Positions 1-33,059 of a DNA stretch of 33,059 nt are shown one piece after another. The position numbers and the translations under genes were made by a program. The DNA comes from Blastopirellula sp. (lineage in GTDB: Bacteria > Planctomycetota > Planctomycetia > Pirellulales > Pirellulaceae), in the NCBI GenBank assembly GCA_002701545.1, contig NZVR01000067.1, positions 8,924 through 41,982 of the forward strand, in the 5' to 3' direction. Below the pieces are notes generated by a model that saw only the letters and a program-made list of their open reading frames with translations, was not told the DNA's origin and searched no databases. The number at the start of each line of letters is the position of its first letter. The first letter of the stretch is position 1.

Positions 1-81
1 TGCTTGCCTGGGACCGAACGACACGAGGCCTCTGAGCCAAACCGAGCATGATTCGCTTACCTTTCCCACGGCGCGGTGTTG

Positions 82-1371
82 CTACTCGGCTCCGCCTTCG
101 ATGCGATACAAGTGGGTCGCACTGCGCAAAAACAACGCCTTGCCCGACACGGCCAGTGAGGCTTTGAAGGTGCCCTCAAGCTGATTGGTCGCGAGCACAC
201 GAAATTCAGGTCCGGCGGCCAGTACCGTCGTTTTGCCATCGCGGTTGAGATAATAAATCCGGTCACGAATTGCAATTGGCGAAGCGTCATAGTTGCCCCC
301 CAAACGTTCGCGCCAAAGCTGCTCGCCGGTCAGCGCATCCAGGCAAGTCGCAACACCGCTGTTATCGATCACATACAGTTGCTTACCAACCAGCAGGGGC
401 GAGGGCACATGTGCAATGCCTTTGGAACATTGCCAGGCAACCTGTTCGGCTTGCAATTCCCCTTTCCCTGGTTTGATGGCGAACACACAGAACTTGTCCT
501 GAGCGACCGAACCCACCACATAGAACAGACCGTTGCCGTAGGATGGACGTCCCACCTGCGAGAAGCCTTCGTATGGCATCCACCACAGTTCACGCCCTGA
601 TGCGACATCGTAGGCAGCCACATGGTCGGCACCGGTACTGACCACTTGAGTCCCGCCTGCGACAGCCTGAACCAGCGGCGTGGAATAGGCCATTTTGGCA
701 ATCCGTGCCCGCACCGACCCCGCTGGAAACCGCACTGCAGCCCGTTCCAAATGCGCGCGCGGCTGCTTCCAAACCACCTTGCCCGTCTTCTGATCCAAAG
801 CCACAAGGAACTGGTGGTCCGTTCCGTCACATGTGAGGATCAAGAGATTCTGATAAATCACCGGTGAGCTCGCGGCACCCTGAAATGCCGCGTACTGCAG
901 CTCGGTGTTTTTCCAGATGATGTTGCCGTCGGAATCCAGACAGGCAGTCCCGCGCGGTCCAAAATGCACAAACACATGATCGCCTGCCACTACGGGAGTA
1001 GGTGACGCAAATCCATTCTGTGGGTGATGAGGGCCCGGCTCGTCCGTCGTGAGCACTTCGACGTTATGCAATACTTTACCCGTCTCTTTGTCCACGCAGA
1101 TGGCGTGCAGCGACTTGCCTTGGTCCTCGGAAGCGGTCAGCCAAATCTGCTGTCCAGTAATCACCGGGGAAGACCAACCTTCGCCCGGCAAAGTGACTTT
1201 CCAGCGCACATGCTGTGCCTCACTCCATTCCAACGGAACCCCTTCAGCGTCAGAGTGACCTTGTCCATCGGGACCGCGAAACTGCGGCCAGTCTTCTGCG
1301 TTCGCCAGCGCAAAGCATGCGCAGAAAACGATCGGGGTCGAAATGATTCGTGTCATCTTGCCAACTTGCAT
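82..1371 (-). CDS. Secreted PQQ-like beta-propeller protein
   Basis: About 429 residues. The N-terminus is a signal peptide (basic MQVGKMTR, hydrophobic IISTPIVFCACFALANA) followed at about residue 26 by EDWPQFRGPDGQG, the usual opening of planctomycete PQQ-like propellers. At least five strands of the form 'x-A-x-D-x-x-T/S-G-x-x-x-W' follow, for example ALDQKTGKVVWK, AYDVASGRELWW and CLDALTGEQLWR, which are the repeats of BamB/quinoprotein-type eight-bladed propellers. I start it at 1371, where GGAAAG lies 7 nt upstream of ATG. A second ATG at 1356 would give nearly the same signal peptide, and the longer reading frame to 1443 would put a polar extension before it. I infer an exported scaffold or sugar/alcohol-related protein; the catalytic calcium/PQQ residues of true dehydrogenases are not evident, so an enzymatic role is not claimed. 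It is divergent from the cytochrome fusion gene. Confidence 0.85.
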   Translation of the reverse strand: MQVGKMTRIISTPIVFCACFALANAEDWPQFRGPDGQGHSDAEGVPLEWSEAQHVRWKVTLPGEGWSSPVITGQQIWLTASEDQGKSLHAICVDKETGKVLHNVEVLTTDEPGPHHPQNGFASPTPVVAGDHVFVHFGPRGTACLDSDGNIIWKNTELQYAAFQGAASSPVIYQNLLILTCDGTDHQFLVALDQKTGKVVWKQPRAHLERAAVRFPAGSVRARIAKMAYSTPLVQAVAGGTQVVSTGADHVAAYDVASGRELWWMPYEGFSQVGRPSYGNGLFYVVGSVAQDKFCVFAIKPGKGELQAEQVAWQCSKGIAHVPSPLLVGKQLYVIDNSGVATCLDALTGEQLWRERLGGNYDASPIAIRDRIYYLNRDGKTTVLAAGPEFRVLATNQLEGTFKASLAVSGKALFLRSATHLYRIEGGAE

Positions 1372-1872
1372 CGATTTGCTTTCCAAGGAAGGGACAGGAA
1401 CAAGCACCAGCGAGATTTTGTCGGATCTGAATGGCAATTGCAATCAATTTCACCTCCTCAGTTCCCACAGGCAGGATTCTGCTGGCCATCTCAGCATGCC
1501 ATCGGGCTGGCGACCGCAACTGCCAACAACCGTCCTTGGCGATGCACCGCAGAAGCTTGGCTGGTTATGCGTCCCCGGACACCCAAGCTCGCGCCGTAGT
1601 TTTCTGGAGGTCGATATGATCTGGCGAAGCTCCAACACCAGTGCCGCTCCCGCTCGTTCGACTCAGCATGTGTCGCTAGACTTCAACAAAATACCGCAAC
1701 TTCTCAGGGTGCCCGGAGACCACGCGCTGTCACGATCGTGCCCCGTACGCTGCGTTACGGAATGATACAAGATGATTCCGGCCCTCCCCGCCAAGTTTGG
1801 TAATCTGATAGTCATTGGCACGTTGCTGCCCCAACTCTGACTCAAGTTGAATATTCCTCCGGGAGCACGCAG
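1372..1872. other. Intergenic region between divergent genes
   Basis: About 500 bases between the divergent propeller gene and the cytochrome fusion gene. The short open frames here have no recognisable protein content and run across both strands. Promoters for both genes should lie here, but I see no convincing -35/-10 pair; TTGGCA at 1815-1820 has no partner -10 box at a usual distance. Confidence 0.5.
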
Positions 1873-4800
1873 ATGACGAAACGTACCTGGCTGAGCCTGA
1901 CCGTCGCAATGTTGTCCTTATCCGCTTTGTTGCTGACCACCGTACTGGTCCCGAATGCGACAAACTCGGGTGTCACCGCAGCTCCGGGAGCTCGAGCAAC
2001 GGGCAATGCAAAACCTCGCAAACCACTGACGGTCGGCCATCCAACGTTCTCCAGCCCCCATGCCTCGCCCATTACGGTTCACGGCGAAGACGTGTTCGTG
2101 GTCAACACTCCCGCCGACACACTCGATGTGATTGATGCCAAGACACGTAAGATCCGAAAACGCATCCATGTCGGTGTGGATCCGGTGAGTGTGGCAATGC
2201 GTCCCGACGGTCACGAGATCTGGGTTTCGAATCATGTTTCTGACTCGGTCAGCGTGATCGACAACCGTGCGGACAGCCCCAGTTACTTAAACGTCGTGGC
2301 AACGATTCAAGCGTACGACCCGGAAACCAAAGCCACCACCTTTGACGAGCCGATGGGGATTGCTTTCGCCAGCAACGACAAAGCATATGTGGCGTTATCG
2401 TCGGAGAACCAGATTGCTGTGATTGACGTCGCTTCGCATCGGGTGACCAAGCGTCTGCGGATTGCAGCTCAAGACCCTCGGGCCATCGCTGTCCACGACG
2501 GTCGCCTCTATGTGCTCCCCTTCGAGTCCAATAACAAAACGCAACTTTCCGGCGGCTCGCGCGACGATATCGATGGCGATCAGGTTACCTTCGATGCCTG
2601 GGAACATTCGATTCGTGTCAACAACGTCCTGTCGCTGGGACATGTGACAGACATCGTCAAACATCCACAAGTGCCGGACCGCGACTTGTTTGTTTTCGAC
2701 ACACAAACGGACGAATTGATCGACACAGTCGACACGCTTGGCACATTGTTGTACGGAATCACAGTGGACTCGCAAGGTCGTGTGTTCATTGCACAAACCG
2801 ACGCTCGCAACGAAGCCAATGGGCGTTCGGGAACGAAAAAGCACGGCATGAAAGAACTGGAGAACCGCGCGTTCCTGAATCAAATCACAAAACTTGAGTT
2901 TACGGACGGTGAAGCTCAAAAACCCAACTTCATCAACCTCGAACCGCTGCCACCGAAGCACCCCGAAAAAGGCATGGCGCTGGCAACTCCCTACGCGATT
3001 CAAGTCAGTGATGACGATTCGACCCTGGTTGCCGCGGCGGCAGGATCGGACAAGTTGTTCACCGTCGATGCCCGTACAGGTGAAGTCATGGGGCGCGTCG
3101 CGGTCGGCGCCGTGCCACGCGGCATTGCACTGGAAAACACTGCTGAGGGAACCCCCGCCACAGCCTGGGTCTACAACGCCGTTGCCAATACGGTTTCGCA
3201 GATTGATCTGACCGACACTCGCAAACCGAAAGTCTCCGGCTTTGTCAAACTGGATGACCCCACTCATCGCCAAGTCAAACTGGGACGCACCTGGTTTAAC
3301 GATGCAGACGCCTCGTCGACCGGTACGTTCTCGTGTGAAAGCTGTCACCCGGACAGTAATACCGATCAGCTGCTCTGGGTACTGGAAACACCCATTGTCA
3401 CTGGTGGCGATCAGATCATGCCGCGTTCGACCATGCCGGTTCGCGGCTTGCGTGACACCGCTCCCTTTCACTGGGACGGTGTGCTCGGTGATCCCTACGG
3501 TGGCAACAACAGTGCAAATATCTATACCTCGGTGGAACCAACCGCCGATGTGGAAGATCAAACAACCAGTTCGCGTCATCTGGTCGACGCAAGTCTCGGG
3601 GCTGTCCTGCGCGCCCATGGGGACGATCTTGTCAACGACGAAGGCAAGCAGGGTGCCTTTACGGCAGCCGAACGTGATGACCTGGCGGTGTACCTCCTGA
3701 GCGTTCCCTTTCCTCCCGCACAGCGACGTGCCTACGACAATGTGCTGACGGAAACGGCGCAACGCGGATTCCGACTATTTCATATCGATGGTGATAATGA
3801 TCCATCGCGAACCCGGCCCAATGTCTGTGGCAACTGCCATCGCATGCCGTTTTTGGTAAGCACCAACACGCCCGGCACGGGCATGGAAGCGCCGACGTGG
3901 CGCGGAGCATATGACCGCTTTTTGATCCTGCCTCAAGGTCGCTTGAACATCATCGAGTTTCCCTTCTACCGAAGTGTGGCAGAACGCGGACAGTCAGAAG
4001 AAGAAATCTGGCGGTTCTCATGGGGAGGGCGCCGTCGCTTCAACCCCGTCTGGAACATGGTCGTCGAAGGTAGCACCGGTTTCTCCGGTTCGTTCGCTCG
4101 CCAAGTCACCCTGCACCCCACATCCGTGCAGGATGATCTGACCGGGGACCTGTTGAACGCCCTCGAAATCTCCGCCGTCGAAGGTGGCATCGTCCTGGAA
4201 GGTGAAGGCGTACTGATCGACAACGACACAGCCAAGCCCGTCACCTTCCAATTCGACCCGACCTTTCAGGGAGGTGTCTACGTGACCCGCGATCGTGAGC
4301 GGCAAGCATTCACACGCAATAAACTCATGACGCTCGCAACCGAAGGCAAGTTCATCGGAACATTCACCGGTCGCCATGGCGAAAACGCAGATACAGAATC
4401 ACCCCAACCCGCACTCTGGACACTGGGGCCCATCGAACGACAACGCGGGCGACAGGAATTCCCGATCCTGCATCAGGACCAGAACACCATGTCCGTCAGT
4501 GGTCGTAACTTCGACGACGATGCCAGTCTGTACGTGGATGGCCGACGCGTCGAAGGCACTGTTGAATTCCAAGACGACGAACAAGAGCAGGTGCTGATCG
4601 AACTGGCGTCACTCCCAACTCCGGGAATGCACACACTGCAGGTGCAAGATCAACACGGAATGTTCAGTAACGACTTTATTTTTCATGTCACCGAAAATGA
4701 ACAAGCGGCTGCGGAACTGAAACGCAGTCTCGATGCCGTGCACGTTGATGTGCGTGAGGCGCTGTTCCAAGCCATTGCGCGCGGCGATGTCGACGGAGTG

Positions 4801-5223
4801 AAACGCAGACTCGGCAGGCAAGCTCGTCGCATCAATGAACGCCGGCCGTCCAGCGGATCCACACCGCTCAGCGATGCGGCTTTCCGTGGCAATCTCGAGA
4901 TCGTCAAACTTCTCGTCCAAAGGGGAGCCAAAGTCAACGAAACCAACCGTGACGGCAACACCGCTCTGGTCGGCGCTGCCTTCATGTGCCACACCGATGT
5001 CGTCCGCTTCCTACTGGAAAAAGGCGCTTCGACTTCACACAAGAACAATCGCAGGGAAACCGCCATCGACGCGGTCTCTTCGGCCTGGAGTGAAGAACTG
5101 GCCAGGTTCTACCAAGGGCTTGGGCAGTCAACCGGCGTGAAAGTGGACCTGGAGCGTCTCCAAGAAGAGAGACCGAAAATGGCCAAGCTGTTGCGTGAAC
5201 ATGCGGCGAAAGCCGCTGAATGA
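1873..5223 (+). CDS. YVTN propeller / two-haem cytochrome c / ankyrin fusion protein
   Basis: A 1116-residue exported protein. The start is supported by GGGAG 7 nt upstream of ATG and by a signal peptide (MTKR plus a hydrophobic run to about residue 30). Residues about 50-440 are YVTN-type propeller strands, such as VDVIDAKTRKI-like, VSVIDN, IAVIDVASHRV and FTVDARTGEVMGRVAVGAVPRGIA. A cytochrome c region follows with CESCH at 488-492 and CGNCH at 652-656, so two haem c groups are expected; FHWDG between them recalls the di-haem peroxidase-like cytochromes often joined to propellers. Residues about 860-940 resemble an IPT/TIG beta-sandwich. Residues about 960-1070 form ankyrin repeats (TPLSDAAFRGNLEIVKLLVQRGA and the next, TALVGAAFMCHTDVVRFLLEKGA). 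No membrane anchor follows the signal peptide, so haem and ankyrin parts should both be periplasmic. I infer a redox role; the substrate is unknown. Confidence 0.85.
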   Translation: MTKRTWLSLTVAMLSLSALLLTTVLVPNATNSGVTAAPGARATGNAKPRKPLTVGHPTFSSPHASPITVHGEDVFVVNTPADTLDVIDAKTRKIRKRIHVGVDPVSVAMRPDGHEIWVSNHVSDSVSVIDNRADSPSYLNVVATIQAYDPETKATTFDEPMGIAFASNDKAYVALSSENQIAVIDVASHRVTKRLRIAAQDPRAIAVHDGRLYVLPFESNNKTQLSGGSRDDIDGDQVTFDAWEHSIRVNNVLSLGHVTDIVKHPQVPDRDLFVFDTQTDELIDTVDTLGTLLYGITVDSQGRVFIAQTDARNEANGRSGTKKHGMKELENRAFLNQITKLEFTDGEAQKPNFINLEPLPPKHPEKGMALATPYAIQVSDDDSTLVAAAAGSDKLFTVDARTGEVMGRVAVGAVPRGIALENTAEGTPATAWVYNAVANTVSQIDLTDTRKPKVSGFVKLDDPTHRQVKLGRTWFNDADASSTGTFSCESCHPDSNTDQLLWVLETPIVTGGDQIMPRSTMPVRGLRDTAPFHWDGVLGDPYGGNNSANIYTSVEPTADVEDQTTSSRHLVDASLGAVLRAHGDDLVNDEGKQGAFTAAERDDLAVYLLSVPFPPAQRRAYDNVLTETAQRGFRLFHIDGDNDPSRTRPNVCGNCHRMPFLVSTNTPGTGMEAPTWRGAYDRFLILPQGRLNIIEFPFYRSVAERGQSEEEIWRFSWGGRRRFNPVWNMVVEGSTGFSGSFARQVTLHPTSVQDDLTGDLLNALEISAVEGGIVLEGEGVLIDNDTAKPVTFQFDPTFQGGVYVTRDRERQAFTRNKLMTLATEGKFIGTFTGRHGENADTESPQPALWTLGPIERQRGRQEFPILHQDQNTMSVSGRNFDDDASLYVDGRRVEGTVEFQDDEQEQVLIELASLPTPGMHTLQVQDQHGMFSNDFIFHVTENEQAAAELKRSLDAVHVDVREALFQAIARGDVDGVKRRLGRQARRINERRPSSGSTPLSDAAFRGNLEIVKLLVQRGAKVNETNRDGNTALVGAAFMCHTDVVRFLLEKGASTSHKNNRRETAIDAVSSAWSEELARFYQGLGQSTGVKVDLERLQEERPKMAKLLREHAAKAAE

Positions 5224-5751
5224 TCTCCCCACGGGAGGCCAAACGCTGAACCCGATCCAGCCTTGGACAGACCACGTGGCGGGGGCTTTTCAGCCTCGTC
5301 ACCTTCGGCCGTGTGGCGCTATGACAACTGACAAGTCCGTCAATCGACGGCATCTGCGGGCTGCCACAGCGCGCAACGTGGACGGCACAACGCACGCCTG
5401 GAAACGCGCGGGAAGAGGCCCCGCGATGACTTCGCCGCTTGATTCGGTAACGGCGGGAATCGCGCCGATCGGTTTTGCGCTCTCCGATCCATATCATAAT
5501 GCGATGACGTGTCGTCAAACGGAACACACATTCATGGGCTGCAGGGCCCAATTCAAGCTACAGAGCTAGCCGTTCGAGACCTTAAAAAACACTTCAAAAA
5601 CAACGTAAGACGCTATTAACAAAACACTTAGCAACCACCAGACAGCCAGAGCTGGAGGTCAAGGGACGTGGTGGCTTGCACTTTCTGGCACTGCATTCGC
5701 GTTTGACTCCATCCAGTTACCCCCTGTTTCACCCACGATGGAGACCCCACT
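5224..5751. other. Intergenic region with AT-rich leader of the PDZ-protein gene
   Basis: No credible gene. Small inverted repeats lie just past the upstream gene (CTCCC/GGGAG at 5225-5237; CCGTC/GACGG at 5337-5350) but have no T-run. CATAAT at 5495-5500 is a possible -10 box without a good -35. From 5581 the base composition turns A-rich, with CTTAAAA and two copies of AAAACACTT at 5586-5594 and 5621-5629. This is followed by a potential hairpin with arms CCACCA (5635-5640) and TGGTGG (5669-5674). GGAGAC sits about 8 nt upstream of the next ATG and serves as the ribosome binding site. Confidence 0.45.
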
Positions 5752-7038
5752 ATGAAACGCTTATCAACCACCGCTATGGCCCTTTCCCTCGCCGCAATGT
5801 GCCTGTTGCCGGCCAGCCTGTTTGCTCAGAAGGCGCGCTACCCATCCTTTAGCAAGTCGATGGCGAAACCGTCCTCTAGCCGTTCGATGTCGAAGCCATC
5901 CTTCAGCCGCTCGCTGTCGAAGCCGTCCTTCAGCCGGTCATTGTCGAAACCACCCACGACGAGCCGGTCATATGCAAAGCCGCCCACGACGAGCCGGTCA
6001 TTTGCAAAGCCACCCACGACGCGCCGGTCCCAACCGAGCAAGCCAGGAAACTTTCCTAGCATCCGCACGAATCCGCGATTGAGCCCTCAAGTCACCCGTC
6101 CGATTACTGTGACACCGCGAAGGCCACCGGCTACAAGTCCCGTTCCTAGCTTACGGGGAACGAATCCGAATACCTCAACCCCGCGAATCACGAATCCCAA
6201 TGTCTTGAATCCCCGGACACCCCCAACCTCGTCTCGCATCCCGAACTTGATGATCCGTCCCAACACCACACTGCCGCGCGTCGATTTGAATCGATTCAAT
6301 CCTGGCGTTCGGTTGCCGAACGGATCGCAACCGCGCATCACGATTCCTAACAAGCCGATGCCGACGCTTCGTGGCGATACAGCAATCCGCAACATCAAAC
6401 CGGACCAATCCCGATTGAATGGTTTGCGAAGGTTCGACTCGGTCGTTGGTAAGCTTGATTTGGCTGAGAATTTCAAGCCGGTCCCGCTGGACAACATCAA
6501 GGAAAGCCTGGAAGGTTTGAAAGATGCTCAGCTGAATGAACTCAAGTTACCCATGGGTACCAAGACCAAGACTGCCGCGATCCGTCACCTCGGTCTCCGT
6601 CCGATGTGCCACTGGTGGCTTGACTTCTGCATCGGTTGGCACTGGCACCACCACCACTGTCACTGGTGGGACATTTGCTACCTGCCTGGATACTGGAACT
6701 GCTGGACGCCTTGTTACTACAACGTCGTGTACTGTCCACCGCGTGTTGGTTACGTCGCCTGCAGTTGGTACTTTGGTGTCGAATGTGTCCTGATTCCAGA
6801 TATGGGATGCTACGGAATCCAAAAAGTAACGCCGAATTCACCTGCCGCCCTGGCTGGTCTACAACCCGGCGACATGATCAACAGCATCAATGGATTCGGC
6901 ATCGGAGAAGAGGGTATGTTGCAACGTGAAATCCAACGCTCGGGCGGACGCCTGCAGCTTGGCATCCTTCGCGATGGCGCAGCGGAACCTGTTCTGGTAG
7001 ACGTTTTCCTTCGCCGAGTGCGAACGCTGACGTACTAA
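5752..7038 (+). CDS. Secreted repeat / Trp-His-Cys-rich / PDZ-like protein
   Basis: A 428-residue protein of unknown function. Residues 1-25 are a clear signal peptide (MKRLSTTAMALSLAAMCLLP then ASLFAQ). Residues about 30-95 are imperfect 9-10 residue repeats of the kind SFSRSLSKP and PPTTSRSYAK, rich in Ser, Lys, Arg and Pro. Residues about 95-210 are a Pro/Asn/Thr/Arg-rich, probably unstructured stretch with repeated TPR-N-x-P-like words. Residues about 285-355 are extraordinary: about 70 residues with 10 Cys, 9 Trp and 7 His, including WHWHHHHCHWW. Residues about 351-425 resemble a PDZ domain (VTPNSPAALAGLQPGDMINSINGF matches the usual ligand-groove region). A hairpin terminator follows, so it is probably a single-gene transcript. 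I infer an envelope protein that binds metal or forms disulfides; nothing indicates a protease triad. Confidence 0.75.
   Translation: MKRLSTTAMALSLAAMCLLPASLFAQKARYPSFSKSMAKPSSSRSMSKPSFSRSLSKPSFSRSLSKPPTTSRSYAKPPTTSRSFAKPPTTRRSQPSKPGNFPSIRTNPRLSPQVTRPITVTPRRPPATSPVPSLRGTNPNTSTPRITNPNVLNPRTPPTSSRIPNLMIRPNTTLPRVDLNRFNPGVRLPNGSQPRITIPNKPMPTLRGDTAIRNIKPDQSRLNGLRRFDSVVGKLDLAENFKPVPLDNIKESLEGLKDAQLNELKLPMGTKTKTAAIRHLGLRPMCHWWLDFCIGWHWHHHHCHWWDICYLPGYWNCWTPCYYNVVYCPPRVGYVACSWYFGVECVLIPDMGCYGIQKVTPNSPAALAGLQPGDMINSINGFGIGEEGMLQREIQRSGGRLQLGILRDGAAEPVLVDVFLRRVRTLTY
5842..6032 (+). repeat. In-gene tandem repeats (Ser-Lys-Pro and Thr-Ser-Arg-Ser units)
   Basis: Coding repeats inside the PDZ-like protein gene. 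The first half has 27-base units encoding S-F-S-R-S-L-S-K-P variants and the second has 30-base units encoding P-T-T-S-R-S-Y/F-A-K-P. The DNA copies are nearly identical in places, such as CCCACGACGAGCCGGTCAT twice, which suggests recent unit duplication. Confidence 0.8.
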
Positions 7039-7062
7039 TCATCACTGCCCCTTAACCACCTG

Positions 7063-7104
7063 GTGGGCCTGCCATTGCCATGGCAGGCCCACGCTTATTT
7101 CTTG
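7063..7104 (+). terminator. Rho-independent terminator
   Basis: A perfect 12-bp stem, GTGGGCCTGCCA (7063-7074) pairing with TGGCAGGCCCAC (7081-7092), with a 6-nt loop TTGCCA. It is followed by GCTTATTTCTTG, which is moderately T-rich. It begins 24 nt after the stop codon of the PDZ-like protein gene and is the strongest terminator-like hairpin I see in the window. Confidence 0.8.
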
Positions 7105-7251
7105 CTCGGTGTGTTCCGATGCCAACCCCGCCATCTCAAGCGGCGCAGCAGGTGAATATCATTCCCTGGCGGTTGCCAGCAGAGCTCCGGACTGGAAATG
7201 TCATCCGACGAGGCGTGGTGCCGCGAGAGCAACTTTCAAAAGAGCGAAAAG

Positions 7252-7324
7252 AGCGGGTGAGGGGATTCGAACCCCCGACATACAGCTTGGGAAGCTGTCA
7301 CTCTGCCAACTGAGTTACACCCGC
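7252..7324 (-). tRNA. tRNA-Gly (anticodon CCC)
   Basis: Read on the minus strand: acceptor 5' strand GCGGGTG (7324-7318) pairs with CACCCGC (7259-7253), and the discriminator base is T, usual for bacterial glycine tRNAs. The D arm contains ACTCAGTTGGCAGAGT. The anticodon stem ACAGC/GCTGT encloses the loop TTCCCAA, giving anticodon CCC, which reads GGG. The T arm is GGGGGTTCGAATCCCCT. CCA is not encoded. A perfect TATAAT lies 12 nt upstream of the mature 5' end. Confidence 0.95.
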
Positions 7325-7336
7325 AAACACTCGTAA

Positions 7337-7342
7337 ATTATA
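7337..7342 (-). promoter_or_regulatory. -10 box of the tRNA-Gly gene
   Basis: TATAAT on the minus strand, ending 12 nt before the first base of the tRNA, which fits a transcript with a leader of a few nucleotides. No good TTGACA match lies 16-18 nt further upstream. Confidence 0.55.
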
Positions 7343-7478
7343 CCGTCTCCACAGGTATCACCATAGCTTGCGGCATACTCCAACCGCACGTTCCGTTTGC
7401 TGACCTGGGCAACTCGAGGTCCTTGTCTTATCCTATGGCAATTCTTCGCCTCTGATCGTTTTAAAGGACAAACCATTC

Positions 7479-8570
7479 ATGGAAGCCGGAATTGTTGGGC
7501 TACCCAATGTTGGCAAAAGCACGCTTTTCAACGCCCTGACCTGTTCCGTGTCGGCGCAAAGCGAAAACTATCCGTTTTGCACGATCGAACCCAATGAGGG
7601 CATCGTCAACGTACCCGATGCTCGCCTGGAACGGATCACTCGCTATATCCAACCCAAAAAAGTCATCCCCGCCATGTTGAAACTGGTCGACATCGCTGGC
7701 ATCGTCAAAGGCGCCAGCGAGGGGGAGGGGTTGGGCAACAAGTTTCTCAGCCACATTCGGCAAGTGGACGCAATCATTCAGGTCGTGCGGTGCTTTGAGG
7801 ATCCTGATGTGACGCATGTCGCCGGATCGGTCAATCCGCTGGCCGATATCGAAACGATTGAAACCGAGCTCATGCTGGCTGACATTCAGACGCTGGAAAA
7901 CGCCTTGCCAAAAGCCCAGCGAACGGCGCGGAGCGGAGACAAGGACGCCAAGTTCCTGATTGCCACCATCGAAAAACTGATGGCTCACCTGGCTCAAGAT
8001 CAGCCCTTGCGCACGCTGTCGTTGACCGACCCGGAAGCCAAAGCCATCAGCAGCTACGGCCTGATGACTGCCAAACCGATTCTGTATGTCGCCAATGTCG
8101 ATGAAGACGATCTGGCAGGAGAACACGAGCTCGTCCAACAAGTGCGTCAACACGCCGAGCACTCCGGGGCGGGAGTGGTCCCTGTCTGTGCCAAGGTCGA
8201 AGCTGAGATTGCCGAACTGGACGAGCAGGACCGAGCCGAGATGTTAGAGGCGGTCGGCCTACAGGAAGCAGCCTTGGGAGTCCTGGCGCGCGAAGCCTAC
8301 CGCACATTAGGTCTGCAAAGCTACTTCACAGCAGGCGAGAAAGAAGTACGTGCCTGGACCGTCCCCATTGGCGCGACTGCGCCTCAAGCAGCAGGTGTGA
8401 TCCACACCGACTTCGAACGCGGATTCATTCGCGTCGAAGTCTACTCCTTGGACGACTTGGAAGAGCACGAGAGCGAAAAGGAGATTCGTGCGGCGGGCAA
8501 ACTCCGCGTGGAGGGCAAAACCTACCTGATGCAAGACGGCGACATCTGCCATTTCCTGTTCAACGTCTGA
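7479..8570 (+). CDS. ychF: Ribosome-binding ATPase YchF (Obg-family P-loop protein)
   Basis: A full-length 363-residue YchF/OLA1-type protein. The G1 loop is GLPNVGKS at residues 7-14, switch and G3 motifs follow ([17 protein letters not shown] near residue 70), and the G4 position is NVDE at 206-209. This replaces the NKxD of true GTPases and is the known reason why this family prefers ATP. A coiled-coil insertion (about 130-200) and a C-terminal TGS domain (about 278-362, with [10 protein letters not shown] at the end) complete the usual architecture. Members bind ribosomes and have been linked to translation and oxidative stress responses. The ATG has AAAGGA about 9-10 nt upstream. It is followed convergently by nusB and preceded by a divergent tRNA, so it is probably monocistronic. 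Confidence 0.97.
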
Positions 8571-8699
8571 GAGTCACGCCGGAGCACCGGAGACCACCAG
8601 CTCGTAGCCGCGGTGGAAGACGGATTAGCACATCCCAGGCAGCCGCGCTGCCGCGTGTTCGAACGAGCGCCCTTCCCGCCGCGTCCGCGAGACGTTCGC

Positions 8700-9104
8700 T
8701 CAACGTTCTTTCTGGAGGAGTTTATCGAGAATCCCATTAACGAATTGAGGGGATTGCTCGGCCCCAAATCGTTTGGCCAACTCGACCGCCTCATTCACGA
8801 CCACGGGCCCCGGCGTCTCGGTATGCAGAATCTCGAACGCCCCCAGACGCAACACATTGCGATCGGTTACCGCCATGCGTTCCAGGCTCCAATGCTCTGC
8901 TTGCTGAACCAACAGCGCATCCAACTCGTTCCGATTACGTCGCACGCCTGCCACGAGCGACAAAGCGAACTCGACCAGCGCCTGATCGTGGTGCAAGCGA
9001 TCGCGGCAAAACTGCTCACTGGGCGCCAGATTACGATCCGGATTCAGGTCATCTTGAAAGAGTATTTGCAGGGCTACTTCGCGAGCACGGCTACGTCGTG
9101 ACAT
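8700..9104 (-). CDS. nusB: Transcription antitermination factor NusB
   Basis: A 134-residue all-helical NusB protein: SRAREVALQILFQDDLNPD at the N-terminus, MAVTDRNVLRLGAFEIL in the middle and PVVVNEAVELAKRFGAEQSPQFVNGILDKLL at the end are the characteristic helices that contact boxA RNA and NusE (S10). The frame extends upstream to a TTG at 9164, but the ATG at 9104 places the conserved SRRSRAREVALQ segment directly at the N-terminus as in the family, so I use it. NusB acts in rRNA antitermination complexes. It is convergent with ychF. The usual partner ribH (lumazine synthase) is not adjacent here; the gene upstream on the same strand encodes an unrelated membrane protein. Confidence 0.95.
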   Translation of the reverse strand: MSRRSRAREVALQILFQDDLNPDRNLAPSEQFCRDRLHHDQALVEFALSLVAGVRRNRNELDALLVQQAEHWSLERMAVTDRNVLRLGAFEILHTETPGPVVVNEAVELAKRFGAEQSPQFVNGILDKLLQKER

Positions 9105-9341
9105 GGGCTCAAGGGGAGAGAACGCGGGTGAGGAATGGGTGGTGCCAATCGAACGCAGATCCAACCACTGAACAAGCTACCCGTGGGAGTGTGCTGCCGC
9201 CGACTCCCTCTTTGTACACCAGGGAACCAGAATCGGAAAGATCCGATCTTGGCGGTGTCACCGGTTTCACACACCTTGCCCCGCCGGTACCGAGCGACCC
9301 TGGCGTACGGGAACAAGAGTTCCCCTTGGCCACAGACGCGG

Positions 9342-10250
9342 CTACTCAAAGGCACGTACGGGATTCCGCACCAATTCGGGTACGGTTTCGTCGACCTCTT
9401 CAAAGCCTGTGGCGAATTGCAGTTCGCTCATCGTTTTCTCAGTCTCCACCATACTGTGCGCCACTTCATCCACCTGGCTGGAAATGAAGTCGTGTTCACG
9501 GCGATTGACCGATAGCTCCGCGAGGGACTGGATCTTGTTTTCCAATCGATCCAGTTCGAGGCCGACAAACTCATGGTTAGATCGGGCCTTTTCATAGTTT
9601 CCTAATCGCTGCTTGCAGGTCGCAAGATTATCTTCGAGTGTGCGTCGCAATTTCTGGGAATGACCGCTGGCATCGTCCGGGTCCAGCGATGCCAGGCGCG
9701 TGTGAATGCGCTCGATCTCGTTTTCAATCGATTGCGTGTCGGTCTTATGAAGAAACTGTGCCAAGGCATTCTTCGTGAACAACAGACGCAGGAAGATCCA
9801 TAGCAAGCGATCCAGGCCCTCGAGCTGCATCGTATCGAGAGAACCGGTAAATGGCTGTCCCTCGGTCGAACGTTGGAGTTTGATGGCGATCTCGCGTAAA
9901 TCGGTACAGTGAGTTCGCAACCGTTCGTAGCGATCGACCGATTCGCGAGGAAGCGATTGCAACATCCGGTGCAACTTCTGCTCGTTCGACTCCGAAGCCG
10001 TTTCGCGACGCAACTTGTGCTCTTGCGCTTCGATGTATTTGCGAAATTTGGGATGGGTCCCCAGCAAGCCGAGGTAAGCTACCTCAGCAGCTACGACCAA
10101 CGGAATCCCGATCAGAAAGCCACCAGGAGCCAACATCGAAACGGCGACACCCGCAGTCAGCGACAACAGATGCCAACGATTCCAGAAAGCAGCTTTGATA
10201 TACTTCAACAACTTGACACTGCCCGAAACGAACCAGGGAAACAGAATCAT
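9342..10250 (-). CDS. Membrane-anchored coiled-coil protein of unknown function
   Basis: About 302 residues with no family I recognise. The N-terminus holds two hydrophobic segments, around FPWFVSGSVKLLKYIKAAFW and the clearer LLSLTAGVAVSMLAPGGFLIGIPLVVAAEVAYLGLLG. The rest is charged, helical and probably coiled coil (for example SIENEIERIHTRLASLD and LELDRLENKIQSLAELSVNRREHDFISSQVDEV). The ATG at 10250 starts the part that looks protein-like. The frame extends to a GTG at 10367, only 9 nt after the GMC oxidoreductase stop, but the extra 39 residues are Gly/Cys-rich and not convincing. The close spacing suggests co-transcription with the oxidoreductase. The topology suggests an inner-membrane protein with a long cytoplasmic helical tail; the role is unknown. 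Confidence 0.65.
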   Translation of the reverse strand: MILFPWFVSGSVKLLKYIKAAFWNRWHLLSLTAGVAVSMLAPGGFLIGIPLVVAAEVAYLGLLGTHPKFRKYIEAQEHKLRRETASESNEQKLHRMLQSLPRESVDRYERLRTHCTDLREIAIKLQRSTEGQPFTGSLDTMQLEGLDRLLWIFLRLLFTKNALAQFLHKTDTQSIENEIERIHTRLASLDPDDASGHSQKLRRTLEDNLATCKQRLGNYEKARSNHEFVGLELDRLENKIQSLAELSVNRREHDFISSQVDEVAHSMVETEKTMSELQFATGFEEVDETVPELVRNPVRAFE

Positions 10251-10376
10251 AAAAACGTCGGGAAAAGACCCTGACAGTGTACCACCTGCGTCGCCCGTTT
10301 CGTAGCCACATTGACCGCCAAAATACGACGTCCCGTGGCCTTTGGCTTCGCATTCTGCAAAAGCCACCCGGTCAAC

Positions 10377-11921
10377 CTACCCCAACACCATCTCGGCCGC
10401 TTTTTCGCCAATCAAGACGCACGGGGCATTCGTGTTCCCTGTGGTGACCTGCGGCATCACGGACGCGTCGGCGACACGCAAACCGGTCACACCGTAGACT
10501 CTGAGTTCAGGATCGACGACAGCCCACCGATCCGTTCCCATCTTGCAGGTCCCGCAAGGGTGAAAGTAAGTCGTGGTTGCCTGGCGGACGAAATCCATCA
10601 TCTCGGAACGAGAGCGTAATCCCGGCAGCACTTCGCGTTTGCGGAAATCCGCGAAAGCCTCCGATGCTCCCATCTCTCGACAGATGGCAATGGCCGCCAA
10701 CATGGCATTGCGATCCGCCTGACTGTCTAAAAAGTTAACGTCAATGACGGGTGCCGCGCTGGGATCCGCCGAACGCAATGTCACCTGACCACGAGAAGCG
10801 ACTTGGACGACGCTGGGTGCGATGCAGTAGCAGTTAGTTGTCGGCAAGTCGGGCAGCAGTTCGGGGGTCACGAAGGGAAATTCTAAGATCGCCACCTGCA
10901 GATCCGGGACGTCCCGTGCGGATTCTGAGCGGGTCCACATCGTTGCCTCAGCTCCATTGTTGCGTGCTGCAGGCAACGGCATACTGCACTCATAATTGAT
11001 TCCCCCCAGCAATGGATGATCTTGGAGATTCTGCCCCACTCCACACAGATCCACCTGCACATCGACTCCCAGTCGGCGCAAATCTTCTGCTGGTCCGATC
11101 CCGGAGAGCAGCAATATTTGTGGCGAACCGAATACTCCGGCACTGAGAATCACTTCCTGTTCCGCATGCACCTCGACGAGCTCATGATCGTGCCAATATT
11201 GGACGCCCTGGCAACTGCCATCACTCAGCAGCAAGCGGTGCACCGTGGCATGCAGCTGAACATCTAAGTTACTCCGTTCCAGCGCCGGCAGGAGATACGA
11301 TCGGGCAACGCTATGCCGCAAGCCATCTTTGATCGTCAAGTTGAAGAGGGCGGTTCCCTCCATCGATTCCGCGTTGTGGTCCACAATCTGTGGAGCGCCC
11401 ACCGCTTGACCTGACTGCAGAAAAGCTTGGGCTAGCGGATGCGGATCATCGGGCAATGCCACATATTGCGGTCCCCCTACTCCGCGCAACGAGGACGGTG
11501 GGCCGTTCCAATCCTCAATACGCTGATAGAGCCGCAACGCCTCTGTCCACTCCCAGCCGTGACACCCTTGTTCCGCCCAGCCATCGAAATCCGTTGGGTG
11601 GCCCCGCACCCAAGCACTGGCATTGTGACTGTGGCAACCGCCCACCATCTTGGCGCGCGGGACACGGTCAATTCGCCCGTTGCAGTTTTTCAGCGGTGCA
11701 GATTGATAGCCCCAATCGAGTTCGCCCCGCAGTAACCAGGGCCAACGAACCGGATCCTGCACGTCGGGATGGGTATCGGTACCTCCGGCCTCCAGCAACA
11801 ACACGGTGACATCCGGATTCTCCGCAAGCCGCGTGGCCAGGACACAACCTGACGAGCCAGCACCAACGATCACATAATCGTAAGCTGCACGCTTCTTGCC
11901 TGTTTGCGCAAAATCAGTCAT
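10377..11921 (-). CDS. GMC-family FAD oxidoreductase (choline dehydrogenase-like)
   Basis: 514 residues, the normal length for the family. The FAD-binding dinucleotide fold is GAGSSG at residues 20-25, followed by LLLEAG. The GMC signature region includes NHNAESMEGTALFNL-like and VILSAGVFGSPQILLLSGIGP segments. The C-terminal active-site region FHPCGTCKMG supplies the catalytic His, and TGNTNAP supplies the partner Asn. Family members oxidise primary alcohols (choline, aliphatic or aromatic alcohols, sugars); the substrate cannot be read from the sequence. No signal peptide is visible, so it is probably cytoplasmic. The betaine-aldehyde dehydrogenase expected for a choline pathway is absent from the window, which argues against naming it betA. 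Confidence 0.93.
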   Translation of the reverse strand: MTDFAQTGKKRAAYDYVIVGAGSSGCVLATRLAENPDVTVLLLEAGGTDTHPDVQDPVRWPWLLRGELDWGYQSAPLKNCNGRIDRVPRAKMVGGCHSHNASAWVRGHPTDFDGWAEQGCHGWEWTEALRLYQRIEDWNGPPSSLRGVGGPQYVALPDDPHPLAQAFLQSGQAVGAPQIVDHNAESMEGTALFNLTIKDGLRHSVARSYLLPALERSNLDVQLHATVHRLLLSDGSCQGVQYWHDHELVEVHAEQEVILSAGVFGSPQILLLSGIGPAEDLRRLGVDVQVDLCGVGQNLQDHPLLGGINYECSMPLPAARNNGAEATMWTRSESARDVPDLQVAILEFPFVTPELLPDLPTTNCYCIAPSVVQVASRGQVTLRSADPSAAPVIDVNFLDSQADRNAMLAAIAICREMGASEAFADFRKREVLPGLRSRSEMMDFVRQATTTYFHPCGTCKMGTDRWAVVDPELRVYGVTGLRVADASVMPQVTTGNTNAPCVLIGEKAAEMVLG

Positions 11922-11979
11922 GCCGTTTCACTTGTGATTGCACTGTCCCTGGAGCCACGGCCCCCGGCATGTGCAGGGG

Positions 11980-11989
11980 TTTTGCAAAA
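11980..11989. promoter_or_regulatory. Palindrome TTTTGCAAAA in a divergent intergenic region
   Basis: A perfect 10-bp palindrome between the GMC oxidoreductase (start 11921, -) and the small gene starting at 12143 (+). Its placement in a 221-bp divergent promoter region would suit an operator, but no promoter boxes can be assigned with confidence. Confidence 0.25.
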
Positions 11990-12142
11990 TTCCTTCTTCT
12001 GGCCCATGATAAGGCCTGACGTGCGGAGATGGTGAAATGGTCTCAAACGCATGCGGCAAACCCCCACTGCATTTTTGCCAGCGAACCAAGATTCTGCGCA
12101 AACGAACGAATCACTTCAGACACTAGCAAGAGGAGTAACCAC

Positions 12143-12547
12143 GTGGATTTATTCGACTTCATGTTCCCTGAACAAGCAGAGGCCTCACACCTGCGCAGTA
12201 TTTCACGGAGTTTACGCACCCAAACCGTTGCTGCCAGCGGAACGCGAGCTCGCATCGAACAAACCCAAAGTTCAGTGGAAGGCTTGCGCGAAGATGTCCA
12301 CTTTCTGAACATGGTTGTCATGGCAATCATCAAACGTTTGACGGAAAAAGAAACGATGAATATGGCGGACATCTCGGACATCCTCGAACAGATTGATCAT
12401 CTGGATGGGGTGCAGGATGGCGGTCTCGATATCAATTCCATGCGGGCCGTGCTGGGGGCGGTCAAAACGTCGGCGCCCGCTGACTCAGGGAGGGGTGCCG
12501 AAGACGAGTTACCTCGGATCAATGTTGGGCGGTATCGCAGTCGCTAA
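12143..12547 (+). CDS. Small conserved-looking hypothetical protein (GTG start)
   Basis: 134 residues beginning MDLFDFMFPEQAEASHLRSISRSL. The frame is open back to 12029, but AGGAG at 12131-12135 lies 7 nt before GTG at 12143, a textbook ribosome binding site, and the residues before it look non-coding. The protein is mostly helical: an amphipathic and coiled-coil-like stretch (residues about 15-85, with VEGLREDVHFLNMVVMAIIKRLTEKE) is followed by an acidic segment (DISDILEQIDHLDGVQDGG) and a Pro/Arg-rich tail. No signal peptide or membrane segment is visible. No family recognised. It stands alone between a divergent oxidoreductase and a convergent isomerase gene. Confidence 0.75.
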   Translation: MDLFDFMFPEQAEASHLRSISRSLRTQTVAASGTRARIEQTQSSVEGLREDVHFLNMVVMAIIKRLTEKETMNMADISDILEQIDHLDGVQDGGLDINSMRAVLGAVKTSAPADSGRGAEDELPRINVGRYRSR

Positions 12548-12552
12548 ACGGT

Positions 12553-12598
12553 CGCACAACCGCTTGCACAACCCGCTTGCACAACCCCTTGCACAAGG
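12553..12598. repeat. Short tandem repeat GCACAACC(C)GCTT
   Basis: Four units of 12-13 bases, each beginning GCACAA: GCACAACCGCTT, GCACAACCCGCTT, GCACAACCCCTT and a final GCACAAGG. It fills most of the 74-bp gap between two convergent genes. The last unit makes CCTTG/CAAGG around two bases, too tight for a terminator loop. Confidence 0.75.
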
Positions 12599-12621
12599 CA
12601 GAAGTCGCGAGACGCACAAGC

Positions 12622-13431
12622 TTACTCGGCCAGCAAAGCTTGCAAACGCTCCATCCCCAGCCGCAACACGTCACCCGGATCTTGCTCCCACAATTGCTTG
12701 TTGAATAACTCGAGACTGATGGTTCGATCGTAGCCAATATCACGTAGCACTTGGATTTCGGCTTTCAAATCAATCACGCCATCGCCGACCATCACGCGGT
12801 CTGGGTCGAGTTGCTCGCCGGCCGGAATCCCAGCAGCCGCGTCATCAATGTGATAGTGTGCAATGCGTTCCGCAGGGACTGCGCGGACATCATCCAACGT
12901 CCCGCCACTGTTCCAGGTGTGAAACGCATCCATCACCAGCGTCGCATCAGGATCGTCAGCATCCTGCACGACCTGCCAGGCCTGATCGAGTCGCGGACAA
13001 CCACGAAAGAAACTGATGTATTCGTAGGTCGGTCGGCAGCCAATGCTGCGCCCCAACTCCAACAATTCTCGATATCGCGTCGCGGTCACAGAGAGGTCAA
13101 AGGGCTCATACGGCGGCGAACAGACAAGATACGGTGATCCGAGTCGGGCGGCGATTTCGAGACGTCGCTTCGTCTCTTCCAGTTGATGCGGGTACTCAAA
13201 TTCGCTGGCTTCCGCCCAGCCACGAGTCGCGATCATGCACGGCACGATTAACCCGTGGTCGGCCAGGGCCTTTTCAATGTCTCGCACTTCACCACCGCGC
13301 CCAATGAATGCATACACATCATTGACCCACAGTTCCACGCCTGCGTATCCCGCTTCTGCAGTCAGGCGAATTTTCTCCAGGATCGGTTGAGGCATGATCG
13401 TACTGGTGTTGAGGCAGAGCGTGAAGGCCAT
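12622..13431 (-). CDS. Sugar phosphate isomerase/epimerase-like TIM-barrel protein
   Basis: 269 residues of the xylose isomerase-like TIM-barrel (AP_endonuc_2) superfamily. Visible strand-end residues expected for metal binding include E in AGYAGVELWVND (strand 2), E in GCRPTYEYISFF, D and H in LVMDAFHTWNSGG, H in IAHYHIDDA, and E in ISLELFNKQLWEQDP. In this superfamily such residues hold a divalent cation for keto-aldose isomerisation or epimerisation, as in IolE/IolI, hydroxypyruvate isomerase and tagatose epimerase. Many planctomycete paralogues exist, so the exact substrate is open. No signal peptide. It appears monocistronic, with a possible -10 box and operator-like repeat about 50 nt upstream. 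Confidence 0.88.
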   Translation of the reverse strand: MAFTLCLNTSTIMPQPILEKIRLTAEAGYAGVELWVNDVYAFIGRGGEVRDIEKALADHGLIVPCMIATRGWAEASEFEYPHQLEETKRRLEIAARLGSPYLVCSPPYEPFDLSVTATRYRELLELGRSIGCRPTYEYISFFRGCPRLDQAWQVVQDADDPDATLVMDAFHTWNSGGTLDDVRAVPAERIAHYHIDDAAAGIPAGEQLDPDRVMVGDGVIDLKAEIQVLRDIGYDRTISLELFNKQLWEQDPGDVLRLGMERLQALLAE

Positions 13432-13476
13432 GGCAAACGCACTTTCAGCAAAACAGGGGATAAGGAATGGGGTGTC

Positions 13477-13493
13477 TGTCAGTTGACAATATA
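13477..13493 (-). promoter_or_regulatory. Possible -10 box with adjoining inverted repeat, isomerase gene
   Basis: TATATT on the minus strand (13488-13493) is immediately followed, in the direction of transcription, by the inverted repeat TGTCA-GT-TGACA (13477-13488). This is where an operator overlapping the transcription start would lie, about 46 nt before the ATG. No -35 match is visible. Confidence 0.3.
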
Positions 13494-13600
13494 ACGCTTC
13501 CGCAGCGTGCGGTCCGCGCCCTGTCGAGCATGCAGGGAAAACGTGGCGAAAACCGCGTCAGCACCTGGATTTCCATTTCCGTTAGACCGACCGCAGCATC

Positions 13601-15544
13601 TCACTCATGCCCACTCGCTTCACCCGCACCACTAGGCACGCGAACCTGCTCGACGAGATCAAGCACTTCCTGAGGCGGCGGCGGCGTGAGGGACGAAATG
13701 ACGATCGTGACGGCAAAGTTTAATGCCATCCCCAGCGTCCCGATCCCTTGAGGTGAAATGCCGAACAGCCATTTTTCGGGCGGCAGGATCGGGGCGTCGA
13801 AAAACATGGGCAGCACCTTATCCGCGGTGCACAAGACGATGTAGACCATGGTAAACACCAATCCAACAATCATCCCGGCGACGGCGCCAGTCCGGTTCGC
13901 ACGCTTAAAGAAGATCCCGAGAAAGATCGCCGGGAAAAAGCTGGCAGCTGCCAGACCAAAGGCAAAAGCGACAACCTCGCCCACAAACCCTGGTGGGTTA
14001 ATGCCGAAATAGCCCGCGGCAAGAATGCCGACGATGATCGCAATGCGACCAATGAGAACGCGTTGTGCTTCTGTCGCTTGTGGCGCAAAGAAGCGCACAT
14101 ACAAGTCGTGTGCCAGAGAAGAACTGATCACCAGCAACAAGCCCGCAGCAGTCGACAGGGCGGCTGCCAATCCACCTGCTGCGACAAGGGCAATCACCCA
14201 CGGTGGCAAGCCGGCCACTTCCGGTGTCGAGAGAACAATGATGTCCTTGTCAATTTTGGCCAATTCCGACTTGAGAACGGTTTTGCCATTCTCTTCGTTT
14301 TTAACCAGTTTCAGGTCAATCACGCCATCTTGATTTAAATCATCAATCACCAGCAGGCCCGTACTCTGCCAGCGCGTCGCCCAATCCAGCGCTTCGTCTT
14401 TTTCAGAAACCAAATAATACAGCACGGAGACTGCAGAAACGCTGCTGTCGTCAGCAGCACGGCGGTTCTGCTCTGCCGCATCGCGAATCGCCGACAAAGC
14501 AGCAGCACGATCCTCAGCAAACGAAACCACTTTGGATTCACCGCCAGCGGGCTGGACTTCCACTCGCTCGATGCGCGCGAGATGCAGACTCTTGATCAAG
14601 TTATAGCGAGCAAAGAGTCCCAGGGCCGGTGCTGTCGTGTACAGGAGGGCAATAAAGAAAATCGCCCAGATGGCCGAATACCTGGCTGCACGTACGTTCT
14701 TGACCGTATAGAAACGAACGATCACGTGGGGCAGTCCCGCCGTTCCGAACATCAATGCGGCGGTGATACAAAAGACATTCAACTGCGAGAATTTACCAAA
14801 CGGCTTGGTATATTCCTGCTCGCCCAACTCCAGTAACACGTCATTCAGCCGTTCCGAGATATCACTGAACACGAAGGCGGTCTGGGGAATGCTGCTGCCG
14901 GTCAACTTCATCGAAATCGCCACACTGGGAATGATGAAGGCGACAATCAATACAAAATACTGAGCAACTTGGGTCCAGGTGATGCCTTTCATCCCTCCCA
15001 ACACGGCAAAGAAGGCGACAATCGCCATCCCAATGACAACGCCTACCGTCAAGTCAACTTCCAAGAACCGAGAGAAGACAACACCAACTCCCTTCATTTG
15101 TCCGGCCACATAGGTCAGCGAAACGAAGATCGCACAGATCGCCGCAACAACACGTGCCGTTTCGCTGTAATAACGAGCGCCAATGAAATCGGGAACCGTG
15201 TAATGGCCGAACTTGCGCAAATACGGAGCCAGCAGCAACGCCAGTAAGACATATCCGCCGGTCCACCCCATGAGGTAGACCGAGCCATCGCTTCCAGAAA
15301 AACTGATCAACCCCGCCATGCCGATAAACGATGCGGCACTCATCCAGTCAGCGGCCGTCGCAGCACCATTCGCAATCGCCGGTACGCCTTGACCAGCCAC
15401 GTAGAAACCGGCCGTTTCCCGCACACGGCTCAGCCAGCCAATGACGAGATACAAAGCAAAGGTCAGACCAATAAACGTCCAGGTCCAGGGGCGGGCCGGA
15501 TCCACTTCGGCAGCCGCCAGCAGGTTCATCGATGACAATGGCAT
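13601..15544 (-). CDS. Sodium:solute symporter, large subunit
   Basis: 647 residues of the sodium:solute symporter (SSS) superfamily, of the subfamily that pairs with a DUF4212 protein and relates to acetate permease ActP. About 13 membrane segments are visible, beginning WTFIGLTFALYLVIGWLSR. Family landmarks include AADWMSAASFIGMAGLISFSG, GWTGGYVLLALLLAPYLRKFG and GLAAALSTAAGLLLVISSSLAHDLYVR. A hydrophilic insertion at about residues 320-445 contains DLNQDGVIDL, an EF-hand-like calcium loop, as seen in related proteins. The likely cargo is a small carboxylate (acetate, lactate, pyruvate class) driven by sodium, but this is not fixed by sequence. Its ATG lies 3 nt after the small-subunit stop, so the two are co-translated. 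Confidence 0.93.
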   Translation of the reverse strand: MPLSSMNLLAAAEVDPARPWTWTFIGLTFALYLVIGWLSRVRETAGFYVAGQGVPAIANGAATAADWMSAASFIGMAGLISFSGSDGSVYLMGWTGGYVLLALLLAPYLRKFGHYTVPDFIGARYYSETARVVAAICAIFVSLTYVAGQMKGVGVVFSRFLEVDLTVGVVIGMAIVAFFAVLGGMKGITWTQVAQYFVLIVAFIIPSVAISMKLTGSSIPQTAFVFSDISERLNDVLLELGEQEYTKPFGKFSQLNVFCITAALMFGTAGLPHVIVRFYTVKNVRAARYSAIWAIFFIALLYTTAPALGLFARYNLIKSLHLARIERVEVQPAGGESKVVSFAEDRAAALSAIRDAAEQNRRAADDSSVSAVSVLYYLVSEKDEALDWATRWQSTGLLVIDDLNQDGVIDLKLVKNEENGKTVLKSELAKIDKDIIVLSTPEVAGLPPWVIALVAAGGLAAALSTAAGLLLVISSSLAHDLYVRFFAPQATEAQRVLIGRIAIIVGILAAGYFGINPPGFVGEVVAFAFGLAAASFFPAIFLGIFFKRANRTGAVAGMIVGLVFTMVYIVLCTADKVLPMFFDAPILPPEKWLFGISPQGIGTLGMALNFAVTIVISSLTPPPPQEVLDLVEQVRVPSGAGEASGHE

Positions 15545-15547
15545 TGA

Positions 15548-15838
15548 CTACTCTTCCACCTCATACTTCCGATCGAGGCGGTCCATCCACAAGGCATAGG
15601 CCAATACCAGCAGCACAAAAACAAAGATCGATCCTTGCTGAGCGAACCAGAAACCAAGTCCGATTTTGCCCACCCGAATCGAGTTCAGTGGTTCAATAAA
15701 GAAAATGCTGCATCCGAACCCCACTGCAAACCAGATCGCCAGCAAAATACCGACCACCCAGAGGTTGCTGCGCCAGTAACCGGCAAGATCTTTGGTCCGT
15801 GCTGGGCCATCTGTGTTGCTATGATTCACGACCGCCAC
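15548..15838 (-). CDS. DUF4212 sodium/substrate symporter small subunit
   Basis: 96 residues with two membrane helices (NLWVVGILLAIWFAVGFGCSIFF and QGSIFVFVLLVLAYALWMDRLDRKY). The YWRSNLW start, the central FFIEPLN, GFWFAQQGSIFVF and the C-terminal MDRLDRKYEV are the recognised DUF4212 pattern. These proteins precede the SSS large subunit and are thought to act with it. The start is GTG at 15838; another GTG three codons later is possible, and neither has a strong ribosome binding site. Confidence 0.9.
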   Translation of the reverse strand: MAVVNHSNTDGPARTKDLAGYWRSNLWVVGILLAIWFAVGFGCSIFFIEPLNSIRVGKIGLGFWFAQQGSIFVFVLLVLAYALWMDRLDRKYEVEE

Positions 15839-15858
15839 TCGTTCATGCTATTTATGTC

Positions 15859-15873
15859 CAGTTCGAAGAACTG
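15859..15873. promoter_or_regulatory. Inverted repeat CAGTTC-GAA-GAACTG upstream of symporter operon
   Basis: Perfect 6-bp arms with a 3-bp spacer, 20 nt before the start codon of the DUF4212 gene. It sits in the expected leader or promoter of the symporter operon and could bind a dimeric regulator. No regulator gene is adjacent. Confidence 0.35.
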
Positions 15874-16066
15874 ACATTGTGGCATACGAGATGGAACGTG
15901 GCGATAGGTGAAACCGCCATGTTCTTGACGAAATCACAAACGACGATCCATCATTGCGGGCGCAGCCGAAGCGACGAGGGCCAAGCAAATCGCGTGCAGA
16001 ACCCTAGGCCGCCAACCGTGAACGGAGTCCAGAGGGAATGCCAAGCGTGGAGTCACCAACGAGCGG

Positions 16067-19000
16067 TTAGTTACCGCCGCCGCCACCTTGACCGCCTTGA
16101 CCACCACCTTCGATGGTCTGCGATTGACCGGTTGCAAAGTTGAACGTCTGCACCTGGCCAATGGCTGAGAAGAAGGGAATCGGGCTGATACGCACATAGC
16201 GACGATCCGCTGAAATCACCGCGGTGGCCGTCATGTTTGCACCTTCTGGCAACGTTGTCAGCACTGGGCGGAAACCGACGTTGCGACGTTTACGATTGTT
16301 CGTCACCCGCCCGTCCTTATGTGCTTTCTTGGTCCAATTCTTGTACTCGTAACTGGCGCTGGAGTTTTCCAGTTGGCTCAACTGTTGCGTTGCAACTGCC
16401 TCCCGTGCCACGGCATGGGATCGGGCCAGGTTTGCCAACTGCTCCGTTTCCAGAGACTGCTTACGACGACCATGATCAACATCGAAAATCACAGCGGCAT
16501 CTTGTTCCGCCAGTGTCACTTGCTTATGAATGTGCCGCTGCTTGGTGGTACCGTAATGCGTGTAGATATCGACGGTCACCTTGCCAGCGGTCACTTCGCC
16601 CCACACGCGGCGGATCACCATTTTATAGAGTCCGCTAAACGCTTCTGGGCACACATAAACTTCCGAGAATCCATCGGCAGATACTTTGTCTTCATGCGAG
16701 AAAGCATCGCCCAGGATCACACCGCCACTGGTGGTGCGTGGTTGTCGCATCCAGCAGACGCTGCCCGCAGGTTCCTCGACCAGCAAGTCGATATCTGCGT
16801 CACCCGTCCAAGTCACACGTACCAAACAATCGCGAACGAGTGCTCGTCGCAAAGCCAGGTCAAATGCCTCGGCTTCCTTTTTGCGCCCGTTCTTTTGGAG
16901 ATCGAGAATGGTCGCACGCGCAACGCGACGAGCCTTCGCTTCCACTGCTGCTTGGTCTTTCGGCCAAGCCTGACGGAGGATACCGACACAAGCCCACTTC
17001 ACAGCTTCCAAGTCGTTCAACTCTTGAGCCACAGCCAGTCCGGCAACAAAAGGTGTCGGCTGGAACGGGTTCCGTTCAGCGACATCCTGGTACAACTGCA
17101 ACGCACGTTGTTTCAAACCGACGTTGGCCATGTAACTGGCCACATGAATCACCTCGTCGTCCGTTTTGGCAAAGTCCACTGCGGACATCAGGACGCGTTC
17201 CAATTCGGAATTGTCTTCATTTTCTTCACTGCGAAGCGACAAGCTCATCGCTTCGAACATCCAAGGTTGGCCATAGCCATTACGCAAAGCGGCTTTGATA
17301 ATCGCCAGCACATCCGCCAGACGCTCTTTGGCAGCCGTTTCACGATTGTTCTTGAGATCGTTTTGTGCGTGCAAAGTCAAGTTACGGACATTCTGGCGAA
17401 CTCGTCGACCAATCTTGATCCGTGTCTCTTCATCTGCATGACGTTGCGTTTGGAAATAACGGTCCCAAAATGCTTCTGTCGATTCACCTTGTTGCTTGAC
17501 CGCGTCGATCGGTTTAACAGGGGTCGTGTCGACAGGGGTTTGTGCCGGCGCTGGCTTCGTTTTCACAGGCTGCTTTTTGCTTCCGAGGCTCAATTCCTCT
17601 TCGACAGCAAACATACCGCCGCCCATGCCGCCGCCCATGCCGCCCATGCCGCCGCCCATGCCGCCCATGCCGCCACCCATGCCGCCGCCCATGCCTTGAC
17701 CACCGCCAAAGCCGCCACCGCCGCCAAGGCCACCGCCCATCTGGAACGGATTGACGTTGGCACCAGAAATCGGCAAGACCAAGTCACCCACCGGATATAC
17801 CTTGGTGACCAGTTCGGTCTCAGCTGCTTCTGCGGTCGTGATCTGCAAGACTTCGTCTTTGATGATGTATGTCAACTCAAGTTCTTTAAGCAACAAGCGA
17901 AGGCCTGAGCGAAGCGTAATTCCCGACAATTCTTTGGTGATCTTCAAACTGAAGTCGAAACCAATATCATCCAAGGCACGGCGATCGATTTGAATCGGAA
18001 TCTCGTGGTAGTCCGCGAGGAATTCGATCACTTCGTCAAGCGACGCTTCGTCAAATCGTAATTCAGTGTCCGTTTCCAAGGCGTCGAAGATCTTCTTCTC
18101 ACGCTTGCCTTGATTCGCCAAGTCGATCGAGGCGTACTTTTTACGACGGATCGACAACGCTTCCCAAACGTCCGCATCGGGATAAACGATGGGTGGCTCA
18201 TCAGGGAACGGAATGTGAGACAACTCGACCTGATACATGGCGTCTGCCCAAGCGGCGTGCCGCATATCACGAAGTCGTTCATTTTCTTTCGAGTGGCGGA
18301 CAAAACGCGAGTGCCAAACTGCAGCAATCGCAGTGCTGTTGGTCGGCTCAAGAGCACGGACCTGAGTCGCGATGTCGATCTCAGCCAGACGGTATTCGCC
18401 TTCTTCCATCAAACCGTTGAACTTGTCCAACAGGTGCGAAATCAACAGGCGGTCACGCGTCAAACCTTCGAGAATACGGCGACGATCACGTGCAGCCGCT
18501 TCATTTTCTTCTGCCTGAGTACGTTCGTTATCCACCTCAACCTTGCGGCGATTGGATTCACGAATTGCATTTGCCAGCTGCTTGCGAAGCTGCACACGCA
18601 CCTCAGCATTGACATCCGCAGCTCGCTCCACCGTCTCTAACATGTTCTTCAAGTCGGCCAACGCACTGCCAGGATTGGTTCCCATCTGAGCCCGCGCGTC
18701 TCGCAACAGCGTTTCGACTTGAGCTTCCAGCATCCCAGCTGCAACTTGCTTCTGATTCTCGATGTCGTCCAAGAAGCTACCTTCGACAGGAACTTCCGCG
18801 TATTCCGACAACGGATCCACTTGAGGTTCGGCTTGACCAGCCGCGGGAGGTTGAAAACGGACAACCAAGTCCGCGTCATCCGTCTTGCCGCGCTTCTGCA
18901 AGGCGCGTTGCATCACCATCGCAGCGGGATTCGTCGGATCACGTTGCAAAGCTGCCTGAGTGGCTACCCGTGCGTTCTCCAGATCGTTGGCTCCCAAGGC

Positions 19001-20068
19001 TGTCGCGCCCAACTCCGCCAATTTGTTTGCCGAAGCCTGTAACTGGCGTCCCGTTTCGCGAAGACCGGCGGAACCCATTGTGGGTAGCGTCACACCTTGA
19101 TCCACACGCGCCGCTTGTACCAATTCAGGAAGGAATCGAAAGTCGTCATGAGACGCTTCCGACTTGACTTGCCATTGCATCTCGACAGGCTGGCCGTTCA
19201 CTTCGCCCGCCATCGTGACTTGCTGAGCACCACGTTGCTTGAGCAGACCAATCAAGATGGTGTCGCGGTCTCCACGCAACGGAGGAGTCAGTTGAGGATA
19301 AACCTCCGAGATATCTGCTGATAACTTCAAGGACGTCGGCCAAATGACCGGCTCTTTTGCAATCCGTGCCAATGCCGCGCCAGATTGCTGACCCGACACA
19401 TTGTCGGCATCCATCAACAACATCCCACCCGTGTGATTCGCAATCGTCGCCAACAATTGAACGTCGCGACGAGGCCCGATGGCCAAGCTGGAAATGGCAA
19501 CACGGCCATCCACGGCGGAATCCATCAAGGAACGGAAGTCGGCTGTATGCAAAACATTGGCTCGGCTCATGCCGTCACCGATGTAAACGATCGCACGAGG
19601 ATTTTCACTCTTCCCAAAACTCTTCAAGGCCGTGCGGACACCGGTCAACATGTCGGTTGAACCCAGCGGTACACGCTGTTCCAATTTCTTCACGCCAGCT
19701 TGCAAGTCCGCGCTCTTGGGATTCACAAACGACTGCGTCATCGGCACAGCGTTCAGATCGATCGCCATCAGGCTGACGCGATCCTTGTTACCCAAGTTGC
19801 CGATCAGTGCGTTGAGCGATTCCAGCGCATGTTCGCGATACACACCCGCCTGACTGGCAGATGTGTCAAACAGCACCAAGACGTCCTGCGCACCAGCCGG
19901 AGCAGCAGGCTTGGTTGGCTGCAGGCTGAGAGCAAAATATGACTCCCCAGCGGGACCGTCATAGGTTGCCAACCGCGAATCTGCAGTGGGTGGGGCTGCA
20001 ACAACCGAAACTGCTAGCAGCGCAAAATAAGTGGAAAGGGCCGAAATAATTCGACTGCGTGAGGACAT
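16067..20068 (-). CDS. Large secreted VWA / STN-like / Gly-Met-rich protein
   Basis: 1333 residues. The ATG at 20068 has GGAG 9 nt upstream; the longer frame begins with TTG at 20083. A signal peptide (MSSRSRIISALSTYFALLAVSVVAA) precedes a von Willebrand A domain with an intact MIDAS: DTSAS near residue 68, Thr in GSTDMLTGV and Asp in YIGDGMS. Next come a TPR-like stretch (about 345-395) and a charged coiled coil (about 450-560). At about 660-765 lies a secretin/TonB short N-terminal-like module (RFDEASLDEVIEFLADYHEIP and SGITLRSGLRLLLKEL). A Gly-Met tract (about 775-820) and a second helical-repeat region (about 880-1070) follow. At about 1075-1170 is a DUF2135-like beta domain (WTGDADIDLLVEEPAGSVCW, TSGGVILGD). 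The end (RPVLTTLPEGANMTATAVISADRRYVRISP) recalls the last strands of secretins. Role unknown; I infer an envelope adhesion or scaffold protein. Confidence 0.8.
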   Translation of the reverse strand: MSSRSRIISALSTYFALLAVSVVAAPPTADSRLATYDGPAGESYFALSLQPTKPAAPAGAQDVLVLFDTSASQAGVYREHALESLNALIGNLGNKDRVSLMAIDLNAVPMTQSFVNPKSADLQAGVKKLEQRVPLGSTDMLTGVRTALKSFGKSENPRAIVYIGDGMSRANVLHTADFRSLMDSAVDGRVAISSLAIGPRRDVQLLATIANHTGGMLLMDADNVSGQQSGAALARIAKEPVIWPTSLKLSADISEVYPQLTPPLRGDRDTILIGLLKQRGAQQVTMAGEVNGQPVEMQWQVKSEASHDDFRFLPELVQAARVDQGVTLPTMGSAGLRETGRQLQASANKLAELGATALGANDLENARVATQAALQRDPTNPAAMVMQRALQKRGKTDDADLVVRFQPPAAGQAEPQVDPLSEYAEVPVEGSFLDDIENQKQVAAGMLEAQVETLLRDARAQMGTNPGSALADLKNMLETVERAADVNAEVRVQLRKQLANAIRESNRRKVEVDNERTQAEENEAAARDRRRILEGLTRDRLLISHLLDKFNGLMEEGEYRLAEIDIATQVRALEPTNSTAIAAVWHSRFVRHSKENERLRDMRHAAWADAMYQVELSHIPFPDEPPIVYPDADVWEALSIRRKKYASIDLANQGKREKKIFDALETDTELRFDEASLDEVIEFLADYHEIPIQIDRRALDDIGFDFSLKITKELSGITLRSGLRLLLKELELTYIIKDEVLQITTAEAAETELVTKVYPVGDLVLPISGANVNPFQMGGGLGGGGGFGGGQGMGGGMGGGMGGMGGGMGGMGGGMGGGMFAVEEELSLGSKKQPVKTKPAPAQTPVDTTPVKPIDAVKQQGESTEAFWDRYFQTQRHADEETRIKIGRRVRQNVRNLTLHAQNDLKNNRETAAKERLADVLAIIKAALRNGYGQPWMFEAMSLSLRSEENEDNSELERVLMSAVDFAKTDDEVIHVASYMANVGLKQRALQLYQDVAERNPFQPTPFVAGLAVAQELNDLEAVKWACVGILRQAWPKDQAAVEAKARRVARATILDLQKNGRKKEAEAFDLALRRALVRDCLVRVTWTGDADIDLLVEEPAGSVCWMRQPRTTSGGVILGDAFSHEDKVSADGFSEVYVCPEAFSGLYKMVIRRVWGEVTAGKVTVDIYTHYGTTKQRHIHKQVTLAEQDAAVIFDVDHGRRKQSLETEQLANLARSHAVAREAVATQQLSQLENSSASYEYKNWTKKAHKDGRVTNNRKRRNVGFRPVLTTLPEGANMTATAVISADRRYVRISPIPFFSAIGQVQTFNFATGQSQTIEGGGQGGQGGGGGN
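17612..17697 (-). repeat. In-gene Gly-Met repeat tract
   Basis: Near-perfect coding repeats of GGM and GGGM words (7-residue, 21-base period GGGMGGM in the middle) inside the VWA protein gene. They are flanked by pure glycine runs on the upstream side of the coding strand. The codon choice is almost uniform (ATG, GGC, GGT), so slippage or unequal exchange could change the length. Confidence 0.85.
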
Positions 20069-20103
20069 TAGAAGCGTCTCCAAGCACAGAAGTGAAAAGT
20101 TTA

Positions 20104-20178
20104 AAGGGCTCGATCTCTCTGTTCCGAAGACAAGCCCTTGCCTTGCCCGACAAGTTCATCGGCGCAAAATCTAGCGCC
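20104..20178 (-). promoter_or_regulatory. Two possible hairpins in the leader of the VWA protein gene
   Basis: AAGGGCT (20104-20110) can pair with AGCCCTT (20133-20139), a 7-bp stem with a 22-nt loop. GGCGC (20161-20165) can pair with GCGCC (20174-20178) around AAAATCTA. If transcription starts upstream at the AT-rich region near 20205-20225, both would lie in the 5' untranslated leader. No known riboswitch is recognised. Confidence 0.3.
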
Positions 20179-20556
20179 ATAACGGCTATTCTATTCAGCG
20201 GGGTCTTAAAACGCCACTTAAAAAAGGCAATTTGCGTCGCTTTCTCGTCTACATTTCGTCGTCCCGTGCCCAGCCGTTGCCGTCCCCGACAGGTATCGAG
20301 AACCCCAGACAACCAAACCACAGTCCGAACATGTCGATGTGTTACAACATCTTCTTAACTATAGCTTTGCGCAACATGAGAAGGGCACCATTCTTGAGGA
20401 GTTCGTTAATCTGTGAGGCCCCATAACCGGCGCAGTCCCGAATGGCCGCTGAATTGAACCGCCACACCGCCTGACATACGCTTCGAATTTCTCGGATTTT
20501 GCGGATGCTCGCCAAATCGAAAACGGCTCAAAAAACAACCCAAACCACCCATGACC

Positions 20557-20570
20557 CCTATTTAAATAGG
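20557..20570. promoter_or_regulatory. Perfect 14-bp palindrome CCTATTTAAATAGG
   Basis: A perfect palindrome in the middle of the long non-coding region. An alternative register pairs GACC (20553-20556) with GGTC (20569-20572). Operator or replication-protein site are possibilities; nothing nearby decides. Confidence 0.35.
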
Positions 20571-20891
20571 TCTCGAGGGCGGTTCTTCCTCTTTGCAGCC
20601 CCCCACTTGGTTGTTTCGACACTCCCAGCCTTCGGCCTGCACCTTGGTTCCATCGAAGAGATCAGCCGCGCCCAAGCCATCCTCTCCCCCTCACACAGCC
20701 CACCCCCGAACAGAAAGACAAGAACCCCCATTTCAGCGGGATCCGTCAGACATTTGGTCGTCAGCTGGGTCCCTGCAGCTGGCGGAAAAACCGCAGGCCC
20801 AGGTATTCACCAGTTTCAGGTGTTCCTCGCGGTCGGGAAGGGGGCGGCGTAGCCAGCGGTTGTGAGCGACACTACACCATCACGTACGATT

Positions 20892-22334
20892 TTAGAGATA
20901 AGGCGTCAGTAACCGGGCGGCTCCGTCGCGGAGACGCACCAATAAACCGCGGCGATGAACTTCCGCTAACGTGACCTCACGAGCCTCGGTCGCCTTGGCA
21001 TCCATTAACGCGTTCAACTCGCGCGCCAACTTGAGATCATAACACTCCACGTTGAATTCGAAGTTGAGGCGGAGGCTGCGCGGATCCCAATTCGTCGAAC
21101 CGATGAAACTCCACATATCATCGACCACCATCAATTTCGTGTGGTCGAAAGGCGGGGGAGTGCAGTGGACGCGGCACCCCTTTTCCAGCAATTGCCCGAG
21201 TTGAGCCATGGCCGCCCACTGGACGACGGCAATGTTGTTCGCCGCCGGCAAGTAGATCTCGACAGCAACCCCACGGAGCGCCGCCACGTTGAGTGCCTGA
21301 ATGAGCGACGCGTTGGGCAGAAAGTAGGGAGTCACAATGCGAACACGATGTCGCGCCGAGGCCAATGCAGCGACGATCAAATCACTGAGTTTTTCGAAAT
21401 CCTCGTCGGGACCATCTTCAATCCCGCGTGCCCAGACGTCGCCCACCAAGGGTTGCTCGGGAAACCAAGATTCGCCATGGAGCTGCTCGCCCGTAGTAAA
21501 CGACCAATCGGTCGCGAAGACATCCTGCAACTGTGACACGATCGGCCCTTGCAGTTCAAAGTGCAGGCACTGGACAGGGTGTTTCGGGTTAAGCGACAGT
21601 TGATGCCCCTCGCGAATATTGGTCCCCCCGGTAAAACCAAGGCTCCCATCGACCACCAGAATCTTGCGGTGGTTTCGCAGATTGGCGTATCTCGGCAAAG
21701 GGATACGGGTAGGCAAGAAGGCAGCGGCGGTGACCCCAGCTTGGCGTAACCGCCGGACCATATTCGGACGGCTGTACTTGGAACCGATATCGTCCACCAG
21801 CACGCGCACGGCCACTCCACGTTCATGCGCCGCGACGAGTGCGGCAAAAAACGCCTCACCTGAACGATCGCTGTCGAAGATGTAGCTCAACAACGAAACG
21901 GACTGCTGGGCCTGGTCAATCGCGGCGATCATCCGCGGATACGCTTCATCTCCATTCACCAGCGCTTCGACTCGATTCCCCGCCACCAGAGCACGCTCGG
22001 TGAGATTTCGCCCTGCCATGGCCAATCCAGCAAGACTCGGGTAATGCTCCAGGAATTGCTCGACCTGCTGCAGATGTGCTTCGCTCAATCTGGGATCGAG
22101 ACCATCGTGTTTTGGATTTTTCCGTTTGAGTGCATGCGCCTTGCGTTGAATACGATTGATTCCAAAACAGATGTAGGCACAGGTTCCCAGGAGTGGGGCC
22201 AGCCAAGCCAGGCCGACCCAGGCGATCACGGAACGGCTATCGCGTTTCCACAGGATGGCGTGGATCGTCACCCCGAGCGCCATTGCCACGTCAGCGACTA
22301 ATAGCACGCTTCCCCAAGAGATGATATTTTGCAA
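20892..22334 (-). CDS. cls: Cardiolipin synthase (phospholipase D family)
   Basis: About 480 residues. Two N-terminal membrane helices (ISWGSVLLVADVAMALGVTIHAILW and SVIAWVGLAWLAPLLGTCAYICFG) form the PLDc_N module of bacterial cardiolipin synthases. Two HxKxxxxD catalytic motifs follow: HRKILVVD with GFTGGTNI, and HTKLMVVD with FIGSTNWDPRSLRLNFE. The enzyme joins two phosphatidylglycerol molecules, or PG and another donor, at the inner membrane to make cardiolipin. The frame opens at a TTG at 22370, but TTG at 22334 has GGGAG 7 nt upstream and starts the protein just before the first helix, as in known homologues, so I prefer it; no ATG is available before residue 18. It lies about 145 bp downstream of the PP2C gene on the same strand. 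Confidence 0.92.
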   Translation of the reverse strand: MQNIISWGSVLLVADVAMALGVTIHAILWKRDSRSVIAWVGLAWLAPLLGTCAYICFGINRIQRKAHALKRKNPKHDGLDPRLSEAHLQQVEQFLEHYPSLAGLAMAGRNLTERALVAGNRVEALVNGDEAYPRMIAAIDQAQQSVSLLSYIFDSDRSGEAFFAALVAAHERGVAVRVLVDDIGSKYSRPNMVRRLRQAGVTAAAFLPTRIPLPRYANLRNHRKILVVDGSLGFTGGTNIREGHQLSLNPKHPVQCLHFELQGPIVSQLQDVFATDWSFTTGEQLHGESWFPEQPLVGDVWARGIEDGPDEDFEKLSDLIVAALASARHRVRIVTPYFLPNASLIQALNVAALRGVAVEIYLPAANNIAVVQWAAMAQLGQLLEKGCRVHCTPPPFDHTKLMVVDDMWSFIGSTNWDPRSLRLNFEFNVECYDLKLARELNALMDAKATEAREVTLAEVHRRGLLVRLRDGAARLLTPYL

Positions 22335-22479
22335 CCGATCGCTCCCGCTGGCACCGGACGAGTTACGCAATTGTGCGGTGTTCAGTATAGATTGCCCGCA
22401 TCGACTTCACAGCGAGCGTTCAGGGGCTTGGCGACATCCAGTCGAGTTCGATGCATTACCAGCGGCGGCCCAGCGCAGC

Positions 22480-23319
22480 TCAGTCCTCCTTTGCATTACA
22501 AAACATGACCACGCACGTGGCGTCATCGTGGGTTCCCTGCTGCTGCGCCAGCACGACGAGTTTCTCGGCCAGCATCCGCGGCTCGGCATCTTGCGAAACG
22601 ACTTCGGAAATCAATTCGGGGTCGACATAATCGGACACGCCGTCGCTGGTAAGCACAATGCGATCGGAGGGCTCGAGCGCGACCACCGACGGCTCGACTT
22701 CGCAGAATTCTTCACATCCCAGACAATTCCACAGCACGTTGTGGTTGGGGATATCGCGGACATCCAAACCCACGAACATGCCTGCATCCAGCAACACTTG
22801 AGCCACGGTTTGATCGGTTGTCAACTGCCGCAATACCCCATCGCGTACCAGATAAGCTCGACTGTCACCGACGGCGGCCAGCTGCAAGCCGTTGCGTGCC
22901 AGGGTCGCCACGACAGCCGTGGTTCCCATCCCATACGACTCGGAGTCTCGGCGCGCTGCATTCAGAATCTGCTGATTGGTACGTTCAAAGGCCAGCCGCA
23001 TGCCGGACATCAGCGCCGCGTCCGACCCCAGGTTCATAAATTTTTCGACGTGCTCCCGCAGTTCCGCGATCGCCAAACGGCTTGCCTGCTCACCAGCCCG
23101 ATGTCCTCCCAAGCCGTCTGCGACGATGGCATAGCGTTGCCCCGGGTCGACATAAAAAGCGTCTTGATTGACTTTCCGTCCGCGTCCTATCAAGGAACAT
23201 CCCGAGCCTTGAATCACCAGTTCCCGATCGGGCTTCTTGTCGGCCGGTAACTCGCGAGAACGTTCCAGCGAACGCCGGAACGCAGTCCCTTTTTTTCCAG
23301 CTGCATGTCGAGCCATCAT
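22480..23319 (-). CDS. PP2C-family serine/threonine protein phosphatase
   Basis: 279 residues with the PP2C (PPM) motifs in order: GRGRKVNQDAF, YAIVADGLGGHRAGEQAS, YGMGTTAVVA, LAAVGDSRAYLVRDG, LTSDGVSDYV and the final HDDATCVVM. The Asp residues in NQD, ADGLGG, SDG and HDD are the metal ligands, so activity is expected. The start is the ATG at 23319, which overlaps the sigma factor stop as ATGA and has AAGGGG upstream, so the phosphatase is translationally coupled to the sigma factor. Soluble, no membrane segment. The first about 30 residues are basic and probably disordered. It probably dephosphorylates serine/threonine kinase targets; the membrane kinase encoded about 1.3 kb away is an attractive but unproven partner. 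Confidence 0.93.
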   Translation of the reverse strand: MMARHAAGKKGTAFRRSLERSRELPADKKPDRELVIQGSGCSLIGRGRKVNQDAFYVDPGQRYAIVADGLGGHRAGEQASRLAIAELREHVEKFMNLGSDAALMSGMRLAFERTNQQILNAARRDSESYGMGTTAVVATLARNGLQLAAVGDSRAYLVRDGVLRQLTTDQTVAQVLLDAGMFVGLDVRDIPNHNVLWNCLGCEEFCEVEPSVVALEPSDRIVLTSDGVSDYVDPELISEVVSQDAEPRMLAEKLVVLAQQQGTHDDATCVVMFCNAKED

Positions 23320-23876
23320 TCGTTCCCCTTTAGCTGCCGCCAAGCTCGCCCGAGTTCCAAGCGGGCACGATGCAAACGGCTGCGAACCGTCCCCACGCGA
23401 ATGCCCAACAGGGAGGCGATGGTTGCGTAGTCAAAGCCGTCAATTTCTCGCAACACGAGAACGGTACGATAATCGTCCGAAATGCGTTGCAAGGCCGTAG
23501 CGAGATCGTTCGCCTGTTCTGCGTTTTCCAGTGCGTTGACTGCCTGGGGCGTGCAATCCACCGGCTCCTGTCCCATCGTTCTCAGTGCGACATCGAGGGA
23601 GCGAGTCGATTTCAGGCGTTGCTGCCGCGTGGCGGCGACATTGCGGGCAATTCGATAGATCCACGTATAAAAGCTACTGGTCCCACGAAACCCCGACAGT
23701 TTCAGATAAGCATTCACAAACGTTTCTTGCACCACATCTTCCGCTTCTGTTTCGCAGCCAATGGAATTTGCCAACGAGGTAAACAGGCGATCTTGATAGG
23801 TGCTCATCAGGCGCGCAAAGGCGTCGTGATCTCCTTCCTTTGCCAAGTCGATGGTGTGTTGTTCATTGACCAACAT
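23316..23876 (-). CDS. ECF-type RNA polymerase sigma factor
   Basis: 186 residues from the ATG at 23876. Region 2 is DHDAFARLMSTYQDRLFTSLANSI through AEDVVQETFVNAYLKLSGFRGTSSFYTWIYRIARNVA (the -10 recognition and core-binding helices), and region 4 is RTVLVLREIDGFDYATIASLLGIRVGTVRSRLHRARLELG (-35 helix-turn-helix). There is no region 1 or 3, as in the extracytoplasmic-function class. The frame runs open to 24152, but the extension is Arg/Cys-rich, overlaps the divergent sigma gene and is not protein-like. No anti-sigma factor with a zinc-binding motif follows; the coupled partner is a PP2C phosphatase instead. Confidence 0.93.
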   Translation of the reverse strand: MLVNEQHTIDLAKEGDHDAFARLMSTYQDRLFTSLANSIGCETEAEDVVQETFVNAYLKLSGFRGTSSFYTWIYRIARNVAATRQQRLKSTRSLDVALRTMGQEPVDCTPQAVNALENAEQANDLATALQRISDDYRTVLVLREIDGFDYATIASLLGIRVGTVRSRLHRARLELGRAWRQLKGNE

Positions 23877-24059
23877 GGGACTTTCTCTCAACCAGAGGTG
23901 GTGCATAGGAAACGCGACGTCCTGGCCGACGATCCGCCAAAAAATCTTTGCCCGCCCAGCGGTTCCCCCAGTGGCGTGGGCCTGTCCTCTGACCGTCGCA
24001 GGCCGTAAGATGGCAGGAGTCCCCAAACTTCGCTCACCACATGTTGTCCGGGTGCGACG
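23877..24059. promoter_or_regulatory. Divergent promoter region between two sigma factor genes
   Basis: 183 bp that must carry the promoters of both sigma factor operons. I looked for the ECF-type GGAAC-N16-CGTC pattern: GGAAC (complement of GTTCC near 23964) and CGTC occur on the minus strand but about 30 nt apart, so no autoregulated promoter can be claimed. Confidence 0.4.
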
Positions 24060-24644
24060 ATGTCGAAAAACACCGAAGAAGTGGCCGATCTGGCAAATGC
24101 CCTGGCCACCGCAGACGACCACCGCGAGGCCACGGCGACCCAACTGATGCAAATGGTCTACGGCGACTTTCGCGCATTGGCGGGGGCTTATCTACAACGC
24201 GAAGTTCCCGGCCATACACTGCAGCCCACCGCCCTGGTGAACGAAGCATTCCTCAAACTCGTGGACCAGTCACGCGTCCATTGGCAAGGTAAGACTCATT
24301 TCTTTGCCGTTGGTGCCGAGATGATGCGGCGCATTCTGGTCGACCACGCACGTAGCAAACATCGCCAGAAGCGTGGCGGCGGGTATCAGCGGATCGAGCT
24401 CCATCCTGATCTGCAGTTGTCCTCGGATCGCGACGAAGATCTGCTGGCGGTTGACGAAGCGATCGACAAGCTTGCCGAAGTCGATCCGCGCCAAGCCAAG
24501 ATTGTGGAATTGCGTTTTTTTGGCGGGTTAAATATGCAAGAGGTGGCTGACGTGCTGGGCATTTCCAAACGCACGGTGGAACGAGAGTGGACGATGGTCC
24601 GGGCTTGGCTGCGTCGCGAACTAACGCGTGAGGAACGGGCGTGA
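24060..24644 (+). CDS. ECF-like sigma factor of the kinase-associated (Sig-70_X6-like) type
   Basis: 194 residues. LMQMVYGDFRALAGAYLQRE, HTLQPTALVNEAFLKLVDQSRVHWQGKTHFFAVGAEMMRRILVDHARSKHRQKRGG and VDPRQAKIVELRFFGGLNMQEVADVLGISKRTVEREWTMVRAWLRREL are the signature blocks of the sigma subfamily common in Planctomycetota and Acidobacteriota (TIGR02999 type). These genes are usually followed by a serine/threonine kinase, as here. The gene overlaps the kinase start by 4 nt (GTGA). No anti-sigma gene is seen; the current view is that the linked kinase regulates such factors by phosphorylation, which I take as inference for this pair. Confidence 0.93.
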   Translation: MSKNTEEVADLANALATADDHREATATQLMQMVYGDFRALAGAYLQREVPGHTLQPTALVNEAFLKLVDQSRVHWQGKTHFFAVGAEMMRRILVDHARSKHRQKRGGGYQRIELHPDLQLSSDRDEDLLAVDEAIDKLAEVDPRQAKIVELRFFGGLNMQEVADVLGISKRTVEREWTMVRAWLRRELTREERA

Positions 24645-26392
24645 GCCAAGGCAAGCATGGTTTGGTCAAAGCGCTGTTCTTGCAAGCCGTCGCGTTGAGC
24701 GAGGAGGAGCGTGAACGTTTTCTCGCCGCCGAATGCGCTGACAACGCATCGCTCCGCCAGGAGGTCGAGACGCTGCTGGCGTATCACGATACCGAAACTA
24801 TCTTGCCTCCACCCGAGGAAGATTCGGGAACCGTCCTGAAAACCCTGGATGTCGACACACCGCCGGCGCTCGCTCAATCGATCCTGTCCTCGGACCAGTC
24901 ATTGGATGCCGAGGACGAAACCCGCAACCTATTGCGGTTTCGCTTGCGTGCCGTGACGCTGGTGCTCGCCGTCGCGATCGCCTACCTGATGGCTGCCGAC
25001 ATCCTCATGGGGCGCTGGGTGCAACTGGGGATGCACAGCGTGGGTGCCGCCGTCATGTGCTCCTGCCTCGCGCTACTCAGTAGTCACATTCCTCTGACGC
25101 TGAGAACGTTGCGCATCGCAGAGCTCGTAACGCTGGCCACCATCGGTCTATTAGCGATCATGATTGACTGGTGGCTGATGGTCACCGGAGCGCGATGGGC
25201 AGACGCAGCGCAAACGATCAATGCGAACAACTGGAGTTACCTGGGTTGGTCGCTGATCATCATGATCTACGGGGTTTTCATGCCCAATCATTGGCAGCGG
25301 GCAGCGCTGATTCTGGTCCCGGCAGCCAGCGTGCCTTACTTGGTCACGGCGACGGTCTGCTGGTGGGACTCCGGCGTGCACGCAATCCTGGCAAACGAAG
25401 AGCGTTTCGGTACGTTGCTTCCGGCACCTTTCGTGGCTGCCTTGACCTCCGTTTACGCAGCTCACATCATCCACAGCAGTCGTTTGGATGCGATCCGCGC
25501 CAAGCAATTTGCGCAATACCGGCTGACCCGGCTGCTGGGTGCCGGTGGGATGGGTGAAGTTTATGAAGCCGAACACCTGCTGCTCAAGCGACCGTGTGCC
25601 ATCAAGCTGATTCGACGAGAACGCAGCACGGACGCCAAAATGCTGGCCCGCTTTGAACGCGAAGTGCAAGCCACCGCTCACCTGTCGCATCCGAACACCA
25701 TTGAAGTCTTTGACTACGGGCGCACCGAAGAAGGGCGTTTTTACTACGTCATGGAACTGTTGCCAGGCATGAGTTTGCAAGACCTGGTTGATCAGTATGG
25801 CCCGCTCTCCCCCGGCCGCGTCGTCTACCTCCTGCGGCAATGCTGCGGCGCTTTGCAAGAAGCTCATGATGCGGGCCTGATCCATCGCGACATCAAACCC
25901 GCCAATATCATTGCTGCGGAACGAGGCGGCATGTACGACGTCGTCAAAGTGCTTGACTTTGGACTCGTGCGCGAAACGCGCTTTGGCGCAAAACTAAGCG
26001 GCATGCATACCCTCGCCGGCACACCCCAATACATGGCACCGGAACAAGCACTTGCGTCGAGCGCCGTCGATGCCCGCACCGACTTATACGCGTTGGGGGC
26101 AACCGCTTACTTCCTGCTTACGGGGCGTCCGCCGTTTGGCGGTACCAATCCTGTCGAGATCTTACTGAAACACACGCACGATACCACTTTCCCGCCATCT
26201 CACTACCTCCCCACCATCCCGGCGGAGATGGATCAGATCATCATGCGCTGTCTCGAGAAGGCAGCAGCTGATCGCTATCAGTCCGCCAGCGAACTCAGCT
26301 TCGCCCTGGAACAGACCACGTGCCACGACGCATGGACAGCCGCTCTGGCCAAGGACTGGTGGCAAGAACGAGACACACCGCCCACCACGTGA
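24641..26392 (+). CDS. Membrane serine/threonine protein kinase with C-terminal kinase domain
   Basis: 583 residues from GTG at 24641 (GAGGA 6 nt upstream; 4-nt overlap with the sigma gene). Residues 1-100 are soluble and acidic (ALSEEERERFLAAECADNASLRQEVETLLA, a segment common at the start of sigma-linked kinases). Residues about 105-285 hold roughly six membrane helices. The kinase domain follows at about 293-560: glycine loop GAGGMG at 300-305, catalytic Lys322 in CAIKLI, HRDIKPAN at 415-422, DFG at 439-441 and APE at 466-468. All catalytic residues are present. The order is the reverse of PknB-type kinases, in which the kinase domain is N-terminal and the sensor lies outside the membrane; here no large extracytoplasmic domain exists. 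I infer sensing within the membrane, with the coupled sigma factor as likely target. Confidence 0.95.
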   Translation: MSQGKHGLVKALFLQAVALSEEERERFLAAECADNASLRQEVETLLAYHDTETILPPPEEDSGTVLKTLDVDTPPALAQSILSSDQSLDAEDETRNLLRFRLRAVTLVLAVAIAYLMAADILMGRWVQLGMHSVGAAVMCSCLALLSSHIPLTLRTLRIAELVTLATIGLLAIMIDWWLMVTGARWADAAQTINANNWSYLGWSLIIMIYGVFMPNHWQRAALILVPAASVPYLVTATVCWWDSGVHAILANEERFGTLLPAPFVAALTSVYAAHIIHSSRLDAIRAKQFAQYRLTRLLGAGGMGEVYEAEHLLLKRPCAIKLIRRERSTDAKMLARFEREVQATAHLSHPNTIEVFDYGRTEEGRFYYVMELLPGMSLQDLVDQYGPLSPGRVVYLLRQCCGALQEAHDAGLIHRDIKPANIIAAERGGMYDVVKVLDFGLVRETRFGAKLSGMHTLAGTPQYMAPEQALASSAVDARTDLYALGATAYFLLTGRPPFGGTNPVEILLKHTHDTTFPPSHYLPTIPAEMDQIIMRCLEKAAADRYQSASELSFALEQTTCHDAWTAALAKDWWQERDTPPTT

Positions 26393-26435
26393 GTGCAGCA
26401 CGCCACTGGCAGCGTTCACTCGCAGCGACACAGCA

Positions 26436-27368
26436 TCATTCCAGGTCGATTAACTGGCCATCCGCACGATTTGCCATGTGAGCCAACAGCTGTGGTTCAA
26501 TCGTCTCAGTCAAAAACCGAACACTGCCGTCACCCAGCATGAAGTTGGCACCACCCGGATGGGAACTGCCAAAGCTGCCGTTGAGCAGTGCCGGTGCCAT
26601 GGCGGCGATTTCAGGACCTGCCTTGCCGCTAAGCAGTTTGTCAATGTAGGTTTCTCCACCGCCACCCCAGCCGGGTGCTTGGAAGAAATTGATCCCCGTC
26701 CGGGCATTGCGCAACGTGGACCGAGTCCCTGACATCCAACCCAAGTCAGTCGCTTCCGGGACTTTCTCTCCGACAAAAATCGTGTAACTCGAACCATCCG
26801 GAATATCTTCGTATCGCAGGCGGCTGTTCAAGAAAAAGACGCCGGTATTATCGACGTCAATCGGAACTTCACGGTCGCCATAACAGCCCGCGTAGCTGGT
26901 AGCCGCGACCTCCACCTCGCCCGTGCCGTTGCCCGCCGTGCCGTTCTGCAGGGCTACAGGGGCGATGATGACTTGCGCCGGAGAGCTGGGACAGAACAGA
27001 ACGGGGATCGCGTGTCTTGCGGGCGCGGCGTTTTTGGGATCGTAGACCCCGAAATCAAAATCAATCGCATTCCAGGCGTTTTTCTCTTCCAGGTAAGGTG
27101 TCAACTGAACCAGCCAATTGTGGTGATACCCTAACGGCGTATTGGCGATGGGCCCGGTCGCATTAATGGTCCCCGGCGGATAGACCCCATGTGCCATTTC
27201 GTAATTTTGGATCGCAGCAGCCAGCTGAGCCAAATTGTTACTACAGTTCAACCGGCGGGCTGCTTCACGAGCCATCTGGACTGCAGGCAGCAACAGCGCC
27301 ACCAAAACTCCAATGATAGCAATCACAACCAGTAATTCGACAAGCGTAAACGCCGAGCGAGATCTCAT
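26436..27368 (-). CDS. DUF1559 protein with type IV pilin-like N-terminus
   Basis: 310 residues, last gene of the secretion-like operon. The N-terminus MRSRSAFTLVELLVVIAIIGVLVALLLPAVQMAREAARRLNC is a class III (prepilin) signal with Glu5 after the cleavage point, though residue -1 is Ala instead of Gly. The globular part is DUF1559, ending with HPGGANFMLGDGSVRFL, the H-x9-DG motif. These proteins occur in dozens of copies per planctomycete genome and have no proven function. The ATG overlaps the preceding stop as ATGA and has AGGAG 8 nt upstream. Translational coupling to I-, J- and K-like pseudopilins suggests that it is the major pilin-like subunit or a client of this system. Confidence 0.95.
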   Translation of the reverse strand: MRSRSAFTLVELLVVIAIIGVLVALLLPAVQMAREAARRLNCSNNLAQLAAAIQNYEMAHGVYPPGTINATGPIANTPLGYHHNWLVQLTPYLEEKNAWNAIDFDFGVYDPKNAAPARHAIPVLFCPSSPAQVIIAPVALQNGTAGNGTGEVEVAATSYAGCYGDREVPIDVDNTGVFFLNSRLRYEDIPDGSSYTIFVGEKVPEATDLGWMSGTRSTLRNARTGINFFQAPGWGGGGETYIDKLLSGKAGPEIAAMAPALLNGSFGSSHPGGANFMLGDGSVRFLTETIEPQLLAHMANRADGQLIDLE

Positions 27369-27781
27369 GGCGTATCTCCTGAGTTATTTGTCTTCAGCGG
27401 CACCGCAATCCGGTGCGTCACTCGATGAATCGAATCTGCGGGATAGATAGCTTCCACGACGAGTTGCTGCTCGTCTGACTCTGATATCACCTCGCATTGA
27501 ATCGTTACCACTCCGGCATGGTCACGGCTGAGTTGCTGGGCATCCAGTTGCCACGCTTCACCGGAATATCCGTTGTCCGCCGCCAAGCGTTGCCGTGCGC
27601 GGCTCAGCCCAGACTCCGCCAGCCACAACGCCTGTTGTTGCCATTGCGTTTGCCGCACCTGACGTTGATGCAAGGTGATCCAGCGCAGCAACCCGGCGCT
27701 CGTCAGCCCGACGACCATCAGACACAACAGGACGATGACCAACAAAGTGCCTCGGCGACGCGTCACTTGCAGTCTGCTCAT
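27365..27781 (-). CDS. GspK/PilX-like minor pseudopilin
   Basis: 138 residues from the ATG at 27781 (ATGA overlap with the preceding gene; GGAGGGAGA just upstream). RRRG is followed by a hydrophobic helix TLLVIVLLCLMVVGLTSAGLLRW and then AESGLSRARQRL, the pattern of PilX/GspK-type proteins. Position 5 after the predicted cleavage is Ile, not Glu, which is typical of the K tip subunit. True GspK proteins are about twice this length and carry a large inserted domain that is absent here, so K/PilX-like is as far as I go. The longer open frame up to 28021 is a Cys/Arg-rich shadow of the neighbouring gene. Confidence 0.75.
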   Translation of the reverse strand: MSRLQVTRRRGTLLVIVLLCLMVVGLTSAGLLRWITLHQRQVRQTQWQQQALWLAESGLSRARQRLAADNGYSGEAWQLDAQQLSRDHAGVVTIQCEVISESDEQQLVVEAIYPADSIHRVTHRIAVPLKTNNSGDTP

Positions 27782-28266
27782 TCGTCTCCCTCCAACCCCA
27801 CCGCGACGAGGATTTCCCGGGCGGCAACAGGCGCCATGGCCGCAGTGGTATCTTCCTTCGGTTGCAAAGTCACTTGCAGCAGCGCACCGGTCGATTCCAC
27901 CAATTGCCACGCCACAAGATGATCGTCGAGCAGTGAATACAGTTCGACTTCGGGAGGACGGCCATCGCGTATCATCGACCGCACCACATCTTGACCTCGG
28001 CGTTGATAAACAGCTTTCCATCCGAGGCCGTACAAGGTCAATGCCTCTTCGGTCGGTTCGGCTCGTTGCGCTCGATGCGTATCGGACTGCAACCGCACTC
28101 CAAAACGCTCCACGATGGCCTGCCCGACATCGGCTTCCCGCAACTCGGAGGTCGTTCGGAACAACAAGTGCAGAGTCGTCCCGACAGTCGTCAACAAGAC
28201 CGCAGAGGCCCCCATGACCGACATGACCTCAACCAACGTATATCCTCCGCGATGCCGGCGTTTCAT
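27778..28266 (-). CDS. GspJ-like minor pseudopilin
   Basis: 162 residues. MKRRHRGG then YTLVEVMSVMGASAVLLTTVGTTLHLLFRTT is a prepilin signal with Gly at -1 and Glu5, followed by a beta-rich C-terminal half (VELYSLLDDHLVAWQLVESTGALLQVTLQ) as in GspJ/PilW proteins. The start overlaps the upstream stop as ATGA, with GGAGG 7 nt before it, so the frame's longer extension to 28344 is rejected. Its place between the I-like and K-like genes matches the I-J-K order of type II secretion operons. Confidence 0.78.
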   Translation of the reverse strand: MKRRHRGGYTLVEVMSVMGASAVLLTTVGTTLHLLFRTTSELREADVGQAIVERFGVRLQSDTHRAQRAEPTEEALTLYGLGWKAVYQRRGQDVVRSMIRDGRPPEVELYSLLDDHLVAWQLVESTGALLQVTLQPKEDTTAAMAPVAAREILVAVGLEGDE

Positions 28267-28706
28267 TCCTGTTCCTCCGGAGGTCCGTAGCGGTAGGCAC
28301 AGAGAGATCGAGGCGTGCGAACACGCCCGGAGTGTTCGCCCCAATTCACGGTCACGACCACTCTCTTCGCACGTTCGTCAGCAAGCGGTGTGACCTCAAT
28401 CTGCAAGGTCGCACCCTGCGGCAACCGTTGAATGCGCGACGCCAAGTCGATCTCTTGATTCACTGCGGGCGTAAGTTCATCGTAGGGCAACGCCATCATC
28501 CGTTCCATGGCATTCGCTACCTCCAAGGAAACCGCACGTTGCGTGCGGGTCGCACTCTGCTGTCGAATAGCCAACTGGAGCGTTTGAACCGCCAGCACCA
28601 TGGTCGCTCCGAGCAGCGCCGAGGCGACGGCCAGTTCGGTAACGGTGAATCCACCGCGCCGCCAGTGGCAAGCGTTTCTTTTCTGTTGCAAACTTTTCCG
28701 CTTCAA
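28263..28706 (-). CDS. GspI-like minor pseudopilin (TTG start)
   Basis: 147 residues. RRGG then FTVTELAVASALLGATMVLAVQTLQLAIRQQ is a prepilin signal with Gly at -1 and Glu5. The remainder is short and beta-rich, ending YRYGPPEEQE. The start must lie close to residue -25 from the cleavage site. The only suitable codon is TTG at 28706, which overlaps the TGA stop of the GspF gene as TTGA and has GGGGGA about 5 nt upstream. This repeats the 4-nt overlap seen at the next three junctions. The open frame to 28874 lies inside the GspF gene and is not credible. Confidence 0.75.
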   Translation of the reverse strand: MKRKSLQQKRNACHWRRGGFTVTELAVASALLGATMVLAVQTLQLAIRQQSATRTQRAVSLEVANAMERMMALPYDELTPAVNQEIDLASRIQRLPQGATLQIEVTPLADERAKRVVVTVNWGEHSGRVRTPRSLCAYRYGPPEEQE

Positions 28707-29809
28707 ACCATCCCCCGAATCATTTCCACCAGAGGAAAGAAAAACGTCACCACGATCGTTCCGACCACCGCTCCCAAAAGCAGAATGGTAAGCGGCAACG
28801 CCGTATTGTAGAACACTTGAACACGTTGCAAACGGCGGCGCAAAATTGCGTGGGCAACCTCCCTCAGCGCCCATTCCGCATTACCACTGCGATGCGCCGC
28901 AGCCAACACATCACGTTCGCGTGTGTTGATCAACTTCTGGCGAGCAAGACAGTCAATCCAAAGCACGCCATCATTCATCTCATGGTAGATGCGGTTTAAT
29001 CGCTTCCCAATCATCTTGGAGGGAGGTTTGACTGCCAGTTTGACTGAGAGCACTTCTAACGTGCGGGTAATCGGCCAGCCACACTGAATCCCCATGGCCA
29101 AGGCTTGCAACACCATAGCACGATCTCTGGCGAACGTCAGTCGCCCCCCTAACAACCATCGGGTCGGCAACAGCCCGCTGACAAACGCCAGGAACACCAA
29201 CCCAACCAGGCCCATCAACAAGCCAACGGGAATGGTCAGGTACCAAAACTGCGATAGTGCCTCGACAGCGAGCACCACATACATCGTCATGGCCGGTAAT
29301 TCGAGACCAAATTCCTCGAACATGTCAATGAACGCCGGCAGCAGGTTGACAATGGTCCACAGCAAAATGCCCGCCATCAACAAGAGGACGAGGAGGATAT
29401 ACACGACTTTGAGTGTGGCTTGTCGTGCGATCTCACTCAAGGCATTCTGACTCTCCAATCCCATTTCCAAAGCCGTACCCAAACAATCCATTTCCCAGCC
29501 ACAGATCGCAGCGACACGGACTTCATTTGGCAAGTTTCGATACAATCCCTGTAATGCATCCGGGAATGGCACACCCTGATCCAGCAGTTCACTCAAACGC
29601 CGTGCTTTCCAGGCACTGGGGCCTTTGGATTCCAGACTGATGGCATGCGCGATTTCCTGCAACGGCACCTGTTTTTTTGCAGCCACAGACAACGCATAAA
29701 TCAAGATCCGTCGCTCGGCAACATAGTAGGAACCGACCGCCACAATGCAGTAAGTGACCAGCACCATGCAGGCCATCGGCAACAAGATGATGAAGAACAG
29801 CAAATCCAT
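28703..29809 (-). CDS. GspF/PilC-family inner-membrane protein (third copy, divergent)
   Basis: About 368 residues. It begins with a membrane helix (MDLLFFIILLPMACMVLVTYCIVAVGSYYVAERR) instead of the soluble N-terminal domain of GspF. Two F-type helical bundles follow, each before membrane helices: LIYALSVAAKKQVPLQEIAHAISLES and MVLQALAMGIQCGWPITRTLEVLSVKL, with AAAHRSGNAEWALREVAHAI in the second. The last hydrophobic segment ends VVTFFFPLVEMIRGMV, as usual for GspF. The ATG at 29809 is used; a TTG at 29818 is an alternative. Neither has a good ribosome binding site. In type II secretion and type IV pili this protein forms the platform on which the ATPase drives pilin assembly. Confidence 0.88.
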   Translation of the reverse strand: MDLLFFIILLPMACMVLVTYCIVAVGSYYVAERRILIYALSVAAKKQVPLQEIAHAISLESKGPSAWKARRLSELLDQGVPFPDALQGLYRNLPNEVRVAAICGWEMDCLGTALEMGLESQNALSEIARQATLKVVYILLVLLLMAGILLWTIVNLLPAFIDMFEEFGLELPAMTMYVVLAVEALSQFWYLTIPVGLLMGLVGLVFLAFVSGLLPTRWLLGGRLTFARDRAMVLQALAMGIQCGWPITRTLEVLSVKLAVKPPSKMIGKRLNRIYHEMNDGVLWIDCLARQKLINTRERDVLAAAHRSGNAEWALREVAHAILRRRLQRVQVFYNTALPLTILLLGAVVGTIVVTFFFPLVEMIRGMV

Positions 29810-29836
29810 GGAAATCAAAGCAGCGACATGAGGTGA

Positions 29837-31021
29837 CTAAAAGCCCAAACTACTAATTAAACTGAGGAGCGGCAGAAACAGAGAAAACGCCACCCAACCG
29901 ACCACCAGCAGAACCGCCACGAAAACCAACGGAGGGACCATGGTACGGAGGAGTGCCGAGCGAACACGAACACGCTCTTCGTACATGTCCGCCAAAGCCT
30001 CAAAGGATTCCCCTAACGAATTCGCCGTCTCTCCCCACGCAATGAAAGGCACAAACGAAGGGGGCATGTACCAGCGTCTGCGAAATGAATCTCTCAGCGA
30101 CTCGCCAGATGCCAGGGCCTGAACGAGCTGTCGGGCCATCTGCTGCATCCTGACATCCTCCACCGAATCGCTCGTCAGCAGGATCGCTTCCGACAGGGGC
30201 ACGTCGTATCTCAGCAAGACACCGCAGGTGCGGGAGAAATCGACAATGGCAGACCATTTCCAAATCACACCCACAAACGGGACCGACTGCACGACCCGTC
30301 CCCACAAACTGTCACCGGCCATCACCCGGAAAATCATGAGCAGCACAAACAGGGGAGGCGCGATGATCACAAATCCCTTCACTAAGACGGCACTCAACCA
30401 CAACAAGACGAGTGTGTTCCAGGGTAAGGTCATACCAAACTCCAAGAACATTTCCCGAAAAATGGGAACCACATACAAGCCCATGAAGGTAAACACCAGC
30501 GTCGCCAGACACGCCACAACCACTGGGTAGGCGAGATCCAAAGTGACTGCCCGTTTCAATTCGCGCGTTGCCCGCTGACCTTCCAACAACTCGGTGAGCG
30601 CAAACCCAAGCTTGCCTGTCCTGGCAGCACTCTTTACCAACCCCAGCAAATGCGCTGGTAACGATTGCTCTTCGAGTAACTGAGTCAGCGACTTTCCCGC
30701 TTCTAATTGATCTGCAAACGCATGGAATGTCTGCGCTAACCTGACATGCGACGTCTCTAACGCGGCGGCACGAAATCCCTCAATCACTTGGTGGTCATTG
30801 CTGCAAACGTCAGAAACGGTCTGCGTCAACTCGTCCACTTCGGCGCGTGACAAACGGGCCGGCGGGCTTGGCCGACCGCTGTCTTGCACTCGGCTAAGGG
30901 CGATCACCGTCCAGCCACGCGTCTCCAAAGAGGCGCGAGCCACCGCCTCATCCTGGGCCGAGATGCGCCCCTGAACCTCCTCGTCGTCCGCTGTTTTTGC
31001 CGTGTAATCGAACTCGAACAT
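29837..31021 (-). CDS. GspF/PilC-family inner-membrane protein (second copy, canonical)
   Basis: 394 residues and the most canonical of the three. The N-terminal MFEFDYTAKTADDEEVQGRISAQDEAVARASLETRGWTVIAL matches the extended soluble start of GspF. The first F domain (LAQTFHAFADQLEAGKSLTQLLEEQ, ALTELLEGQRATRELKRAVTLDLAYPVVVACLATLVF) and the second (FSRTCGVLLRYDVPLSEAILLTSDS, FIAWGETANSLGESFEALADMYEERV) follow, with three membrane helices in the usual places and a hydrophobic C-terminus (FSLFLPLLSLISSL). It starts 7 nt after the stop of the first copy, so they are co-transcribed. Confidence 0.93.
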   Translation of the reverse strand: MFEFDYTAKTADDEEVQGRISAQDEAVARASLETRGWTVIALSRVQDSGRPSPPARLSRAEVDELTQTVSDVCSNDHQVIEGFRAAALETSHVRLAQTFHAFADQLEAGKSLTQLLEEQSLPAHLLGLVKSAARTGKLGFALTELLEGQRATRELKRAVTLDLAYPVVVACLATLVFTFMGLYVVPIFREMFLEFGMTLPWNTLVLLWLSAVLVKGFVIIAPPLFVLLMIFRVMAGDSLWGRVVQSVPFVGVIWKWSAIVDFSRTCGVLLRYDVPLSEAILLTSDSVEDVRMQQMARQLVQALASGESLRDSFRRRWYMPPSFVPFIAWGETANSLGESFEALADMYEERVRVRSALLRTMVPPLVFVAVLLVVGWVAFSLFLPLLSLISSLGF

Positions 31022-31028
31022 GCCGTCG

Positions 31029-32087
31029 CTAAATCATGGGAATCGTTAAGTCGTCCAGGAGGCGTATCCACGGGAGCCACACCACGAGCACTTCTAACAA
31101 CAGGATGAAGCCACCAAGGACCGCCGTGAGTATGACCGGCAGGTACAACGTCATCCACACCACTTGTCGCTTGGCACGCTCAGAATACACGACTGCGAGA
31201 TGCTGAAGCCCACGAACCAATTGAGATTGGTTCGCACCGCCCACCAAGAGCCAACCAATCAACGGGGGAAACACAGGAGGCAACTGACTGATCTGCAACG
31301 TCTCGCCAGCGGACAAATCATGGGCCACTTGCTCTGCCGCCTCGGACAACTGCTGATCGCCGGTCGCAGCAGCGCAAAGCGGCAAGGCTCGTTCCAAGGG
31401 AACGTCCTGGCGGATCATCAACGAGAGCAGTTCGCTGAACGTCGCCATGCGGCCACGGTGTCGCAACATACCCAAGGTCGGAATGCCAAATCGGGAACGC
31501 TTTCCGGTAGTGGACGCCCAAGACAACGCCCGCCGCGACCAACGCGACCACAAATACCAACTCCCGCCAACCAGGCAGACCAACGCGCACAACCAGACGG
31601 CAACCGAGTTCCCAGCACCGATCATCGTCTGTAGCCAGTGATCCTCCTGCATGTGGCATACGCGACGCATCTCATTCAAAACGGGTGCCCAGTACCAACA
31701 CAACATGACGAAGACAACCACACCCGTCACCAGAATGATGAAGGGATAAATCAACGCAATGTGAATCACACGCCGAATCTCGGCCACTCTTCTCAGAGAA
31801 CTGGATATCCCTTCCAGTGCGCTAAACAGACGCCCTGAACGCATACCAGCTTGTACCACAGCGCGATAGAAATCAGGCACCGAAACGTGCCCCAACGCTT
31901 CGTCTAACTCCTCACCTCGCTCGAGCCGTTCCTGCAACTCGGACGAAACTTTACCGAGCTTCCCGGCAAAATCACCACTCATCCCGGCAATGCCCACCTG
32001 CAGGGGAACACCCAAGCGAGTCAACGCTGCAATCTCATCGTTCAGCGCGATCAGATCCTCTGTCGAGATCTGCTGAGAAGCTGACAT
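31029..32087 (-). CDS. GspF/PilC-family inner-membrane protein (first copy)
   Basis: 352 residues from the ATG at 32087; a GTG at 32150 would add a Cys/Arg-rich, unlikely extension. The first F domain (LNDEIAALTRLGVPLQVGIAGM, AVVQAGMRSGRLFSALEGISSSLRRVAEIRRVIHIALIYPFIILVTGVVVFVML) and the second (TFSELLSLMIRQDVPLERALPLCAAATGD, WLLVGGANQSQLVRGLQHLAVVYSERAKRQ) are clear. The soluble N-terminal extension of canonical GspF is missing. It is the first gene of the operon, so no ATPase gene precedes it; the next gene upstream is divergent. Confidence 0.9.
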   Translation of the reverse strand: MSASQQISTEDLIALNDEIAALTRLGVPLQVGIAGMSGDFAGKLGKVSSELQERLERGEELDEALGHVSVPDFYRAVVQAGMRSGRLFSALEGISSSLRRVAEIRRVIHIALIYPFIILVTGVVVFVMLCWYWAPVLNEMRRVCHMQEDHWLQTMIGAGNSVAVWLCALVCLVGGSWYLWSRWSRRALSWASTTGKRSRFGIPTLGMLRHRGRMATFSELLSLMIRQDVPLERALPLCAAATGDQQLSEAAEQVAHDLSAGETLQISQLPPVFPPLIGWLLVGGANQSQLVRGLQHLAVVYSERAKRQVVWMTLYLPVILTAVLGGFILLLEVLVVWLPWIRLLDDLTIPMI

Positions 32088-32238
32088 GACAACCCAGTGA
32101 AAACAAGTGACCCGTACAAGCCTACAGCAGGGTAGTGTACGACGACTCACGCCACACTCATACCCTCACCAACGCCTTCCTATTACAATTTCCTGAAATT
32201 TTCAACTTGCGAACACAGCTCACCCGACGCCACTCACC

Positions 32239-33012
32239 ATGCCACCGCCGCTGAGGAGTATCCTGGATCATCCCGCCGTCAGTGGGCGTTATCTGGTCCC
32301 TCAATCACGCAAGGTAAATTCCCCCTTCTACGTCGACGTCCCTGGCGCGCGACTTGCCTGTCATCATCAGGTCGTCGACCCGGCCAACCTCACGCTCGTC
32401 CATTTCCACGGCAATGGCGAAGCGGTCGCCGACTATGTTCCATCATTCACCGATGCGTGTGCACACATGCAGCTCAACACCCTCTTGGTCGAATACCGAG
32501 GGTATGGAGCTTCCAGCGGCGACGCCCAACTGGTCGCCATGCTCGACGACGGACTGGCTGCAGTGCAAACCGCCAACCTGGAATGGAGTCGCGTGCTCGT
32601 GTTTGGGCGGTCCATTGGCTCGCTTTATGCCGTCGACTTAGCTGCCCGCCGCCCCGACATCGCCGGCTTGATCCTCGAAAGCGGTCTCGCTGATCCAGTC
32701 GAACGGTTCCTTAAATACGCCAAGCTGGAACCGGTCGGCTTGGCCGCGCACGATGTCGTCCCTGATATCCAGCACTTCTTCAATACCCAGCGGAAACTCG
32801 AACAGTATGCCGGCCCGCTACTGCTGCTGCACGCGGAAAACGATGGCCTGATTGAGATCACTCACGCCGAGCAGAATCTGGCTTGGTCAGCCAGCACGAA
32901 CAAACGTCTGGTGCGCCTGCCACAGGGAAATCACAACACCGTCATGCAACTGAACTGGCAAGCCTACCAAGATGCGATCGCACAATTCGTGCAACAAATC
33001 ACCTCCGCCTAA
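32239..33012 (+). CDS. Alpha/beta hydrolase (serine-hydrolase fold, BEM46/S33-like)
   Basis: 257 residues. The oxyanion segment LVHFHGNGEAVADY, then LLVEYRGYGASSGD, the nucleophile elbow GRSIGS with Ser125, then Asp202 in HAENDGLI and His232 in QGNHNT make a complete catalytic triad. This arrangement is typical of the BEM46/FrsA-like and serine aminopeptidase S33-like hydrolases. No signal peptide. The substrate is unknown; esters or peptides of small molecules are possible. It is divergent from the secretion-like operon with about 150 bp between them, and no functional link is evident. Confidence 0.9.
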   Translation: MPPPLRSILDHPAVSGRYLVPQSRKVNSPFYVDVPGARLACHHQVVDPANLTLVHFHGNGEAVADYVPSFTDACAHMQLNTLLVEYRGYGASSGDAQLVAMLDDGLAAVQTANLEWSRVLVFGRSIGSLYAVDLAARRPDIAGLILESGLADPVERFLKYAKLEPVGLAAHDVVPDIQHFFNTQRKLEQYAGPLLLLHAENDGLIEITHAEQNLAWSASTNKRLVRLPQGNHNTVMQLNWQAYQDAIAQFVQQITSA

Positions 33013-33028
33013 AAACCAAACCAGCTAC

Positions 33029-33059
33029 CGCCAACTCAGAGACGTCAGCGCCAACTCAG
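33029..33059. repeat. Direct repeat CGCCAACTCAG with 20-bp period at window edge
   Basis: Two exact copies of CGCCAACTCAG (33029-33039 and 33049-33059) begin 20 bp apart, just after the hydrolase stop codon, and the second ends exactly at the window edge. It may be the start of a longer tandem array; two copies alone cannot show this. Confidence 0.5.

Follow-up and report, generated by a model that had tools for sequence, protein, structure and literature searches.

The window, the 33,059-nucleotide stretch of Blastopirellula sp. DNA analysed here, contains an open reading frame (ORF) at 5752-7038 on the plus strand. It encodes a protein of 428 amino acids which is predicted to be exported. 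The following features were assigned:

5752..5829, plus strand: signal peptide, residues 1-26 (sequence reading, not tool-predicted)
5830..6429, plus strand: basic disordered linker, residues 27-226 (composition)
6430..6600, plus strand: pre-module segment, residues 227-283, FDSVVGK..KPVPLDNIKESLEGL.. (homologue comparison, AF2)
6601..6765, plus strand: Trp/Cys/His module, residues 284-338 (composition, conservation)
6613..6618, plus strand: W288-W289, the sole module residues invariant across 46 homologues
6637..6669, plus strand: WHWHHHHCHWW, residues 296-306, part of a lineage-specific insert (direct reading)
6691..6714, plus strand: YWNCWTPC, residues 314-321 (long-form conservation)
6712..6735, plus strand: C321-x6-C328 Cys pair, common to long and short forms (conservation)
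6766..7035, plus strand: HtrA/DegP-type PDZ, residues 339-428 (Pfam, family profile, AF2 fold)
6766-6780, plus strand: carboxylate-binding loop WYFGV, residues 339-343 (xPhiGPhi loop)
7018..7035, plus strand: C-terminal tail, residues 423-428, ending RTLTY-COOH, proposed PDZ ligand (conservation)

The signal peptide reads MKRLSTTAMALSLAAMCLLPASLFA; cleavage would fall approximately after ASLFA, and no lipobox was seen in it by eye. The linker contains 37 Lys plus Arg and only 3 Asp plus Glu, with 37 Pro, 31 Ser and no Cys, Trp or His; SFSRSLSKP and PPTTSRS repeats lie within this low-complexity region. Most homologues also have basic linkers. The pre-module segment, about 57 residues in length, is recognisable in the long-form Pirellulaceae relatives (see below) and is probably helical, as AF2 places helices there at low confidence. 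Neither a protease nor any other domain was matched outside the PDZ region by Pfam or NCBIfam. Identity as an HtrA/Deg serine protease was rejected because the trypsin-like protease domain is absent by both collections. Literature searches turned up no description of this protein.

There is no conserved operon, and gene neighbours are not kept beyond one genus; in that genus the flanking genes include those for FG-GAP, TIM-barrel and methyltransferase proteins. A search for carriage of the gene on plasmids gave no match. Elsewhere in the window, positions 1873-5223 encode an 1116-residue protein in which a YNCE-type beta-propeller and a MauG-like di-haem peroxidase region are combined, unusually, with ankyrin repeats at the C-terminus. 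A tRNA-like sequence is found on the minus strand at 7257-7330, between the PDZ gene and a YchF-like GTPase gene at 7479.

Composition, borders and conservation of the module

The original prediction pointed to the density of Cys, Trp and His in residues 285-355, and the counts are exact: 10 Cys, 9 Trp and 7 His, to which 8 Tyr can be added. Cys, Trp and His account for 26 of the 71 residues. The maximum in 71-residue segments of background ORFs is 14, the background being 247 non-homologous ORFs, each 300 amino acids or longer, from the retrieved loci rather than a full proteome; at background composition, the binomial P for such a density is about 3e-16. The cluster had also been described as lying next to a PDZ-like domain. 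It does directly abut a PDZ, but the PDZ begins at about W339 and not after residue 355. The Pfam match begins only at residue 356; however, the alignment of the family profile with DegP PDZ2 and DegQ already starts near the WYFG column, and the first PDZ strand in the AF2 model is residues 343-348, which together place the start at about W339. The last 17 residues of the original interval (339-355) belong to this HtrA-type PDZ, and the module is therefore residues 284-338, a stretch of 55 residues with 8 Cys, 8 Trp, 7 His and 6 Tyr.

The expectation that no described domain has this pattern held. Twelve module sequences gave no Pfam match and the module gave no match among PDB sequences, in both cases with E up to 1; every NCBIfam match of the protein falls in the PDZ region and none in the module. 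AF2, run on three sequences, leaves the module at pLDDT about 30-50 with no usable model, so that structural comparison speaks for the PDZ alone. The module is undescribed though conserved; the exported single-PDZ architecture is already known.

Homologue searches, which partly overlapped, covered about 1,870 genome slots and found 46 distinct module-bearing members, which belong to the Pirellulales or to a further family of that class (f21). Whole-domain searches gave many PDZ-only matches, which were excluded by requiring the WW module. The distribution is patchy: within the family to which the window belongs, 16 of 241 genomes have a full match. There are two forms of the module: 20 members, including the window's protein, have the long form and 26 have the short form. 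The long form carries an extra insert with C309, Y314, W315, C317 and W318, which is absent from the short form. In a tree built from the PDZ only, a branch with support 90/85 separates the 26 short forms from the 20 long forms; L020 and L045 are the long forms nearest to the short ones. The Pirellulaceae long module is fused to this PDZ in 12/12 cases, and no other context was found. Two genomes contain two family copies each, G219 (L015 and L045) and G985 (L127 and L133); the G219 copies are clearly different subtypes. In the short form L100 (genome G698), a strongly Cys/His-rich segment, e.g. CHTRRRRDCHTQQHCHTG, replaces the basic linker, and the conserved tail end is missing.

Conservation differs by residue type. 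W288 and W289 are present in 46/46 homologues, C321 in 41 and C328 in 42, and the C-x6-C spacing is kept in both forms. Among the 20 long forms, Y314, W315 and W318 are found in all, C317, C321 and C328 each in 19, C309 and W305 each in 18, C286 and H304 each in 17, and H297 in 13. Across homologues His is far more variable than Trp or Cys; within WHWHHHHCHWW only His304 and Trp305 are well conserved, and the HHHH run occurs in two of the 46 members, the window's protein and its closest relative (L044). Conservation of the Cys and His positions, on which the original prediction depended, is thus found for Cys but for the most part not for His. In the module core, dN is 0.05-0.14 where dS is >1; judged from these sequence comparisons, the module is under strong purifying selection, comparable to that on the PDZ. 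The conservation and dN/dS pattern indicates that the Trp/Tyr/Cys frame is functional and that most of the His residues are not.

PDZ domain and C-terminal tail

Three Pfam models match the PDZ above their cut-offs: PF17820 (30.2 bits; cut-off 27), PF13180 (28.1; 27) and PF00595 (24; 23.2). The PDZ fold matches DegP when the AF2 model is compared structurally, and the Gly of the WYFGV loop is invariant (46/46).

Beyond the last PDZ strand, the tail is constant in length, without gaps, in 45 of the 46 members. Its final residue is Phe or Tyr in 39 members and its next-to-last residue is Ser in 32. An aromatic end (Phe or Tyr) is found in 2 of 44 other PDZ-containing ORFs and in about 6% of ORFs overall. 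Since the 46 members share ancestry, they count as a single conserved family rather than as 46 separate occurrences of such a tail. The AF2 model does not place the tail. The HtrA-type PDZ domains of DegS and AlgW bind C-termini which end in Phe, such as YQF and WVF (PMC8545111). The presence of a ligand-like tail on a PDZ protein suggests self-association or a shared recognition code.

Alternative readings of the module

The original prediction left open whether the cluster was a copper, zinc or haem site or a disulfide-knotted aromatic core. Trp, Tyr and Cys, including the C-x6-C pair, persist over deep divergence, and the disulfide/aromatic core is therefore tentatively favoured over a metal site. 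L128 and L134 each lack both C286 and C309, as would be expected if these two Cys formed a disulfide. The Cys losses in L016 and L126 do not resolve cleanly into pairs; L016 is without C303 and C321, yet keeps C286, C309, C317 and C328. Odd core Cys counts (12 of the 20 long forms have 7, and four short forms have 3) mean that not every Cys is in an intramolecular disulfide. They would also allow free thiolates. The module could instead be a metal-binding domain in which Cys and His304 or His297 bind Cu, Zn or Fe, with the PDZ delivering the module to partners. The presence of 7 His and 10 Cys in 71 residues and the retention of His304 in most long forms are consistent with such a site, as are the His/Gly repeats directly ahead of the module in short forms (median His in the preceding 200 residues 11.5, against 2 in long forms) and the His-rich lead-ins of single-PDZ relatives. 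However, the HHHH run is confined to two members, the Trp/Cys frame is retained in L045 and L020, which have 0-3 His, and no known metal motif was matched in Pfam or PDB sequences. Cys residues in exported proteins are also more likely to be oxidised. A metal-binding domain is considered less likely. The relatives in question are the small exported proteins L049, L135 and L136 (genome G005), in which a lead-in rich in His or in Arg/Tyr precedes a single W[YF][LF]G PDZ and the Trp/Cys module is lacking. His enrichment near this PDZ type recurs, without conserved positions; it is possible that the His-rich stretches before short-form modules have a looser metal- or pH-sensitive role.

Small Trp/Cys-rich domains often bind glycans, and the module could be an aromatic patch that binds carbohydrate or cell wall, with the PDZ and tail merely dimerising it. 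The invariant aromatics (WW and YWxCW), the signal peptide and the basic linker would suit this function, but no Pfam carbohydrate-binding model was matched and we consider it unlikely. If the cluster were a product of compositional drift where a disordered linker ends, with no function of its own, this would explain why the insert is variable and missing in short forms and why the flanking linker is of low complexity; such a reading is very improbable given a core dN far below dS and a Trp/Tyr/Cys frame that is essentially invariant across the 20 long forms. Least probable of all is the type of fusion known from the magnetosome proteins MamP and MamE, in which a c-type haem or redox domain is joined to a PDZ. 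The PDZ does lie beside a Cys/His-rich module, and the MamE PDZ scores weakly against the protein in NCBIfam, but direct reading of the whole 428-residue protein finds no CXXCH motif. Covalent c-type haem is thereby rejected, and with it this version of the haem site that had been suggested.

Possible role and relation to known systems

The reading that we prefer, tentatively and with somewhat less than even confidence, is an exported non-enzymatic scaffold or adaptor composed of a basic linker, a disulfide/aromatic module and a PDZ which binds aromatic C-termini, possibly its own. It would act in the cell envelope or extracellular matrix of planctomycetes, where the long basic linker would extend the protein's reach and let it adhere electrostatically to anionic polymers of the envelope. 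The 55-residue module would form a small disulfide-held fold with an aromatic core (WW and YWxCW), containing at least the C321-C328 disulfide; the long form would add pairs among C286, C303, C309 and C317. The HtrA-type PDZ is expected to bind free C-termini whose last residue is aromatic. Since the protein has a tail of its own, fixed in length and usually ending [S/T]-[F/Y]-COOH, the most likely partners would be other copies of itself, assembling head to tail, or else exported proteins that end in a similar way.

It is also conceivable, though doubtful, that the secreted Trp/Cys(/His) domain, PDZ and tail together make an envelope or matrix protein that polymerises with itself and is crosslinked by disulfides or metal. 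The crosslinks would run through the odd Cys and the His residues, in a domain seen so far in planctomycetes only. The planctomycete cell envelope is unusual, and little is known of its matrix proteins. This conserved family of exported proteins, with an undescribed module and a PDZ that may polymerise via the protein's tail, offers a concrete candidate envelope scaffold.

The PDZ is of the same type as those of HtrA, DegP and DegS (Pfam PDZ_6 and PDZ_2) and has its xPhiGPhi loop ahead of the first strand; the resemblance of the protein to TIGR02037 is confined to the PDZ. It differs from these proteins in having no protease domain, a single C-terminal PDZ and an aromatic ligand-like tail. The small single-PDZ planctomycete proteins L049, L135 and L136 likewise have a signal peptide, a low-complexity lead-in and a W[YF][LF]G PDZ, but not the WW/C-x6-C module. 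MamP consists of a PDZ and two magnetochrome domains, which are defined by CXXCH, and forms a PDZ-mediated dimer (PMC3971196). Although the module described here has no CXXCH, lies N-terminal to its PDZ and has no sequence relation that we could find to those of MamP, the latter is the nearest architectural parallel: a PDZ fused to small Cys/His-containing modules.
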